Below, piece by piece: positions 1 through 64,000 of a DNA stretch of 64,000 bases. Position numbers and translations under genes: made by a program. Below the pieces are notes generated by a model, which ran no database searches, had not been told where the DNA came from, and worked only from the letters and a program-made list of their open reading frames with translations. How positions within the stretch are numbered: the first letter of the stretch is position 1; every line of letters starts with the position of its first letter. The stretch lies in NCBI RefSeq assembly GCF_900117445.1, contig NZ_FPEJ01000001.1, forward strand, positions 424,501-488,500, read 5' to 3'. The DNA comes from Hyphomicrobium sp. NDB2Meth4. Lineage in GTDB: Bacteria; Pseudomonadota; Alphaproteobacteria; Rhizobiales; Hyphomicrobiaceae.

Positions 1-503
1 ACGGTCGCCGCATCCGGCATATCGACCAGCCTCAGGTCTTCGACCACGATCCAGCGCGGATCGAGCACGACCGTCTCGCCGCTGCGGGCGAGGTCATACG
101 CGCGATTGCCATCCACCTTGATCGCCGAGAATGCGGGCGGCACCTGGCTGATCTCGCCAGTAAAATCGGGCAGCACGTTCTCGATGTCTTCCAGCGTCGG
201 CAGCACGGCCGACGTGCGCACCACCTGCCCTTCCGCGTCGTCGGTATCCGTCTCGGCACCAAACCGCACCGTGAAGCGATAGGCCTTCTCGCCATCGACG
301 GCGAATGGAACGGTCTTCGTCGCCTCGCCGAGCGCGATCGGCAGGATGCCGGTTGCCAGTGGATCGAGCGTGCCGGCATGCCCGGCCTTTTGCGCCCCGA
401 ACAACCGGCGCACCGCGCCGACAGCCTGCGTCGACGTCATGCCGACAGGCTTGTCCAGCACCACCCAGCCATGAACCGGGTTTCCCTTCTTGCGTCGTGC
501 CAT
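1..503 (-). CDS. truB: tRNA pseudouridine(55) synthase TruB (3' part outside window)
   Basis: TruB converts U55 to pseudouridine in the T-loop of tRNAs. The window holds only the N-terminal 167 codons; the reading frame runs off the left edge. Near residue 20 is the KPVGMTS segment, and [12 protein letters not shown] (about 41-52) carries the catalytic Asp at about residue 47. The ATG at 503 follows the rbfA stop by 6 bases, so truB is co-transcribed with rbfA at the 3' end of the rimP-nusA-infB operon. Codon use and spacing are normal. Identification is secure from the motif and the context; nothing can be said about the C-terminal PUA-like part. Confidence 0.96.
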
Positions 504-509
504 CGGGGC

Positions 510-911
510 TTAGTCCTTATCGACATCCTGGCGGACCTTCGGGCTTGCGAGCAGCGCATCGATGCGGCTCGCCTCCTCGAACGTCTCGTCGCGGCGGAAG
601 CGCAAGTCGGGCGCGAACTTCAAATTCACCGCTTGTGCAATCTCTCCGCGGATAAAGCGCTTGTTGCGATCCAGCGCTTTCAGCACCGCGTCGGTGTCGG
701 CGTCACCCAGCGTCACGATGTAGACGGTCGCCAGCTTCAAGTCCGGCGACAGCCGCACCTCCGGTACCGTGATCACATGCGCTGCGATGATGTCGTCGTG
801 AATTTCGCCACGCGCTAGCAGTTCCGCCAGCTTGTGCCGAACCAGTTCGCCAACGCGGAGCTGACGCTGGGATGGGGGCGCTGAGCCCCCCGTTTTCTTT
901 GATCTCGTCAC
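510..911 (-). CDS. rbfA: 30S ribosome-binding factor RbfA
   Basis: RbfA is a small KH-like protein that binds the 30S subunit during 16S rRNA maturation and in cold adaptation. The protein has 133 residues, a normal family length. It has the typical beginning ([19 protein letters not shown], about 14-32) and the characteristic central part covering the predicted RNA-binding fold ([14 protein letters not shown] near 52-65, then [14 protein letters not shown]-like near 79-92). It lies 189 bases after infB and 6 bases before truB. The infB-rbfA-truB order is conserved in alphaproteobacteria. Confidence 0.96.
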
Positions 912-1059
912 GAATTCAATCCATCTGCCATGACGGGATTGGACCGCCTGATGGCATCACAAAACGTAAACAGGTCGGCCCGAAGGCCCAGGGAGCAAGG
1001 CGGCCCGGCGGTCTTGGCGAAGCCGAGCAAAGCTCGAACCGCCGCCTCGCGGAGCGCGA

Positions 1060-1081
1060 CCGTTCGCCGGTTGGCGAACGG
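1060..1081 (-). other. Perfect hairpin downstream of infB
   Basis: A perfect 9-bp inverted repeat (CCGTTCGCC / GGCGAACGG) with loop GGTT lies 19 bases after the infB stop in the 189-base infB-rbfA gap. No T-run follows on either strand, so it is not a classical intrinsic terminator. It may be a processing or mRNA-stability element that separates infB from rbfA-truB. The rest of the gap (912-1059) is GC-rich, with smaller palindromes such as GAGC-AAA-GCTC and no evident ORF. Confidence 0.5.
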
Positions 1082-1100
1082 ATCTGCGCACCTGAGCGGC

Positions 1101-3872
1101 TTAAAGCGACCGCGTCACCGTCTCGATGTTGAAGCACTCGATCTGGTCACCCGCCCGGATGTCCTGATAGTTGGCGAAGGCCATGCCGCATTCCTGACCG
1201 GCGGGCACTTCCTTCACCTCGTCCTTGAAGCGCTTCAGCGTCGAAAGCGTACCCTCGTGGATCACCACGTCGTCGCGCAGCAGGCGCACCTTGGCACCAC
1301 GCTCGACCTTGCCTTCGGTAACGCGGCAGCCGGCAACCTTGCCGGTCTTCGAGATGTTGAACACCTCGAGGATTTCCGCCTTGCCGAGGTAGACCTCGCG
1401 GATCGTCGGCGCCAGAAGGCCCGACATCGCTGCTTTCACGTCATCCACGAGATCGTAGATGATGCTGTAGTAGCGGATCTCGACGCCGTCGCGCTCGGCC
1501 AGAGCCTTGGCCTGCGCATTGGCGCGGACGTTGAAGCCGACGATGACAGCCTTCGACGCGTTCGCCAGCGCCACGTCGGATTCGGTGATGCCACCGACGC
1601 CCGAGTGCACGATCTGCGCGGCGACCTCATCGGTGCCGAGCTTGCGCAACGAACCTGCAATCGCCTCGACCGAGCCCTGCACGTCGCCCTTGACGAGCAG
1701 CGTGAAGTCCTTGCGGCCCGTCTCCTTCAGCGACTGCATCATCTGCTCGAGAGTACGCGGAGTGCCAGCCGAGCCCATCGTGTCGCGGCGCTTGCGCACG
1801 CGATAATCGGTGATCTCGCGGGCACGGCCTTCGCTTTCGACGACGGCGAACTGGTCACCGGCTTCAGGCGCGGAGTCGAAGCCGAGGATTTCGACCGGAA
1901 TCGACGGACCCGCCGACGGCACGTTGGCGCCGAGTTCGTCGATGAGAGCGCGAACGCGGCCCCACGCCTTGCCCGCCACCACGATGTCGCCGACCTTCAG
2001 CGTGCCGCGCTGAACCAGCACGGTACCGACCGGACCACGGCCGCGTTCCAGCTTGGCTTCGACCACGATGCCTTCGGCCGACCGGTTCGGGTTGGCCTTG
2101 AGATCGAGGATTTCTGCCTGCAGATGGATCGCCTCGAGCAGCTTGTCGAGGTTGGTGCGCTTCAGTGCCGACACCGGCACGTCTAGCGTCTCACCCGACA
2201 TGCTTTCGACCACGATCTCGTGCTGCAGCAGCTCTGTCCGCACGCGTGTGGGATCGGCCTGCGGCTTGTCGATCTTGTTGATCGCAACGATGATCGGCAC
2301 GCCGGCAGCCTTGGCGTGATTGATGGCTTCAACCGTCTGCGGCATGACGCCGTCGTCGGCGGCAACCACGAGAACGACGATGTCCGTCACCTTCGCGCCG
2401 CGGGCACGCATGGCGGTGAACGCCTCGTGGCCCGGCGTATCGATGAACGTCACCTTGTCGCCGCTCGGCGTCTTCACCTGATAGGCGCCGATGTGCTGCG
2501 TGATGCCGCCAGCCTCGCCAGCCACCACGTTGGTCTGGCGGATGGCGTCGAGCAGCGACGTCTTGCCGTGGTCGACGTGACCCATGATCGTAACGATCGG
2601 GGCGCGCGGCTCGAGATGACCTTCGTCATCCTTGTCGCCGATGAAACCGGTTTCGACGTCGGCTTCCGACACACGCTTGGGCGTATGGCCGAACTCCTGC
2701 ACGATGAGCTCCGCCGTATCGGCGTCGATCACATCGTTGATCTTGTGCATCGCGCCTTCTTTCATCAGGTACTTGATGATGTCGACGGCGCGTTCCGTCA
2801 TGCGGTTCGCAAGTTCCTGAATGGTGATCACTTCGGGGATCACCACTTCGCGCACGATCTTCTCACGCGTCTGGGGAATGCCCATCGCCTTGAGCTTCTC
2901 GCGCTCACGCTTGCGCTTCAGCGAGGCAAGCGAACGCTCGCGCTGCTTCTCATCGAAAGCGTTGTTGATCGTCAGCTTGACGCGCTCGCGACGCTCGTCC
3001 GGCTTCGGAGTAGGCGTGCGCGCCACACCGGCGACCTTGCGGTTGCCCTTCGCGGCACCGCGACCCTCGTCCTCCTCGGCAGCCTCCGGACGCGCCACGC
3101 GCTTCGGCGCTTCCGGTTCGGGCTTGGCCCGCACCGGCATCGGGATGTCGATCTCGCGCGGGCGTCCACCCTCACGAGGCTGCAAGGCAGGATTGTACGA
3201 CGTGCGCGGACGCTGTCCGCCATCGTGCGGGCGCGGCGGACGTTGAGATGCCCCACCGGGACCACCCCGCGAATCTGGGCCGCGTGAATCCGGACCACGA
3301 TCTCGCTGATACTGCGGACGCCCTTCCGAACGGCCCTCCGGCCGGCTGGCCGGAGCCCGTGCATCAGGCGCACGTGTTGCAGCCGGAGCAGGAGCAGGAG
3401 CCGGCGGCGCAGCGGGCGCTTCCGCCACAGGCGGCGGCGGCGGCGCGGCTTCTTGAACTGGTGGCGGGGGCGGCGGAGGAGCAGCCGCCGCTTCGGCAGC
3501 AACGCGCTCGCGTTCCTCACGCTCGACGTCATCGCGTTCACGCGCTGCCGCAAGTGCGCGGGCCCGAGCATCACGCTCTTCGTTGGAAAGTCCGCGGCCG
3601 ACGGCCGGCGTCGCTCTCTCCACTGGAGCCGCGGGGATCGGTCGACGTGCGACCGGCGCCTCGGCCACCGGAGCAGCGCTCGCGACCTCTGGCTCTCCAC
3701 TGCCGGGGCCGGAGAGCTTGCGTGTCTTGCGCTTCTCGACGACTACCGACTTCGAACGGCCGTGGCTGAAATTCTGTCGGACGTGGCCGCTCTCGACGGT
3801 CCGCTGCAGCGACAGCGGCTTGCGCGCGCCTCCGCGGAGCGTCTTGTCGGTGTTGTCCTTGGTCTCTGTCAT
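1101..3872 (-). CDS. infB: Translation initiation factor IF-2
   Basis: IF-2 is the GTPase that positions fMet-tRNA on the 30S subunit and promotes subunit joining. The protein has 923 residues. Its long N-terminal part is basic, then Ala/Pro-rich (about 60-330), with an IF2_N domain just before the G domain. The G domain has the G1 motif GHVDHGKTS at about 427, DTPGHEAF and NKID, followed by the beta-barrel and C-terminal domains. An open frame extends 62 codons further upstream, but I place the start at the ATG at 3872 ([12 protein letters not shown]), preceded by GAGAAGAGC and fitting the family N-terminus. It lies 41 bases after ylxR in the rimP operon. Confidence 0.96.
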
Positions 3873-3913
3873 GCTCTTCTCGTTCAAACTCCGAAATCCC
3901 GGTTTTGCGGCCT

Positions 3914-4555
3914 TCAGGATGCACCCATACCGCACCGGTAGCGCCGTATGCGCTCGGCCTCGCTCAGTACCCGCTTCGTGGCTCCGCCTTGTATGAGGCC
4001 AGCATGTACCACATTTGACCGGCCCATGGCCAAGCTCAATTGTTCGATGGTGAGCCAATCAACAATGGGGGCAGATTGGCCTTTATCCCCTTGAATCGCC
4101 GAAAACTTGCGGTCCAACTTGCGTCGTCCCTCGGCAGTTCCGTCCGCGCCATGCACAAGTGCAACGGCTCGGCCACCGCCGAGAAGCTTCTCGACCTTCT
4201 CGGCTCCAGTGGAGACGAGACCTGCCTTGTTGGCCAGCGATAGCGCGTTGGAGAGACGACCTAAAAATAGGTCGTCAATGCGCTTAGGCAAGTCCTCGGG
4301 GACGCTCACCTGCCGTTTCAGGCTCTTGGCGAACGAATTCGTCTTGACCGCAGCCTCGACTGCCGCCCGATCGCACTTCACCCAAACACCACGGCCCGGC
4401 AACTTGCGGGAAAGGTCCGGAACGATCGTACCTGAAGGGTCGACGACGAAGCGGATCAGATCGTCTGGCGCCAGCTCTTCGCGCGTGACAGCGCAACGCC
4501 GGAGCGAGCCCCGCGCTTCACCGTCTTCCGCGTCTTCGAGCAATTCAGCGCCCAA
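3914..4555 (-). CDS. ylxR: YlxR/DUF448 family protein fused to an L7Ae-like (YlxQ) domain
   Basis: This 213-residue protein joins two RNA-binding modules that are separate genes in Firmicutes. The N-terminal YlxR (DUF448) domain, about 15-95, has RRCAVTRE and the basic [10 protein letters not shown] motif. The second is an L7Ae/YlxQ-like domain (about 100-180, [21 protein letters not shown] then [14 protein letters not shown]). The fused form between nusA and infB is common in alphaproteobacteria. YlxR homologues bind RNA and have been linked to RNase P modulation in Firmicutes; the role here is inferred only from operon membership. Confidence 0.9.
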
Positions 4556-4587
4556 TCCGATCCCTTTCTCGCCGCCAACATCACCGT

Positions 4588-6240
4588 CTAGCCTTGGCCG
4601 GCGGCATCTTCGCCGCCTTCGGCTTCAGCCACGGCCTCACCTTCGACCGTCTCTTCGACAGCCGGCTCTAGGTCTTCCGCTTTGATCCAACCGGCCAGCA
4701 CGCGCGCCGACATGATCATGTCCTCGGCTTCCTTCCGGCCGATATCGAAGCTCTCGAGTACGCCTTTGTGACGCACGGGCTCGGAGTCCTTCTCCTTCTT
4801 GCGCTCGGTCCAGCCGACGAGATCGTCGGTCGCGCAATCAGCCAAGTCCTCCAGCGTCTTGATGCCGTTCTCGCCCATGGCGACCATCATCGCCGTGTTG
4901 ACGCCGCGCACCTTGGCGATGTCATCCACTACGCCCAGTTCGCGCCGCTTCGCATCTCGGTCGGCTTCCTGCTTGTCGAGATACTCGCGCGCACGCGTCT
5001 GAATTTCGTTCGCCGTGTGCTCGTCGAAGCCTTCGATGTGCGCGATTTCGCCAAGATCGACGTAAGCGACTTCCTCGATCGAGGCGAAGCCCTCAGTCAC
5101 CAGCAGCTGAGCGATGACCTCGTCAACATCCAGCGCTTCCATGAGCATGTTCGAGCGCTCGGAGAATTCCTTCTGCCGACGCTCCGACTCTTCCTGCTCG
5201 GTGAGGATATCGATGTCCCAGCCCGTCAGCTGCGATGCAAGCCGCACGTTCTGTCCGCGACGGCCGATGGCCAGTGAAAGCTGGCTCTCCGGCACCACAA
5301 CTTCGATACGGTTGGAGTCTTCGTCGAGCACCACCTTGGTGACCTCGGCCGGCGCCAGCGCATTGACGATGAAGCTGGCAGCATCCGGGTTCCACTGGAT
5401 GATGTCGACCTTCTCGCCCTGCAGCTCGTTCACCACCGCCTGCACGCGGCTGCCGCGCATACCAACGCACGCGCCCACCGGGTCGATGGAGGAATCCTTG
5501 GAGATAACCGCGATCTTGGCGCGGCTGCCCGGATCACGCGCGACCGATTTGATCTCGACGACACCGTCGTAGATCTCCGGCACTTCCTGCGCGAACAGCT
5601 TCGACATGAACTCGGGGCGGGCGCGGGACAGGAAGATCTGCGGACCGCGCGGCTCGCGGCGCACGTCGTAGATATAGGCGCGGATGCGATCACCATAGCG
5701 CACGTTCTCGCGCGGGATCATTTCGTCGCGGCGGATGATGCCCTCGGCCCGGCCCAGATCGACGATCACGTTGCCGTATTCGACGCGCTTCACTGTGCCG
5801 TTGACGATCTCGCCGATGCGATCCTTGTATTCACTGAAGTGACGCTCGCGCTCGGCTTCGCGCACCTTCTGCACGATCACCTGCTTGGCGTTCTGAGCGG
5901 CGACGCGGCCAAAATCGAGCGGCGGCAGCGGCTCAGCGATCAGATCGCCGACCTTCGCATCCTTGTTGCGGCGCTGCGCATCATCGAGGTTGATCTGCGT
6001 GGCGTCATTCTCGACCTCGTCGACTACGGCCAGCACGCGCGAAAGCCGCGCTTCGCCGGTCTTGGGATCGATCTCGCAGCGGATGTCGTTCTCCGCGCCG
6101 TAGCGCGATTTGGCCGCCTTCTGGATAGCGTCTTCCATCGCCTCGATGACGATCTTGCGATCGATCGTCTTCTCACGGGCGACAGCATCCGCGATCTGCA
6201 GGAGCTCGAGCCTATTGGCGCTGATCCCAGCCATTGCCAT
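4588..6240 (-). CDS. nusA: Transcription termination/antitermination factor NusA
   Basis: NusA binds RNA polymerase and nascent RNA to control pausing, termination and antitermination. The 550 residues match the family: an N-terminal domain ([16 protein letters not shown], about 12-27), an S1 domain (about 135-200, with [16 protein letters not shown]), KH domains ([23 protein letters not shown]-type segment, and [20 protein letters not shown] near 320), and C-terminal helix-hairpin-helix acidic repeats (about 360-530). It starts 4 bases after the rimP stop. ATG codons at 6240 and 6234 are both possible starts. Confidence 0.96.
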
Positions 6241-6244
6241 GGTC

Positions 6245-6847
6245 TTATTCCTCCTCGATGTCCGTCACCGGTGCTTCGGCACCATCGGACAAGGCGTTGC
6301 CTTTCTTTGCGCGGCGTAGAGCCTCGCGGATCAAATCATCTGTCAGCACCAGCCGCGCCTCACCAACGAGGTCCACCGGAATGCCGATCACGTTCTTGCC
6401 TGCAGCACCGAGATCGACCTCGATGCGCACTTCACCGTCCTCGAAGCCCTCGAGAATGCCGCGGAAACGCCGGCGCCCGTCGATCAGCTCCTTCACCTCG
6501 ATCTTCGCCTCATGCCCGGCCCAATCCTCGAAATCGGACGGACGCACCAGCGGTCGATCTAAACCCGGCGACGAAACCTCGAGCCGGTATGCACCCACGA
6601 TCGGATCATGCACGTCGAGTAGCGGCGAGACCTCCTTGGATATGGTCTCGCAATCCTCGATCGTCATCGTCCCGTCGGTCCGCTCGGCCATGATCTGCAG
6701 GGTCGCGTTGTCGCCCCCCGAAACGACGACACGTACAAGCCGGAACCCACGGTCGCTCAGCGCCGGCTCGATGAGCTCGGCAACCCGCGCAGCAGGCCCG
6801 CTTTCGACGATGAATCGATCCGTGGAGGCGCTTTCGCCAACTTGCAT
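6245..6847 (-). CDS. rimP: Ribosome maturation factor RimP
   Basis: RimP is needed for 30S subunit maturation. The 200-residue protein has the N-terminal alpha/beta domain, the diagnostic SPGLDRPL motif (near residue 93) and a C-terminal SH3-like domain. The tail is extended and acidic (ending VTDIEEE), as often seen in alphaproteobacteria. It is the first gene of the rimP-nusA-ylxR-infB-rbfA-truB transcription unit; an intrinsic terminator for the preceding trmB gene lies just upstream (6893-6920), so the promoter should lie in the short stretch between them. Confidence 0.95.
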   Translation of the reverse strand: MQVGESASTDRFIVESGPAARVAELIEPALSDRGFRLVRVVVSGGDNATLQIMAERTDGTMTIEDCETISKEVSPLLDVHDPIVGAYRLEVSSPGLDRPLVRPSDFEDWAGHEAKIEVKELIDGRRRFRGILEGFEDGEVRIEVDLGAAGKNVIGIPVDLVGEARLVLTDDLIREALRRAKKGNALSDGAEAPVTDIEEE

Positions 6848-6892
6848 ATGCGGCTTGTCTACGGCCAGAACGCCGATCCCTTATGCCAATAC

Positions 6893-6920
6893 AAAAAGAG
6901 CGGACCGCGAGGGCCCACTC
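6893..6920 (-). terminator. Intrinsic terminator after trmB
   Basis: On the minus strand a 9-bp stem (GAGTGGGCC pairing with GGTCCGCTC, two G-U pairs, loop CTCGC) is followed directly by TTTTTG. It lies about 105 bases after the trmB stop and before rimP, so it should close the metK-trmB transcription unit and isolate the rimP operon. Confidence 0.7.
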
Positions 6921-7024
6921 CTGACAGTTGAGATGATCATGAGCCCGGAAATATTACGGGATCGTGACGGCCCGCGCAAGAGCCCGCCCACCGGGCGGCC
7001 GCGGCGCATCTCCCGCGTAATCGA

Positions 7025-7759
7025 TCAGGCCCGCCGAAAGCGCAAAAAGTAGCGCCTGCGGCCCTCTCGCTCGGCCTTGGCCTCGTACCGGGTCGGCGGC
7101 CAGTCCGCGACCCGAACGCGCCAATCCCCAGGCCCCTTGGCCATCCACGAGAAGGCGGGATGCCCCCTGAAAGCCATGAGGATCGTCCGCAGATAATCGC
7201 CGATATCGGTGCCGATGCGCAGCTCCCCGGCCGGTCGCATCACTCGCGCCAGTTCATCGAGAAGTGCGCGATTGATCAGGCGGCGCTTGACGTGGCGTTT
7301 CTTGGGCCACGGGTCGGGGAAGAGAATGAACACGCGATCAATCGAGGCGTCCGGAAGCCAACGCAGCAGCGCGCGCGCATCATCCGCACACAGGCGCACA
7401 TTTTCGAGCCCCTCCGTCTCGATGCCCGACAGCGCCTTGACGACGCCGTCCTCGAACACCTCGCAACCGATCAGCCCGACCTCGGGATTTGCACGCGACT
7501 GCCACAATAGGTGCTCACCGCCGCCGAAGCCAATCTCTAGCCACACCCGCGAGCAAGCCGACGGGAAAAGCTCTGAAACTGGCTGTGTGCACGCCGTGCC
7601 AATGGGCAACGACACCCGCGGCAGCACATCATCCAGAAGATGCTGCTGCCGCGCACTCAACTTGCGTCCGCGCCGCCGCCCGAACGAGCGCAGCTCGAGC
7701 GCGTTGACCTCAGTCTCCACCTCGGCGCCAGCGTCAGCCAACGGCCTTTTTGATCGCAT
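7025..7759 (-). CDS. trmB: tRNA (guanine-N7-)-methyltransferase TrmB
   Basis: TrmB makes m7G46 in the tRNA variable loop with SAM as methyl donor. SAM-binding motif: [13 protein letters not shown] (motif I). The family signature is [18 protein letters not shown], followed by GTDIGDY near the C-terminus. The start at 7759 ([11 protein letters not shown]) gives 244 residues and a 26-base overlap with the end of metK; the open frame continues to 7801 without family resemblance. Direct coupling to metK, which makes its cofactor, is conserved in rhizobia. The start is the only uncertain point. Confidence 0.92.
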
Positions 7760-8942
7760 CGGCAAGGTCGGTCTTCTCCCACGAGAAGCCACCCTCCGCA
7801 TCCGGCGTGCGGCCGAAGTGGCCGTAGGCCGAGGTGCGTGCGTAGATCGGCTTGTTGAGGTCGAGGTGCTTGCGGATGCCGCGCGGCGACAGATCCATCA
7901 CCTCGCCCACCGCCTTCTCGAGCTGCGCTTCCTCGACTTTGCCGGTGCCGTGCGTGTCGACATAGATCGACAGCGGCTTGGCGACGCCGATGGCGTACGA
8001 AACCTGGATCGTGCAGCGGTCCGCGAGGCCTGCAGCAACGACGTTCTTCGCGAGATAGCGGGCCGCATAGGCAGCCGAGCGGTCGACCTTCGTCGGGTCC
8101 TTGCCCGAGAACGCGCCGCCGCCGTGCGGAGCAGCGCCGCCGTACGTGTCGACGATGATCTTGCGGCCCGTCAGGCCGCAGTCGCCATCGGGACCACCGA
8201 TAAAGAACTTACCCGTCGGATTGACGTGCCAGATCGTGTCCTTGTTGATCCAGCCCTGCGGCAGCGCCTTCAACACGAACGGCTCGATGATATCGCGGAT
8301 CTGCTTGGATCTCAGCGCCTCATCGATGTGCTGGTGCGAGACGACGATCTGCGTCACGCCGACCGGCTTGCCATCCTCGTAGCGAATGGTGACCTGGCTC
8401 TTGGAATCAGGCCCGAGCATTGCAGCAGGGCCTTCCTTCTTGTGGCGCGCCTCGGCAAGGTCACGCAGGATTTTGTGCGCGTAGTAGATTGGCGCCGGCA
8501 TGAGTTCAGGCGTTTCGGTGCACGCATAACCGAACATGATGCCCTGATCGCCGGCACCCTCTTCCTTGTTGGTGCCCGGCTGCAGCGCATCGACACCGGC
8601 AGCAATGTCAGCCGACTGCGGGTGCAACAGCACTTCGATGTCGGCCTTGTCCCAGTGGAAGCCTTCCTGCTCGTAGCCGATGTCACGGATCGCCATCCGC
8701 GCAACGTGCGCGATCCAATCCTTCGTCACCGTCTCCGGGCCGCGCGTCTCACCAGCGATGACAACCCTGTTGGTCGTCGCGAGCGTTTCGCACGCCGCGC
8801 GAATAGCCCACGGATCGATGCCCGCCTTCGGCCCCTCGCGATAGAAAAGATCTACGATCTCATCAGAGATGCGATCGCAGACTTTATCGGGATGCCCCTC
8901 GGAAACGGATTCGCTTGTGAACAGGTAGGATTTGCGTGCCAC
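7734..8942 (-). CDS. metK: S-adenosylmethionine synthetase
   Basis: MetK makes SAM from methionine and ATP. All hallmark segments are present in 402 residues: [14 protein letters not shown] (about 11-24), the [12 protein letters not shown] hexapeptide region (about 131-142), [20 protein letters not shown] (about 280-299) and a C-terminal HFGR motif. Length and order are typical. It lies downstream of a phrR-type regulator and a strong palindrome (8998-9025). SAM from this gene serves the neighbouring TrmB and MiaB. Confidence 0.97.
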
Positions 8943-8997
8943 TCAGTTGCCCCGTTTCTTCGGTGTTTGGCTCGAATTCGCCGGGGTTTTCTCAAGC

Positions 8998-9025
8998 TTT
9001 GCGCGCCCGGTCAAGGGCGCGCAAA
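8998..9025. promoter_or_regulatory. Perfect 11-bp palindrome upstream of metK
   Basis: TTTGCGCGCCC / GGGCGCGCAAA with a 6-base spacer lies 56 bases upstream of the metK start and 68 bases after the xre gene. The minus-strand spacer is TTGACC, so CTTGACC sits in the centre of the palindrome and could be a -35-like element. No T-run follows. It could be an operator, a terminator-like hairpin of the regulator gene, or a leader structure. I do not recognise a known SAM riboswitch consensus. Confidence 0.5.
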
Positions 9026-9092
9026 GCGCGTCACGCTTGCAACGGCGTCCTTAACGTCGCTGCCCAAATGCATATCGGCAAAGCTGATTTGC

Positions 9093-9563
9093 TTATTCGC
9101 CTTGGGCCTGTTCGCCGGCGAAAGCGCGCACCAAGTCCACGATCGAACGGCGCACCCGAGGATCCGTGATCCGGGCAAAAGCCTTGTTGAGCTCCAGCCC
9201 GTCGCGGCTGCCTAGGAACTCGGCAGCGTAGCTCTCAGCCGGACGCTCGGCAAAGCCTGCAGCGGCTCCGTCCATGCCCGACATCACCAATTCCTCATAG
9301 AAGAACTGCACCGGCACCCCGAGCACCTGGGACAGGTCGAAGAGCCGGCTGGCGCCTATGCGATTAATGCCCTTCTCGTATTTCTGCACTTGTTGGAAAG
9401 TGAGCCCCAGGTGCTCGCCGAGTTTTTCCTGGCTCATTCCCAGCAGCATGCGGCGCAGACGCACGCGTCCGCCCACGTGGACATCCACGGGGTTGGCGCG
9501 CCGCGAGCCACGCTCTTCCACCACTTCTGTTTCGTTGTCGCCCAGTGTGTTTTCTCTCGACAT
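9093..9563 (-). CDS. XRE-family transcriptional regulator, PhrR/PraR type
   Basis: A 156-residue protein with a Cro/CI helix-turn-helix at about 28-85 (RVRLRRMLLGMSQEKLGEHL then FQQVQKYEKGINRIGASRLF). The C-terminal part has the VPVQFFYEEL segment seen in rhizobial PhrR/PraR regulators. In Sinorhizobium the phrR gene likewise lies between lnt (actA) and metK, and was described as low-pH induced; PraR homologues repress surface attachment. I took the ATG at 9563 (MSRENTLGDNE) rather than the upstream extension to 9635, which looks non-coding. Targets are unknown; the metK palindrome is one candidate. Confidence 0.88.
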   Translation of the reverse strand: MSRENTLGDNETEVVEERGSRRANPVDVHVGGRVRLRRMLLGMSQEKLGEHLGLTFQQVQKYEKGINRIGASRLFDLSQVLGVPVQFFYEELVMSGMDGAAAGFAERPAESYAAEFLGSRDGLELNKAFARITDPRVRRSIVDLVRAFAGEQAQGE

Positions 9564-9719
9564 GCCGCATACCTTAACTGTCGATATTAGTTGTTTTTGC
9601 GCGCTTGACTCGCGAGATGGTTGCTTTGCCCACACCCTGCGAGGCGCTCTTTTGGTCGAATTGATCCGACCACATATCTATGACCGCTGCCCCCCGCCAG
9701 AACAACAGCCAAATTGTCT

Positions 9720-11393
9720 CTAATCCCGTCTACGTCGTGCGAAGAGAACAGAAGCACCAAGGAAGATCAGCGCTAGAGCTGCGGAAGTACAATCGTGGAA
9801 CTGCGCATAAACCGGCGCCCGGATAGACGCGGGTATTCCACTGTCGACGACGCCGCGCTCGTTAAGCATAAGCATCGCGGTAACTCTTCCGTAAGGATCA
9901 ACAACGGCTGACACGCCGTTGTTTGCAGCCCGTATGATCGGCAACCCCTCTTCTACTGCCCGCACCCTGGTTTGGTGGAAGTGCTGCCAAGGCCCCGTCG
10001 TATCGCCGAACCAACCATCGTTCGTCACGTTGACGATCAACCCAGGCCGCTGCGCACCCTGCACGATGGAAGCCGGAAAGATCGCTTCGTAGCAGATCAG
10101 TCCAGCGACCGGCGGCAGCCCGGCGATAGAGAGAAGCGGCCGAGGCTCCACACCGGTAGAGAACCCCCCGCGCCAGCGCGTGAGCTGTTCCAGACCAATA
10201 CTCTCGAGGACCGACTGCATCGGCAGGTACTCACCGAAGGGCACCAGATGGATCTTGTCATAAAGGTGTTCGAGGGCGCCATTGGGGCCGAACACCATCA
10301 AGCTGTTAAAAGCCTGCTGTCCCCCCACCGGAGACTCCGCATGCTTCACCCGCAGCGCACCGGACAGTAGCTGCGTTCCATCCGGCAGCAGCTTGCCGAT
10401 CTCGTTCAGAGCTTCCGGATGCTCCAGCGGCAGAAACGGCATAGCCGCCTCTGGCCAGATCAGATGCGTGATCCCCGCCAGGTCGTCCTGCTTGCCTGAA
10501 GCATCGCGACGCGAAAGCGCAAGCTGATCCTCGAAGATCTCGCGTTGCTTTTCCGGCCGCCACTTGTCTCGCTGCGGAACGCTCGCCTGCACGATGCGAA
10601 CCTTGACGCCATCGAGCATCGGCGACGCTTCAGCCGGCATCCGCCACGCCCCATAGGCGTAGAGCGCCAACATCGGAAGCACGGCCAAGCCGAGCCCAGC
10701 CCCCACAGCCCGCGTCGGCGCTTGTGCCTTGCCATCGGCAACGACAACCGCAGGCCCCGCGAATATCGTCACTGCCAGCAGGGTCAGCCCGTAAATGCCC
10801 AAAAGCGACGCCGACTGCATCAGCTCCAAAGGCCACGTCAGCGCATAGCCCAGCACATTCCAAGGAAAGCCCGTCAGCACGTGGCCGCGCAGCCACTCGG
10901 CCATGGCAATGGCCAGCGCCAGCACCAGCACCCGGGCAAAGCCCCCCGGCCAAACGAGCCGCGCGATCCCGGTAGCCGCGCCGGTAAACAGGGCCAGCCC
11001 TCCCGGCAGCATCACCACGGCGAACGGCATCAGCCAAGCGAACCTGTCCGCTTCCACCAGGAACGCTTCGCCCACCCAAAAAAGGCCAAGCAGGAAATAG
11101 CCGAAGCCGAACCACCAGCCGGCGCCCGCCGCCCGCAAAAAGCGGGCACGTGGGGTATTGCCGTCGGAAGCATCGATCAACCACACCAGCACTGGCAGTG
11201 TGACGAACAGAACCGGCGTGACAAAAAACGGCGCCATCGCAAGCGCCGAAAGTGCACCGGCGCCGAAAGCAATCGCCACGCGCCACCAGCCGCACGCGGC
11301 GGCGACGAGCTGTCGCGCCTGCGCGAAGGTGTCGACCACACGCGCCCCGGCGGAAACCGCCCCCCGCTGCACCGGTGCTATAGCGCCGCTCAC
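9720..11393 (-). CDS. lnt: Apolipoprotein N-acyltransferase
   Basis: Lnt adds the third acyl chain to lipoproteins in the inner membrane. The 557-residue protein has an N-terminal region of multiple TM segments (about 35-240) and a periplasmic nitrilase-like domain. Expected catalytic residues: Glu in IWPEAAMPF (about 321), Lys in YDKIHLVPFGEYLP, Cys in ICYEAIFP (about 433). The start is GTG at 11393, overlapping the corC stop by 4 bases (translational coupling). In Sinorhizobium this gene is actA, required for acid tolerance. Confidence 0.96.
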   Translation of the reverse strand: MSGAIAPVQRGAVSAGARVVDTFAQARQLVAAACGWWRVAIAFGAGALSALAMAPFFVTPVLFVTLPVLVWLIDASDGNTPRARFLRAAGAGWWFGFGYFLLGLFWVGEAFLVEADRFAWLMPFAVVMLPGGLALFTGAATGIARLVWPGGFARVLVLALAIAMAEWLRGHVLTGFPWNVLGYALTWPLELMQSASLLGIYGLTLLAVTIFAGPAVVVADGKAQAPTRAVGAGLGLAVLPMLALYAYGAWRMPAEASPMLDGVKVRIVQASVPQRDKWRPEKQREIFEDQLALSRRDASGKQDDLAGITHLIWPEAAMPFLPLEHPEALNEIGKLLPDGTQLLSGALRVKHAESPVGGQQAFNSLMVFGPNGALEHLYDKIHLVPFGEYLPMQSVLESIGLEQLTRWRGGFSTGVEPRPLLSIAGLPPVAGLICYEAIFPASIVQGAQRPGLIVNVTNDGWFGDTTGPWQHFHQTRVRAVEEGLPIIRAANNGVSAVVDPYGRVTAMLMLNERGVVDSGIPASIRAPVYAQFHDCTSAALALIFLGASVLFARRRRD

Positions 11394-12478
11394 GTGCCCT
11401 CGGTCTCTACCGCCGCCGCCGAGCGATCCCGCGTCTCATGCGCGCGGGGCCGATGGATTTTCACCTTCTTGAGCCGTCGGGCGTCCGCATCCAGAACTTC
11501 GAGTTCAATGCCGCTCGGGTGACGCACCAGCTCACCGCGAACAGGAACGCGGCCCAGCAGTGAGAACATCAACCCGCCGAGCGTATCGATGTCCTCCTCC
11601 TCTTCAGGCTTCAACAGCTTGAGCCCAAGATGCTCCTCGAGCTGCTGGATCGGCGTGCGCGCGGAAGCGATAAGGCCCAACTTCGGATCGTCGACGATAT
11701 ACGCCGCCTCGGCGACATCGTGCTCATCCTCGATATCACCGACCACCTGCTCGACGAGGTCTTCAATGGTCACGAGACCATCGGTACCGCCATACTCGTC
11801 GACCACCAGGGCCATGTGGATACGCGTTGCCTGCATGCGAATGAGCAGGTTCGTCGCCGGCATCGAGGGCGGAACGTAGAGCACCGGCCGCCGCAGCTTT
11901 GCCGACGCAATCGGCCGGGAAAGGTCGACACGCTTGAAATCGAAGTAAGCTGGCTCGCCTTCTGCAGGCTTCGACCCCGTGGCTTGGTCAGCCTTGTCCT
12001 TGTCGGCAACGGCGATGGGTGTGTTGATAGCCCCTTCCGCCGCCTCCTGCGTCAGCCAGCGGAACAAGTCCTTTACGTGGATCATGCCGCGCGGATCATC
12101 CAGCGTCTCGCTGTAGAGCGGAATGCGTGAGACGCCCGCCTCGCTGAAAGTCCTCAGCAGGTCCGCCAGTGAATCGCTCTCTTCGAGCGCGATGATATCG
12201 GCACGCGGCACCATGATGTCGTCGACGCGCAGCCCCCCGAACCTCAATAGCCGCCGCAGCATCTCGCGCTCTTCGGTCGAGAATGCGGCAGCGCTGGCAT
12301 CCGCGTCAGTCCCGCCCTTCAGGTCGGCCTCGAGCAGTTCGCGCAGGCTGGGCGACCGCAGTCCGATGCGGCTTAACAGTGCGTTGAGAATTCCGTTGGA
12401 GGGCCCATTGGAAGGCTCTCCATCGTCGGCGTCGGATATCGTAGCCGGCAAATCTTTGGGTGCGTGGACGTTACTCAT
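11390..12478 (-). CDS. corC: CorC/HlyC-type CBS-pair protein (putative Mg2+/Co2+ efflux accessory)
   Basis: A cytosolic protein of 362 residues with no TM segments. It has an N-terminal acidic part, two CBS repeats ([15 protein letters not shown] and [20 protein letters not shown] are the signature pieces) and a C-terminal CorC_HlyC domain ([14 protein letters not shown], then [13 protein letters not shown]). Such proteins affect divalent metal homeostasis or efflux; the name 'hemolysin' is historical. A TTG at 12484 would overlap the ybeY stop (TTGA); I prefer the ATG at 12478. A ybeY-corC-lnt operon is typical. Confidence 0.93.
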
Positions 12479-12480
12479 GT

Positions 12481-13065
12481 TCAATCGCGTTCGCTGTCAG
12501 ACATGTTCTGCCCGATCGGATCTCCGGCATTGGCGTAAGGATCAGCAATGCCTAGCCGTGAAAGAATGCGAACTTCTAGCGCCTCCATTTCCTCTGCTTC
12601 TGTGTCCGTCAGGTGATCGTAACCCAAGAGGTGCAAAAACCCGTGCACGACGAGGTGTTGCAGGTGGTGAGCCACCGGAACACCCATATCGTCCGCTTCG
12701 CGCTGCAGGGTTTCGAGCGCCAGCGCAATATCACCGAGAAAGCGCGCGTCGCCCTCCATCGGCAACATCGGCACCGCGGGGAATGACAGGACATTCGTGG
12801 GAGTTGGCTTGCCGCGATAACTGCCGTTCAGTTCAGCGACTTGTTCATCGCTCGACAGCGCAACGCAAACCTCGATGTTCTCCAGCGCCAAGTCCTGCGT
12901 GACTGCACGGGCTGCAACGCGCACGAGTTCATCGGCGCCGGCAACCGCTTCCCAGTCGCCGCCGTCATGCACAACATCGATGACGCTACTTATCGGAGGG
13001 TCGCCATCAGCGACCTCGGCACCATCGTTCGGCGATGCCGCCGAGCCCGGTGAGATACTTGGCAT
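12481..13065 (-). CDS. ybeY: Endoribonuclease YbeY (rRNA maturation)
   Basis: YbeY is a zinc-dependent single-strand endoribonuclease needed for 16S rRNA 3' maturation and ribosome quality control. The metal site HLVVHGFLHLLGYDH (the H-x3-H-x5-H pattern) lies near residues 136-150. The NGSYRGKPTPTNVLSFP segment upstream is also diagnostic. The 194 residues include an N-terminal extension of about 30 residues compared with E. coli. It lies 8 bases after phoH, its conserved partner. Confidence 0.95.
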   Translation of the reverse strand: MPSISPGSAASPNDGAEVADGDPPISSVIDVVHDGGDWEAVAGADELVRVAARAVTQDLALENIEVCVALSSDEQVAELNGSYRGKPTPTNVLSFPAVPMLPMEGDARFLGDIALALETLQREADDMGVPVAHHLQHLVVHGFLHLLGYDHLTDTEAEEMEALEVRILSRLGIADPYANAGDPIGQNMSDSERD

Positions 13066-13073
13066 GATACGAA

Positions 13074-14105
13074 CTACTTCTGCCTGTCGTATGCTTCAAC
13101 GATACGAGCGACGAGATCACGACGCACAACGTCCTTGCCGGTGAACCGGATCGTCTCGATCCCCTTGACGCCGTCTAGTAGAGACGTCGCTTCCTCGAGC
13201 CCCGATTTCATCCCGAACGGCAAGTCGATCTGGCTCGGGTCGCCCGTCACCACCATCTTCGAATTTTCGCCAAGGCGGGTGAGGAACATTTTCATCTGCA
13301 TGCTGGTCGTATTCTGCGCTTCATCGAGAATGACGAAGGCATTGGCCAGCGTTCGCCCGCGCATGAAGGCCAGCGGAGCAATCTCGATAACGCCCGTTTC
13401 AAGGTCCTTCTCGACCTTCTCCGGCGGCAGCACGTCGTAGAGAGCATCGTACAGCGGCCGCAGATAAGGATCGACCTTCTCGCGCATATCGCCCGGAAGG
13501 AAGCCGAGCCGCTCGCCCGCTTCCACAGCCGGACGCGAAAGAATGATCCGCTCCACGATGCCGCGTTCCAGGCAATGGGCGGCATAGGCGACAGCGATGT
13601 ATGTCTTGCCGGTGCCAGCCGGACCGATGCCGAATACGAGATCGGATTTGTCCAGCGCCCGGATGTACGTGCTCTGCGTCGGCGTGCGCGCCTTGACTAC
13701 GCGGCGGCGCGTGGTGATCTGCGCCTGCCCGTCACCCGGCACACTTTCCTCGCGCGCATGACGGATGAGCCCGTCGAAGTCGCCCGCGCCGATGGCATCC
13801 CCAGCCGCAACACGGCCATAGAGTTCTTCCAGCACGACCCGCGCCAGATCGCACTCCGCCTCAGGACCGCTGAGGGTGACGACGTTGCCATGGGCATGCG
13901 CCTCTATTCCGAGGCGATCTTCCATCAGGGCAAGGTGACTGTCGTATTCTCCGAGGAGCCGCGTCAGATGACGGTTGTCCTCGAACGGCACGACCAGGCG
14001 CTTGCTTGCAACCTGGGCCTTGGGTGATCGTCCCGGTCCAGCGACCGGATTCCCACGAAATGCTGCCAATCGGCGCTCCAGACGTCGTTCGCTGCGAATC
14101 GTCAC
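13074..14105 (-). CDS. phoH: PhoH-like ATPase
   Basis: A PhoH/YbeZ family P-loop protein, usually linked to YbeY and to RNA metabolism. It has Walker A GPAGTGKTYIA, Walker B FVILDEAQNTT, and the conserved VVTGDPSQIDLP and RFTGKDVVRR segments. The N-terminal KH-like part starts at FEDNRHLTRLLGEYD. I chose the GTG at 14105, which gives a family-like N-terminus of about 40 residues before FEDNR (343 residues in all). The open frame extends to an ATG at 14207 that would overlap miaB by 20 bases; that stretch does not resemble the family. Confidence 0.92.
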   Translation of the reverse strand: MTIRSERRLERRLAAFRGNPVAGPGRSPKAQVASKRLVVPFEDNRHLTRLLGEYDSHLALMEDRLGIEAHAHGNVVTLSGPEAECDLARVVLEELYGRVAAGDAIGAGDFDGLIRHAREESVPGDGQAQITTRRRVVKARTPTQSTYIRALDKSDLVFGIGPAGTGKTYIAVAYAAHCLERGIVERIILSRPAVEAGERLGFLPGDMREKVDPYLRPLYDALYDVLPPEKVEKDLETGVIEIAPLAFMRGRTLANAFVILDEAQNTTSMQMKMFLTRLGENSKMVVTGDPSQIDLPFGMKSGLEEATSLLDGVKGIETIRFTGKDVVRRDLVARIVEAYDRQK

Positions 14106-14187
14106 TTCCAGATGATTAACGTAGCACAAGCACGGGCCACCCCGCAGCGCCGGGGAGACCAAAGGCCGCCATAGCGTTACCGGATCA

Positions 14188-15612
14188 TCACTCCGGACGT
14201 ATGACACCGGCTAGACTATTGGTACCGAAGGATGAAATTTCAACAGGAACAATGCGGCCGAGTAGTTCTTGAGGCGCTTCGGCATGCACACCCTGCAAGA
14301 ACGGCGAGCGCCCGATCAGCTGACCAGGGTGCCGTCCAGGCCGCTCGAACAGCACGGGGAGGGTCCGCCCAACGCAGCGCGCGGCAAAGTCCCACTGGTG
14401 TTTTTCGATCCGCGCCTGTAGCCGCGCCAGCCGCTCGGTCTTAACCGCCTCGGGCACCTGGCCATCGAGTTTCTCTGCCGGCGTGCCGGGCCTGGCGCTG
14501 TACTTGAACGAGAATGCGGCTGCAAAGCCAATCTCGTCGAACACCGCCAGCGTTTCTTCGAACTCGGCGTCCGTCTCCCCCGGGAACCCGACGATCACAT
14601 CGGTCGACAGCGCCAGATCCGGCTGTGCTGCCCGAATGCGTGCGACGAGATTGATGTATTCCTGCGCCGTGTGCTTCCGGTTCATCGCCGCCAGGATGCG
14701 ATCGGAACCCGCCTGGAACGGCAGATGCAGATAGGGCATCAATTTCGGCTCGTCCCCGTGCGCCGCGATCAGGTCATCGCTCATGCCGCGCGGATGGCTG
14801 GTCGTGTAGCGCAGCCGCTCCAGCCCATCGATGCGCGCAAGATGGCGCACCAGATCGGCGAGCGAATACGTCCGCCCGCCTGGGCCATCGCCGTGATAAC
14901 CGTTGACGTTCTGCCCCAGCAGCGTCAGCTCGCGCACACCGGCATCCACCAGCGACCGTGCCTCGCGCTCGATATCCGCAACCGAGCGCGAATATTCCAT
15001 GCCGCGCGTATACGGCACCACGCAGAACGTACAGAACTTATCGCATCCTTCCTGCACGGTGAGGAACGCCGTCACGTTGCGCGTGGGCGCCCGCGCTGGC
15101 AGGTGCGCGAACTTCTCTTCTTCCGGAAAGTCCGTCTCGACCAGCGAGCGCCCTTCGGCGCGCGAACGCCTAATGAGCTGCGGCAGGCGATGATAGCTCT
15201 GCGGCCCGACGACTAGATCGACCACTGGCGCACGCCGCGATATCTCCGCGCCCTCGGCCTGCGCCACGCATCCGACCACGGCGACTACGGTGTCGCTGCC
15301 GGCGGCCGCACGCTCTTCTTTCAGCACTCGGATGCGCCCGAGGTCGGAATAAACCTTCTCCGCCGCCTTCTCGCGGATATGGCAGGTATTGAGAATGACG
15401 AGATCGGCATCCTCGATGGCGCTCGTCTCAGAGTATCCGTCGGCTTGCAGCGCTTCGGTCATGCGCTCGGAATCATAGACGTTCATCTGGCAGCCGAACG
15501 TGCGCACGAACACCTTGCGTCCAGCCCGCGGCATCTCAGCCTGGGCGGGCTCGGCTAGCACCGATGCTGCCGTATCCTCTTCAATCTCCGGAAGACGATC
15601 GTCCATGGGCAT
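14188..15612 (-). CDS. miaB: tRNA-2-methylthio-N6-dimethylallyladenosine synthase MiaB
   Basis: A radical-SAM methylthiotransferase that acts on i6A37 of tRNAs reading UNN codons. Of 474 residues, the N-terminal UPF0004 domain contributes three cluster cysteines ([35 protein letters not shown]). The radical-SAM CxxxCxxC motif is in [18 protein letters not shown]-terminal TRAM domain follows (about 395-465). It lies upstream of phoH. ATG codons at 15612 and 15606 are both possible starts. Confidence 0.96.
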
Positions 15613-15683
15613 CCAACTACCGCTCGGCTTCGTGCCCGGCCGGCCAGCCGGTGCGGGTCCACCTGTCTATCGAGCGATGCTCC

Positions 15684-16565
15684 CTACGTCCACTTCTGCC
15701 CCGGATCTGCGGCGACACGTACCCTGACGGCGGCGGGTGCGGCTACCGGATCGGCGACGTCCACCTTGTCACCGTCCTGCTTGGCCCTCAGGCTGCGCAC
15801 GACGTTCTCGCGGACTTCCCCTTCACTGTGCCGCGCCAGTTCCTTGCGATCGGTAAAGCTGGCGAGGGGAACGGGCGCACCGATGCGGATTTCCACGTCC
15901 AATGGCCCTGCCTTCAGCAACTCCCATGCGTGGGAGCGCATTTCCATGTCCCCGAACCAGGACACCCCGGGCCGATCCGCCCGGCCCAGCGGCAGGCCGT
16001 GCAGGCGCGTATAGACGGCCGACAACGTCTGCACCACGGCGTCCGGGGCGGCGCCCACCTCACCGGCCGAAGGCTTGGCCGCCGCAAATAGCGAGGTCAT
16101 GAAGGGCAGAACACGGTTACCGTCGCTCGACGTCCCCTCTGCAAACAGCACGATGGTGTCGCCCCGCGCCAGCCGCCCCGTGATCTCGCCCGCCGTCGCA
16201 CCCACCGCTGTGCGCCGCGAACGGTCGACGAAGACCGTGCGTTGCAGCCGCGCCAGCGAGGACACGAACGGCCAGTTCGCCACCTCCTTCTTGGCAACGA
16301 ACGACACCGGCGCCACGGCAGACAGCACCGGGATGTCCAACCACGTCGTATGATTGGCGATGATCAGCACCGGGCGATCGCTCGCCACCTTCCCGGTAAT
16401 TTTGATGCGGATGCCGAGCAGGCGGCAGACCTGTCGATGGTACCAATGCGGAAATGTGCGGGCCCGACGCGATCCAGACTGCACGAGCAGCGCCTGCACA
16501 GGCATCAAAGGCACCGTGAGTGCGAAGAAGCCCGCCAGAACAGCACCACCGCGAAACGCACCCAT
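15684..16565 (-). CDS. plsC: 1-acyl-glycerol-3-phosphate / lyso-ornithine lipid O-acyltransferase
   Basis: A PlsC-family acyltransferase of 293 residues. It has one N-terminal hydrophobic segment (about 7-25), the catalytic NHTTWLDI motif (HX4D, about 71-78) and the acyl-acceptor motif FAEGTSSDGNRVLPF. It acts at the inner membrane and transfers an acyl chain to a lyso-lipid. In Sinorhizobium meliloti the gene at this position (upstream of miaB) is, to my recollection, olsA, the second enzyme of ornithine lipid synthesis. With olsB at 42186-43154 in this window, an OlsA role is plausible, but sequence alone does not separate PlsC from OlsA. Confidence 0.9.
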   Translation of the reverse strand: MGAFRGGAVLAGFFALTVPLMPVQALLVQSGSRRARTFPHWYHRQVCRLLGIRIKITGKVASDRPVLIIANHTTWLDIPVLSAVAPVSFVAKKEVANWPFVSSLARLQRTVFVDRSRRTAVGATAGEITGRLARGDTIVLFAEGTSSDGNRVLPFMTSLFAAAKPSAGEVGAAPDAVVQTLSAVYTRLHGLPLGRADRPGVSWFGDMEMRSHAWELLKAGPLDVEIRIGAPVPLASFTDRKELARHSEGEVRENVVRSLRAKQDGDKVDVADPVAAPAAVRVRVAADPGQKWT

Positions 16566-16582
16566 AACTCTCTCCGCGTGGG

Positions 16583-17026
16583 CTACGGCTTCTTCGCCGA
16601 CTTCGTGCGCACGCCATAAAGCTCAAGCCTGTGGCCCACCAGCTTGAAGCCGAGCTCGCGCGCGATCCGCTCTTGCAGCGCTTCGATGTCCTCGTTGCGG
16701 AACTCGATCACGCGGCCGGTGGCCACATCAATCAGATGGTCGTGATGCTCGCGCGAGGCAACCTCATAGAAGCCGCGCTTCAGGCCGAAATCATGCCGTT
16801 CGAGAATCCCCTTCTGCTCGAACAGCTTTAGCGTGCGGTAGACCGTCGACATCGAGATGCGCGGGTCCTCGGCGTTCGCCCGGCGATGCACCTCTTCCAC
16901 ATCCGGGTGATCCTTGGCAGCCGAAAGAATGCGGGCAATGACGCGCCGCTGGCCGGTCATCCGCAGCCCTTGCTCGGCACATAGGCGTTCGATGCGGCTC
17001 AACCCTGGATTTGCAGATTCGGCCAT
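16583..17026 (-). CDS. fur: Fur family metal-responsive regulator (Fur/Mur)
   Basis: A metal-dependent repressor of 147 residues. It has an N-terminal winged helix (GLRMTGQRRVIARIL, then ISMSTVYRTLKLFEQKG). The C-terminal dimerisation and metal-binding half includes EHHDHLIDVATG and a C-terminal HRLELYG segment. In Rhizobiales the orthologue at this location usually responds to manganese (Mur) rather than iron, a family-level inference. The CxxC pairs of E. coli Fur are absent. It lies 17 bases before plsC. Confidence 0.92.
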   Translation of the reverse strand: MAESANPGLSRIERLCAEQGLRMTGQRRVIARILSAAKDHPDVEEVHRRANAEDPRISMSTVYRTLKLFEQKGILERHDFGLKRGFYEVASREHHDHLIDVATGRVIEFRNEDIEALQERIARELGFKLVGHRLELYGVRTKSAKKP

Positions 17027-17106
17027 GCGGCGGTGGTTTCTCCACTCTCGCTACGGTCACCGACTTATAGGAAAACCCCCACAAGCCGTCCACTTCTGAA
17101 GGTGAG

Positions 17107-17595
17107 TTACGCCAGGTCGAGCGCGAGGATGATCGCGTCCGCCTGGGTGCCGTCGGAGCGTTTGTAATAGCCCTTGCGCCCACCTGCGGGCACGAACCCC
17201 ATGCCAGTGTATAGGGCGCCCGCCGCGTGGTTGTCCGACGCCACTTCGAGAAAGACGCGCTTGACCTCCGCCCTGCGCGCAGCGCGCACGAGCCCTTCGA
17301 CCATGCGCCGGCCAATTCCCCTGCGCTGCCACTCTGGTGCAACGCCCACCGAGAGAATCTCCGCCTCGTCGGCGGCAATGTTGCCGAGGATGAATCCCAC
17401 GAGCGCGTTGGGCTCGCGCACCTGCGCGATAAACGACGCAGATGCCGGATGTTCAATGGAATTGGTGATGCTGGCAGCATCCCAAGGCGGATCGAACAAC
17501 TGGGCGTGCAGAGCAGCGATCTCTTCGGCCCGGTCGGGGCTCGCCCACAAAAGACTGAAGTTTCTGGGATCGAGTGGGATTGCTGCCTGGCTCAT
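17107..17595 (-). CDS. rimI: Ribosomal protein S18-alanine N-acetyltransferase RimI
   Basis: A GNAT acetyltransferase of 162 residues. The acetyl-CoA binding motif A is ILSVGVAPEWQRRGIGRRM (about 82-100), and LEVASDNHAAGALYTGMGF is the RimI-type C-terminal motif. The start overlaps the tsaB stop by 4 bases, the conserved tsaB-rimI arrangement, so the two are translationally coupled. Confidence 0.93.
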   Translation of the reverse strand: MSQAAIPLDPRNFSLLWASPDRAEEIAALHAQLFDPPWDAASITNSIEHPASASFIAQVREPNALVGFILGNIAADEAEILSVGVAPEWQRRGIGRRMVEGLVRAARRAEVKRVFLEVASDNHAAGALYTGMGFVPAGGRKGYYKRSDGTQADAIILALDLA

Positions 17596-18287
17596 GCTCT
17601 GGCGACGGCCTTTCCATCCTGGGGCTTCGCATCGGGTGGACGCAGGTAGAGAGGAGACAGTGGTACCTCTGACAGGGGCAGCGATCCGGCAAGATGCGCC
17701 AGCGCGACAGCATCTGGGATGAGATCGGGCAGCGTCGGATAAACGACCCGCCCTTTCAGCACAGCAATCTCTGCCACGGCCCGGCTGGCTGACCCGACCA
17801 GCACAATGGGTTCCGAACCGCCGAGCCCAGCGGCATCATCGAGCGACAGCAGCATCGGCGCTGTGACTGCATCGGCACCACCGCCCGCGCCGAACAGCTG
17901 CGCATAGACTTCGCCACGTCGCGCATCGACGACCACCGCCAGAGGCTTGTCGCCGATCTTCGCGCGCGCCGCCTCGGCCATGACCGCAAGGCTCGATGCT
18001 CCGATCGTACCGGCCCCGGTCGCCAGAGCCAGAGAGCGCGCGGCCGCAATGGCGATCCGCGTCCCGGTGAACGTACCTGGACCAGTTGTGGCGGCAATGC
18101 GATCGATCTGATGGAAGCCGAGATCGGCTTTCGCCATCACCTCGCCAATCATCGGGATCAGCCGCTCGGCATGACCCGTCTCGAAACGTTCAAGCAGCGA
18201 GCTCCGCACCGACACAGCTCCACCGCGCAACTCGGCGACGCACGCCGAGCAGCCGTCGAAACATGTATCGAAAGCGAGAATATGCAT
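17592..18287 (-). CDS. tsaB: tRNA threonylcarbamoyladenosine biosynthesis protein TsaB
   Basis: TsaB is the non-catalytic partner of TsaD in making t6A37 of ANN-decoding tRNAs. The 231-residue protein has the actin-like ASKHA fold start (ILAFDTCFDGCSACV, about 3-17) and the conserved ATTGPGTFTGTRIAIAAARS segment (about 66-85). It also has VVDARRGEVYAQLF. It lies upstream of rimI with a 4-base overlap. Confidence 0.94.
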   Translation of the reverse strand: MHILAFDTCFDGCSACVAELRGGAVSVRSSLLERFETGHAERLIPMIGEVMAKADLGFHQIDRIAATTGPGTFTGTRIAIAAARSLALATGAGTIGASSLAVMAEAARAKIGDKPLAVVVDARRGEVYAQLFGAGGGADAVTAPMLLSLDDAAGLGGSEPIVLVGSASRAVAEIAVLKGRVVYPTLPDLIPDAVALAHLAGSLPLSEVPLSPLYLRPPDAKPQDGKAVARA

Positions 18288-18345
18288 GGGCGAAGCCTAT
18301 ACGCATGGCGCGCCGGTTACACCACCCGAAAAATACGCGCGGGTG

Positions 18346-18933
18346 TCAGACAATTCGGCCAATCTCGTCGAAGCCGAGCCTCGGCGACCGTTCACGCAGC
18401 ACAGACGCATCGCCATAGCCGAGGTTGCAGAGGAAATTCGATTTTATGCTCGTCCCCGCAAAGAAGGCTGCATCGACACCTGAATTGTCGAAGCCAGACA
18501 TCGGTCCACAGTCGAGCCCCAGAAGCCGTGCGGCAAGAATGAGATACGCGCCCTGCAGAGTCCCGTTGCGGAAAGCAGTCTCGCGAATCTTCTCGGGCTG
18601 GCCGGCGAACGATCCACGCATGTCCTTGTGCGGAAACGTCTTTGGCAGATGCTCGTAGAAGTCTAGATCGTACCCGATGATCACGCAGACCGGTGCCTGC
18701 ATTGTCTTCGCGCGGTTGCCCTCGCTGAGCAGCGGCTTCAACTTCTCTTTCGCTTCTTTGGACCTCACGAACACGAACCGCGCGGGCTGGCAGTTGACGC
18801 TCGTCGGTCCCATTTTCACGATGTCGATCAGCCTATGCAGAAGGCTGTCGGGCACGTCCTTCGCCTGCCACGCATTGTGCGTGCGCGCGTCGAGAAAGGC
18901 CTGTGCCAGCACGCTGTCATCGACTTCGCGCAT
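18346..18933 (-). CDS. Nitroreductase family protein (RutE/HadB-like malonic semialdehyde reductase)
   Basis: An FMN-dependent nitroreductase-fold protein of 195 residues. It resembles the RutE/HadB branch: the [20 protein letters not shown] start, the [17 protein letters not shown] substrate and FMN segment, [21 protein letters not shown], and a C-terminal LGYGD piece. RutE reduces malonic semialdehyde in pyrimidine catabolism; no other rut gene is present, so the substrate here is unknown. The ATG at 18933 is preceded by a good ribosome site (GAGGAGATCACC). It is separated from nfu by a strong terminator. Confidence 0.88.
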
Positions 18934-18970
18934 GGTGATCTCCTCGATCAACTGACTTCGATGAAACGAA

Positions 18971-18994
18971 AAACCCCGCCGTTTGGCGGGGTTT
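18971..18994 (-). terminator. Intrinsic terminator after nfu
   Basis: A perfect 10-bp stem (AAACCCCGCC / GGCGGGGTTT, loop of 4) is followed on the minus strand by two more T residues, giving GGGGTTTTTCG. It lies 19 bases after the stop of the nfu gene. The near-symmetric hairpin might also act for plus-strand transcription. Confidence 0.85.
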
Positions 18995-19012
18995 GCGATG
19001 GCCTGACGGGGA

Positions 19013-19567
19013 TTAGACCGCCTCGACGGCCTGAACCTCGGGGCAGAAGTGCCGAAGCAGGTTCTCGATCCCGTGCCGCAGCGTCGCCGTGGAGCTGGGG
19101 CAACCGGAGCAGGCGCCGCGCATGTGCAGATAGACGACACCGTCGCGGAAACTAGAGAAAGTGATGTCACCGCCGTCCTGAGCCACCGCTGGGCGCACCC
19201 GCGTCTCCAGCAGTTCCTTGATCGTGGAGACGACGGCCTCGTCCTTCGGATCGTAGGAGCTGGAGCCCTCCTCGTCGTTGGCCGTTTCCTCGACCGTCGG
19301 AGCACCCGACATGTAGTGCTCCATGATCGCGCCAAGGATCATGGGCTTCAGGTGCTGCCACTCTTCGTCACCTTTGGTGACGGAGATGAAGTCCGACCCC
19401 AGGAACACGCCGCGCACGCCCTTGATATCGAACAGGCGTGAAGCGAGCGGAGACGCCAGCGCCTCGCCCTTATCGGTAAAGTCGGCCGTGCCCTCGGAAA
19501 GCACGGACTTCCCCGGGATGAACTTGAGCGTCGCCGGATTGGGGGTCGCTTCGGTCTGAATGAACAT
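19013..19567 (-). CDS. nfuA: Fe-S cluster carrier NfuA-like (NifU domain) protein
   Basis: A 184-residue alphaproteobacterial and mitochondrial-type Nfu protein. It has an N-terminal Nfu_N domain ([19 protein letters not shown], then a [13 protein letters not shown] segment). The C-terminal NifU domain has the cluster-binding CxxC in [11 protein letters not shown] and the preceding [12 protein letters not shown]. It delivers [4Fe-4S] clusters to client enzymes such as MiaB in the cytoplasm. A strong terminator follows. Confidence 0.94.
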
Positions 19568-19693
19568 CGGCCTAGCCTTTCCGATCTGGCATGCCGGGGC
19601 ACCCGGCCTTCCTTCTCAGCTTAGAAGTTTTCTAAAGATAGTCTACCCGGCCCGAGATTTCGAGGCCCAGGAGAGGCTTTTGATCCGAGCCTT

Positions 19694-20203
19694 CTAATCC
19701 AAGGAGCGGACATCCTCCAGTGCGAGTGTCCCCGGCACGATGGTGATCGGGATCGGAAACTTGCCCATGGCGCTGCCCGCGGCGAGCGATGAAACCAGTG
19801 GTCCGGGACCGGCAGCTTCCGCCGACGCCCCGAGAACCAGCACGGCAATATCCTCGTCCTCATCGATCAACTTACGGATTTCCTCGCCCTTTGCGCCCTC
19901 GCGGATCACTTCCTCGCAGGCGACGTTCTCATAGCCAGCGAGGTTGAGTTTGCGCCGCATGAGCCGGAACAGCGCCTTCGCCTTGGCTGTTTCCTCCTCG
20001 ATCTGCTGCTGGCGCACGTTGATCCAGTGCTGGAATTCCTGCGGCACGATGACGTAGAGCAGCACCAGCGATCCGGAAGAGCGCTGCATGCGGTTGGCCG
20101 CGTAATAGAGCGCCGCCTCAACCTCGGGAGTCTCGTCGACGATCACGAGAAACTTCCGAAATTTGTCGGCTTCGAACGAGCGGCGTTTGATTCCCGTAGT
20201 CAT
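19694..20203 (-). CDS. Universal stress protein family (UspA) protein
   Basis: A single UspA domain in 169 residues. It begins FRKFLVIVDETPEVEAALYY, contains an ATP-site-like region (VLVLGASAEAAGPGPLVSSL) and ends with PIPITIVPGTL, the usual last beta strand. The ATG at 20203 (MTTGIKRRSF) fits the family better than the upstream 20230 start. The trpS-uspA-nfu order is typical of Rhizobiales. The function is stress-related but not known in detail. Confidence 0.88.
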   Translation of the reverse strand: MTTGIKRRSFEADKFRKFLVIVDETPEVEAALYYAANRMQRSSGSLVLLYVIVPQEFQHWINVRQQQIEEETAKAKALFRLMRRKLNLAGYENVACEEVIREGAKGEEIRKLIDEDEDIAVLVLGASAEAAGPGPLVSSLAAGSAMGKFPIPITIVPGTLALEDVRSLD

Positions 20204-20335
20204 CTTGTCATGCTGCCATGCTGCGGCCACTCACGCCATAACTCTCGCACACACTTGGCATCCCGGAAACGTCGAGCGCAGCGCGATGCTGTTCGGATGT
20301 CGAAGCGGGGACGTTAGCCACTCTTGGCCACAGAA

Positions 20336-20381
20336 GGCGGCGAGGGCCAAGGCGCCCCGCCGCTCGTGTCAGTCCCGATCA
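20336..20381 (-). repeat. Intergenic repeat, trpS copy (short)
   Basis: Directly after the trpS stop, on the minus strand, lies TGACACGAGCGGCG (20371-20358), followed by GGGCGCC...GGCC pairs. The same 14-base box follows the stop codons of murJ and phaZ. This copy appears shortened and lacks the CCGGCGC-TTG-type hairpin seen in the other two. Confidence 0.55.
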
Positions 20382-21437
20382 ACTTCTTACGAAGCCAACC
20401 ACGTCTTTGACCTGGTTCATTATCGGCGTCGCAATCGCCCGCGCACGCGCCGACCCGTCGGCGAGGATACGGTCGATCTCCGCCGGATCGCCCATCAGAC
20501 GCACGATCTCAGCGCGGATCGGCCCCAGCTTCTCCACCGCGACCTCGGTCAGGGCTTTCTTGAAGCCCGTGAAGATGCTCGGCCCCTCCTTCGAGGTGTC
20601 GATCAGCATCTGCAATCCGGCTTCCTTGCTGGTGCCGGCCAGCGCCGCATAGATGCCGACGAGGTTGTCGATTTCCGGCCGCGCTTTCAGCTCGTCGAGG
20701 TTGCTTGGCGGCGCCGACTCCATGTCGGTCTTCGCCCGCTTGATCTTGTCGGCGATGACGTCCGTGTCATCCATCAGATTGATCCGCGACATGTCCGACG
20801 GCTCGGACTTCGACATCTTCTTGGTGCCATCGCGCAGGCTCATCACGCGCGTTGCGGGCCCGGTGATCACCGGCTCGGGCTGCGGGAAGAGAATGCCGTC
20901 TTCGTACCCGGCCTCGACGATCTGCTCGCGGAAATCGTTGTTGAACTTCTGGGCGATGTCGCGGGCCAGCTCCAGATGCTGCTTCTGGTCTTCGCCCACC
21001 GGCACGTGCGTTGCCTGATAGGCGAGAATGTCGGCCGCCATCAGGTTCGGGTAGGCGTAAAGGCCAACCGAAGCGTTCTCGCGGTCCTTGCCCGCCTTCT
21101 CCTTGAACTGCGTCATACGGTTCAGCCAACCGAGCCGGGCAACGCAATTGAACACCCAGGCCAGCTCGGCGTGCGCCGCCACCTGGCTCTGATTGAAGAC
21201 GATGCTCTTCTTCGGATCGAGGCCGGACGCGATATAGGCCGCCGTCACCTGGCGGATCGCGTTCTTCAGCTCCTTGGGGTCCTGCCACACCGTGATCGCG
21301 TGCAGGTCGACAACGCAGTAGATGCACTCGTGCGTCTTCTGCATCTCGATCCATTGCACCATAGCGCCAAGATAATTGCCGAGGTGCAAGCTGCCGGTCG
21401 GCTGCATGCCGGAAAAGACGCGCTCTTTGAATGCCAT
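20379..21437 (-). CDS. trpS: Tryptophanyl-tRNA synthetase
   Basis: A class I aminoacyl-tRNA synthetase of 352 residues that charges tRNA-Trp. The HIGH-like signature is [18 protein letters not shown] (about 9-26) and the KMSKS loop is [10 protein letters not shown]. Length and organisation are those of the bacterial TrpRS. It lies between murJ and uspA on the minus strand, with 171 bases or more of spacing on each side. Confidence 0.97.
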
Positions 21438-21667
21438 GGGAGCCCCTTGAAGTGATTGCGCGCGTTATGGCGCGCCCCGCCCAAACGCGCAAGCATCGCG
21501 GACCGCATGGAAGGCATACCCTCCACTCCGTCATGGCCGTGAAGACGGCCATCCACGCAAGCTTCCTCGGACTCGACGATTGGAGAGCACACCAACGCCG
21601 ACGCTGGCGTAGACAGCCGCCTGCGCGGCCGTGACGTTTAAGGGAGACCTCCCACTAGCGGCCAAAA

Positions 21668-21768
21668 CCGGCAAGGGCGCAACGCGCCCCGGCGCAAGCG
21701 CCGGGTCTCAGCTCGCGCACCGTCCGCTCTACACAAAGATTCCCGCCGCCCGTGTCAGCCCAAAATCA
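21668..21768 (-). repeat. Intergenic repeat, murJ copy (full)
   Basis: On the minus strand, starting at the murJ stop: TTTTGG, then TGACACGGGCGGCG (21757-21744), a variable 35-40 base middle, AGCTGAGAC, and a perfect hairpin CCCGGCG-CTTG-CGCCGGG (21705-21688), then GCGC...GCGCCCTTGCC. The phaZ copy (33713-33808) has the same order of blocks. Confidence 0.65.
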
Positions 21769-23352
21769 ACTCGGACTCTTCCGCGACAGGAACCGGCGCA
21801 ACTGCTTCCGGTCCAGCGCCCCGGTGGCAAACACCGCGACGACGTAGGCGATGAACCCCGACCCGACCAGCGCAACCAGCGCCGCGGCGCGTTCGAATTC
21901 CGGCGTCGGCGGCTTGAACTTGCCATCGAGCAGATCAGCAACAACCCACAGCACCACGCCCATGATGATGCTCGCCGCGATGATCCGCGGCAGCGTCTGC
22001 TTCAACCGCTTGTCGGCGATGAAGTGCCCATGGCGGGCGAGAGTTGCATAGAGCAGCCCGGCATTGAGGAAGCCGCCCAGCGTCGTCGCCACCGCGATGC
22101 CCAGATGCGGCATCCACCCCAGATGGCGGAACACGAAGAACAACGCGATGGAGCCGATGGTATTCGCCGTCAGGCTGATCGTCGCGTAGATCATCGGCGT
22201 GCGCGTATCTTCGCGCGCAAAGTACGCCGGCGAAAACACCTTGATCAGCACGAAGCTCGGCAGACCGATCGCGAAGATCGCCAGAGCCCACGCCGTTGCC
22301 GGCGTATCGGAGGCCGTGAAAGCCCCACGCTCGAACAGCGATGCTACGATCGGAGTCGGCACCACCGCGAGCGCAACCGCAGCCGGCAGCGTCAGCAGCA
22401 TTGCAAACTCGAACGAGCGGTTCTGGCTATCCATCACCGCTTCATGGTTCTCGGCCCTCAGATGCCGCGCCACGTCCGGCAGCAGCACCACGCCGATGGC
22501 AATCCCCACGATGGCAAGCGGCAGTTCATACAGCCGGTCGGCGTAGTAGAGATACGAGACCGCGCCATTCTGCATCGAGGCGATCACCGTGCCGATCACG
22601 ATGTTGATCTGCGTGACGCCACCAGCGATCACGCCGGGGATGCCAAGCTGGATGAGGCGGCGCATGCCTTCCGTCATCCGCGGCCGGCGCAATTTCAGCC
22701 AGATACCATTGCGGCGCAGACCATCGAGCAGCACCACGAGCTGCAGGATGCCCGCCGCGAACACGCCCCACGCCTGGATCACACCTGCCGTCGGATCGTT
22801 CTGATATCCGAGCCACAAGCCGATCAGCGTCGCCGCCATCATCGTCACGTTGAGTACGATGGAAACGGACGAGCTTTCGACGAACTTCCCGAATGAGTTC
22901 AGCACGCCCGACATCAGCGCGACGAGCGACATGCACAGCAGGTACGGCATCGTGATGCGCGTCAGCAGCACGGCGAGATCGAACTTCTCCGGAGTTTCGC
23001 TGAACCCTGGCGCCAACCCGTACATCAGCAGCGGCATGCTGATCTCGGCGATCACCGTCAGGATCAGCAGGATAAAGACCAGCCCCGACATCGCCTCCTC
23101 GGCGAACGCCCGCGCCGTCTCCTTCCCCTCGCCCTCCAAGCGCTTCGCAAACAGCGGCACGAACGCGGCGTTGAATGCGCCTTCGCCGAACAGCCGCCGG
23201 AACAGGTTGGGGAACCTGAACGCCACGAAGAACGCGTCCGCCACCATGCCCGATCCCAGGATCGCGGCGATAAGGATGTCGCGTAGAAAGCCGAATACGC
23301 GGCTCAACAGCGTGAGGCCGCCGACGGTCGCGAAGGAGCGATAAAGCTTCAT
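21766..23352 (-). CDS. murJ: Lipid II flippase MurJ (MviN)
   Basis: MurJ moves lipid-linked peptidoglycan precursor across the inner membrane. The protein has 528 residues and about 14 TM segments. Its N-terminus is characteristic: FATVGGLTLLSRVFGFLRDI, then VADAFFVAFRFPNLFRRLFGEG. The ATG at 23352 (MKLYRSFATVGG) is the family start; the frame stays open to 23517 but that part lacks similarity. It is divergent from the rhomboid gene; in many rhizobia glnD would be the next gene upstream. Confidence 0.95.
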   Translation of the reverse strand: MKLYRSFATVGGLTLLSRVFGFLRDILIAAILGSGMVADAFFVAFRFPNLFRRLFGEGAFNAAFVPLFAKRLEGEGKETARAFAEEAMSGLVFILLILTVIAEISMPLLMYGLAPGFSETPEKFDLAVLLTRITMPYLLCMSLVALMSGVLNSFGKFVESSSVSIVLNVTMMAATLIGLWLGYQNDPTAGVIQAWGVFAAGILQLVVLLDGLRRNGIWLKLRRPRMTEGMRRLIQLGIPGVIAGGVTQINIVIGTVIASMQNGAVSYLYYADRLYELPLAIVGIAIGVVLLPDVARHLRAENHEAVMDSQNRSFEFAMLLTLPAAVALAVVPTPIVASLFERGAFTASDTPATAWALAIFAIGLPSFVLIKVFSPAYFAREDTRTPMIYATISLTANTIGSIALFFVFRHLGWMPHLGIAVATTLGGFLNAGLLYATLARHGHFIADKRLKQTLPRIIAASIIMGVVLWVVADLLDGKFKPPTPEFERAAALVALVGSGFIAYVVAVFATGALDRKQLRRFLSRKSPS

Positions 23353-23488
23353 GGGCGGTGAGCGGTAGCCGAGCCTTGGGCGGAGAGCAAGCGGCCTCTT
23401 GCTGCACTTGCTGCCATTTGCGCCATCGTTGACATCGCTACCGTGATTGCGTGACAACGATGCACGTAGGCTGTGGAGGATAGGGCCG

Positions 23489-24148
23489 ATGTTCCCCCTG
23501 GGAGACGACAATTCCACGCGGCGTTCAACGCCGTTTGTTACCTACGCCCTCATCGCCATCAATGTGCTCGTCTTCCTGCAGGAGACTCAGGCGGGAGAGG
23601 CTTTCATCCAGCAGTGGGCCTTCACCCCGGCGCGTTTCGGCGCCGACCCGTCCGGCAGCCTGGTGACGATCTTCACCGCGATGTTCATGCACGGCAGTTG
23701 GATGCACCTCGGCGGCAATATGCTCTATCTATGGATCTTCGGCGACAACGTCGAAGACAACTTCGGCCACCTGAAGTATTTGCTGTTCTACCTGCTCGCC
23801 GGCATCGCCGCGACGTTCGCTCAGTACTTCATCAGTCCGGGATCCAACATCCCGAACCTCGGAGCCTCCGGGGCCATCGCCGGCGTGCTAGGCGCCTACC
23901 TGCTGATGTTCCCCAACGGAAAGGTCAACGTCCTGATGCGCGGCGGGGTCGTTGCCGTACCGGCGATCCTTGTCCTCGGTCTCTGGTTCGCCCTCCAGCT
24001 CTTCTCCAGCGTCGGATCCCTCGCCACGACCCAGGGCGAGGAACAGGGGGGCGTGGCCTTCATGGCCCATGTCGGCGGCTTCGTGGCGGGCTTCCTGATG
24101 GCCTTCCTCTTCCGAGGTAATAGTAACGATCCGCGCATTTCCGCCTGA
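23489..24148 (+). CDS. Rhomboid family intramembrane serine protease
   Basis: A 219-residue polytopic membrane protein with 6 or more TM segments. It has the catalytic Ser in NLGASGAIAG (Ser at about 127) and the catalytic His in the last helix (AHVGGFVAGFLMAF, about 198). FMHGSWMHLGGNMLYLWIFG is the conserved loop 1 / TM2 region with the HxxxN-type polar residues. The ATG at 23489 follows TGGAGG at good spacing; an upstream TTG (23447) is less likely. Substrates are unknown. It is divergent from murJ. Confidence 0.92.
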   Translation: MFPLGDDNSTRRSTPFVTYALIAINVLVFLQETQAGEAFIQQWAFTPARFGADPSGSLVTIFTAMFMHGSWMHLGGNMLYLWIFGDNVEDNFGHLKYLLFYLLAGIAATFAQYFISPGSNIPNLGASGAIAGVLGAYLLMFPNGKVNVLMRGGVVAVPAILVLGLWFALQLFSSVGSLATTQGEEQGGVAFMAHVGGFVAGFLMAFLFRGNSNDPRISA

Positions 24149-24250
24149 CCGGACGGCGCAATTGCCATTGCCTCGCCTTGAACCCTTGGGCTAATTGGCG
24201 CATCAGTTTGTTTGGTGCCGAGGCTGCGTGCCAAAGCTCGGGAAAATGCG

Positions 24251-25372
24251 ATGCTGCGGCTGGCTTTTACATTCGTCCTTTTGCTGCTGATGCTCTTCGG
24301 CGGAGCTGTCTGGCTGCTCGGTCTCGAACCGCAGCTTCCCTCCGTCGACCGTGAGGCCAAGAAGCAGGAAGAACCGGCAACCAAGGCTGACACCGCGAAC
24401 CGGCAGCCTGCGGACGATATCGATGCGCTGCACAAAGCTCTCGAGCGCAACCCCACCCCCTCCGATGGCTCGGCAAGCTTCGACATTGCCCGCATCGATC
24501 CTGAAGGCACCTCAGTCTTCGCTGGCCGCGGCGAACCCAATTCACTTGTGACCATCACCGTCGACGGCAAAGAGATCGGCACCGCGCAGGTCGACGAAAA
24601 CGGCGAGTGGACCTTCACGACCGAGGGGAGAATTTCAAATCCCGACGGCAAGCTGGCCCTGTTCAAAGCGCCTCCCGGCTCTGTCCCACGTGACTTCGCC
24701 GCCGCCGAACCGAAAGCGCCGAAGAAGCCATCCTCCGCCGCGGAGTCTGCCGAGACGAGCCAGAAGACGGCTCGCGCTGTCACCTCCAACATGCTGAAGA
24801 GCCTCGAAGGCATGGTCGCCGAAGCGCGCAAGGCCGAGGAAAAGACCGAGGACCGCGCCACCGTTCCAGAGCCCGCCGTTGCGCCGACAGCGCCCGCCGC
24901 GGCCGCGCCGTCCAGCAGCGCGTCACCAGCACCGGCCGGCGAAAGAACGCCGTTGCCCGAAAGCGCCGCCACGCAGAAGTCTGCCGCCGCTAGGACCGAC
25001 CCGCTACCGGAAGCATTACCGCGCGCTTCGGTGCCCGTCCCCGTCACCTTCGTCTACAACGAGGCGACACTGACGGGCGAAGGCCGCCGCGCTGCCAAGC
25101 TTCTGCTCGAATATTTGCAGATCAAACGGTTTCCCAGGATCACGCTGACCGGCCACGCCGACGAGCGCGGCAGCGACGAGCTCAACATGAACCTGTCTCG
25201 TGATCGCCTGGAGACGGTAGCCCGCTTCCTGCGCGAGGGCGGCTATAACGGACAGCTGGACCTCGTCCCCAAGGGCAAATCGGAGCCCTACACCGGCGTC
25301 GTGCGCGGTGACTTCAGCCAGGAAGACCTCTGGCAGCTCGACCGCCGCGTCGAGCTTCTCGTCTCCCGCTGA
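24251..25372 (+). CDS. Membrane-anchored OmpA-domain protein with Ig-like module
   Basis: A 373-residue envelope protein. An N-terminal TM anchor (LAFTFVLLLLMLFGGAVWLL, about 4-23) is followed by a short bacterial Ig-like module (VFAGRGEPNSLVTITVDGKE, then GEWTFTTEG, about 85-125). A long Ala/Pro/Glu-rich linker (about 150-260) comes next, then a C-terminal OmpA-like peptidoglycan-binding domain with LTGHADERGSDELN (about 296-309) and NLSRDRLETVARFL. It probably ties the inner membrane to peptidoglycan. The start at 24251 (MLRLAFTF) places the TM anchor at the N-terminus. It converges on glnD with a 27-base gap. Confidence 0.85.
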   Translation: MLRLAFTFVLLLLMLFGGAVWLLGLEPQLPSVDREAKKQEEPATKADTANRQPADDIDALHKALERNPTPSDGSASFDIARIDPEGTSVFAGRGEPNSLVTITVDGKEIGTAQVDENGEWTFTTEGRISNPDGKLALFKAPPGSVPRDFAAAEPKAPKKPSSAAESAETSQKTARAVTSNMLKSLEGMVAEARKAEEKTEDRATVPEPAVAPTAPAAAAPSSSASPAPAGERTPLPESAATQKSAAARTDPLPEALPRASVPVPVTFVYNEATLTGEGRRAAKLLLEYLQIKRFPRITLTGHADERGSDELNMNLSRDRLETVARFLREGGYNGQLDLVPKGKSEPYTGVVRGDFSQEDLWQLDRRVELLVSR

Positions 25373-25399
25373 TCAGCAAGACGCACCCGCGCCCCCCGC

Positions 25400-28189
25400 C
25401 TACTCCGCCGGAGGCGCCACCGCCTGCGCATCCTCGCCCGGCTCTTCTAGGACTTCGAGCAGGCCCTTGCGGATCGTTTCCTGCCGCTGCTTGCTGTCGA
25501 CCTTCTTACCCGTCAGGTCGGTCACGTAGAACACGTCGACGGCTTTCTCGCCGAACGTGGTCACGTGCGCCGACGTAATGTCGAGCATCAGGTTCGAAAG
25601 CGTGCTCGTCAGCTGGTAGAGAAGGCCCGGACGATCGCGCCCCGCCACCTCGATCACAGTGAACTGATCCGACAGGCCATTGTTGATGATGACGTCCGGC
25701 TCCACCGTGAACGCCATCACTCGGCGTGTCGGCGGCCCGCGGTCGGCAAGCAGCGAATCCAGCCAGGCATCTCCGCGCAGCAGCCGCCCGATCAGATCAC
25801 CGATCCGCTTTCCGCGCCGCAGCTCGTCCTCGTCTTGGCTAAAAGCGCGGTTGAGCAGGAACGTATCGAGCGCATAGCCATCCCGCGTCGTCATGATGTG
25901 CGCGCCCGCGATGTTAGCGCCGGCCGCTGCGCACGCGCCCGCAAACAGTGACAGCAGCCGCGGATGATTGGGCGCGACGATCGTCAGCTCTGTTATGGCG
26001 GTAAAGGCATCGGTGCGCGTGTCTGTGGCGAGATGCAGGCCTTCAACCTCGGCCCGGCGCAGAAGACGCGCATGCTCGACCCGGCGTTCGGCATCGGTCC
26101 GCAGCCAATAGTCCGGATAATGCCGGTCGATGTAGCGATCGATTTCCTCGTTGGACCAATCGGTCAACGACTGGCGCAGCGCGATCTGCGCCTCCGCCGT
26201 GCGTTGGCCGCGCTGCATCTGCGTATGGCCGCCAGCCACCAGCGGTTCGGTCTCGTAATAGAGCGTTCGCAGCAACTGGCCTTTCCAGCCATTCCATACG
26301 CCTGGGCCCACCGCGCGAATATCCGCAACCGTGAGCAGCAGCAAAAGCTTCAGCCTTTCAGGACTCTGCACCACGTCGGCAAAGTCGCGGATCGTCTTCG
26401 GGTCGGACAGATCGCGGCTCTGCGCGATATTGCTCATCGTCAAATGCTGCTCGATCAGCCACGCGGTCGTCTCGGTCTCTGCCGGCGTCAGGCCGAGCCG
26501 CGGTCCCAACACGCGGGCGATGCGCGCACCGACGATCGAGTGATCCTCTGTCTGCCCTTTCCCGATGTCGTGCAGGAACGCCGCCACATAGAGCGCGCGA
26601 CGGTTCTTGATCGTCCCGATGATCTCCGTCGATAACGGCAGCTCCTCGCCAGTACCGCCGCGCTCGATGTCCGCAAGCATGCCCACCGTGCGCACCAGGT
26701 GCTCGTCGACGGTATAGCTGTGATACATATTGAACTGCGTCATGCCGACGACGCGCCCGAATTCCGGCACGAAGCGCCCCAGCACCCCCGCCTCGTTCAT
26801 GCGCCGCAGCGACATTTCCGGGTTGGCGTGCCCGGTCAGCAGCTCGATGAAAATCCGGTTCGCTTCGGGGTTTTCGCGCAGGCTATCGTCGATCAGCCTT
26901 TGCGATTGCCGCAACAGGCGGATTGCGTCCGGATGCAGGAACGAGTTCGACAGATGCGCTTCGGCGAAAAAGCGTATGAGGTTCACCGGATCGCGCTTGA
27001 ACACGTCCGGGTCTGCGACGTTGAGCCGATCGTTGTCGATACGAAAATCCGTGCGCACGCGCAGCTGTCGGCGCTGCTTCCAGTTCAGCGGACGCAAGAA
27101 GCGTGAGATGCCCGGCGACGCTTTGAGCTGCTGCATCTCCAGCGCCGAGCACAGGATCGTCGTCAGGTCGCCAACCTCCTTGGCGACGAGAAAGTAGTGC
27201 TTCATGAAGCGCTCGACGCTGCGCAATCCGCCACGATCGTTGTAGCCGAGCTGCCGCGCCAGCCACGGCTGCACGTCGAACGTCAGAACCTCTTCGGCCC
27301 GCCCGCTGCCGAAATGCAAAAAGCAGCGCACCGTCCAGAGAAAATCTTCACACCGCCGGAACGTCGCCACTTCGTCCGGCTGAAAGATACCCGCAGCCAC
27401 AGTCGCCGCGCCGACACCCTGACCGTAAAGATACTTCGACAGCCAGTGCAGCGTGTGCAGATCGCGCAGCCCGCCTTTGCCGTCCTTCACGTTCGGCTCG
27501 ACACGATACCGGCTGCCGCCCGTTTGCTTGTGGCGCGAGTCGTACTCTTCCATCTTGGCGTCGATGAAATCGCGCGCCGTGCCTGCCACCACTTCATTGC
27601 GGAAGCGATCTTCGAACTCGCTGTAGAGCTGCGCATCGCCGTGAATGAGCCGCGCGTCCAGCATCGACGTGCGCACCGTAATGTCGGCGCTCATCTTGAC
27701 GCACTGGTCGACCGTGCGCGTCGCGTGCCCGACCTTGAAGCCAAGATCCCAAAGCACGTACAGCATGTACTCGGCGACGCTCTCGCCCCATGCCGTCTGC
27801 TTGTACGGCAGCAGGAACAGCAGATCGATATCGGACCCCGGCGCGAGCAGTGCGCGGCCATATCCGCCCGTTGCCACGATCGCCATGCGCTCGGCGTCGG
27901 ACGGATTGGTTGCCCGGTAGACGTGCGCGACCGTATAATCGTAAAGGACGCGCGTCAGCTCATCCTGAAACTGCGACAGGCCAGCCGCACACCGCCGCCC
28001 CCTGTGGTCGGCTTCCAAGCCCCTCCGCGCTGCATCGCGCGCTTCCGCCACTAGCTGCTTCAGCCGCTCGATCATAGCGGGACGGGCTTTCTCGATGTCA
28101 CCGCCGTTGTCGCGCAAGTTCGCCGTCAACTCAGCGCGTAGCTGCTGCGAGTCGAAGTAGGGAGCGGTCTGTTGGATAGCCTTGTCCAT
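25400..28189 (-). CDS. glnD: [Protein-PII] uridylyltransferase / uridylyl-removing enzyme GlnD
   Basis: The nitrogen sensor that uridylylates and de-uridylylates PII proteins according to glutamine level. Of 929 residues, the N-terminal nucleotidyltransferase domain has GGYGRALLAPGSDIDLLFL (about 108-126). A GlnD_UR/UTase region and an HD hydrolase domain follow (VAAFLHDIGKGQTEDHS), then two C-terminal ACT domains (ITELTIVAPNHPRLLSLFAG and FTVIEVAGRDRPGLLYQLTS). The mutS-glnD order is conserved in Rhizobiales. Confidence 0.97.
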   Translation of the reverse strand: MDKAIQQTAPYFDSQQLRAELTANLRDNGGDIEKARPAMIERLKQLVAEARDAARRGLEADHRGRRCAAGLSQFQDELTRVLYDYTVAHVYRATNPSDAERMAIVATGGYGRALLAPGSDIDLLFLLPYKQTAWGESVAEYMLYVLWDLGFKVGHATRTVDQCVKMSADITVRTSMLDARLIHGDAQLYSEFEDRFRNEVVAGTARDFIDAKMEEYDSRHKQTGGSRYRVEPNVKDGKGGLRDLHTLHWLSKYLYGQGVGAATVAAGIFQPDEVATFRRCEDFLWTVRCFLHFGSGRAEEVLTFDVQPWLARQLGYNDRGGLRSVERFMKHYFLVAKEVGDLTTILCSALEMQQLKASPGISRFLRPLNWKQRRQLRVRTDFRIDNDRLNVADPDVFKRDPVNLIRFFAEAHLSNSFLHPDAIRLLRQSQRLIDDSLRENPEANRIFIELLTGHANPEMSLRRMNEAGVLGRFVPEFGRVVGMTQFNMYHSYTVDEHLVRTVGMLADIERGGTGEELPLSTEIIGTIKNRRALYVAAFLHDIGKGQTEDHSIVGARIARVLGPRLGLTPAETETTAWLIEQHLTMSNIAQSRDLSDPKTIRDFADVVQSPERLKLLLLLTVADIRAVGPGVWNGWKGQLLRTLYYETEPLVAGGHTQMQRGQRTAEAQIALRQSLTDWSNEEIDRYIDRHYPDYWLRTDAERRVEHARLLRRAEVEGLHLATDTRTDAFTAITELTIVAPNHPRLLSLFAGACAAAGANIAGAHIMTTRDGYALDTFLLNRAFSQDEDELRRGKRIGDLIGRLLRGDAWLDSLLADRGPPTRRVMAFTVEPDVIINNGLSDQFTVIEVAGRDRPGLLYQLTSTLSNLMLDITSAHVTTFGEKAVDVFYVTDLTGKKVDSKQRQETIRKGLLEVLEEPGEDAQAVAPPAE

Positions 28190-28229
28190 AGCCTGCGCGG
28201 CGTCGGCTGACTGACCGCAATTCTCCTAA

Positions 28230-31091
28230 CTAATGTTCCGGCTCCCCCCGCCGCATCGCCTTGAGCCGGTAGAGCACATCGAGCGCCGCGCGCGGGCTCA
28301 ACTCGTCGGGCTGCAAGTCGTCGACGGCCTTCTCCAGCGGCGAAGGTCCCGCCGGCGGAGCAGCGGTCACCGTGCGACTTACAGCAAACAGTGGCAACTC
28401 GTCGAGGCCGCCGTTTCGGGCGTTCTTGCGGTTTTCGCTCTTTTCGAGCAACCCCAGCACCTCGCGTGCCCTTGCAACAACATCCGCCGGCAATCCGGCC
28501 AGCTTGGCGACCTGGATCCCGTATGAGCGATCGGCCGCCCCTGGCTTCACTTTGTGCAAAAACACGATCTCATCGTGCCATTCGCGCACGTCTATGGTCA
28601 CGTTGGCGACACCGTCGAGCCGCCGCGCGAGCACTGTCAGCTCGTGATAGTGCGTTGCAAACAGTGCCCGCGCTTTGAGCACATCATGCAGGTACTCCAC
28701 GGTCGCCCAGGCAATGGAGAGGCCGTCGAACGTCGCGGTGCCGCGTCCAATTTCATCCAAGATGACGAGCGAGCGCTCACTCGCCTGATTGAGAATCGCC
28801 GCGGTCTCGACCATCTCGACCATGAAGGTCGACCGCCCGCGCGCCAGATCGTCCGAAGCGCCGACGCGGCTGAACAGCCGGTCGACCACGCCGATTATCG
28901 CCGAGCGCGCCGGCACATAGGAGCCCATCTGCGCCAGCACGGTAATAAGTGCGTTCTGGCGCAGGAAGGTGGATTTGCCCGCCATGTTCGGGCCAGTAAC
29001 CAGCCAGATCCGTCCCTTGGCTGTCTCCTCGTCGCCGCCTGCCCCCGCGCCTTCGCCCAGCACGCAATCGTTCTCGATGAACGCATTCGCCTTGGCTACA
29101 CGCAGCGCCTGTTCCACCACCGGATGGCGACCGCCGCGGATATCGAACACCTGGCTCGTATCGATCTGCGGGCGCGTGTAGCCTTCGAAGCGCGCCAACT
29201 CTGCCAGAGCCGCCGTCGCATCAAGCTCAGCAATCGCCGCCGCGACACGCCCCAGCTCATCGGCTTCCTTTTGGATGGCCGCCGCGAGTTCGGCAAAAAT
29301 CTCCTGCTCGAGGTTCAGCGCGCGCTCCGTCGCCGACGCGATCCGCCCTTCGATGTCGACCAGTTCCACGGTCGAGAACCGCACAGCATTCGCCATCGTC
29401 TGGCGATGCCGGAACTGCTCCGCCAGCGGGCCTTCTAGCAGCGGCTTGGCGTTGCCCTGCGTCACCTCGATGTAAAAGCCGAGAATATTGTTGTGGCGCA
29501 CCTTCAGCGTTTTTACGCCGGTCAGCTCGACGTACTTGGTTTCGAGCCCGGCCATCACGCCACGGCCGTCTTCCTTCAGGCGCCGCGCCTCGTCCAGCTC
29601 CGCCCGATAGCCCGAGCGCACGAAGTCGCCATCACGCTTTAAATGTGGAAGCTCATCGGCCAGCGCCGCCTGTAGCTCCTCGCGCAGCCCACCGGCGACG
29701 ACGGTCAGCTCTCCTGCGATACGCGCTAGCTCCGCTGGCAGCCCCATGCCGGCACCCGCCGTAGTCAATAGGCGAGCACAGCTTTCCGCCACGCCGATGC
29801 CATCGCGAACCGCGCCCAGGTCGCGCGGCGAACCGCGCCCGAACCCGAGTCGCGAGATCGCCCGCGCAATATCGGGGGCGGACCGCAGCGCCTCGCGCAG
29901 ATCGCGCCTCAGGTTCTCCTGATCGACGAGGTATCCCACGGCATCTAGCCGCGCGTTGATGCGGGTCACATCGCGCAGCGGGCTTGCAAGCCGCGCCGCC
30001 AGCTCGCGCGCACCCGCACCCGTCAGCGTGCGATCGATCGACGACAGCAGCGAGCCCTGCTTCTCGCCCGAGACCGAGCGCACTAGCTCCAGGCTGGCCC
30101 TGCTCGCCGCATCGATCAGCAGAATCGCATCCGATCCCGATCGCTTGGGCGCGCGCAGAACCGGCGCCCGCCCCATCTGCGTCAGCTCGATATATTTCAG
30201 CGCCGCGCCGATCGCCGCCAGCTCTGCCCGTGAAAAGCTCCCGAACGCGCCAAGCTCGGCAACCTTCAACTGCGCCTTTAGCCCTGCCTCACCCGCAAGA
30301 CTGTCGAAATAGGCACTGGGCACCGGCGTCGGCGCCGCTCCAACGCGCTCCACCCAGGCGCGCAGCTCACCATCGGCATAAAGCGCATCGGGTAGGATCA
30401 CCTCACTCGGGGAGAGCCGTGCCAGCTCACCGGGCAGATCCGCGCCCATCACCTCGCCGACTTCCACCTCTCCCGTGGAGATATCAACCGAAGCGAGCGC
30501 GAGACTGCCATCCATCGCCAGTGCACTACCCATGCCCTGCCCGCCGCTGCGGAACAGCGCCGTCAGATAGTTGCGCGCCTTCTCATCTAGGAGCGTGTCC
30601 TCGGTCAGCGTGCCCGGCGTCACGAGCCGCACCACGTCGCGGCGCACCACCGCCTTTGCCCCACGCTTGCGCGCCTCGGCCGGATCTTCGAGCTGCTCGG
30701 CCACCGCCACGCGATGGCCCGCCTTGATCAGCCGGTGCAGATATTCATCCGCGCGATGGATCGGCACGCCACACATCGGAATATCTTCACCCAGATGCTT
30801 GCCGCGCTTGGTCAGCACGATGCCGAGCGTCGCCGAGGCCGCCACCGCGTCCTCGAAGAACAGCTCGTAAAAGTCGCCCATGCGATACCAGAGCAGGCAA
30901 TCGGGGTTCGCCGCCTTGATCTCCAGGAACTGCGCCATCGATGGCGTGGCTTCGACATTAGTCGGAGACGCGGGCGCCGCAGGGGGCTGCGCGCCGGGGT
31001 CGCTCCGAGGCTCTGCGGGCGCGTGATCCTGCACCGCTTCGTCCTCTGGCAAAGCCTCTAAATCTCTTATTCTTGCGCGCTTTCCCGCCAT
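28230..31091 (-). CDS. mutS: DNA mismatch repair protein MutS
   Basis: MutS recognises mismatches and starts repair. The protein has 953 residues. A proline-rich extension of about 50 residues precedes the mismatch-binding domain, which carries the Phe-x-Glu mismatch reader in WYRMGDFYELFFEDA. Then come connector, lever and clamp domains and the ATPase with Walker A GPNMAGKSTFLRQ (about 700), LVILDEIGRGTATFDGLSIA and FATHYHEL. The ATG at 31091 (MAGKRARIRD) is my start; the frame is open to 31160. It is divergent from maeB. Confidence 0.96.
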   Translation of the reverse strand: MAGKRARIRDLEALPEDEAVQDHAPAEPRSDPGAQPPAAPASPTNVEATPSMAQFLEIKAANPDCLLWYRMGDFYELFFEDAVAASATLGIVLTKRGKHLGEDIPMCGVPIHRADEYLHRLIKAGHRVAVAEQLEDPAEARKRGAKAVVRRDVVRLVTPGTLTEDTLLDEKARNYLTALFRSGGQGMGSALAMDGSLALASVDISTGEVEVGEVMGADLPGELARLSPSEVILPDALYADGELRAWVERVGAAPTPVPSAYFDSLAGEAGLKAQLKVAELGAFGSFSRAELAAIGAALKYIELTQMGRAPVLRAPKRSGSDAILLIDAASRASLELVRSVSGEKQGSLLSSIDRTLTGAGARELAARLASPLRDVTRINARLDAVGYLVDQENLRRDLREALRSAPDIARAISRLGFGRGSPRDLGAVRDGIGVAESCARLLTTAGAGMGLPAELARIAGELTVVAGGLREELQAALADELPHLKRDGDFVRSGYRAELDEARRLKEDGRGVMAGLETKYVELTGVKTLKVRHNNILGFYIEVTQGNAKPLLEGPLAEQFRHRQTMANAVRFSTVELVDIEGRIASATERALNLEQEIFAELAAAIQKEADELGRVAAAIAELDATAALAELARFEGYTRPQIDTSQVFDIRGGRHPVVEQALRVAKANAFIENDCVLGEGAGAGGDEETAKGRIWLVTGPNMAGKSTFLRQNALITVLAQMGSYVPARSAIIGVVDRLFSRVGASDDLARGRSTFMVEMVETAAILNQASERSLVILDEIGRGTATFDGLSIAWATVEYLHDVLKARALFATHYHELTVLARRLDGVANVTIDVREWHDEIVFLHKVKPGAADRSYGIQVAKLAGLPADVVARAREVLGLLEKSENRKNARNGGLDELPLFAVSRTVTAAPPAGPSPLEKAVDDLQPDELSPRAALDVLYRLKAMRRGEPEH

Positions 31092-31268
31092 TGGCGGCTG
31101 TCCCCCACTGCCGCTCCCCTCGGCGGCTCGCAACGATAACGAGACCGCAACACGGGTCAAACGCTGTGCCGGACTTGTTCACGGACAACACAACCGCGTC
31201 CGCTAAGTGATTGTTTGATCTCGCCTGCGAGCATATTGTTCGCGCCCCTTTCAACCGGACATCCGCCC

Positions 31269-33551
31269 ATGACCACCGCCCGCAGCTCCAAGGCAGCCAA
31301 GGCGCGCTTCACCGATCAAGAAGCGTTGCAGTTCCACGCCCAGGGAAAGCCCGGCAAGCTGGAAATCACGCCGACGAAGCCGCTGACCACCCAGCGCGAC
31401 CTCGCGCTCGCCTACTCGCCCGGCGTCGCCGTACCTGTCCTCGCCATCGCTGAGAATCCTGCCACCGCCTACGACTACACCAACAAGGGCAACTTGGTCG
31501 CGGTGGTCTCCAACGGCACGGCGATCCTCGGCCTCGGCAATCTTGGTGCGCTCGCTGCCAAACCGGTCATGGAAGGCAAAGGCGCGCTGTTCAAACGCTT
31601 CGCCGACATCGACGCCATCGACCTTCTCGTCAGCACCGAGGACCCAGATGAGTTCATCAACTCGGTGCGTTACCTCGGGCCCTCGTTCGGCGGCATCAAC
31701 CTCGAAGACATCAAGGCGCCCGAGTGCTTCATCATCGAGCAGCGGCTGAAAGAGCTGCTCGACATCCCCGTTTTCCACGACGACCAGCACGGCACCGCGA
31801 TCATCGCCGCTGCTGGCCTCATCAACGCTGCCGAGCTGACCGGCCGCGACCTGAAGGACATCAAGCTTGTCGTCAACGGCGCCGGCGCCGCCGGCATCGC
31901 TTGCCTCGAGCTGGCCGTCAATCTCGGCATCCCCAAGCAGAACGTCATCCTTTGCGACACCAAGGGCGTCGTCTACCAGGGCCGCAAAGAGGGCATGAAC
32001 CAGTGGAAGTCCGCCTTCGCCGCCAAGACCAAGGCGCGCACGCTCGCTGACGCCCTGAAGGGCGCCGACGCATTCTTCGGCCTCTCCGCCAAGGGCGCCG
32101 TCACCCAGGACATGGTGCGCTCGATGGCGCCCAAGCCGATCATCTTCGCCATGGCCAATCCCGACCCCGAGATCACACCCGAGGAGGTTGCGGCCGTCCG
32201 CGACGACGCCATCATGGCGACCGGCCGGTCCGACTACCCGAACCAGATCAATAACGTCCTCGGCTTCCCCTTCATCTTCCGCGGCGCCCTCGACGTGCGC
32301 GCGTCCACCATCAACGAAGCGATGAAAGTCGCCGCAGCGCACGCGCTCGCCGAATTGGCCCGCGCCGAAGTACCCGATCAGGTCGCCGCCGCTTTCTACG
32401 GCCGTCACGCCACCTTCGGCGCCGAATACATCATTCCCGCGCCGTTCGATCCGCGCCTCATATCTACTGTCCCCGTCGCTGTCGCCAAGGCTGCGATGGA
32501 TTCCGGCGTCGCCCGCAAGCCCATCGTTGACATGGAAGCCTATGTCGCGCGCCTCGAAGGCCGCCTCGACCCGATCGCCGGCTGGCTGCAATCCACCTAC
32601 AGCGCCGTGCGCCAGGACCCAAAACGCATGATTTTCGCCGAAGGCGAGGAGCCCGCCGCAATCCGCGCAGCCCACAGCTATTTCTCGCAAGGCTTCGGCG
32701 TTCCCATCCTCGTCGGCAACGCTGACGCCGTTCGCGAGCAGTTCCGCGCGCTCGGCATGTCGCAGCGACCCGAGTACGAAATCGTCGACATGCGCAAGAG
32801 CCCGCATCTGGAGGAGTTCACCAACTACCTCTACGCGCGCCTGCAGCGCCGCGGCTACTTGCGCCGCGATTGCCAGCGCCTCGCCGCCAACGAGCGCAAT
32901 ATCTTCGGTGCCTTGATGGTCGCGCACGGCTATGCCGACGCGCTCGTCACCGGCATCACGCGCAACTGGCGCAATGTCTTTGACGATGTGCAGCGCGTGC
33001 TCGATCCTGAACCCGGCCGCACCGTCATTGGCGTGTCGCTCGCCATCGTGCGCGGACGCGCCGTGCTCATCGCCGACGCTAGTGTGCACGAGGTGCCGAC
33101 GGCGGCCCAGCTTGCCGACATCACCGTCGAGGCCGCGCGCGCCGCCCGCAACTTCGGCATCGAACCGCGCGTCGCCTTGCTCGCCTACTCCACGTTCGGA
33201 CAGCCGCGCGGCGAGCGTTCCGACCAGATCCGCGAAGCCATCGCGCTCCTCGGCGAACGCCAAGTCGATTTCGAGTACGACGGAGATATGGCGGCAGATG
33301 TCGCGCTCAACCGCGATCTGATGCGGCATTATCCGTTCTGCCGCCTGTCCGATACCGCCAACGTGCTGATCATGCCGGCCTTCCATGCCGCCTCGATCGC
33401 CACGAGCATGCTGGAGGAACTGGGCGGCGCAACCGTCATCGGCCCGATCCTCGTTGGCCTGTCGCGTCCGATTCAAATCTGCGGCTTCGGCGCCAAGGAC
33501 AGCGACCTCGTCAACATGGCCGCCATCGCCGCCCACGATGCCGGCCGCTGA
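31269..33551 (+). CDS. maeB: NADP-dependent malic enzyme with C-terminal phosphotransacetylase-like domain
   Basis: The 760-residue MaeB type converts malate to pyruvate and CO2. The malic enzyme half (about 1-430) has the YSPGVAVPVLAIAENP and FHDDQHGTAII signatures and the NAD(P)-binding NGAGAAGIACLELA. The C-terminal half (about 440-760) resembles phosphate acetyltransferase. In this family that half is not known to have Pta activity and is thought to be regulatory or structural. ATG at 31269. It is divergent from mutS. Confidence 0.95.
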   Translation: MTTARSSKAAKARFTDQEALQFHAQGKPGKLEITPTKPLTTQRDLALAYSPGVAVPVLAIAENPATAYDYTNKGNLVAVVSNGTAILGLGNLGALAAKPVMEGKGALFKRFADIDAIDLLVSTEDPDEFINSVRYLGPSFGGINLEDIKAPECFIIEQRLKELLDIPVFHDDQHGTAIIAAAGLINAAELTGRDLKDIKLVVNGAGAAGIACLELAVNLGIPKQNVILCDTKGVVYQGRKEGMNQWKSAFAAKTKARTLADALKGADAFFGLSAKGAVTQDMVRSMAPKPIIFAMANPDPEITPEEVAAVRDDAIMATGRSDYPNQINNVLGFPFIFRGALDVRASTINEAMKVAAAHALAELARAEVPDQVAAAFYGRHATFGAEYIIPAPFDPRLISTVPVAVAKAAMDSGVARKPIVDMEAYVARLEGRLDPIAGWLQSTYSAVRQDPKRMIFAEGEEPAAIRAAHSYFSQGFGVPILVGNADAVREQFRALGMSQRPEYEIVDMRKSPHLEEFTNYLYARLQRRGYLRRDCQRLAANERNIFGALMVAHGYADALVTGITRNWRNVFDDVQRVLDPEPGRTVIGVSLAIVRGRAVLIADASVHEVPTAAQLADITVEAARAARNFGIEPRVALLAYSTFGQPRGERSDQIREAIALLGERQVDFEYDGDMAADVALNRDLMRHYPFCRLSDTANVLIMPAFHAASIATSMLEELGGATVIGPILVGLSRPIQICGFGAKDSDLVNMAAIAAHDAGR

Positions 33552-33580
33552 GCACCCTCCGCGCGCCTACCCCAATTGCC

Positions 33581-33670
33581 ATCCTCGGCTTCACGCCGAG
33601 GATCCAGCGGGCCGCAACTCCAACGCGCGCTGCGGGCGGATAGCTGGGTCCTCGGGACAAGCCCGAGGAT
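33581..33670. repeat. RPE-like double palindrome after maeB
   Basis: Two hairpins lie in inverted orientation 30 bases after maeB. The left is ATCCTCGGC-TTCAC-GCCGAGGAT (33581-33603) and the right is TCCTCGGG-ACAAG-CCCGAGGA (33649-33669), with CCAGC and GCTGG inside. The whole is an imperfect inverted repeat. Elements built from CATCCTCGGGCTTGTCCCGAGGA-type units recur between genes in many alphaproteobacterial genomes; I recognise it as that kind of REP element. It could also act as a bidirectional terminator. Confidence 0.65.
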
Positions 33671-33712
33671 GACGGTGAGAGGAGGAAGCCGCAACGCCCG
33701 CCGCCGCAAGTG

Positions 33713-33808
33713 GCAAGGCGCCAAGGGCGCCCGGCGCAAGCGCCGGATTTCAGCTTGCGCGGCGCTCATCGCACAGCAGGCTTCTCGCCGCTCGTGTCAC
33801 CAAAACTA
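33713..33808 (-). repeat. Intergenic repeat, phaZ copy (full)
   Basis: On the minus strand directly after the phaZ stop: TTTTGG, then TGACACGAGCGGCG (33799-33786), a variable middle, GCGCAAGCTGAAAT, the perfect hairpin CCGGCG-CTTG-CGCCGG (33746-33731), then GCGCCCTTGGCGCCTTGCC. The block order matches the murJ copy at 21668-21768. Confidence 0.65.
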
Positions 33809-35035
33809 ATCCATAGACAAGATCATGTTCCGCACCAGCGGATAGATCTGGCCTTCCCAGCGGCGCCCGCTGAAGACTCCGTAATGCCCGACGCCTACCT
33901 GCATGTGGTGGCGCTTGAGGTGCGGCCTGAGACTCGAGCACAGGTCGTGCGCCGCCGCGGTCTGCCCGAGCCCGCATATGTCGTCGCGCTCGCCCTCGAC
34001 CGTCAGCAGCGCTGTCTTGCGGATCGCTTTGAGATCGACCGGCTGCCCCCGATACGTGAGCTCGCCTTTCGGCAGCAGCGCATCCTGGAACACCCACTTC
34101 ACCGTCTCCAGGTAGAATTCGGCCGTCAGATCGAGAACCGCGAAGTATTCGTCGTAAAAGGTCTTGATGACCTGCGCCTTTTCGTACTCGCCGTTGCGCA
34201 GGTGCTCGTGCAGCTCCTGATGCGCTGTGTAATGCCTATTGATGTTCATCGACATGAACGCGAACAGCTGCACGAACCCCGGGTATACCTGCCGCCCCCC
34301 GCCGGGATAGCGCCACGGCACGCGCGCAATCAGATTTCGCTCGAACCAGTCTATCGACTTGCTCTGCGCAAGGCCGTTCACCTTGGTCGGATTGACGCGC
34401 ACATCGACCGGACCCGCCATCAGCGTCATGCTGGCGGGCTGAGCTGGATTGCCCTCCGCAGCCATCACAGCAGCCGCGGTAAGCGTCTGAACGCACGGTT
34501 GGCACACCGCCACGACATGCGACCCCGGCCCCATCTTCTCCAGGAACTGCATGATGTACGAAACGTAGTCGTCGAACCCGAACCGGCCCGCGTCCAGGCT
34601 CACATCGCGCGCGTTGTGCCAATCGGTGATGTAAACGTCATGATCGGCGAGCAGGGTGCGCACCGTATTGCGTAGCAGCGTCGCGAAATGGCCCGATAGC
34701 GGTGCCACCACGAGAACCCGCGGCTGCTCGAAGTCGATGTCCTTCTTGAAGTGCAGCAACGTGCCGAAAGGCAGCGTCAGCGCGGCCTCTTCAGTAACCT
34801 CGACCTCGCGATTGCCGACCGTCACCGCAGGAATGCGATAATCTGGCCGTGTATGTGTGAGGCCCGCGCGGGCGACCAGCTCATACGTCGCCGACAGGTT
34901 CCGCATGATGGGAACGCTGGCGTGGTGCCCCCAGGAGCCAGGCGCCAGAGCACCGAGAAGCTCCAAAGAGTGGCGGGCGATCGATTTCGCCGGCTCGACG
35001 AGGTCGGAGTGGGCTTGATAGGCGAGGTAGAGCAT
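33806..35035 (-). CDS. phaZ: Intracellular polyhydroxyalkanoate (PHB) depolymerase
   Basis: A 409-residue protein of the intracellular PhaZ family that mobilises stored polyhydroxybutyrate. It has the family start MLYLAYQAHSDLVEPAKS, the nucleophile-elbow-like VVAVCQPCVQTL with the catalytic Cys (in place of the Ser of lipases), FDDYVSYIMQFLEKMGPG, and a C-terminal catalytic His region (HMQVGVGHYGVFSG). No signal peptide, consistent with action on internal granules. No phaA, phaB or phaC is in the window. It is divergent from the GST gene. Confidence 0.94.
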   Translation of the reverse strand: MLYLAYQAHSDLVEPAKSIARHSLELLGALAPGSWGHHASVPIMRNLSATYELVARAGLTHTRPDYRIPAVTVGNREVEVTEEAALTLPFGTLLHFKKDIDFEQPRVLVVAPLSGHFATLLRNTVRTLLADHDVYITDWHNARDVSLDAGRFGFDDYVSYIMQFLEKMGPGSHVVAVCQPCVQTLTAAAVMAAEGNPAQPASMTLMAGPVDVRVNPTKVNGLAQSKSIDWFERNLIARVPWRYPGGGRQVYPGFVQLFAFMSMNINRHYTAHQELHEHLRNGEYEKAQVIKTFYDEYFAVLDLTAEFYLETVKWVFQDALLPKGELTYRGQPVDLKAIRKTALLTVEGERDDICGLGQTAAAHDLCSSLRPHLKRHHMQVGVGHYGVFSGRRWEGQIYPLVRNMILSMD

Positions 35036-35196
35036 CTAGTCTCATTCAAACGGGCTGACACATTCGGCGAAATTTGATCATCAGGCCTATTGTGCGGCGC
35101 ACAAACGCTAGTGCATCCTGGGGCAACGCGCGAGCGTTTTTTTGCAACACCGTCTACACCCGGCCAAGCCGGGCAAACGCTTAAGGATTAGGCAGA

Positions 35197-35850
35197 ATGG
35201 CAACAGCGGTGCTCACGATCAGCAGCAAGAACTATTCGTCCTGGTCGCTGCGCGGCTGGCTGCTCTGCAAGATGGCCGGGCTCGACTTCCACGAGGAGGT
35301 CATGTCGACTGACGATCCCTCGACCCGCGCCGAACTGCTGCTGCTTTCGCCCTCGTTCCTGGTCCCCTGCCTGGTCAACGACAACGTCAAGGTCTGGGAC
35401 ACCCTTGCCATCGCCGAATACCTCGCCGAGCTAAAGCCGGAAGCTGGCCTTCTGCCAAAAGACATTGCCGCCCGTGCCCACTGCCGCGCGATTTCCGGCG
35501 AGATGCACTCCGGCTTTCACAACCTTCGCTCCGCTTTGCCGATGAACCTCAAGGCCCACTATTCGGGCTTTTCTGTCTGGTCGGGCGCGCTTGGCGACAT
35601 CGAGCGCGTCACCAGCATCTGGCGCGACTGCCTCGATACGTACGGCGGTCCCTTCCTCTTCGGCACGCCCTCCATGGCCGACGCAATGTACGCGCCAGTG
35701 TGTACCCGCTTCCTCACCTATGATGTGAAGCTGGATAGCGATTGTGCCGGTTATTGCGAGACAATCACAAACTGGGCGCCAATGACCGAGTGGATCGAGG
35801 CTGCAAAACTCGAACCTGACGAACTCGAGGAACTCGACGTCGAGTTCTAG
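35197..35850 (+). CDS. Glutathione S-transferase family protein
   Basis: A 217-residue GST-fold protein. The N-terminal thioredoxin-like domain has SSKNYSSWSLRGWLLCKMAG (about 9-28) with a Ser/Tyr cluster at the usual catalytic site, SPSFLVPCLVND with the cis-Pro, and WDTLAIAEYLAEL for gamma-glutamyl contact. The C-terminal helical domain ends with FLFGTPSMADAMYAPVCTRF, the N-capping box region. The subfamily and substrate are not determined. ATG at 35197 after AAGGATTAGGCAG. Confidence 0.88.
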   Translation: MATAVLTISSKNYSSWSLRGWLLCKMAGLDFHEEVMSTDDPSTRAELLLLSPSFLVPCLVNDNVKVWDTLAIAEYLAELKPEAGLLPKDIAARAHCRAISGEMHSGFHNLRSALPMNLKAHYSGFSVWSGALGDIERVTSIWRDCLDTYGGPFLFGTPSMADAMYAPVCTRFLTYDVKLDSDCAGYCETITNWAPMTEWIEAAKLEPDELEELDVEF

Positions 35851-35890
35851 TCGACCTAGCCCAGTTCCATCTTATGACCACTCGCGGATT

Positions 35891-35931
35891 AAGTCGGCTT
35901 ATCCCGCCGCTTCGGGATAATTGCCCGACTT
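35891..35931. other. Long hairpin in the gst-cqsA gap
   Basis: An outer stem AAGTCGG (35891-35897) / CCGACTT (35925-35931) and an inner stem TTATCCCG / CGGGATAA with a 6-base loop form a 15-bp interrupted hairpin, 40 bases after the GST stop. No T-run follows. The surrounding 362-base gap (35851-36212) is AT-richer than the rest of the window. It also holds a G9 run at 36007-36015 and the two CtrA-type boxes, and no convincing ORF. Confidence 0.55.
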
Positions 35932-36040
35932 TGCGCACCGCAATTAATCCGCATACGTAATTCGTAAATTTTAGAAAAGCTTTGCACTTCGCGGACGTTT
36001 CGCCGCGGGGGGGGGTTCCGCCATTGGCGTGTCGTATTGG

Positions 36041-36055
36041 TTAACTATCTATTAA
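36041..36055 (-). promoter_or_regulatory. CtrA-type box 1 upstream of cqsA
   Basis: TTAA-CTATCTA-TTAA matches the TTAA-N7-TTAA recognition sequence of the alphaproteobacterial master regulator CtrA. Read on the minus strand it gives TTAA-N7-TTAAC, the extended form. It lies 158 bases upstream of the cqsA start. It is placed by consensus alone. Confidence 0.6.
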
Positions 36056-36182
36056 GCGCTGCCCCAATTCAGCTCGAAAATTGGCTGATGGTGCAAATAC
36101 AAGTTCAAGAAACTCGGCATTCCAGGCGATTCCGCTCCCGGTCGGCAGAAATGGGATTGCGGTTAACCCACGTCTTTCGTAG

Positions 36183-36198
36183 TTAAGAACTCATTAAC
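36183..36198 (+). promoter_or_regulatory. CtrA-type box 2 upstream of cqsA
   Basis: TTAA-GAACTCA-TTAAC on the plus strand is an exact TTAA-N7-TTAAC CtrA consensus ending 14 bases before the cqsA GTG start. This close to the start, bound protein could repress, or the transcript could start very near the gene. A further TTAAC half-site occurs nearby, at about 36163. Confidence 0.65.
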
Positions 36199-36212
36199 AG
36201 TGAGGGTGGGCA

Positions 36213-37631
36213 GTGTTGTTTAAAGTTGTCGATAAGAGAGTAAATAAGCCGCGCACTGAAATTCAAAGTCCGAAAGAGCCTGACTTTCTGCGGACCCGCG
36301 TTGACGATTATCACGTGCGCAGGAAGGTCGACCTCTGGCAGGGGACCCATCCCCTGCAGGGGAGAGCTCCGCGCCCCGGCGACATCAAAGTCCGCAGCAA
36401 TGATTATCTCTGCCTCGCCGGCCATCCCCATGTGATCGAGAGCGAGATCGCGGCCCTGCGCGCTGGCGGTCATGGCGATGCCGTCTCCCGCGTATGGATC
36501 CACCACGAGCGCGATGTCACGGGCGAGTTTGAGCAGCGCGTCGCCCGCCTGATGCTGGCCGAAGACTGCGTCCTCTGCTCCTCCGGCTACACCGCCAACG
36601 TCGGCCTGATCCAATCATTCGCGATGCGCGATGCGCCGGTCTATCTAGACATGAAGGCGCACATCTCGCTGCACGAGGGCGTCGTCAGCGCTGGCGCCCG
36701 CGCCGTCCTCTTCCGCCACAACGATCCACAGTCGCTCGATAAAGCCTTAGCCCAAAGCGGGCCGGGGCTCGTCTGTGTTGACGCGCTCTACAGCACCGAT
36801 GGCGACATCGCCCCCCTTGCCGAGTTGGTAGAGGTCTGTGAGCGCCACGGAGCGGCGCTGGTCGTTGACGAGACACACTCGTTCGGTGCCCAGGGCCCTG
36901 AGGGCGCCGGCCTCGTCGTCGCACTGGGTCTCGCCGATCGCGTCCACTTTAGAACTGTCGGGCTCTCCAAAGCTGTTGCCAGCCGCGGTGGCCTCGTCGT
37001 CGCCTCGCGACGGAACATTGAATACTTCCGCTACGAGGCGTTGCCCGCGATCTTCAGCACCTCCGTCATGCAGCACGAAGTCGCCGGCTTCGACGCCGTC
37101 CTCGACGTGTTCCAGACGGAGTATTGGCGCCGCGACAAGCTGCACGCCAACCACGCCTACCTCAAGGAGGGCCTGGATGCGCTCGGCTACAACGTGGCGG
37201 CATCGAAAGCGCAGATCATCGCGCTCGAGCCAGGCGACATCCGCCAGACCACACAGCTGCGTGACGCGCTGGAGAAGCGCGGCGTATTCGGCGCCATCTT
37301 CTTCCCGCCCGCAACGCCCGAGAAGCGCTGCCTCATCCGCTTTACGGTCAACTGTGGTCTGAGCCGCCAAGACCTAGATCGCATCATCGGGGTCTGCGAC
37401 GAAATCCGCGACGAGGTCGGCATGGCCGAGTGGCGCTCGACCAAGCGCAAATCGACCAGCCCTGGCCAATTGACGCCAAGCGCTGCGCGCAGGCCGCGGT
37501 CAGACCGCAGTCGCGTCCTCTCCGACTGGCTGAACCGCGGGCAAATCAATCGTGAAGCTGGTTCCGAAGTCGACCTCCGACTCGCACGAAATCGTCCCGC
37601 CGGCACTTTCCACAATCATCCGGCAGAATGA
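36213..37631 (+). CDS. cqsA: Alpha-hydroxyketone-type quorum-sensing autoinducer synthase (CqsA/LqsA family)
   Basis: A PLP-dependent alpha-oxoamine synthase fold of 472 residues. It matches Vibrio CqsA piece by piece: SNDYLCLAGHP, CSSGYTANVGLIQ, VYLDMKAHISLHEG, ALYSTDGDIAPLAELV, VVDETHSFGAQGPEGAGLV, LPAIFST, KRGVFGAIFFPPAT. The PLP lysine is Lys253 in VGLSKAVASRGG. CqsA enzymes condense an acyl-CoA with an amino acid-derived or SAM substrate to give CAI-1/LAI-1-type signals; the substrate here is unknown. The start is GTG at 36213 after GAGGGTGGG. The last 60 or so residues extend beyond Vibrio CqsA, and the final 132 bases overlap the convergent sensor gene. Two CtrA-type boxes precede it. 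A KBL or HemA role is disfavoured by these motifs and by the kinase next door. Confidence 0.9.
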   Translation: MLFKVVDKRVNKPRTEIQSPKEPDFLRTRVDDYHVRRKVDLWQGTHPLQGRAPRPGDIKVRSNDYLCLAGHPHVIESEIAALRAGGHGDAVSRVWIHHERDVTGEFEQRVARLMLAEDCVLCSSGYTANVGLIQSFAMRDAPVYLDMKAHISLHEGVVSAGARAVLFRHNDPQSLDKALAQSGPGLVCVDALYSTDGDIAPLAELVEVCERHGAALVVDETHSFGAQGPEGAGLVVALGLADRVHFRTVGLSKAVASRGGLVVASRRNIEYFRYEALPAIFSTSVMQHEVAGFDAVLDVFQTEYWRRDKLHANHAYLKEGLDALGYNVAASKAQIIALEPGDIRQTTQLRDALEKRGVFGAIFFPPATPEKRCLIRFTVNCGLSRQDLDRIIGVCDEIRDEVGMAEWRSTKRKSTSPGQLTPSAARRPRSDRSRVLSDWLNRGQINREAGSEVDLRLARNRPAGTFHNHPAE

Positions 37632-38852
37632 CAATCCGAGTCCGGTGCCGACACCGGGTCTCTGCGCCGACACGAACGGGATGAACAGGTAGTTGCGCAA
37701 CTCCGGGGGGACGCCCTCCCCGGTGTCGATGACAATAATCCGGTTCATCCCCTCGCCTTGCCGCAGCGAGATCGACAGATAGTGATCGCTCCCGCCCCGC
37801 GCCTCGATCGCCCGCAGACCATTCTTCATGAGATTGAAGAGGACGTGCGTCATCAGCAGATCGGATCCGCGAAACCGAAAGTCTTCGTCGATATCGAGGC
37901 GCACCAGCTCGCGCTGATTGGGCTTGAAGCTGTAACGCTCGATCGCCTGCTTCACCACCTGGCGCATGCTATGCAGTTCGCTCGCTGGCGATCCGCGGTG
38001 ATGTTGCGCCACGTTCGACAACAGCAGATCGATCACGGAGTTGGCCGACGTAATGTGTTGCCGCACCCGGCTGTGCGATGCCGCCAGCTTGTCGCGCGCC
38101 GGCGATGGCGGCAGTCGCGCGATGAGCCGCTCACATCCATCTGCCTCGAAGCGAATGCCAGTCAACGGCGTCCGGCACTCGTGCGCGACCTGGCTTGCGA
38201 GCGAAGCTGCGGCCTTGAGCTTTTCACGCGCGATCAGGTTGTCGCTGTACGCCAGACCGAAGATCGCCGTCAGCGCAAACATCAAGACGGGAAGCGTCGT
38301 CCAGTAGCCAATCGGTATTGGCGCACCGCCCGTCATCAGCAGGTAGGCAGCAATCGCCGCCAACGACCCGACGATGAGAACGACAATGGCGTTCACGAGA
38401 TCGTACAGCAGCACGACATAAATCAGCGCTGCCAGCGTCGACATCTGCCACGTGGAGTTGCTGTCGTTGAGCAGCAGCATCAGCGTGAAGAAGAAGGGCA
38501 GACTGAATAGAAAGGTGAAGTACGAAAAGGGCACCGCATACCGTTGCAACCGCCGGGGCCACCACGGCGATAGCGCCAGCGCAAGACAAAGAGCTGTGCC
38601 AATGCCACGCAGCAGCAAGCTCTCGTAAGGCTGCGGCAGCACATACTTCCAGGTCAGATAGAACACGGGAAAGCCGAGCACGCCGATAACGGCAGCCGCG
38701 CGAATCTTGCGCTGTGCGTGCGCGTGATACTCGATGTAACGGCGCGATAGCTCCTGCACCAGGCGCGAGACCGCGAACGGTCGCGCTTTGGCAGCGCTAC
38801 GCGACCCCCGCAGAAGCGGTCTTAGTAAATTGTGCTCAGCCAATTGGAACAT
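37500..38852 (-). CDS. cqsS: CqsS/LqsS-family sensor histidine kinase
   Basis: A 450-residue membrane sensor. About six TM segments (52-205) carry the family signatures GVLGFPVFYLTWKYVLPQPY (57-76) and LPFFFTLMLLLNDSNSTWQM (118-137), which parallel the ligand-binding membrane domain of Vibrio CqsS. Trp135 lies where autoinducer contacts are expected. The kinase core has H-box VAHECRTPLTG with His224, an N-box NLMKNGLRAI, and G-boxes DTGEGVP and GTGLGLSFCRMIV. Unlike Vibrio CqsS it has no C-terminal receiver, so it should pass phosphate directly to the LqsR-like protein encoded divergently. The ATG at 38852 lacks a strong ribosome site and the first 50 or so residues are extra, so a later start is possible. 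Confidence 0.88.
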   Translation of the reverse strand: MFQLAEHNLLRPLLRGSRSAAKARPFAVSRLVQELSRRYIEYHAHAQRKIRAAAVIGVLGFPVFYLTWKYVLPQPYESLLLRGIGTALCLALALSPWWPRRLQRYAVPFSYFTFLFSLPFFFTLMLLLNDSNSTWQMSTLAALIYVVLLYDLVNAIVVLIVGSLAAIAAYLLMTGGAPIPIGYWTTLPVLMFALTAIFGLAYSDNLIAREKLKAAASLASQVAHECRTPLTGIRFEADGCERLIARLPPSPARDKLAASHSRVRQHITSANSVIDLLLSNVAQHHRGSPASELHSMRQVVKQAIERYSFKPNQRELVRLDIDEDFRFRGSDLLMTHVLFNLMKNGLRAIEARGGSDHYLSISLRQGEGMNRIIVIDTGEGVPPELRNYLFIPFVSAQRPGVGTGLGLSFCRMIVESAGGTISCESEVDFGTSFTIDLPAVQPVGEDATAV

Positions 38853-38950
38853 TTAAACTTTTAGCAGTCACCGTACCGGATACGATACGAAAACCTAGTA
38901 CCAACATCCTTACGGAACGTGCATCGCATCTCTAAGGATCCGGCGGTACA

Positions 38951-39922
38951 ATGACGCCATTCTACCATCCTACTTCGATCCTCGTGCTTGACGATGATCC
39001 GCTTTTTCTCGAAAGCCTGGATTTTCAGTTTAGCGAAGAGGTCTCGTGCCAGACCTTCACACGCCCCGACGCAGCGCTGGAGCATCTCCGCGCCCAGGCC
39101 GACCAGCATCCCAACTTCGGACGCTACTTTCGCGATGTCTCTGAAATGCACCCCGGCAAAGCCAGTCGGTTCGGTGATCTCGTACTCAAACTGCAGCTTT
39201 CAGAGCTTCAGTCGATCATCGATGATAGAGCCCGCGAACAGCGCGTCTCCGTCGCCGTCGTCGACTTCGATATGCCGAAGATGACAGGCGTAGAGTTCTC
39301 GCGATCTATTCGCGACTTGCCGGTGAAGATTATCCTGCTCACAGGCAAAGCCGGCCTGGAAACGGCCATCGGCGCCTTCAATGAAGGCGTCATCGACTGC
39401 TTCCTACAGAAGCAGGACTCGAGCGTGACCTATGCCTTGCGCCGCGAGATCAACCGCCTGCAGAACCAGTACTTCGCTGAAATCTCTGCGCCAATTCAGA
39501 GTGCACTCGCCCTGCAGAAGCCCACTTTCTTCGACGACCCGACGTTCGTCGAACTATTCCGCGATCTCTCCGAAAAGTACGAGATCGTGGAACACTACAT
39601 CTCCGACGCGCCCCAGGGCATCATGATGCGTGACGCCGAGGGCAACGAGTACTTTCTCCTCATTTCCGACGCTGAAAGCGCTGCGAGCCAGTGTGCGGCC
39701 GCGGAAAGCCAGGGCGCGCCCGACGACATGGTGCGCCTCCTTCGCACTCGCAAGGCCCACGCGTGGTTCCCTACCAATGGCGGCCACTATCACCCCGATT
39801 ATCAATCGAGCTGGACGCGCTTCATCTGGCCCGCACAGTCTTTGTCGGCCTCCAGCCGCTGGTGCTACAGCGTCGTGAACCGCCAAGCCGATGAAATGCC
39901 GCTTCGCAGCCAAACCGCCTAA
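38951..39922 (+). CDS. lqsR: LqsR-like response regulator with expanded receiver domain
   Basis: A 323-residue regulator. The receiver begins ILVLDDDPLFLESL with the acidic pocket Asp14-16. The phosphoacceptor is Asp105 in VVDFDMPKMTG, about 50 residues later than usual, because of an insertion (about 48-95) between the first helix and the second conserved strand. Thr131 (ILLTGKAG) and Lys154 (FLQKQDS) complete the site. Legionella LqsR has the same architecture, with its phosphorylated Asp near 108. The C-terminal part (about 165-323) has no helix-turn-helix and is of unknown fold. It is divergent from the CqsS-type sensor, with a 98-base promoter gap. The reading frame continues open after the TAA (see 40001-40132). 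Confidence 0.87.
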   Translation: MTPFYHPTSILVLDDDPLFLESLDFQFSEEVSCQTFTRPDAALEHLRAQADQHPNFGRYFRDVSEMHPGKASRFGDLVLKLQLSELQSIIDDRAREQRVSVAVVDFDMPKMTGVEFSRSIRDLPVKIILLTGKAGLETAIGAFNEGVIDCFLQKQDSSVTYALRREINRLQNQYFAEISAPIQSALALQKPTFFDDPTFVELFRDLSEKYEIVEHYISDAPQGIMMRDAEGNEYFLLISDAESAASQCAAAESQGAPDDMVRLLRTRKAHAWFPTNGGHYHPDYQSSWTRFIWPAQSLSASSRWCYSVVNRQADEMPLRSQTA

Positions 39923-40000
39923 GGCCACCCACAAGAACTGCTGCGCGCGCATCCAGTAGTTCTGCCAGAAAAGCTGAGCAAGCCGGTGTCGGCGCGGCGG

Positions 40001-40132
40001 ATGGGCGCGACGACCCAGACGGCTGTAAAGGGTTCCGAAATCATACCCGGCGCCGCGCACCACGTTGAAGTGTCTTCGGAGCCGTACGAGATCACGCTCT
40101 GCGTGAAGTACTACTATGATGCCGCACCCTGA
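40001..40132 (+). CDS. Possible small ORF or in-frame remnant after lqsR
   Basis: This 43-codon ORF (MGATTQTAVKGSEIIPG..., ending CVKYYYDAAP) lies in the same frame as lqsR, and no stop occurs between the lqsR TAA (39922) and its TGA (40132). The codons favour G or C in third position, like the neighbours, although the six-frame background is noisy. It may be a short gene, a C-terminal segment of LqsR cut off by a nonsense change, or chance. No good ribosome site precedes the ATG. The remaining bases of the 344-base lqsR-GGDEF gap hold a small hairpin (40173-40189) and nothing else I can name. Confidence 0.3.
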   Translation: MGATTQTAVKGSEIIPGAAHHVEVSSEPYEITLCVKYYYDAAP

Positions 40133-40172
40133 GGTTGCCGTCGCGACCTGCCGCAATTCTGAGGGTCTGGCC

Positions 40173-40189
40173 CGCTAAACTATTTAGCG
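40173..40189. promoter_or_regulatory. Perfect inverted repeat CGCTAAA-CTA-TTTAGCG
   Basis: A 7-bp perfect palindrome with a 3-base spacer lies 94 bases before the GGDEF-EAL gene and 251 bases after lqsR. No T-run follows at once (ACCTTATTG). Its size suits an operator for a dimeric regulator; a weak terminator is the alternative. Confidence 0.4.
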
Positions 40190-40266
40190 ACCTTATTGTT
40201 ATCGGTTAGCATTGTGGAGACCATCAATCCGATAGAGTTGTTGGGACCCTGCGGCAACTCCAGGGA

Positions 40267-42165
40267 ATGCCACACGTGAGGAACAGTTTGCTCAAGCTTG
40301 CCCAAGAGGCGGGGAAGCAGGAAGGTGCGCGCGAAGGGAAAGCTCAGTCTCCCGCGCCGGCCGACGATGTCGCACGTCTGCAGGCAACATTCGAGCAGCA
40401 GCTCGGTACGCTCCTTCGTCGCAACGAGAAGCTCGAGCAACTGAATAACTGCTTTGAAGCTGCGCTCAATCACTTGGGCCGCGGCCTGTCGATGTTCGAC
40501 GGCGAGCAACGTCTCGTCGTCTGTAACAAGGCCTACGCCGACATTTATGTCCTGCCCGCGAACATGACACGCGCCGGCACGCCGCTTGCTGAAATCCTCT
40601 GCTATCATATGCAGCGTAAGGGCAAGAAGCTGACAAGGGCAGCCGCTCTCGAGTGGGTGAAAGAGCACGTTGCCAGGCTGCAGCACGGCAGCCCTCGCGA
40701 AGAGATTCAGAATCTTCCTGACGGCCGCGTTATCCGCGTGACGTACCAGCCTCTATCGAATGGCGGCTGGGTCGACATGCAGGAGGACATCACGGCCCAG
40801 CGTCAGTCGGACGAAAAAATCGAATGGCTTGCACGCCACGACACGCTGACCGAGATACCGAACCGCTTCCACTTCCGTGAGCGTCTCGAGCAGCAGTTCG
40901 AGACCTATGATCCCCGCCAGGGATTTGCCCTTCTCTGGATGGACCTCGACCGCTTCAAAGAGGTGAACGACCGCCTTGGCCACCTCGTCGGCGACGGCCT
41001 TCTGAAAAGCGTAGCTGCCCGGCTGAAGAGCAGCCTGCGTGCCGGCGACGTTGTCGGCCGCCTCGGCGGCGACGAGTTTGCCATTCTTCAAGTCGGCGTT
41101 GACCGCGAGGACCTCGCAGATAATCTCGCGCGGCGCCTGCTGCAAAACATCCGCGGCACCCACGATGTCTACGGACATTGCCTGCAGGTCGACGCCAGCA
41201 TCGGCGTCGCGCTGGCACCTCATCACGGCCAGGATCCCGAGCAATTGTTCGCCTGCGCCGACATGGCGCTCTACAGCGCCAAGTCTATGGGGCGCGGCAT
41301 CCATGCCATCTACGCTCCCGGAGCCGTCACCCCGTCCGCTTCGCCAAATCCCTTGCGCGCCGAGTTGCAGGACGCATTGGACCGCGGCGAGTTCGCTCTC
41401 CACTATCAGCCGATCGTCGATTTGCACGAGGGCCGCGTTTCCAGCTTCGAAGCCCTGATGCGCTCGCGGCACCCGAGCCGCGGCATGATCCCGCCTTCCG
41501 AATTCATCCCCATCGCCGAAGAGACCCGGCTGATCGTCCGCATGGGCAGTTGGGCTCTGCGTCAGGCATGCCTTGATGCCAAGGAGTGGCCGGACGGGAT
41601 CAAGGTCGCGGTGAACCTATCCGCCGTGCAGATCGAATCCAGCAATGTCTACGAGACGGTGATCGAAGCGCTCGAAGCGACCGGACTGCCGGCTCAGCGA
41701 CTGCAGCTCGAAATCACCGAGACGGTTCTGATGCGGGATCAGGCCCGCACGCAGGAGGTCCTGCGCAAGCTGCACGACCTTGGCGTGCTCATTTCGCTCG
41801 ACGATTTCGGCACCTGCTTTGCGACTTTGAACTACCTGCGCAGCTTCCCCTTCAAGAAGCTCAAGATCGACCGCAGCTTCGTGCGCGACATTCCCGAGCA
41901 CCACGACTGCGTGGCGATCGTCAAATCGGTGGCCGACCTCGCACGCGAATTGAACATGCGCTCAGTGGCGGAGGGCGTTGAGACCGCTGCCAGCCTCGCA
42001 GCAGTACGCGCCGCAGGCTATAGCGAAGCACAGGGCTTCTATTTCAGCCCGCCGGTTCGCGTGAGCGGCATCAAGCGCGCGATCAAGCAGTGCGCGCTGC
42101 GCCTTGCCGCGCTCGACGCAACAACGCCAGCCCCGAAGCCGCAGCCCCGGCGAACTCAGAAGTAG
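40267..42165 (+). CDS. PAS-GGDEF-EAL cyclic-di-GMP turnover protein
   Basis: A 632-residue cytoplasmic protein. A short coiled coil (about 30-60) is followed by a PAS-like sensor domain (GLSMFDGEQRLVVCNKAYADIY, about 75-175). The GGDEF domain (200-355) has an intact active site RLGGDEF (about 263-269) and an intact inhibitory site RAGD five residues before it. The EAL domain (365-620) has EALMRSRHP, VAVNLSAVQ, EITET, DDFG, KKLKIDRSF and AEGVET, so both cyclase and phosphodiesterase activities could be present. ATG at 40267 or GTG at 40276 (better spacing from CAGGGA). No TM segment. It lies next to the quorum-sensing genes, in the same direction as lqsR. Confidence 0.93.
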   Translation: MPHVRNSLLKLAQEAGKQEGAREGKAQSPAPADDVARLQATFEQQLGTLLRRNEKLEQLNNCFEAALNHLGRGLSMFDGEQRLVVCNKAYADIYVLPANMTRAGTPLAEILCYHMQRKGKKLTRAAALEWVKEHVARLQHGSPREEIQNLPDGRVIRVTYQPLSNGGWVDMQEDITAQRQSDEKIEWLARHDTLTEIPNRFHFRERLEQQFETYDPRQGFALLWMDLDRFKEVNDRLGHLVGDGLLKSVAARLKSSLRAGDVVGRLGGDEFAILQVGVDREDLADNLARRLLQNIRGTHDVYGHCLQVDASIGVALAPHHGQDPEQLFACADMALYSAKSMGRGIHAIYAPGAVTPSASPNPLRAELQDALDRGEFALHYQPIVDLHEGRVSSFEALMRSRHPSRGMIPPSEFIPIAEETRLIVRMGSWALRQACLDAKEWPDGIKVAVNLSAVQIESSNVYETVIEALEATGLPAQRLQLEITETVLMRDQARTQEVLRKLHDLGVLISLDDFGTCFATLNYLRSFPFKKLKIDRSFVRDIPEHHDCVAIVKSVADLARELNMRSVAEGVETAASLAAVRAAGYSEAQGFYFSPPVRVSGIKRAIKQCALRLAALDATTPAPKPQPRRTQK

Positions 42166-42185
42166 CCCTTGATGAACGTCGCGCG

Positions 42186-43154
42186 CTAAGCGTCGACAGC
42201 CACGCGGCTCTTTACCTCGTTAGGCGCACCGAAGTGCTCGAAGTAGCGCGGATCGATCTTTTCGACAGGTAGAATGATCAGCACGTCGGTAGTCCCGAAC
42301 TGCCGGTCGATCACTGCGCCATCGCCGACATAGGCACCGAGACGCAGATACCCCTTCACCAGCGGCGGCAACGCTTTCAGCGCCGCCTTGGCGTCGACCT
42401 TGTCGCGCGGCAGCCGGTCCATGTTGATGTAGAGATTGTCGTGCGCTCGGCAACGCCACTCGGGAGGCGCCAGCGCGTTGTGATGCAGGAAGCTGAGCGC
42501 CATCGCGTGTTGATCGGGATCGGTGCCAGCGAGGCTGGCGCAGCCAACCATCACATCGACTTTGTGCTCTCGCACATAGGTCCACAGACCATGCCAAAGC
42601 AGCTCGACCGTACGCTTGTTGCGATACGGCTCTAGCACGCATGAGCGCCCAAGCTCCATGAAGCGGTGATGCGGCTTCGATGCGATCAGCGGCGCGATAT
42701 CGTATTCGCTCTGCGTGTAGAAGCCCAACGTACGCTCGGCGATCTCCTGGCGCAGCACGCGATACGTGCCCACCACCTTCTGGCGGCGTGCCCCGCCCCA
42801 CGATTCGTTTGTCTGGCCAGCCGCCTCGTCGACCACTAGCAGATGATCGCAGACGGAATCGTAGGGGTCTTCATCCCTGCGGCGCAGTTCCGCCCGCAAC
42901 GACGGCACCGCCGACATTTCCTCGTAGAACACCTGGTAGCGCAGCCGCTGGGCAAGCTTGATGTCACGCCACTTGCGCGTGAGGCGCACTTCGAGATTGC
43001 CGATTTTGCCATAGACCTTGTCGGGCTTGCGCAAGGGGAATCCCGCGTTACCCGCATCACTCAGGGCGCGCAGTGCCAACAGACCGCCGGGGACCGCCTG
43101 CCACTTCGGGCTACGGGCCAACCGGGTGGCCATCCGCCGGGCCGCCTGCTTCAT
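42186..43154 (-). CDS. olsB: L-ornithine N(alpha)-acyltransferase OlsB
   Basis: A GNAT-fold protein of 322 residues of the OlsB family, which attaches a 3-hydroxyacyl group from ACP to ornithine to make lyso-ornithine lipid. Typical segments: LEVRLTRKWRDIKLAQRLRY (about 54-73), YDSVCDHLLVVDE, VGTYRVLRQE, FMELGRSCVLEPYRNKRTVE, MVGCASLAGTDPDQHAMALS. OlsB converges on the GGDEF-EAL gene with a 20-base gap. The PlsC-like protein at 15684-16565 may carry out the second acylation. Ornithine lipids replace phospholipids under phosphate limitation in many alphaproteobacteria. Confidence 0.9.
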   Translation of the reverse strand: MKQAARRMATRLARSPKWQAVPGGLLALRALSDAGNAGFPLRKPDKVYGKIGNLEVRLTRKWRDIKLAQRLRYQVFYEEMSAVPSLRAELRRRDEDPYDSVCDHLLVVDEAAGQTNESWGGARRQKVVGTYRVLRQEIAERTLGFYTQSEYDIAPLIASKPHHRFMELGRSCVLEPYRNKRTVELLWHGLWTYVREHKVDVMVGCASLAGTDPDQHAMALSFLHHNALAPPEWRCRAHDNLYINMDRLPRDKVDAKAALKALPPLVKGYLRLGAYVGDGAVIDRQFGTTDVLIILPVEKIDPRYFEHFGAPNEVKSRVAVDA

Positions 43155-43370
43155 CGCTAGATCTCTCCCCTGCCAGTCCCGCTGGCATCATACGATTCCC
43201 GAAGCCTGGCTTGAAGCGCCTTGCGCAGTCGGTCGAGCAGCGTTGTTGGCATCCCCCGCCAACTGCGCCGCATAGCATGTCTCCATGACAGACTTTTTAC
43301 TTGTTGCCCATGGGGGTAGCGCACTTTCGCTGATCATGTGTGCGAAATTGCGGGGGGCCTGCGGCGCAAT

Positions 43371-45767
43371 TCAGGCCGGGTCGGTGTGGCTTCCCGGCAA
43401 TGGGCCGAACCAGCGGCGCAGTACGCCCTCCAATCCGGCCTTGTCGAACGGCTTGGCGAGGTAGTCGTCCATGCCAGATTCCAGATACCGTTGCCGGTCC
43501 TCGGCAAAGGCACTTGCCGTCAGCGCGATGATTGGAGGCGCCTTCACGGTATCGGATTCCCGCGCATAAAGCGCTCTGATCGCGCGTGCCGCTTCCATGC
43601 CGTCGAGGTGAGGCATGAAAATATCCATCAACACCAGATCGATGGCTTCGGCATCACCCGCCAACGACCGCTGCATGAACGCCACGGCCTCCGCACCGTT
43701 CGAGACGGCAACGTATTCACAGCCGCACTTCTCGAGCACGCGCTTGGCCAGCAGCAGATTGATCTCGTTGTCTTCCGCAAGCAGCACGCGTTGCACCGAA
43801 CCGGCTCGAACCCCCACAGGAACTTCACGCGCACAATCACGCTCTCTCGCGCCGTCACCTGCCCCATTGCGCTGCAAGCCCAATTGAATCATCAGCGAGC
43901 TCGGCCGGACTGGCCTAACGAGATAGGCATCAAATCCGACATCACGGAATTCCGACAGCATCGAGCGCGCGAGCACGTTGACCAGCACGATGCCGCGCAC
44001 ACCGCGCTCCTTATTGATCTCGCGCGCGTTGCTCAGCAGCTTTCCCGCTTCCGCAACCCCCTCCGCCCCATCAATGACGATGCGGTCGAACGGCGCACCC
44101 TCGCGTTGAGCAGCTATGAGATGGTCTACGGCCGATGCGAAACCGCACTCTGTCGCGGCGACCCCTGCGGCATCGAGAACCTCTCCCAACGCCCGGCGCT
44201 CTAGCGGGCGGTCGAACACCAGCAGTACGCGGGCATCGTCCGCCCCTGCGATCGCCTCACCATCTGTCGAATCGTTCCTGGCGCGCTGCAGCATCAGTGC
44301 AGCGCTGAAAACCGACCCCCTGCCAAGCTCGCTGGTGACGCGGATATCTCCGCCCATCGCCCGGGCAAGCTCTCTGGAAATGGTGAGCCCCAGTCCCGTC
44401 CCACCCTCACGGCGTCGCACGGCAACGTCCGCCTGCTCAAACTCCGAGAACAGGACACGCATGTCCTCGGCCGACATCCCGATGCCGGTATCCTCGACCG
44501 TCATCTCAATGTCGATTCGCGAGCCAACCGGCTCGCCCCTCCGCGTGATACGTACGCTGACACCGCCCGCGTCGGTGAACTTCACCGCATTCGATAACAG
44601 GTTCAGTAGGATCTGCCGGAAGCGCGCCTCGTCGCCGATGACCATGTTCGGCAGCTGCGGGCTGACCGTCCAGGCAATCTCGAGTCCCTTCTCGTGGGCG
44701 CGCGGTGCCAACAGTTCGACGGCCTCCTGCACGCACACATTAAGCGCGAAGGGCGCTTCAACGAGCGCCAGCTTGCCAGCCTCGATCTTGGAGAAATCCA
44801 GAATCTCGTCGATCAGCGCCAACAGCGTGCGCGCCGACTGATCGATCGCGCGCACGTATGTCTGTTGCTCCGGCGTCTGCTCGGTCTCGGACAGAAGACT
44901 TGCCATGCCGAGGATACCGTTCATCGGCGTACGAATTTCATGGCTCATCGTCGCGAGGAAGCGGCCCTTCGCGCGGTTGGCCGATTCAGCCAGATCACGC
45001 GCCTCCGCCAGGTGCATCTCCGCCCGTTTCCGCTGCGTCACATCCCGGCCCACGCACTGCACTTCCAGGCGTGTGCCGTCAGGTCCGGCGACGAGCTGCT
45101 CCTCCCACTCGATCCAGCGCGGCCCCGCCACGGTCAAGACGTGCTGCACAATCCGCTGCCGTCTTACGCCGCTCGTCGTAGACAGCGGCTCGTGCGCGCA
45201 TTCCTCGCACAGCTTGGCGACGAACGGCGTCCCCAATGCAGTTTCTGCCTTGAGCCCGAACATATCCAGGAAGGCTTTGTTGGCGAAGGTCAGCAGCCCA
45301 TGCTCGTCGCGCCGCAGAATGGCTTCCTCCTGCGAATCGAGCAGCGCGCGATAGCGAGCCTCCTCCTCGTTCAACTCCCACCGTGCATCCTGCAGCCGCT
45401 CGAGCCGCCGCTCGATGCGCGCGACGCTCTCCATCTGCGCGGCGCCGGCACCCGCGCGAGCAGTGAACGCCAGATAGATCGAGACCAGCGTCAGCCCAAG
45501 TCCCAGGGCGATAAAAACCTGCAGCGCCGAGAGAGGACCCGGCAGCAGCGCAAACGCCACGACGAGACAGCAAAGCCCCGACAGCAGCATCAGCAAGGAG
45601 ATGACGGATTGCGAATTGGGATCAGCCGAATGGCGCCCTGCAAGCACCCCGGAAGGGATGCCGGCTATACGCTCCGAGGTGTACTCACGTGACCTGCGCG
45701 ACTTTGCATCGCCGGCCCGCACGACACCCGGGGCGTCCGCTAATTTGAGACGCTTCACACCAATCAA
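43371..45767 (-). CDS. Membrane-bound hybrid sensor histidine kinase (PAS, pseudo-receiver, receiver)
   Basis: A 798-residue protein. It has two TM segments (about 55-105, ISLLMLLSGLCCLVVAFALL and LQVFIALGLGLTLVSIYLAF) and a coiled linker, then a PAS domain (about 135-250). HisKA follows with the H-box FLATMSHEIRTPMNGILGM, then HATPase_c (LLNLLSNAVKFTDAGG, DTGIGM, GGTGLGLTISRELARAMGG). A degenerate receiver comes next (RVLLVFDRP instead of an acidic pair, VRP in place of KP) and a complete receiver (VLLAEDNEINLLLAKRV, LVLMDIFMPHLDGMEA, LAKPF). The first in-frame start is TTG at 45767; GTG at 45758 is an alternative. Its signal and targets are unknown. Confidence 0.88.
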   Translation of the reverse strand: MIGVKRLKLADAPGVVRAGDAKSRRSREYTSERIAGIPSGVLAGRHSADPNSQSVISLLMLLSGLCCLVVAFALLPGPLSALQVFIALGLGLTLVSIYLAFTARAGAGAAQMESVARIERRLERLQDARWELNEEEARYRALLDSQEEAILRRDEHGLLTFANKAFLDMFGLKAETALGTPFVAKLCEECAHEPLSTTSGVRRQRIVQHVLTVAGPRWIEWEEQLVAGPDGTRLEVQCVGRDVTQRKRAEMHLAEARDLAESANRAKGRFLATMSHEIRTPMNGILGMASLLSETEQTPEQQTYVRAIDQSARTLLALIDEILDFSKIEAGKLALVEAPFALNVCVQEAVELLAPRAHEKGLEIAWTVSPQLPNMVIGDEARFRQILLNLLSNAVKFTDAGGVSVRITRRGEPVGSRIDIEMTVEDTGIGMSAEDMRVLFSEFEQADVAVRRREGGTGLGLTISRELARAMGGDIRVTSELGRGSVFSAALMLQRARNDSTDGEAIAGADDARVLLVFDRPLERRALGEVLDAAGVAATECGFASAVDHLIAAQREGAPFDRIVIDGAEGVAEAGKLLSNAREINKERGVRGIVLVNVLARSMLSEFRDVGFDAYLVRPVRPSSLMIQLGLQRNGAGDGARERDCAREVPVGVRAGSVQRVLLAEDNEINLLLAKRVLEKCGCEYVAVSNGAEAVAFMQRSLAGDAEAIDLVLMDIFMPHLDGMEAARAIRALYARESDTVKAPPIIALTASAFAEDRQRYLESGMDDYLAKPFDKAGLEGVLRRWFGPLPGSHTDPA

Positions 45768-45853
45768 ACCCGTTACGCAAAACTGAATGAGGTTGCGTCA
45801 AAGCAATCATACGGTGGTTGCTAAACGTTGAAGCGAGTTGGTTAATCGGCGTC

Positions 45854-46069
45854 TTATCGACCCGCAGGACCCGCATCCAAGGCGCGCGCGTCGGATAGGC
45901 GCATGCGTGGAACGCCGTCAATGATCGGAAACGCTAGCCCCGCGGCACGGCTGATCAGCTCTTGCGCTTCAGCATCATAGTCGAGCCGCGTTTTGGTTAG
46001 CGGACAAACCAGCACCTCGAGCAGCTTCGCGTCGACCTTCTGCCCGGATGATTGCGGTGTCTGCGGCAT
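45854..46069 (-). CDS. Trm112 family zinc-ribbon-like protein (UPF0434/YcaR)
   Basis: A small protein of 71 residues with the bacterial Trm112 signature [17 protein letters not shown] (about 17-33) and [13 protein letters not shown]. Eukaryotic and archaeal Trm112 activates methyltransferases; bacterial homologues are less defined. Only one cysteine of the zinc site remains, which is common in bacterial members. It lies 14 bases after the LON-domain gene, in the cnoX operon. Confidence 0.9.
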
Positions 46070-46083
46070 CCCAGAATTCCAGA

Positions 46084-46767
46084 CTACTGAAGCGTGCTGC
46101 CGCTATTTCCACTCGACGCCAATTCCATTTCGGCCAACGCCACCAGCACATCCGCGCGGCGTTTGAGATCCTGAGCTTCGAGCAGCGCCTGCTTTTCCTC
46201 AGGCCCATAAGGCGACATCACGCAAAGTGCATTGATCAGAAACTCGCTCGAAGCCCGTTGTATCGCCGGCCAGTCGGCCTCGAGCTTGTTGGCATCGAGA
46301 TACGACCGCAGCACGCGCAGAAGGTTCGTGCGGTCCACCTGCTCTTCGCCCAGGCCCTCGCTCAGATCGCTGGCATATCGATCATAGCTCACGCTCATCA
46401 CGCGATACGGCAGGTCGGTGACGGCCTCGTCGAGGACGTCGTAGCGCATGATGCCCGTAAGGGTGATCATCCGCCGCGCGTGGTCCGTCTCTTGATAGCT
46501 CGTGACCCGGCCGACGCAGCCGACGTTCCGCAGCCCCACGGACTCAAGCGGGCTTTCCTCGAATTCGCCCACATCGGCAGCCGCGGGCTGAATAATTCCA
46601 ATCAGCCGGTCCCCGGCCATCACGTCGTCCAGCATCTCCAGATAGCGGGGTTCGAACACGTTGAGCGGCAGCGTCGCCCGCGGCAACAAAATCGCACCAC
46701 GCAGAGGGAAAACCGGAATGCGTGGCGGAAGATCTGCTGGGCGCCGGTAACGGTCAGTCGGGGACAC
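46084..46767 (-). CDS. LON substrate-binding-domain protein (no protease domain)
   Basis: A 227-residue stand-alone Lon N-terminal domain. It begins with [30 protein letters not shown], then [24 protein letters not shown] and [11 protein letters not shown]. The ATPase and protease parts of Lon are absent. Such proteins occur next to CnoX/YbbN in alphaproteobacteria and may act in protein quality control; the mechanism is not known. It lies between cnoX and the Trm112 gene with gaps of 40 and 14 bases. Confidence 0.92.
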
Positions 46768-46807
46768 TGGGCTCGAATCCTTCCACTGCAGCGAGATTGG
46801 CTAGAGC

Positions 46808-47719
46808 CTACGAAAATAGGATCGACGACAGCCGCCGCCGGCCTTCGATTGCAGCGGGATCCTTGAAGCCCCACGCCTCGAAGAGCTGCACGAGCTGCTT
46901 GCGGGCCGCCTCTTCGTTCCACATGCGATCGCGGCGAACGAGATCGAGCAGGTGCTCCACCGCTTCCGCCTTCGCTCCACGCGCGGCCAGCGCCACGGCC
47001 AGATCGAAGCGCGCTTGCATGTCAGCCGGATTGGCGGCAACGCGCTTTTCCAGCTCAGCGCGATTGTCCTCGCCGCCAGCTTTGCGCGCCAGCTCCAACG
47101 CCGCGCGCACCTGCTCGACCGCGGGCGACTTCTGATCGTCCGGCGCGATCAAACCGATCATCTGCTCGGCGCGGTCGATGTCGCCCGTCTGCAGATAACA
47201 GCGAGCAAGCCCTGCGAGTGCGACCGGGTTTTGCTTATGCTCTTGCAACACCGCCGCAAAGACTTCCGCAGCCGCCTGCACATCGCCTTCCTGGAGAGCT
47301 TCCTCGCCCGTCGCCAGTACCGCGTTGATGTCGTCCTCGGCGTCGCCGCCGATCAGCCGCTCGATGAACTCGCGAACCGCGCTCTCGGGCTGTGCGCCCA
47401 TGAAACCGTCGAGCGGACGACCGTCGCGGAAGGCGTACACCGTTGGCAAAGACTGCACGCGCAGCTGCCCGGCGATAGCTGGATGTTCGTCGACGTTGAT
47501 CTTCACCAGGCGGACCTTGCCGCCGTAGCTCCTGACAACCTTCTCAAGTATCGGCGTCAGTTGCTTGCATGGACCACACCACGCAGCCCAGAAGTCCACC
47601 ACGACAACGGCCGTGCGGGAGGCTTCGATCACGTCCTTGGCAAAGGAAGCCGACGTTGAATCCTTGATGATGTCGGCATCGGCTGCGCCTGTCGCAGATG
47701 CCTTCAGCCCGAATTCCAT
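46808..47719 (-). CDS. cnoX: Thioredoxin-domain chaperedoxin CnoX (YbbN)
   Basis: A 303-residue protein with an N-terminal thioredoxin domain (about 20-130; active site WAAWCGPCKQLTP with a complete CGPC; cis-Pro in QSLPTVYAF). A C-terminal TPR-like part (about 135-290, repeated FAAVLQEHKQNPVALAGLAR-type helices) includes the TPR_19/20 elements of YbbN. CnoX protects proteins from oxidation and hands them to chaperones. Unlike E. coli CnoX it keeps a CXXC redox site. Strong ribosome site AGGAGAGG before the ATG. First gene of the cnoX-LON-Trm112 operon. The 205-base gap before it shows no other feature. Confidence 0.93.
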   Translation of the reverse strand: MEFGLKASATGAADADIIKDSTSASFAKDVIEASRTAVVVVDFWAAWCGPCKQLTPILEKVVRSYGGKVRLVKINVDEHPAIAGQLRVQSLPTVYAFRDGRPLDGFMGAQPESAVREFIERLIGGDAEDDINAVLATGEEALQEGDVQAAAEVFAAVLQEHKQNPVALAGLARCYLQTGDIDRAEQMIGLIAPDDQKSPAVEQVRAALELARKAGGEDNRAELEKRVAANPADMQARFDLAVALAARGAKAEAVEHLLDLVRRDRMWNEEAARKQLVQLFEAWGFKDPAAIEGRRRLSSILFS

Positions 47720-47930
47720 GTTCCTCTCCTAGCGACGGATCAAATGCCCCGTCGACCGCTTCTGAATACCAGAAAACGCCGTTTGGGCGACCTAATTCGA
47801 GGCCTCTGCGGCCAGCACCTCCTCGAGACATTGGCCACAAGCCAGATCGGGGTTTGGATGCGAATCTACAAGTCGCTGTCTCAGCGGCGAATTTGCTGGA
47901 GCCGAGCGTAGAACTACGCCCCTGGGACGC

Positions 47931-48425
47931 CTAGTCTGCAAGCTCCACGACGCGCGGCTCATGCCCGCAGGAGCGAATGAAGCGCATCAGGTCCCCCCAC
48001 GCAATGTTGGTTGTCGCAGTGTTCTCCAAAGGATGACAATTGATCGTCTCATGCTTCAGCAGATCCGCATCGAGCACGACAGCCACCTGCTTTGATACGT
48101 CATTGATCACCGCGAACGCCGTAACCGATCCCGGCGGCACCCCCAGCACCTCCTGAAGCAGCTCCGGCTTGCCGAAACTGAAGCGCTTCGCCCCTAGCGT
48201 CCGCGATAGGGATTTGAGATCGACGCGCGTCGTCGCGATTGCCACCACCAGGAACAGCGCCCCGCTCTCGTCCTTGAGAAACAGGTTCTTCGTATGGGCA
48301 CCCGGAAGCTGTCGCTCTACCTCGCTGCTTTCCGCGACGGTGAACACGGCCTCGTGCTCGAGCGTTCGCGTTTCGATGCCGAGTTCAGCGAGGCGATCGA
48401 ACAGCTCCTGTCGGGATACGGGCAT
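47931..48425 (-). CDS. YbaK/ProX-type aminoacyl-tRNA deacylase (prolyl-tRNA editing)
   Basis: A free-standing editing-domain protein of 164 residues. Typical segments: LFDRLAELGIETRTLEHEAVFTV, then GAHTKNLFLKDESGALFLVV (with the conserved Lys), LSRTLGAKRFSFG, LLGVPPGSVTAFAVIND-like, and a C-terminal FHPLENTATT-like motif (here CHPLENTATTNI). ProX/PrdX proteins clear Ala-tRNA-Pro. The ATG at 48425 (MPVSRQELFDRL) is the family start; the frame is open to 48557. Confidence 0.9.
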   Translation of the reverse strand: MPVSRQELFDRLAELGIETRTLEHEAVFTVAESSEVERQLPGAHTKNLFLKDESGALFLVVAIATTRVDLKSLSRTLGAKRFSFGKPELLQEVLGVPPGSVTAFAVINDVSKQVAVVLDADLLKHETINCHPLENTATTNIAWGDLMRFIRSCGHEPRVVELAD

Positions 48426-48584
48426 CTGCAAACTCGTTTGTTGCAAGTCGAAGACCCTAATTAAGCAGCCAGAATGCGCCCGCCAACCGCTTGCCGGCGG
48501 ATAGACGCGCTTTCGGCCCGCCCCACGCTTGAAGGGCGTACCGCCCAAGGCTAGCATCGGCAGTCCGTCATCTGAGGAGCCCCG

Positions 48585-48995
48585 ATGCCTGCCAGAGCTT
48601 CCGCTACCTGCGCGATCTTGGGCCTCGGCCTAGTCTTGCTGACAATGTCCTCGATTTCGGCGGGCGCCCAGGAACGTTGGGCCGCCATCGCCCCCAATCT
48701 CGAGAACTCTTCGACGGTTGTCTGGGCCACCACAAAAGATCAGGCCAAAAAGCTGGCTGTGCTCGCCTGCAAGCAGGTCTCCTCCACCTGTGCCGAGCAG
48801 CCGGCGAGCACGAACGGCATGGATCACGTTTTTGCGGTTATGTGCTGTACCGACCCCAAGACCGGATGCGCCGCCGCGGTCGGCTCTGGTCGCCAGCAGG
48901 CCCTCAAGGAAGTGAAGCGGCTCTTCTCCGAGGGCGGCTATTCCCAGTGCTCCTTGAAGAGCTATTTCAAGGCTGGCACGGGGGAAAAGGGCTGA
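48585..48995 (+). CDS. Secreted DUF4189-like protein
   Basis: A 136-residue protein with a Sec signal peptide (hydrophobic ILGLGLVLLTMSSISAGAQ, cleavage after AGAQ near residue 29). A small domain has the DUF4189 pattern: RWAAIAP, then AKKLAVLACKQ..C, and AVGSGRQQALKEV..C. Six cysteines in the mature part could form disulfides in the periplasm. The function is unknown. Divergent from the editing-protein gene. Confidence 0.75.
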   Translation: MPARASATCAILGLGLVLLTMSSISAGAQERWAAIAPNLENSSTVVWATTKDQAKKLAVLACKQVSSTCAEQPASTNGMDHVFAVMCCTDPKTGCAAAVGSGRQQALKEVKRLFSEGGYSQCSLKSYFKAGTGEKG

Positions 48996-49045
48996 CCCTC
49001 GGGCCCGCCGGCCAACCATTTTTGCAAGCCCGTTTAAGGGATCTT

Positions 49046-49092
49046 GCAAAGCCGGCGCAGTTGCGCCATAAGGCGGCTCCGCCGCGCTTTGC
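49046..49092. other. Predicted three-way-junction element upstream of tRNA-Gly
   Basis: An outer stem GCAAAGC (49046-49052) / GCTTTGC (49086-49092) encloses two hairpins: GGCGCA-GT-TGCGCC (49054-49067) and GCGGC-TCC-GCCGC (49073-49085). It lies 21 bases upstream of the tRNA gene and 50 bases after the DUF4189 gene. It may be a terminator-like or repeat element. No T-run follows. Confidence 0.4.
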
Positions 49093-49113
49093 CGCGACGG
49101 TTACCCATCGGAT

Positions 49114-49188
49114 GCGGGCGTAGCTCAGGGGTAGAGCATTACCTTGCCAAGGTAAGGGTCGTGAGTTCGAATCTCATCGCCCGCTCCA
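49114..49188 (+). tRNA. tRNA-Gly (GCC anticodon)
   Basis: A complete cloverleaf. The acceptor stem GCGGGCG pairs with CGCCCGC, then discriminator T and encoded CCA. The D-arm is AGCTCAGGGGTAGAGC. The anticodon stem TTACC / GGTAA has loop TTGCCAA, giving anticodon GCC. The T-arm contains the invariant GTTCGAATC. No integrase or attachment-site duplication is next to it. Confidence 0.97.
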
Positions 49189-49313
49189 ATTTTCTCAATA
49201 CAATCAATGTCTTCGCGAAAGCACGCTGCGCTTCCTGGCAAGCCGCGTGAGTTCGCGCGCAGCCGCCTGCTCCAACGTCTCACGTTAGAAGAATTAGCGC
49301 CCGCGAACGCCGA

Positions 49314-50111
49314 TCAGTCGAGGTCGACCAGATCGCGGAACGCGTGCCAAGTCGCGTGCCCCAGCAACGGGAAGATGACGAGCAGGCCGACAAACAGCGT
49401 CGCCAAGCCCAGCGCCATGTGACCGGCAATGATCGCCGCCCAAAGCAGCATCGGTCCGCGGTTTGCGTGCACCGCCCTGATGCTCGTCGCCATAGCCGTC
49501 ACAAGGTCGACGTCCTTCACCAGCAGCAGTGGTGCAGCAACGCTGGAGAGGCAGAACACCAGCCCGGCCAGGGCGGCCCCTGTGAGCACGCCCGCAAACA
49601 GCAAGCCCAGCCCTGCATTCGTGAAAATCAGCTGATGGAAGAATGTGCTGGCTTCGGGAACTTCCGTTCCGCCGAGGAACACGGTGAACAGCATGAACGA
49701 TAGCTCGACCCAAAGGAAGTAAGCGAAATACAACACGATACCGAACATCGCGAGCCGCCCGACCGCCCCCGCGCAGCCATCGACGACCGAGCGAAACGTC
49801 ACCCGCTCGCCTTTCTCCCGCAGCCGGCTCATCTCGTAAAAGCCAGCTCCGAACAGCGGCGCCACCAGCAAGAAACCGCCAGCTAGCACGACAATGAGCG
49901 AGCTGACGTCGTGTTGGCTCAGCACGGCAAAGGTCAGCCAGCCCACTGCACAGAACACGGCTCCATAGCCGAGGCTGGCAAAAGGCATCGCGCACAGGTC
50001 TCGCCAACCCTTGGCAAGCCATGTCCATGGGGCGTCCAGCGGGACGCTGCGGACTTTGAACCCCAGTCGTTGTTCATCGATGAGCATCAGCAAAGCGCCA
50101 TCTGCCGGCAT
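49314..50111 (-). CDS. DUF2189 family integral membrane protein
   Basis: A 265-residue protein with about six TM segments. The soluble N-terminal stretch (VRSVPLDAPWTWLAKGWRDL, about 21-40) is the typical DUF2189 entry, then FASLGYGAVFCAVGWL and repeated hydrophobic helices, and it ends with HATWHAFRDLVDLD. The family is common in alphaproteobacteria and its function is unknown. The ATG at 50111 is preferred over an extension to 50186. The gap to the next gene (185 bases) shows nothing. Confidence 0.85.
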   Translation of the reverse strand: MPADGALLMLIDEQRLGFKVRSVPLDAPWTWLAKGWRDLCAMPFASLGYGAVFCAVGWLTFAVLSQHDVSSLIVVLAGGFLLVAPLFGAGFYEMSRLREKGERVTFRSVVDGCAGAVGRLAMFGIVLYFAYFLWVELSFMLFTVFLGGTEVPEASTFFHQLIFTNAGLGLLFAGVLTGAALAGLVFCLSSVAAPLLLVKDVDLVTAMATSIRAVHANRGPMLLWAAIIAGHMALGLATLFVGLLVIFPLLGHATWHAFRDLVDLD

Positions 50112-50296
50112 GAAACCCTCCCCGCACTGCGAGCAACGGGATGGCGACGTGCGACCAGCGCGCGCAGCCAAATTGATCCAACTCAATTTCAGAGTTTGCC
50201 AATGCTGCCTGCGACAATCAATGCACCATTGCGTGCGCCTCCAGGAAAAGGCGGCACATTCATGACCCAGGTCAGTGGGAGAGCAGACTGGCTCGA

Positions 50297-51544
50297 TCAG
50301 GATGCGCGCTGCGCAATCGGAAGCTCGATCTCTTGGACGAGACCGACATGCGGACCATTGTAGATTCTGACCGCCCCGCCAGCGCGCTGGATGATCTCGC
50401 GAGCAATCGACAGCCCTAGGCCCGCGCCGGGAATGCTCTGGCGACGCGCCGGGTCGACCCGAAAGAACGGCTCGAACACACGCCCGATGACCCCTTCGGG
50501 TATCCCCGGCCCCTCGTCGGTGATGCGGACCAGGGCCTTTCCGTCCGCCTCGGTGACGACAACATGCGCCCGCACACCGTGCGTCGCCGCATTGATCATT
50601 AGGTTGCGCAGCGCCCGACTCAGCGCCAGCCGCCTCGTGCGCACCTCCACTGGCTCGGTCTCCCCAACCTCCACGTCGAGATCCTGGTTGCGCAGCTCCA
50701 AGGCCGTCTCGCGCACGAACGCTGCCAGATCGATATCCTGCGGCGGTGCCTTGTCGGACTCATCGCGCACCAGCTCGATAGCACTGTCCGCGATGCGCTC
50801 CAGCTCGTCGAGGTCGCGCAACCACGCCTCCTTCTCTTCCGCATTCACCACGAACTCCGCGCGCAACCGCAGCCGGGTGATCGGCGTGCGCAGATCGTGA
50901 CCCGCCGCCGCAACGAGGCGCATGCGGCTCTCCATCGCCGACCGCAAGCGGGCCGACAGAAGATTGAGCGCCCGCGCCGTTGCCCGCACCTCGGCCGGCC
51001 CCTGCTCGGGCAGCTCCGGCAGGATCGCATCGGGTCCGACTGCCTCGACGGCATTCTCTAAGAGCACCAGGGGCCGCACCATGCGATTTGCCACAAACAC
51101 CGCGATGGTCACCGCGCCGAAGGTCAGCAGCAACAACCATTTGCCCATCACGCCCCAGCCTGCACCTGGCGGCGGGAGATCGGGAAGTGGCATCGTCAGC
51201 CAACCTTTTCCTTCTATTCGCGCAGCGATAAAGCTTGGCTGTTCGGGGCCACCCCTGTAGGCGCGGACGTCGAGCGATGATCCGCGCTGGCGCAGCTCTT
51301 CCTGCAGGTTATCCGTGATGAACGGGTCTAACATGCCGCCTGGCAGCGTATGCTTAAGCGGCAAAACGCCTGGTGCTTCCGCAGCACGCGCCAGCATTTC
51401 GATCACTTCGACGACCGGCTGGATCGAGTGCCGTCGCCCTGGCGGCGGCCCGAGGAAATATACCATTACGGCGGTCAACAACCCCACGACCGCGACGATC
51501 ACCACGACCAGCAGCATCGCCAACTTCACACGTAGCGAGTTCAT
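50297..51544 (-). CDS. EnvZ-like sensor histidine kinase
   Basis: A 415-residue sensor with TM1 (about 8-31, LAMLLVVVIVAVVGLLTAVMV), a periplasmic loop (about 32-130), TM2 (about 134-154) and a HAMP region (NRMVRPLVLLENAVEAV). HisKA follows with VAAAGHDLRTPITRLRLR (phospho-His about 213), then HATPase_c with NLMINAATHG, DEGPGIP and GAGLGLSIAREII. It overlaps the regulator gene stop-to-start by 4 bases, as a coupled pair. Because the Spy-like gene is divergent from the pair, envelope stress or metal sensing is likely (inference). Confidence 0.92.
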   Translation of the reverse strand: MNSLRVKLAMLLVVVIVAVVGLLTAVMVYFLGPPPGRRHSIQPVVEVIEMLARAAEAPGVLPLKHTLPGGMLDPFITDNLQEELRQRGSSLDVRAYRGGPEQPSFIAARIEGKGWLTMPLPDLPPPGAGWGVMGKWLLLLTFGAVTIAVFVANRMVRPLVLLENAVEAVGPDAILPELPEQGPAEVRATARALNLLSARLRSAMESRMRLVAAAGHDLRTPITRLRLRAEFVVNAEEKEAWLRDLDELERIADSAIELVRDESDKAPPQDIDLAAFVRETALELRNQDLDVEVGETEPVEVRTRRLALSRALRNLMINAATHGVRAHVVVTEADGKALVRITDEGPGIPEGVIGRVFEPFFRVDPARRQSIPGAGLGLSIAREIIQRAGGAVRIYNGPHVGLVQEIELPIAQRAS

Positions 51545-52281
51545 GCGCCCGTGTCCGTGACATCCACCTTGGCGGCAAGTTGATATCCGCCATTGCGCAC
51601 GGTCTTGAACAGCTGACCGGAGCCCCCGTCGCCAAGCTTCTTGCGCAACCGGCTCATCAGCACATCGATCGACCTGTCGAGTGCATTGCCATCGCGCCCG
51701 CGCGTCAAGTCGAGAAGCTGGTCACGCGACAGGACGCGTCCAGGCCGCTGCAAAAAAGTTTGCAGCAGGTCGAATTCCGCGCCCGTCAGATCAATGCTTT
51801 CTCCCTGCGGATCAACGACGCGCCGCAGATGAGAATCGGCTGTGAAACCGTCGAACCGATACACCTTACCTTCGCCGACAGGATCCGTGCCGCCCTGACG
51901 CCGAAGCACGGCCCGGATGCGAGCACTTAGCTCGCGCGGATTGAACGGCTTGCCCAGATAGTCGTCGGCCCCGATCTCAAGTCCCACGATACGGTCGACG
52001 TCTTCCTTCAGCGCCGTAAGCAAAATGATCGGCACGCTTGATCGCTGTGCCCTCAAGTCGCGGCAGACTTCGAGCCCTGATCCATCGGGCAGCATAACAT
52101 CGAGCACGACAAGATCGATCTGGCCGTTGCTCAAGCGATCGCGCATCTCATGGCAGCTCCCCGCGAGCTGCACGCGGAAGCCCTGCCCCTCGAGGTAGCG
52201 CGCCAACAACTTGCGGATTTCCGCATCGTCATCAACGACCAGAATTTGGGCTGCACTCGTAGTCATCGTCTCAAACATCAT
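51541..52281 (-). CDS. OmpR-family response regulator
   Basis: A 246-residue regulator. The receiver has ILVVDDDAEIRKLLARYL, LVVLDVMLPDGSGLEV (phospho-Asp), ILLTALKE and ADDYLGKPF. The C-terminal OmpR/PhoB winged helix has LTGAEFDLLQTFLQRPGRVLSR and RSIDVLMSRLRKKLG. The start at 52281 follows GTGGAG closely; the ATG at 52266 (MTTSAAQILVVDDD) is equally possible. It is divergent from the Spy-like gene and probably controls it and itself. Confidence 0.92.
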   Translation of the reverse strand: MMFETMTTSAAQILVVDDDAEIRKLLARYLEGQGFRVQLAGSCHEMRDRLSNGQIDLVVLDVMLPDGSGLEVCRDLRAQRSSVPIILLTALKEDVDRIVGLEIGADDYLGKPFNPRELSARIRAVLRRQGGTDPVGEGKVYRFDGFTADSHLRRVVDPQGESIDLTGAEFDLLQTFLQRPGRVLSRDQLLDLTRGRDGNALDRSIDVLMSRLRKKLGDGGSGQLFKTVRNGGYQLAAKVDVTDTGA

Positions 52282-52363
52282 CTCCACTATCCGTTGATAG
52301 CCGGACGACATGTGGCGAGCGAGGGGCATTTTGTAACGAACCATGTGGCCCCGGCGATCGGCA

Positions 52364-52398
52364 ACGTTTCGACATAAATTTGCCGTTTCGCGACATGT
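52364..52398. promoter_or_regulatory. Direct repeats in the regulator/spy promoter gap
   Basis: ACGTTTCGACAT (from 52364) and CCGTTTCGCGACAT (from 52383) are near-identical and 19 bases apart, in the 193-base region between the OmpR-type regulator and the Spy-like gene. Tandem half-sites at about two helical turns are usual for OmpR-family binding. Assigned by position and pattern only. Confidence 0.4.
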
Positions 52399-52474
52399 TC
52401 GGACACACCAGGACGAACCCGGGAAAACAAAGCGCAGTACTTCAGTGGGGTGCCAACGTTAAGGAAGCCCGCTA

Positions 52475-53179
52475 ATGTACCGCACACCCCTGCTGGCCCG
52501 GTTAGCCTTCGTGGCAAGCCTGCCGCTCTTCGCCCCCCCTGCCTGGGGACAGACGCCGTCGCCACCTTCAGCCGACGAATCTGCCGCTGTCATTGCCCGC
52601 GCTGAAACGGACGAGCGCACGCTCCTGGCGCAGGCACCACTCCCGGGTCGGCCCGACGTCGGGCCTTCGGCAAAGATGCCGGGCCCTCCGAGCTTTGACC
52701 GAGGCCCTGGCGTCCCCGGGCCGATGGCAAGTCCGATGATGGCCGCAGGGGCACCTGCAAAAGGCCCGCATCGCGGCCCTCCGCCGAACGTCGCCGAGCA
52801 CCTTTCTCGCCTCGAAGTCGAACTCGGAATTCGTTCCGCCCAGTTGGACGCTTGGCGCGACTTCACCGACGCGATGATCAGCGTGATGCAGCCGCCGAAG
52901 CCGCCGCGCCCCGAGCAGGTCGTCCAGGGCTCCGATGCACCGAAAGCGGCACGCGCGCCGTTCGAGATGGTGCAACGGATCGCCGACGACACCATCGAGC
53001 GCGGCCGCAGTGCTGAAGCTCTAAAGCGCGCGATCGAGAGCCTCCGCACCAAGCTCACCCCGGATCAGCTGCAGAAGCTGGCGCTCATCGAAGCTCGCAT
53101 GGTGCCACCCGCACCTCCCGGTCCCCCACATAGCGGTTTTGGCGACAATGGCCCCCCGTTGCCGCCACCCGGGCGTTAG
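52475..53179 (+). CDS. Spy/CpxP-like periplasmic protein with LTXXQ motif
   Basis: A 234-residue protein with a Sec signal peptide (LLARLAFVASLPLFAPPAWG, cleavage near residue 25). A Pro/Gly-rich region (50-105) is followed by a helical domain (about 105-205) ending in the LTPDQ version of the LTXXQ motif, then a Pro-rich tail. Spy/CpxP relatives are periplasmic chaperones induced by envelope or metal stress. It is divergent from the two-component pair and followed by a strong terminator. Confidence 0.82.
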   Translation: MYRTPLLARLAFVASLPLFAPPAWGQTPSPPSADESAAVIARAETDERTLLAQAPLPGRPDVGPSAKMPGPPSFDRGPGVPGPMASPMMAAGAPAKGPHRGPPPNVAEHLSRLEVELGIRSAQLDAWRDFTDAMISVMQPPKPPRPEQVVQGSDAPKAARAPFEMVQRIADDTIERGRSAEALKRAIESLRTKLTPDQLQKLALIEARMVPPAPPGPPHSGFGDNGPPLPPPGR

Positions 53180-53186
53180 TGCCCGG

Positions 53187-53219
53187 CGGGGCGGCAATTA
53201 TCGCCGCCCCGATTTTTTT
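53187..53219 (+). terminator. Intrinsic terminator after the Spy-like gene
   Basis: A perfect 9-bp stem CGGGGCGGC / GCCGCCCCG with a 7-base loop is followed by ATTTTTTT. It lies 7 bases after the stop codon. One of the clearest terminators in the window. Confidence 0.92.
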
Positions 53220-53256
53220 CTTTGCGAGATGGTCAGGCAAATCTGAAGGCAACTCC

Positions 53257-53835
53257 ATGGCTCACAGCATTCCCGAGCGTCTAGCTATCCTCATCGACGG
53301 CCCCAGCTTGGAACGGGCCGCAAAGGCATTGAAGCTCGACATCGACTACAAGCGCCTGCTGGCGATGTTCCAGCAGCGTGGCTATCTCGTTCGAGCGCAC
53401 TACTACGCGGCGCTTTCTCCCGACCGCTCGCAAAGTACACTGCGACCGCTGCTCGATTGGCTCAGCTACAATGGCTTCTCAGTCATCAGCCGGATCGCCA
53501 AGGACTTGACCACCGCCGGCTGTCAGGGCGCGATCGCCGTCGACTTGGCCGTCGATGCGATGCAGATCTCCGACCGCATCGATCACTTCGTGCTGTTTAC
53601 CGGATCGTCCGACTACATCCCGTTGCTGGCTGCTCTTCAAGGCAGGGCGCGGCGTGTCACAATCGTTTCGACATTGCGCGCCGAGCCCCTTCTTGCCGAT
53701 GACCTACGCCGGCAGGCCGACTATTTCCTCGAACTGGACGACCTGCGACCCATCATCGGCCGGGAGGAGCGGCGCGAGGAAAGACGGCCTATGAACGGTC
53801 GCCGCCCCGAGATGCCTGAAAGCGCCGCGAACTGA
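53257..53835 (+). CDS. NYN-domain (LabA/DUF88) putative RNase
   Basis: A 192-residue PIN-like NYN protein. It has LAILIDGPSLERAAKAL with the first acidic residue (Asp at about 14), AIAVDLAVDAMQ with a second acidic cluster, and HFVLFTGSSDYIPLLAALQ with the third. These match the NYN catalytic acids proposed for LabA-like proteins. The C-terminal tail is basic and Arg-rich. RNase activity is inferred from the fold. The ATG at 53257 is the family start; the frame is open into the terminator upstream. Confidence 0.88.
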   Translation: MAHSIPERLAILIDGPSLERAAKALKLDIDYKRLLAMFQQRGYLVRAHYYAALSPDRSQSTLRPLLDWLSYNGFSVISRIAKDLTTAGCQGAIAVDLAVDAMQISDRIDHFVLFTGSSDYIPLLAALQGRARRVTIVSTLRAEPLLADDLRRQADYFLELDDLRPIIGREERREERRPMNGRRPEMPESAAN

Positions 53836-53973
53836 AACGCCACAAGAGAGCCGCCGCAAGATGTGCGGCATTTGAGCTGGGTCACGAGCAACCGTCATCG
53901 AACTTACCAAATCCTGAGGCTCTGCTGCCTAACGTTTCGTGCACGGGCAGAGCGCACTAAGGTGAGGTACCCG

Positions 53974-54747
53974 ATGACGGCAATCGTTGATCTCGCGGGC
54001 AAGCGTGGCCTTGTCGTCGGCATCGCCAACGAACACAGCATCGGCGCCGGCTGCGCGCGGGCTTTCCGCGAAGCCGGCGCCGATTTGGCGGTCACCTATC
54101 TCAACGAAAAGGCCGAGCCGTTCGTACGCCCTGTCGCGGACGAATTGTCCGCCGAGTTAGTCGGGCCGTGTGATGTACGCATCGCGGGTCAGCTCGAAGC
54201 CGTGTTCGACGGCATCACAAAACGCTGGGGCAGGCTCGACTTCCTGCTTCACTCCATCGCCTTCGCCCCGCGCGAGGACCTGCACACGTCGCTGGTCAAC
54301 TGCTCTGCCGACGGCTTCGCAACGGCGATGAACGTCTCGTGTCACTCGTTCATCCGCATGGCAAAGCTGTCTCTGCCGCTGATGACGAGCGGCGGCTGCC
54401 TCATGACAGTCTCGTTCTACGGCGCCGACAAGGTTGTCGAGAACTACAACTTGATGGGCCCGGTGAAGGCCGCGCTGGAATCCAGCGTCCGATATCTCGC
54501 CGCCGATCTTGCCGACAAGTCCATCCGAGTCCATGCCATATCCGCCGGCCCGGTGAAGACGCGCGCCGCATCCGGCATCGAGCGCTTCGATGAGCTGCTG
54601 GACGAAGTGCGCAAGCACACGCCGGCAAAGAAGCTGGTCAGCATCGAAGAGATCGGCAAAGTCGCGGCATTCCTTGCCAGCGACGCAGGCTCTCCGCTCA
54701 CTGGTTCGGTGACCTACGCCGACGCAGGTTTTCACATTATGGCGTGA
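53974..54747 (+). CDS. fabI: FabI-type enoyl-[acyl-carrier-protein] reductase
   Basis: A short-chain dehydrogenase of 257 residues, FabI branch. It has VVGIANEHSIGAGCARAF (divergent from the usual SIAWGIA), LLHSIAFAPRE, the catalytic Tyr and Lys in NYNLMGPVKAALE (Tyr-x6-Lys), and ISAGPVKTRAASGI. At the position of E. coli Tyr146 there is Phe (VSFYGAD), as in InhA. It may be a second FabI-like enzyme with a special substrate; the main fabI of the organism is not in this window. The ATG at 53974 follows AAGGTGAGG. It overlaps the convergent small gene by 16 bases. Confidence 0.88.
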   Translation: MTAIVDLAGKRGLVVGIANEHSIGAGCARAFREAGADLAVTYLNEKAEPFVRPVADELSAELVGPCDVRIAGQLEAVFDGITKRWGRLDFLLHSIAFAPREDLHTSLVNCSADGFATAMNVSCHSFIRMAKLSLPLMTSGGCLMTVSFYGADKVVENYNLMGPVKAALESSVRYLAADLADKSIRVHAISAGPVKTRAASGIERFDELLDEVRKHTPAKKLVSIEEIGKVAAFLASDAGSPLTGSVTYADAGFHIMA

Positions 54748-54980
54748 TGAACGATCGGCGATGTCTTAGCCGTCACCGGCATGGTCTCGGCTGCATCGCA
54801 GATCGCGACCTTTGTCTCGGAAGCCGCCACCAGCTGCCGCTCCTCGCGGATGATGTCGAGAAGCCGCAGCCGCTCGAGCCGCAGTTTGATTTCGAGTGGC
54901 ATTGCAGCGGCAACGTCGTACCTGCGCTGCAGCGCCGGCGTCATGCGTGAAAGTAGTTCGCCTGTAAATTTATCGGTCAT
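54732..54980 (-). CDS. Small hypothetical protein
   Basis: An 82-residue protein I do not recognise. It is largely helical and charged in the first 50 residues (FTGELLSRMTPALQRRYDVA, then LEIKLRLERLRLLDII). No signal peptide, TM segment or cysteine pair; the one Cys is near residue 61. AGGGG lies 7 bases before the ATG. It converges on fabI with a 16-base tail overlap. Confidence 0.55.
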   Translation of the reverse strand: MTDKFTGELLSRMTPALQRRYDVAAAMPLEIKLRLERLRLLDIIREERQLVAASETKVAICDAAETMPVTAKTSPIVHHAIM

Positions 54981-55084
54981 TTTTGGCCCCTGATTCCCAA
55001 TGGAATTTCAAAGAGAAGAGGCGCGAGTCTTGAAAGTTCCTATTCACTCGAAATAAATGCGGTTGCCACACCAATGCGGCAGCA

Positions 55085-55543
55085 TCATTCGAGCGTCGCA
55101 GACCCTTTATCAACATCGACCCGGATCCGCATCGGATCACCTGGCGCCGAGTCCGCGACATCATTGAAAACCCGTGTCGGGATCGTGATTAGCAGCCCCT
55201 TGGCCGGATCCTCTTCGGCCGTCGCTTCATCGAGCTGGATCGACGCGACACCGACCACCGCCACGCATTTGCTGCCGCCCGCCTCGTCGCTGACATCCGG
55301 CATGACTACCGCTACGCCCGCCGCGCAGCACACAGGCTCCACGGTGTCGACCGAATAGACGCTGATGGAATCGTCTTTGAAGGTGCGGCTATGCTTGGCA
55401 GCCGGAGCGATCAGATCCTCCAGCCCGACATGCGCTTCGTCGCAACTTTTCACCTCCAGAGCGGCCGCTGGAGCAACGAGGGCCAAGCCACAGGCCAAAG
55501 CCGCCGCACCCCGGGAGATGCTGGAGATGAAACCGTGCTGCAT
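55085..55543 (-). CDS. Secreted hypothetical protein
   Basis: A 152-residue protein with a Sec signal peptide (ISRGAAALACGLALVAPAAA, cleavage near residue 29). The mature domain of unknown fold has a Cys at VKSCDEAH and a CC pair in EPVCCAAGVAVVMPD, and a C-terminal beta-rich acidic stretch (MRIRVDVDKGSATLE). ATG at 55543; a TTG at 55558 would lie 2 bases from the ParA stop. It follows the orphan parA-like gene by 17 bases, probably in one operon. No family recognised. Confidence 0.7.
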   Translation of the reverse strand: MQHGFISSISRGAAALACGLALVAPAAALEVKSCDEAHVGLEDLIAPAAKHSRTFKDDSISVYSVDTVEPVCCAAGVAVVMPDVSDEAGGSKCVAVVGVASIQLDEATAEEDPAKGLLITIPTRVFNDVADSAPGDPMRIRVDVDKGSATLE

Positions 55544-55560
55544 GGCGCTGAGCCTCAATG

Positions 55561-56439
55561 TCAGGCGCTGGCGGCAGCCGGAGAATTTTCGGGCTGCGTC
55601 CCTTCGCCGGCGTCTTCGCTGAGCCGCGCCATAACCTCGTTGGTCAGGTTGCGAACCGCCGTTCCGACCTGCCCCGGATACTTCGCCAAATAGCTACGCT
55701 CATAGGTCTGGAAGTTGGCCGCATCCTGCAGCGCGGGCATCCGCGGAATCGCCTGCGCGAAGCAGGCGTTGTCCGGGTTGTCCTGCAGCCAGCGATGATA
55801 TTCTTCGTCGGAGACCGAGTTCGGCTCCTTCATATTGACGATGACGCCGAGGTTCTGCGCAAACCCCATCTCGGGATTGAGGCTCTTGAAGCGGCGGAAC
55901 ACCTCGAGCCCGCATACGGACACATAATCCGCCTTTGTCGGCGAGATGTGATAGTCGGCCTCGCGCAGCCAGCACTCCGTCAGCACCGACAGCCCCGGAG
56001 GGCAGTCGATCAGCACGATGTCGAACACGCGTCGCACACCGTTGAGCAATTCGCCGATCACCTCGCGCAGGCGCCCGTGCAGGTTCTCCTTCGAGACCTC
56101 CCGCTCCAGCAGCGTGAGTTGCATATCGCTCGGCAGCAGGAACACCGAGCGCGCGTCATCGACGTCCGAGACATTGCGCACGATGAACTTCGGCCAGTCG
56201 ATTACCTGGTTCTTGAGCACGCGGCCGTGGAGATAGTCGACGATCGTCGCCCCTTCGCTCTGAAGCTTATAGAGGCTCGAAACGCTCATTAGCATGCTGG
56301 AGACGCTGGCCTGGGCGTCGCTATCGATCACCAATACGTTCTTGCGGTGGTACGCCGAGATCGTCTCGGCGAGGGCTAGAACCAGCGTCGACTTGCCGAC
56401 GCCGCCCTTGGTGTTCATCACTGCGATCGAGTTGCGCAT
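55561..56439 (-). CDS. ParA/MinD-family ATPase, orphan (no ParB)
   Basis: A 292-residue P-loop ATPase. It has the deviant Walker A VMNTKGGVGKSTLVLALAE (about 8-26), DSDAQASVSSML (Walker A'), and FDIVLIDCPPGLSVLTE (Walker B). A C-terminal part with QAIPRMPALQDAANF precedes an Ala/Glu-rich end. It is distinct from chromosomal ParA: no ParB gene or parS-like site is nearby. ATG at 56439 (MRNSIAVMNTKGG). Orphan ParA-type proteins often position protein complexes; what this one moves is not evident. Confidence 0.85.
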   Translation of the reverse strand: MRNSIAVMNTKGGVGKSTLVLALAETISAYHRKNVLVIDSDAQASVSSMLMSVSSLYKLQSEGATIVDYLHGRVLKNQVIDWPKFIVRNVSDVDDARSVFLLPSDMQLTLLEREVSKENLHGRLREVIGELLNGVRRVFDIVLIDCPPGLSVLTECWLREADYHISPTKADYVSVCGLEVFRRFKSLNPEMGFAQNLGVIVNMKEPNSVSDEEYHRWLQDNPDNACFAQAIPRMPALQDAANFQTYERSYLAKYPGQVGTAVRNLTNEVMARLSEDAGEGTQPENSPAAASA

Positions 56440-56684
56440 GCTGTCTGGACTTCCCCACCCGGCCCCTCGGCACCCCGATCCTGGAGCACCCAACCACCTT
56501 GCATTGCGCGGGAATATGGCAACCATGGGAACGCACCACAATCGCGCCGCACGACGCACGCAACTTCGTGGCGCCAGATAGCCTCCTGTAAACCGTCGCC
56601 GGACGAACCGCAGGCACCATTGTCCCGCCCTTAACCTTCACTAGAGGTAATCTCGCCGTCTCATCCCTTGGAGGCCCTTTAGTC

Positions 56685-57314
56685 ATGGCTCACACGCAGG
56701 CGCTTCGTCTCGCGCGCCCCATCGCAGCGATTCTCTTTGCCGCCATCTCGCTCTCGCTGGCCGGGTGCGGAATCAACACCATCCCCACCTACGAGCAGAA
56801 CGCGAAAGCCGCCTGGTCAGAGGTCCTCAACCAGTATAAGCGCCGCGCCGACCTCATCCCGAACCTCGTTGAGACCGTCAAAGGCTTTGCCGATCAAGAG
56901 CGCACGGTCCTGACCGATGTCGTCGAGGCCCGCGCCAAGGCAACGCAGGTGCAGGCCAACATCCCGGCCGACATCCTCACCAACCCCGAGGCCATGCAGA
57001 AATTCCAGGATGCGCAGAACCAGTTGGGCGGCGCGCTCGGTCGCCTGCTCGCTGTCGTCGAGCGCTATCCGGATATCAAGTCGGGGCAGAACTTCCTCGC
57101 TCTCCAGAGCCAGATCGAAGGCACCGAGAACCGCATCGCCATTGCGCGGCGCGACTATATCCAGTCGGTACGCGCCTATAACACTGAGATCACCACGTTC
57201 CCCGGCCGTATCTGGCGGGCCGTGATGTACCCCTCGTCGAAGGAAATGGCGACGTTCGACATCCCTGCCGAGGAAATGAAAGCGCCCAAGGTCGACTTCG
57301 GCACCAAGAAGTAA
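56685..57314 (+). CDS. lemA: LemA family lipoprotein-like protein
   Basis: A 209-residue LemA protein. The N-terminal lipobox-like SLSLAGCGINT (Cys at about 28) suggests a lipoprotein or membrane anchor. Then comes the family signature TYEQNAKAAWSEVLNQYKRR, ADLIPNLVETVKGFADQE, then helices with GALGRLLAVVERYPDIK and TENRIAIARRDYIQSVRAYN. The LemA plus TPM-protein pairing is common across bacteria; function is unclear but envelope-related. ATG at 56685 after TTGGAGG. Confidence 0.93.
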   Translation: MAHTQALRLARPIAAILFAAISLSLAGCGINTIPTYEQNAKAAWSEVLNQYKRRADLIPNLVETVKGFADQERTVLTDVVEARAKATQVQANIPADILTNPEAMQKFQDAQNQLGGALGRLLAVVERYPDIKSGQNFLALQSQIEGTENRIAIARRDYIQSVRAYNTEITTFPGRIWRAVMYPSSKEMATFDIPAEEMKAPKVDFGTKK

Positions 57315-57347
57315 ATGGCTCGCCGCTGACCGATTTGGAGGCGTCTG

Positions 57348-58175
57348 ATGATGCCCGCCACCTGGAGTGCTCGGCTGCCGCCGATAGCTGAGCGTTCCCT
57401 CGCGACATTGCTGCTAGCGACGCTGCTCCTAATGGCAGCGCCGCTGATCGCTTTGGCCGAGCCGACGTTCCCGGCACTCACCGGCCGCATCGTTGACGAG
57501 GCGGGTCTGCTCTCGCCTGAGCAGCGAGCCGCGATTGAAGCGCAGCTCACCGAGCTCGAGCAGAAATCGACCGATCAGCTCGCCGTCGTCACGCTCAACT
57601 CGTTGCAGGGCTACCCCATAGAGGATTTCGGCTATCAGCTCGGCCGCAAGTGGGGCATCGGTCAGAAGGGCAAGGACAACGGCGTCCTTCTCATCGTCGC
57701 CCCCAATGAGCGCAAAGTGCGCATCGAGGTTGGTCGCGGTCTCGAACCACAGCTCACCGACGCCATGTCCAAGCTCATCATCGAGAATGCGATCATCCCT
57801 CAGTTTCGCCGCGGCGATTACGCGGCGGGGATCGCCGCCGGCGTGCGCGATATCAAGGACGTGGTTCTCGGCGACGCCGAGGAAGTGAAACAGCGCGCCC
57901 ACAAGGCTTCCGACGAACTCGACTTTTGGCAGATGATGTTGATCCTTTTCTGGATCGGCGTCGCATTGTTCGTATTTTTCGCCGTCGTCCAGTCCGTCAA
58001 TCAGCAAGCCCAGCAGGCCGCAGCCGGCCGAGGCCCGCAGCGACGACGCGGACCTGTCTTCTATCCCGTCGACTCCGGCAGCTGGGGCGGCGGTTGGTCG
58101 GGCGGCGGAGGAGGCGGTGGCTGGTCGGGAGGTGGCGGTGACTTTGGCGGCGGCGGCTCATCGGGAAGCTGGTAA
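57348..58175 (+). CDS. TPM-domain (YgcG-like) membrane protein with Gly-rich tail
   Basis: A 275-residue protein with a signal peptide (about 18-38) and a periplasmic TPM domain (TGRIVDEAGLLSPEQRAAIE, STDQLAVVTLNSLQG, YQLGRKWGIGQKGKDNGVLLIV, VGRGLEPQLTD). A TM segment follows (about 197-217) and a C-terminal Gly/Ser/Trp-rich tail (SGGGGGGGWSGGGG type), typical of YgcG. It lies 33 bases after lemA; the two probably act together at the membrane. A role in photosystem repair is known only for plant TPM proteins. Confidence 0.92.
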   Translation: MMPATWSARLPPIAERSLATLLLATLLLMAAPLIALAEPTFPALTGRIVDEAGLLSPEQRAAIEAQLTELEQKSTDQLAVVTLNSLQGYPIEDFGYQLGRKWGIGQKGKDNGVLLIVAPNERKVRIEVGRGLEPQLTDAMSKLIIENAIIPQFRRGDYAAGIAAGVRDIKDVVLGDAEEVKQRAHKASDELDFWQMMLILFWIGVALFVFFAVVQSVNQQAQQAAAGRGPQRRRGPVFYPVDSGSWGGGWSGGGGGGGWSGGGGDFGGGGSSGSW

Positions 58176-58226
58176 TGCAGCGTGAATCAGCAGGCGCCCG
58201 GAAGGCCCATTTATGGAAGCCCAACG

Positions 58227-58844
58227 ATGAGACTGTTCTCCATGGCTGACGAAGCGCGTATCTCAGCGGCCATCGCCGATGCCGAACAGCGCACGTCCGG
58301 CGAAATTGTCGTCGTCGTCGCCGCACAGAGCGACGGCTATCACTATGTGCCTCCGCTCATTGCCGGCATTGTCAGCCTGTTAGTGCCCTGGGTGCTGATT
58401 TACTTCACGCAGCTATCCATCGTGCAGATCTACCTCGTGCAGCTCGCCGTGTTTGCCATCGTCACGGCCGCGCTGATGCCGCTCCGGGTCCGAACAGCGC
58501 TGGTTCCTGCCAGCATAAGGCGCATGCACGCTCACCGCCGCGCCGTAGAGCAATTCCTTGCCCAGAACCTCCACACCACCGGAAGCCGCACAGGCGTGCT
58601 GCTCTTTGTCTCTGTGGCCGAGCGCTATGCAGAGATCATCGCCGACCAGGCAATCGACGCAAAAGTGCCGGACGGCACTTGGCAGGCAATCATCGACGAC
58701 CTGACCGCCGCAATCGGCGCGGGCCAGCCCACGGAGGGCTTTGTCGCCGCCATTGGAGCCATCGGCACCGCCCTCGCAGCCCATTTCCCCCCCGGCTCCA
58801 GCGATCCCAACGAGCTCCCGGACCACCTCATCATCCTTCAGTAG
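58227..58844 (+). CDS. Second TPM-domain membrane protein
   Basis: A 205-residue protein with SMADEARISAAIADAEQRTS and GEIVVVVA (TPM-type start), two TM segments (about 43-62 and 68-86, LIAGIVSLLVPWVLIYFTQL and IYLVQLAVFAIVTAAL), then a second part of the domain (LHTTGSRTGVLLFVSVAERY, IIADQAIDAKVPDGTWQ). ATG at 58227 after GGAAG; a GTG at 58182 lacks a ribosome site. Third gene of the lemA cluster. Confidence 0.88.
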   Translation: MRLFSMADEARISAAIADAEQRTSGEIVVVVAAQSDGYHYVPPLIAGIVSLLVPWVLIYFTQLSIVQIYLVQLAVFAIVTAALMPLRVRTALVPASIRRMHAHRRAVEQFLAQNLHTTGSRTGVLLFVSVAERYAEIIADQAIDAKVPDGTWQAIIDDLTAAIGAGQPTEGFVAAIGAIGTALAAHFPPGSSDPNELPDHLIILQ

Positions 58845-58936
58845 ACCCAATTCACCCGGCGTCGAGGTGACGCCGCCCCTGCCTTTTTTCCGTGCTATAG
58901 GGCGGGCGCCGGGGCACCTGGATGGGGAACTGAACC

Positions 58937-60343
58937 GTGGATATGGCAACGACCGCTCACTCTGCTGCCGACGTAACGCAGCGGGCGCCGCTCAAGGCGC
59001 GCGTCTCCTGGATGCTGTTCGATTGGGCGGTTCAGCCCTTCTACACGCTGATCCTAACGTTCCTTTTCGCGCCCTACTTCGCCAACGTCGTCGTCGGCAA
59101 CGGGCCTCATGGACAATCTCTCTGGGGCTACGGCGCAGCGGTCGCAGGCATCTTCATCGCCCTCGGCAGCCCCTTCCTCGGCGCCTTCGCCGATGGACGC
59201 GGCCACCGCAAACCTTGGATCGCGCTGTTCTCGGTCATCCTCGCTGCCGCAATGTCGACGCTCTGGATCGCCACACCGGCCGCGCCGAGTTCGACGATCT
59301 TCATCGTCCTATTCGCGTTCGTCTGCGCCACCGTCTGCGCCGAGTACACGGCCGTCTTCACCAACGCCTTCATGCCCAGCCTTGCCCCGCAGAGCGAGCT
59401 TGGCCGCCTCTCCGGCGCCGGCTGGGCCTGCGGCTACTTTGGCGGCCTCGCCAGCCTCTTTCTTGTCGCCGGACTGATCGTTCCCGTCGACGGCTCGGGG
59501 AAGACGTTGCTTGGTCTTACGCCGCTTCTGTCCCTCGACACCGCAGCGCGCGAAGGAGACCGCATCGTCGGCCCGCTTTCCGCGCTCTGGTACCTCGTCT
59601 TCATGATCCCGTTCTTCCTGTTCGTGCCCGACGTCCGCCAGAAGCGCGTCAGCGATGGTCGCCACGCCACCGCCGAGCTTTGGGACACCGTCCGTGCGCT
59701 ACCGCACAACCGGGACATGATGCTCTTTCTCATCGCCCGCATGATCTACACCGACGGCCTCACGGCAATCTTCACGTTCGGCGGCATCTACGGTGCAGGC
59801 GTCTTCGGCTGGGGGCCGCTCGAGCTTGGTCTCTTCGGCATCATCCTGACCCTGGTTGGCGCATTCGGCGCGCTCCTCGGTGGCGTCATCGACGACCGCA
59901 TCAGCGCCAAGTTCGTGATCGTGTCGGCGCTCGTAGTCTTGCTGTTCGGCGCCATCGGCATTCTCTCGGTCGATAAGGATCACGTCTTCTTCTTCGTGGA
60001 CGTTGCCCCGAAGCTTGCCGACTCTTCGCCCTTCTCATCGGCCGGCGAGAAAGTATTCCTCGCCTTCGCTATCATCGTCGGCCTCGTCTCGGCGCCCGTG
60101 CAGTCGTCCAGCCGCTCGCTGCTCGCCCGCCTCGCCCCGCCGGAGAAGATTACGCAGTACTTCGGCCTCTTCGCCTTCTCGGGAAAGGTTACCGCCTTTA
60201 TGGCGCCCCTGCTCGTGGCCCTCGTCACGACGCTGTCCGACAGCCAGCGCCTCGGCATGTCGGCCATCGCGCTGTTCCTGATCGTCGGTATCGCGCTGAT
60301 GGTTCCGGTCCGCCAGCCGACAGCGGCATCTAGTGCCCAATGA
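58937..60343 (+). CDS. MFS transporter, UMF1/Atg22-like
   Basis: A 468-residue major facilitator protein with about 12 TM segments. It begins SWMLFDWAVQPFYTLILTF, which is typical of the UMF1 (Atg22-like) group; GAFADGRGHRKPWI is the motif between TM2 and TM3. The substrate is unknown; vacuolar Atg22 exports amino acids, but that cannot be carried over. Start GTG at 58937 (after GGGGAAC); ATG at 58943 is possible. Confidence 0.92.
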   Translation: MDMATTAHSAADVTQRAPLKARVSWMLFDWAVQPFYTLILTFLFAPYFANVVVGNGPHGQSLWGYGAAVAGIFIALGSPFLGAFADGRGHRKPWIALFSVILAAAMSTLWIATPAAPSSTIFIVLFAFVCATVCAEYTAVFTNAFMPSLAPQSELGRLSGAGWACGYFGGLASLFLVAGLIVPVDGSGKTLLGLTPLLSLDTAAREGDRIVGPLSALWYLVFMIPFFLFVPDVRQKRVSDGRHATAELWDTVRALPHNRDMMLFLIARMIYTDGLTAIFTFGGIYGAGVFGWGPLELGLFGIILTLVGAFGALLGGVIDDRISAKFVIVSALVVLLFGAIGILSVDKDHVFFFVDVAPKLADSSPFSSAGEKVFLAFAIIVGLVSAPVQSSSRSLLARLAPPEKITQYFGLFAFSGKVTAFMAPLLVALVTTLSDSQRLGMSAIALFLIVGIALMVPVRQPTAASSAQ

Positions 60344-60405
60344 CGTCTATCCCCATCTTTCGGGGTAACAACACCGCTTCGCATCACGACAAGGAGTGAT
60401 TGCAG

Positions 60406-60930
60406 ATGACCCGTCCTCTTCCGTTTCTGGCCGCGCTGCTGATCTTGCCGGCAAGCGTCGTCATCGCCGCTGAGGGCACCACGACGCCTCAGAACGCGCC
60501 CCGCGTTGAGGAAACTGAGCCGCCCGCGCCGCCGCAGCGCAGCGCTGGCGAAGTGATTGATGACGCGAAGGATGCCACCAGCGCAGCCATCGACGCGGCC
60601 AAGGAGGCCATCCTCAAGGCCATCGACGCCGCCAAGGAGCACGCCGGCGCCGGTATCGAGAAGGGCAAAGAGGAGAGCGGCAAGGCAATCGACGAGGCCA
60701 AAGAGTCGACGAAGCTTCTCGACAAGGCAGCAGAAGCCGCCCGCGAGGTTCTCGACAAGGCCAAGAAGGCGACGGCTGAGGTGCTCGACAAGGCGAAGGA
60801 AGCGGCCGACGAGTTGAGCAAAGACGCAAAGAAGTCGACTGACGCGACGCCCGCGCCAAAGGAGGCCACTCCAAAGGAAGAGGGCCCGCACGATCAGCAC
60901 GAGCCCTCAACCAAGTCACAGTGGCACTAA
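60406..60930 (+). CDS. LEA-like / apolipoprotein-like periplasmic helical protein
   Basis: A 174-residue protein with a signal peptide (LPFLAALLILPASVVIAAEG, about 5-24). The long Ala/Lys/Glu-rich amphipathic region (about 47-140) has repeating 11-residue-like units (DAAKEAILKAIDAAKEHAG, LDKAAEAAREVLDKAKKATA, VLDKAKEAADELSKDAKKST), as in group 3 LEA proteins. The tail is hydrophilic. Expected to be periplasmic and disordered or helical; desiccation or osmotic protection is a family-level guess. AAGGAG lies 10 bases before the ATG. Confidence 0.78.
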   Translation: MTRPLPFLAALLILPASVVIAAEGTTTPQNAPRVEETEPPAPPQRSAGEVIDDAKDATSAAIDAAKEAILKAIDAAKEHAGAGIEKGKEESGKAIDEAKESTKLLDKAAEAAREVLDKAKKATAEVLDKAKEAADELSKDAKKSTDATPAPKEATPKEEGPHDQHEPSTKSQWH

Positions 60931-60959
60931 GCGCCTGATGTCACGACGACATCGCCCGA

Positions 60960-61307
60960 TTAGGGCGAGGGAGCCGGCGCCGGTTCAGCCGGCGGAGTTG
61001 CGGGCTCAGCGGCGGGAGCAGCAGGCTCGCTCGGTGCGGCCGGAGCAGGCTCAGCCGGCGGCGTAGCTTCGCTCGGAGCAGCCGGCGGCGTCTCTGCGGC
61101 AGGTGCCGGAGCAGCAGGTGCCGGAGCTGGTTCTGCCGGAGCGGCAGGCGCCGGCTCAGCCGCAGGCGCTGGCGCGGCAGGTTCGGCCGGAGCCGCAGCA
61201 GGTGCTGCCTCGTGCGGAGCAGGCAGTGGCGTGTAGACGTAGACGATACCCGCCACAATGGCGGCGACGATCACGATAAAAATGATCACGCGGACGATAG
61301 AGTTCAC
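60960..61307 (-). CDS. Membrane-anchored Ala/Pro/Glu-rich protein
   Basis: A 115-residue protein with one N-terminal TM segment (IVRVIIFIVIVAAIVAGIVY, about 4-23) and a low-complexity extension of Pro, Ala and Glu repeats (PAEPAPAAP type), probably periplasmic. The start is GTG at 61307, preceded by GGGGGA at 8 bases. The frame is open further upstream without support. Converges on the LEA-like gene. No family can be assigned to the repetitive part; it may be a spacer-like envelope protein. Confidence 0.6.
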   Translation of the reverse strand: MNSIVRVIIFIVIVAAIVAGIVYVYTPLPAPHEAAPAAAPAEPAAPAPAAEPAPAAPAEPAPAPAAPAPAAETPPAAPSEATPPAEPAPAAPSEPAAPAAEPATPPAEPAPAPSP

Positions 61308-61395
61308 AGCGGTGGTCCCCCAATGCTGGATGGATCGGCGGTTAACCTTAGGGCCAATGACCAAAAACAACAACAAAGTGCGACGATTACGCCGC

Positions 61396-61911
61396 CTACC
61401 TTGCCGGACGCTCCGCAATCATGAACCACGACGGGCCCATCAAAGGGTCGTTCCAGACCCGCTTCCATTTGAAACCGGCCTTCTCGTAGGCCCGGACGGC
61501 CCGTTCATTTCGGATGGATGGAAACACGCAGACCGAGGTGGCAAGCGTCGTACTGAACACCTCTTCTTTCAATTTCGCCAAGGCAACGTGGCCGACGCCA
61601 CGGCCGCGATGCTCTTCAGACGCAATGAATAAATCGAGGTCCCAGGTGCCCGGCTCTAGGTCGTCGGGCAGCTCCTCGCCCCACATCGTGGCGTCGACAG
61701 CGTGCGCATAGCCGACCGGCCTACCGTCCGCCTCGATGATCCGCGACAGCGCGTGCCCCGACCCGAGAGCGATATTGACCTCGGCCTCAGTCGCCGAGCG
61801 AGGCCCCCACCAGGCCTCGATATCAGGTCGCGCCAGCCACGAGCGGATCAAGTCCCAGTCGCCGCGATGCGCCGGGCGTAAGCGGACGACCACCTCGCCG
61901 CTCCCGCTCAT
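61396..61911 (-). CDS. GNAT family N-acetyltransferase, AAC(6')-like
   Basis: A 171-residue GNAT. It has [27 protein letters not shown] (typical of the AAC(6')/Acetyltransf_8 group), [20 protein letters not shown] (acetyl-CoA loop) and [20 protein letters not shown]. The substrate is unknown; no claim of resistance is made. The start at 61911 (MSGSGEVVV) lies 1 base after the end of purH, so the two are likely co-transcribed. Confidence 0.88.
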
Positions 61912-61912
61912 A

Positions 61913-63499
61913 TCAATGCCGGAAGTGCCGCATGCCGGTGAACACCATCGCGAGGCCCTTCTCGTCCGCCGCAGCAATCACCTCTTCATCGCGCATCGAA
62001 CCGCCAGGCTGAATGACAGCGGTGGCTCCCGCCTCGGCTGCCGTCAGCAATCCATCCGCAAACGGGAAGAAGGCATCCGAGGCTACGACGGACCCGCGCG
62101 TCAGCGGCTCGGACAATCCGAGTGCGGCAGCAGCATCTGCCGCTTTGGATGCGGCGATGCGCGAAGAATCCACCCGGCTCATCTGCCCTGCACCGATACC
62201 CACGGTCGCCCCATCCTTCACGTAGACGATGGCGTTCGACTTCACGTGCTTTGCCACCTTGAACGCGAACAGCAGATCGGCCAGCTCCTGTTCACTCGGC
62301 GCACGCTTGGTCACAACCTTGAGGTCAGACGCGGTTATCACGCCGTTGTCGCGCGACTGCACCAGCAATCCGCCTGCTAGCGACTTGACGAACGTGCCAG
62401 CCGCACGCGGATCGGGAAGACCATCCGTCGTCAACAGTCGCAGGTTCTTCTTTGCCGCGAAGATCGCCTTCGCTTCCTCGCTCGCCGCCGGGGCAATCAC
62501 CACCTCGGTGAAGATCTTGGTGATCTCCTCCGCGGCCTCCGCATCGATCAGACCGTTGAGCGCGATGATCCCGCCGAAGGCACTGACGGAATCGCAGCGC
62601 AGCGCTTTGAGATAAGCGTCCTTCAGGCTCTCGCCGGTCGCCACCCCACACGGATTGGCGTGTTTGATGATCGCCACCGCCGGCTTGTCGACGCCGAACT
62701 CCGCAACGAGCTCGAACGCCGCGTCCGTATCGTTGAGGTTGTTGTAGGACAGCTCCTTGCCCTGATGCTGCTGGGCCGAAGCAACGCCCGAACGCACATC
62801 GCCCGAAGCATAGAATGCCGCCTGCTGATGCGGGTTCTCACCATAGCGCAGCGGCAGCTTCAGCCGTCCGCCGAACGAACGCCACGCGGGCATCTCATCG
62901 CCCACCTCTTTCGCGAACCACTGGCTGATCGCCGCATCGTAGGCAGCCGTGCGTGCATACGCTTTGGCCGCCAGCTTGCGGCGTAGCTCCAGCGTCGTCG
63001 CACCATCGTTGGCGCGCATAGCTTCGAGCACGGCGTCATAGTCGGCCGGCTCCACCACAACGGTCACGCCCGCATGGTTCTTCGCCGCGCCGCGGATCAA
63101 CGCAGGCCCTCCGATGTCGATGTTCTCGATGCAGTCGTCAAAGTCGGCGCCCTTCGCCACCGTCGCCTCGAACGGATAAAGATTGACCACCAGGAGATCG
63201 ATCGGTGCGATGCCATGCGCAGCCGCCTGAGCCTCGTGATCGGCGTCGCCGCGGATCGCCAGCAGACCGCCGTGCACAGCTGGATGCAGTGTCTTCACGC
63301 GGCCATCCAGCATCTCCGGAAATCCGGTAACCTCGGACACGTCTTTCACCGCGAGCCCAGCCTCGCGCAGCGCCGCCGAGGTTCCACCTGTCGAGATCAG
63401 CTCGACGCCCATATCGACCAGAGCACGCGCAAACGGGATCAGCCCCGACTTGTCGGAGACAGAAAGAAGCGCGCGGGCAACGCGCGGGGCGGTGGTCAT
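61913..63499 (-). CDS. purH: Bifunctional AICAR transformylase / IMP cyclohydrolase PurH
   Basis: The last two steps of IMP synthesis. Of 528 residues, the N-terminal cyclohydrolase domain ([49 protein letters not shown]) covers about 1-200. The C-terminal transformylase has [25 protein letters not shown] and [20 protein letters not shown], then [11 protein letters not shown] and a C-terminal TGMRHFRH. It overlaps the heparinase gene by 4 bases (ATGA). Confidence 0.97.
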
Positions 63500-64000
63500 T
63501 CCAGATTTCCTTCCGGCAGTCGCTCAGCGACCCAATTCACTTCCGTTTCCCCGAAGGTCACGCCACGCAGCACGATTTGCTGCCGCGGCCGGGGTCCGGC
63601 ATTTTCGGCGAAATATACGCTCTCTTCGATGCTGAGAGCAGCGCCCTCGACGCTGAAACGCCAGCGCTGGCCGCCGGGCAGCGTTATAACGGCCTCGTCG
63701 AAGGCGTCGCCGCGGCCACAGCGCGCACTCGGCGCCAGATGGAAATGAATTGCGAACGGTAGATCGACGCGCAGGCGGATTTTGCCATTGAGCCCATCCA
63801 GCCGGTCACGCCCCTGAAGACGCAGGCCATCCGCCGTCAGTTGCAGCCGGCGGCTGTGAATGAGTTCATGCCGCCGGTAGTAACCATCATGGCTCGCCTC
63901 GAGGCTCACCCCATCGCCCTCCACGAGCTGCCACTCGACCCGCTCGGGATAGCGCAGGGGCGGAGCGCCGGTCAGCGCCTCGATCTTTCGATGTGTGATG
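63496..64000 (-). CDS. Heparinase II/III family protein (C-terminal part, 5' end outside window)
   Basis: The reading frame enters from the right edge, and about 167 codons are in the window. It resembles the C-terminal beta domain of heparinase II/III-like lyases: [20 protein letters not shown] (with the conserved Gly-Tyr), [20 protein letters not shown], and [19 protein letters not shown]. This gene next to purH is typical of Rhizobiales. The polysaccharide substrate is unknown. The catalytic domain lies outside the window. Confidence 0.88.

Follow-up and report, generated by a model that had tools for sequence, protein, structure and literature searches.

Gene content of the locus

Three adjacent genes (36213-39922) in the window, the whole 64,000-nucleotide stretch of Hyphomicrobium sp. 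NDB2Meth4 DNA analysed here, encode an autoinducer synthase of the CqsA/LqsA type, a sensor histidine kinase of the CqsS/LqsS type and a response regulator of the LqsR type (Table 1). A sequence-only reading of this DNA had proposed three open reading frames at these positions, with Lys253, His224 and Asp105 in their products; all three frames and all three residues are indeed present. The strand had been left out there: cqsS lies on the minus strand and is convergent with cqsA. The same gene order is found at locus L041 and in Rhodomicrobium (L042).

Table 1. Features of the quorum-sensing-type locus; positions are those of the window.
Feature	Position	Strand	Properties	Evidence
cqsA/lqsA-type autoinducer synthase	36213..37631	+	472 aa, GTG start, PLP Lys253	NF005526, PDB CqsA, tree
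cqsS/lqsS-type sensor histidine kinase	37500..38852	-	450 aa, His224, without fused receiver	V. campbellii CqsS, HisKA, HATPase_c
Tail-to-tail overlap of cqsA and cqsS	37500..37631		132 nt	Equal length in 4 of 4 full-circuit genomes of the genus
Start of PQxYE(4x)R in the sensor, codons Pro73-Gln74-x-Tyr76...	38628..38636	-		Computed from the ORF end 38852
Sensor Arg82 codon	About 20 bases beyond 38628..38636	-		
lqsR-type response regulator	38951..39922	+	323 aa, receiver Asp105	6sy9 residues 4-309, fold match
PAS-GGDEF-EAL protein	40267..42165	+	Candidate output partner in the genus (inferred)	Pfam, orthologue distribution

The window lies within contig C13 of a genome of 4.08 Mb. The GC content is 63% for cqsA, 61% for cqsS and 58% for lqsR, the latter about 2 SD below the window mean of 63% (SD 2.2 points, 1-kb stretches); a foreign origin of the three genes was considered, and their base composition gave no firm signal for it. 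No LuxR-type match (PF03472) was obtained in the whole genome, with a positive E. coli control, and no LuxI-type match (PF00765) was obtained in the genome or in the control genomes.

Identity of synthase, sensor and regulator

The synthase scored 458.8 bits with the NCBIfam model for alpha-hydroxyketone-type autoinducer synthases (NF005526, cut-off 428). Among the 15 models listed for the protein this is the only one that exceeded its own cut-off, and among five NF005526 matches in the genome the synthase of the window is the only one above it. Its best relatives of solved structure are CAI-1 autoinducer synthase chains; CqsA of V. cholerae in the PDB was matched with an E value of 5e-79, and Lys253 aligns with the lysine at position 236 of that enzyme. 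In a tree of 45 CqsA and 11 outgroup sequences, a quick tree without bootstrap in which four outgroup branches are long, the synthase groups with CqsA and apart from KBL, BioF and HemA (SH-aLRT 100). The outgroup includes four paralogues from the same genome, one of which passes the model for 5-aminolevulinate synthase; the other three score best as BioF/KBL, below cut-off. Within the CqsA part the synthase is joined by three sisters (support 100) and then by L119, Rhodomicrobium and one uncultured alphaproteobacterium (98). A KBL, BioF or HemA identity of the enzyme was rejected on the NF005526 score, the tree and the scores of the paralogues. Of the nine acyl-pocket residues of V. cholerae CqsA that are listed in a passage of PMC3285556, five are identical and four are changed (V32L, F79W, F257Y, C346F).

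The sensor contains the Pfam domains HisKA and HATPase_c and ends after the ATPase domain. Its hydropathy plot fits some six membrane spans in the region of residues 49-208, in line with the earlier six-span assignment. Residues 43-440 align with CqsS of V. campbellii (L134) at 31% identity and an E value of 5e-61, and the membrane part alone was matched with an E value of 5.6e-19. Conversely, a profile of the membrane domain grown from the window sensor over 96 CqsA loci, none of them titled Vibrio, finds both Vibrio sensors with E values around 1e-45. The likeness of synthase and sensor to Vibrio CqsA and CqsS, and that of the regulator to LqsR (below), is far beyond chance, and since the synthase falls with CqsA and the sensor membrane part matches CqsS, the overall reading of the locus is supported. 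Only one sensor of this type was matched in the window genome (G000), a second one was not found there. The sensor residue corresponding to V. cholerae C170 and V. harveyi F175 was considered as a predictor of acyl tail length, and the idea was dropped because the last span of the sensor aligns ambiguously.

The regulator is of the LqsR type, as had been suggested from its architecture. Its best match in the PDB is Legionella LqsR (6sy9; E 1.5e-32, residues 4-309), the only full-length relative of solved structure; the next match (E 1e-5) covers part of the receiver only. An AlphaFold model built from 41 sequences (pLDDT 87.5, pTM 0.83) is predicted to share this fold, matching 6sy9 over 311 columns with an E value of 9.8e-23 and TM scores of 0.71/0.74; the next structure follows at an E value of 2e-7. 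Asp105 is invariant in all 41 sequences. Pfam recognised the receiver domain only, and no DNA-binding domain was found by it. The regulator has an output domain of the LqsR type; according to a passage of PMC10653808, this domain resembles a diguanylate cyclase domain whose motif has degenerated, and no activity of it was detected in vitro.

The protein encoded next to lqsR carries both the GGDEF and the EAL motif. Orthologues with at least 68% identity are present in four of the 60 sampled genomes of the family (G000, G471, G504 and G779), all of which have the sensor and LqsR, and the next best match has 53%; the comparison of loci adds the gene in G777 and G778. GGDEF/EAL proteins were rejected as a regular constituent of Lqs loci, since any such open reading frame is found near cqsA in only 11 of 96 loci. 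The neighbourhood in this one genus suggests c-di-GMP as the output there, which we infer rather than observe because GGDEF-EAL genes are uncommon near cqsA outside the genus.

Occurrence of the genes and sensors without a synthase

A pattern-based scan of one genome per species (84,980 species) gave 219 synthase relatives. The best 80 of these were retained and, together with 15 further genome stretches and the window, make up 96 loci with at least four duplicates among them. With these duplicates counted, the CqsS-type membrane domain is present in 83 of the 96 CqsA loci and LqsR in 65. No CqsS-type sensor was found at the other 13 loci (L054, L066, L071, L074, L105, L109, L118, L127, L128, L130, L131, L132, L133); some of these are short contigs, and L109, L118, L127, L128, L131 and L132 are long and have other kinases or none. 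The order was represented by 397 genomes: nine have CqsA (E <= 1e-90), ten the sensor domain and ten LqsR; these are the same genomes except for G504, which lacks the synthase. In the sample of the class, CqsA exceeds the cut-off in 8 of 385 genomes. In what follows, a genome without CqsA is one with no NF005526 match over cut-off (class) or at E <= 1e-90 (order and genus), a call that may miss a gene interrupted at the end of a contig.

The genus itself resembles a deletion series. Four of its eight genomes have CqsA, and in these the locus reads maeB, phaZ, gst, cqsA and, on the opposite strand, cqsS, followed by lqsR, the GGDEF-EAL gene and, again reversed, olsB. G504 and G778 lack phaZ, gst and cqsA at the locus and have cqsS next to maeB, with lqsR, the GGDEF-EAL gene and olsB kept. 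No cluster was found in the remaining two: G780 has a P-type ATPase-like open reading frame between olsB and maeB instead, and the genome search of G620, whose contig is too short at the locus, gave no sensor and no LqsR. In the kinase-domain tree G504 and G778 fall within the genus (support 99) and within a clade of which all other members have CqsA (98). The simplest reading is therefore that the synthase was lost in the lineage of G504 and G778.

The sensors of these two receiver-only genomes differ from the window sensor mainly in the membrane domain. Identity in the membrane and kinase domains is 78-80% and 79-82% for the full-circuit sisters, 46% and 46% for L041, 44% and 41% for Rhodomicrobium, and 36-37% and 58-60% for G504 and G778. 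The ratio of membrane to kinase distance is 2.14 between receiver-only and full-circuit sensors (bootstrap 95% 1.58-3.05), compared with 0.99 (0.77-1.29) between outgroups and full-circuit sensors and 1.28 (0.91-1.88) among the latter; in 1000 bootstraps the receiver-only ratio was never as low as the outgroup ratio and was as low as the ratio among full circuits in 8. Measured to the outgroups, the receiver-only sensors exceed the full-circuit sensors by 0.03-0.31 (95%) in the kinase and by 0.35-0.98 in the membrane domain. dN/dS (NG86) between G504 and G778 is about 0.17 in the membrane and about 0.04 in the kinase domain; the corresponding control values are 0.11 and 0.06 (G471-G777), 0.10 and 0.09 (G000-G779) and 0.09 and 0.16 (G000-G471). 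Of 20 near-invariant membrane residues G504 keeps nine and G778 ten, as opposed to 20 in full circuits and 19 in two outgroups. The motif PQxYE(4x)R is lost in both.

Of the 83 sensors linked to a synthase, 80 have this motif intact; the tyrosine is replaced in two, and one has a gap at that position. In nine genomes without synthase, G504 and G778 included, 12 sensor copies were readable at the motif and not one has it intact. In the class, the sensor domain (E <= 1e-6) was detected in 13 of 327 genomes. Five of these also have CqsA over cut-off (G000, G001, G033, G162 and G260) and all five keep the motif, even G162, in which the sensor lies about 36 kb from the synthase. Three further genomes with CqsA over cut-off (G187, G281 and G359) are not among the sensor matches listed for the class, and no such sensor was found in their cqsA stretches. 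The other eight genomes with a sensor have no CqsA over cut-off (G020, G085, G133, G152, G214, G235, G250 and G273) and are 0.9-2.6 Mb in size. They gave 16 sensor matches, of which 11 were aligned and 10 were readable at the motif, with none intact; G133 comes nearest with one change and G085 is unreadable there. LqsR lies beside the sensor in five of the seven CqsA-less genomes from which longer stretches were read (G020, G152, G214, G235 and G250), and the GC content of the stretches from the seven is 31-43%. Judged from the small genomes and the low GC content, these Alphaproteobacteria are probably host-bound, which is a guess.

In the kinase tree the CqsA-less sensors require a minimum of four changes, and at least two by starred branches; four of these sensors are long-branched. 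Against the membrane profile the two Vibrio sensors, which keep the motif, score 148-150 bits, G133 scores 155.6 bits, and the other CqsA-less sensors of the class are more diverged (49-110 bits). Part of the loss of the motif may thus be general divergence, because the sensors without synthase are also more diverged overall. It is nevertheless tempting to suggest, tentatively and with somewhat less than even confidence, that PQxYE(4x)R is a working signature of alpha-hydroxyketone recognition and that Alphaproteobacteria dropped the synthase on more than one occasion while retaining the sensor, in many cases together with LqsR. Two Hyphomicrobium species and, independently of them, the small-genome, low-GC Alphaproteobacteria would be such cases, in which the sensing domain would have become free or been re-tuned to a different cue. 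If this is true, Lqs receivers without synthase would form a class of their own, quorum-sensing receptors put to a new use, and those of Hyphomicrobium would feed c-di-GMP via the linked GGDEF-EAL enzyme.

Proposed circuit and known systems

Taken together, the synthase model and tree, the five identical acyl-pocket residues, the match to Vibrio CqsS, the sequence and fold of LqsR, the linkage of the genes, their co-occurrence in the order and the divergence of the sensing domain in genomes of genus and class that lack the synthase make it very probable that the locus is a quorum-sensing circuit of the Lqs/Cqs type. In such a circuit CqsA would join a fatty acyl-CoA and an S-adenosylmethionine-type substrate in a PLP-dependent reaction, and its product, an alpha-hydroxyketone or amino-ketone, would diffuse between the cells and be sensed in the membrane domain of CqsS. 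The signal would lower the kinase activity of CqsS, as for LqsS, so that phosphate on Asp105 of LqsR would fall as the cell density rises; we propose this direction because a passage of the review PMC5289986 gives it for LqsS/LqsT, whose autophosphorylation is lowered by the signal. The output of LqsR in this genus would most likely run via the neighbouring GGDEF-EAL enzyme and c-di-GMP. The circuit had been called complete, which holds for synthase, sensor and regulator and does not extend to downstream targets. Against the circuit speak the four changed residues of the acyl pocket and the 13 of 96 loci, the stretches of G187, G281 and G359 among them, in which CqsA and sensor are unpaired; against the link to c-di-GMP speak its restriction to the neighbourhood in one genus and the report cited above that no diguanylate cyclase activity of LqsR was detected in vitro.

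The persistence of sensor and LqsR without synthase in G504, G778 and other Alphaproteobacteria, as well as the CqsA loci without CqsS-type sensor, would also fit a scheme in which the main cue for sensor and LqsR is a different one, with the product of CqsA serving as a side signal or being perceived by some other kinase. We consider this unlikely, since the membrane motif is lost where the synthase is absent but is almost always intact where it is present. There is still less reason to regard the circuit as a decaying relic in this lineage: despite the partial loss in two sisters and two further genomes of the genus in which the cluster was not found, the three open reading frames are intact, the catalytic residues are kept, the full set occurs in one order in four genomes and dN/dS is low, though dS is near or above 1 between some pairs. 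Least credible of all is a metabolic alpha-oxoamine synthase of the KBL, BioF or HemA type that adjoins a two-component pair by chance, for although the superfamily is shared and bioF (249.5 bits) and other models match below their own cut-offs, the NF005526 result and the tree, with its split from the 11 outgroup sequences, already largely refute it and a CqsS-type sensor accompanies the synthase in nine of nine genomes of the order.

Our preferred reading, a circuit of the Lqs/Cqs type, adds Hyphomicrobium as a further member to a type of system already known; the system itself is not new. A counterpart in arrangement is Rhodomicrobium, which we take to be a budding genus of the Hyphomicrobiales and the genus of R. 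vannielii; its lqs clusters (L042, L120) have the three genes in the same order and orientation, with the more distant sensor described above, but no GGDEF-EAL open reading frame was found near them. The sequence-only reading had known of no working example in budding or methylotrophic-type alphaproteobacteria. This overstated the novelty, since R. vannielii ATCC 17100 is named among CqsA homologues in a figure legend of 2013 (PMC3566124) and a passage of PMC10653808 describes lqs clusters from Alphaproteobacteria. In the open-licence PMC literature we found no functional study in Hyphomicrobium or Rhodomicrobium and, on LqsR in endosymbionts, nothing beyond Legionella titles, and on LqsS in Rickettsiales nothing. 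With Hyphomicrobium, the whole set of Lqs-type genes is seen in a group of environmental budding bacteria of which these searches gave no studied example. The new part would be the sequence-based natural experiment on receptor and synthase, partly confounded by divergence, of which we met no earlier account in the literature searched; the genus series allows the sensing residues of the receptor, and what becomes of a quorum receptor left without its synthase, to be tested in non-pathogens.

With the Lqs system of Legionella pneumophila (LqsA-LqsR-LqsS) the locus shares the three components, a sensor without fused receiver and the LqsR fold (6sy9). It differs in gene order, the Legionella cluster being given as lqsA-lqsR-hdeD-lqsS in a passage of PMC5289986, in having one sensor of this type found in G000 and in its GGDEF-EAL neighbour. 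The Vibrio pair CqsA/CqsS is homologous through the catalytic, membrane and kinase domains; CqsS of V. campbellii (681 aa) has a longer C-terminal end, and no LqsR was found in two Vibrio stretches, whereas Hyphomicrobium has one. Janthinobacterium has the same set of three genes, JqsA/JqsS/JqsR, and deletion of jqsA affects violacein there, as stated in a passage of PMC3566124, which calls the bacterium non-pathogenic. At its locus L094 the genes for sensor and regulator are found upstream of the synthase gene, on the opposite strand.

The overlap of cqsA and cqsS

The two genes meet tail to tail, and the length of their overlap is exactly 132 nt in all four Hyphomicrobium genomes that carry cqsA, cqsS and lqsR (the window, L124, L165 and L166). 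This overlap with cqsS gives rise to a C-terminal tail of CqsA that is absent from the other aligned CqsA proteins. In the Rhodomicrobium locus L120 the overlap measures 29 nt; at L119, whose CqsA joins those of the genus and of Rhodomicrobium in one clade of the tree, the genes are separated by a gap. Two ORFs matching the CqsA profile were seen at each of six other CqsA loci (L089, L098, L109, L114, L118 and L127).

A candidate output gene

Among 60 sampled genomes of the family, an orthologue of the PAS-GGDEF-EAL gene was found only together with the sensor and LqsR, and this gene is a candidate for a genus-specific output of the circuit. Close to the cluster lies a further long histidine-kinase ORF, whose similarity to the CqsS-type sensor is confined to the kinase part.

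Features of the window
Feature	Position	Strand	Length
cqsA/cqsS tail-to-tail overlap	37500-37631		132 nt
PAS-GGDEF-EAL gene	40267-42165		
Histidine-kinase ORF	43371-45797	-	

Apparently split sensors, and sensors without a CqsA over the cut-off

Apparently, the sensor is split over two ORFs in three alphaproteobacterial genomes (G162, G260 and G033; stretches L171-L173), with the membrane part on an ORF of 298-315 aa and, next to it, an ORF that matches the kinase and is about 460 aa long; the sensor of G162 lies about 36 kb away from cqsA. In small-genome, low-GC Alphaproteobacteria (L190, L191, L192, L194 and L196), a CqsS-type sensor adjoins LqsR in the absence of a CqsA over the cut-off.
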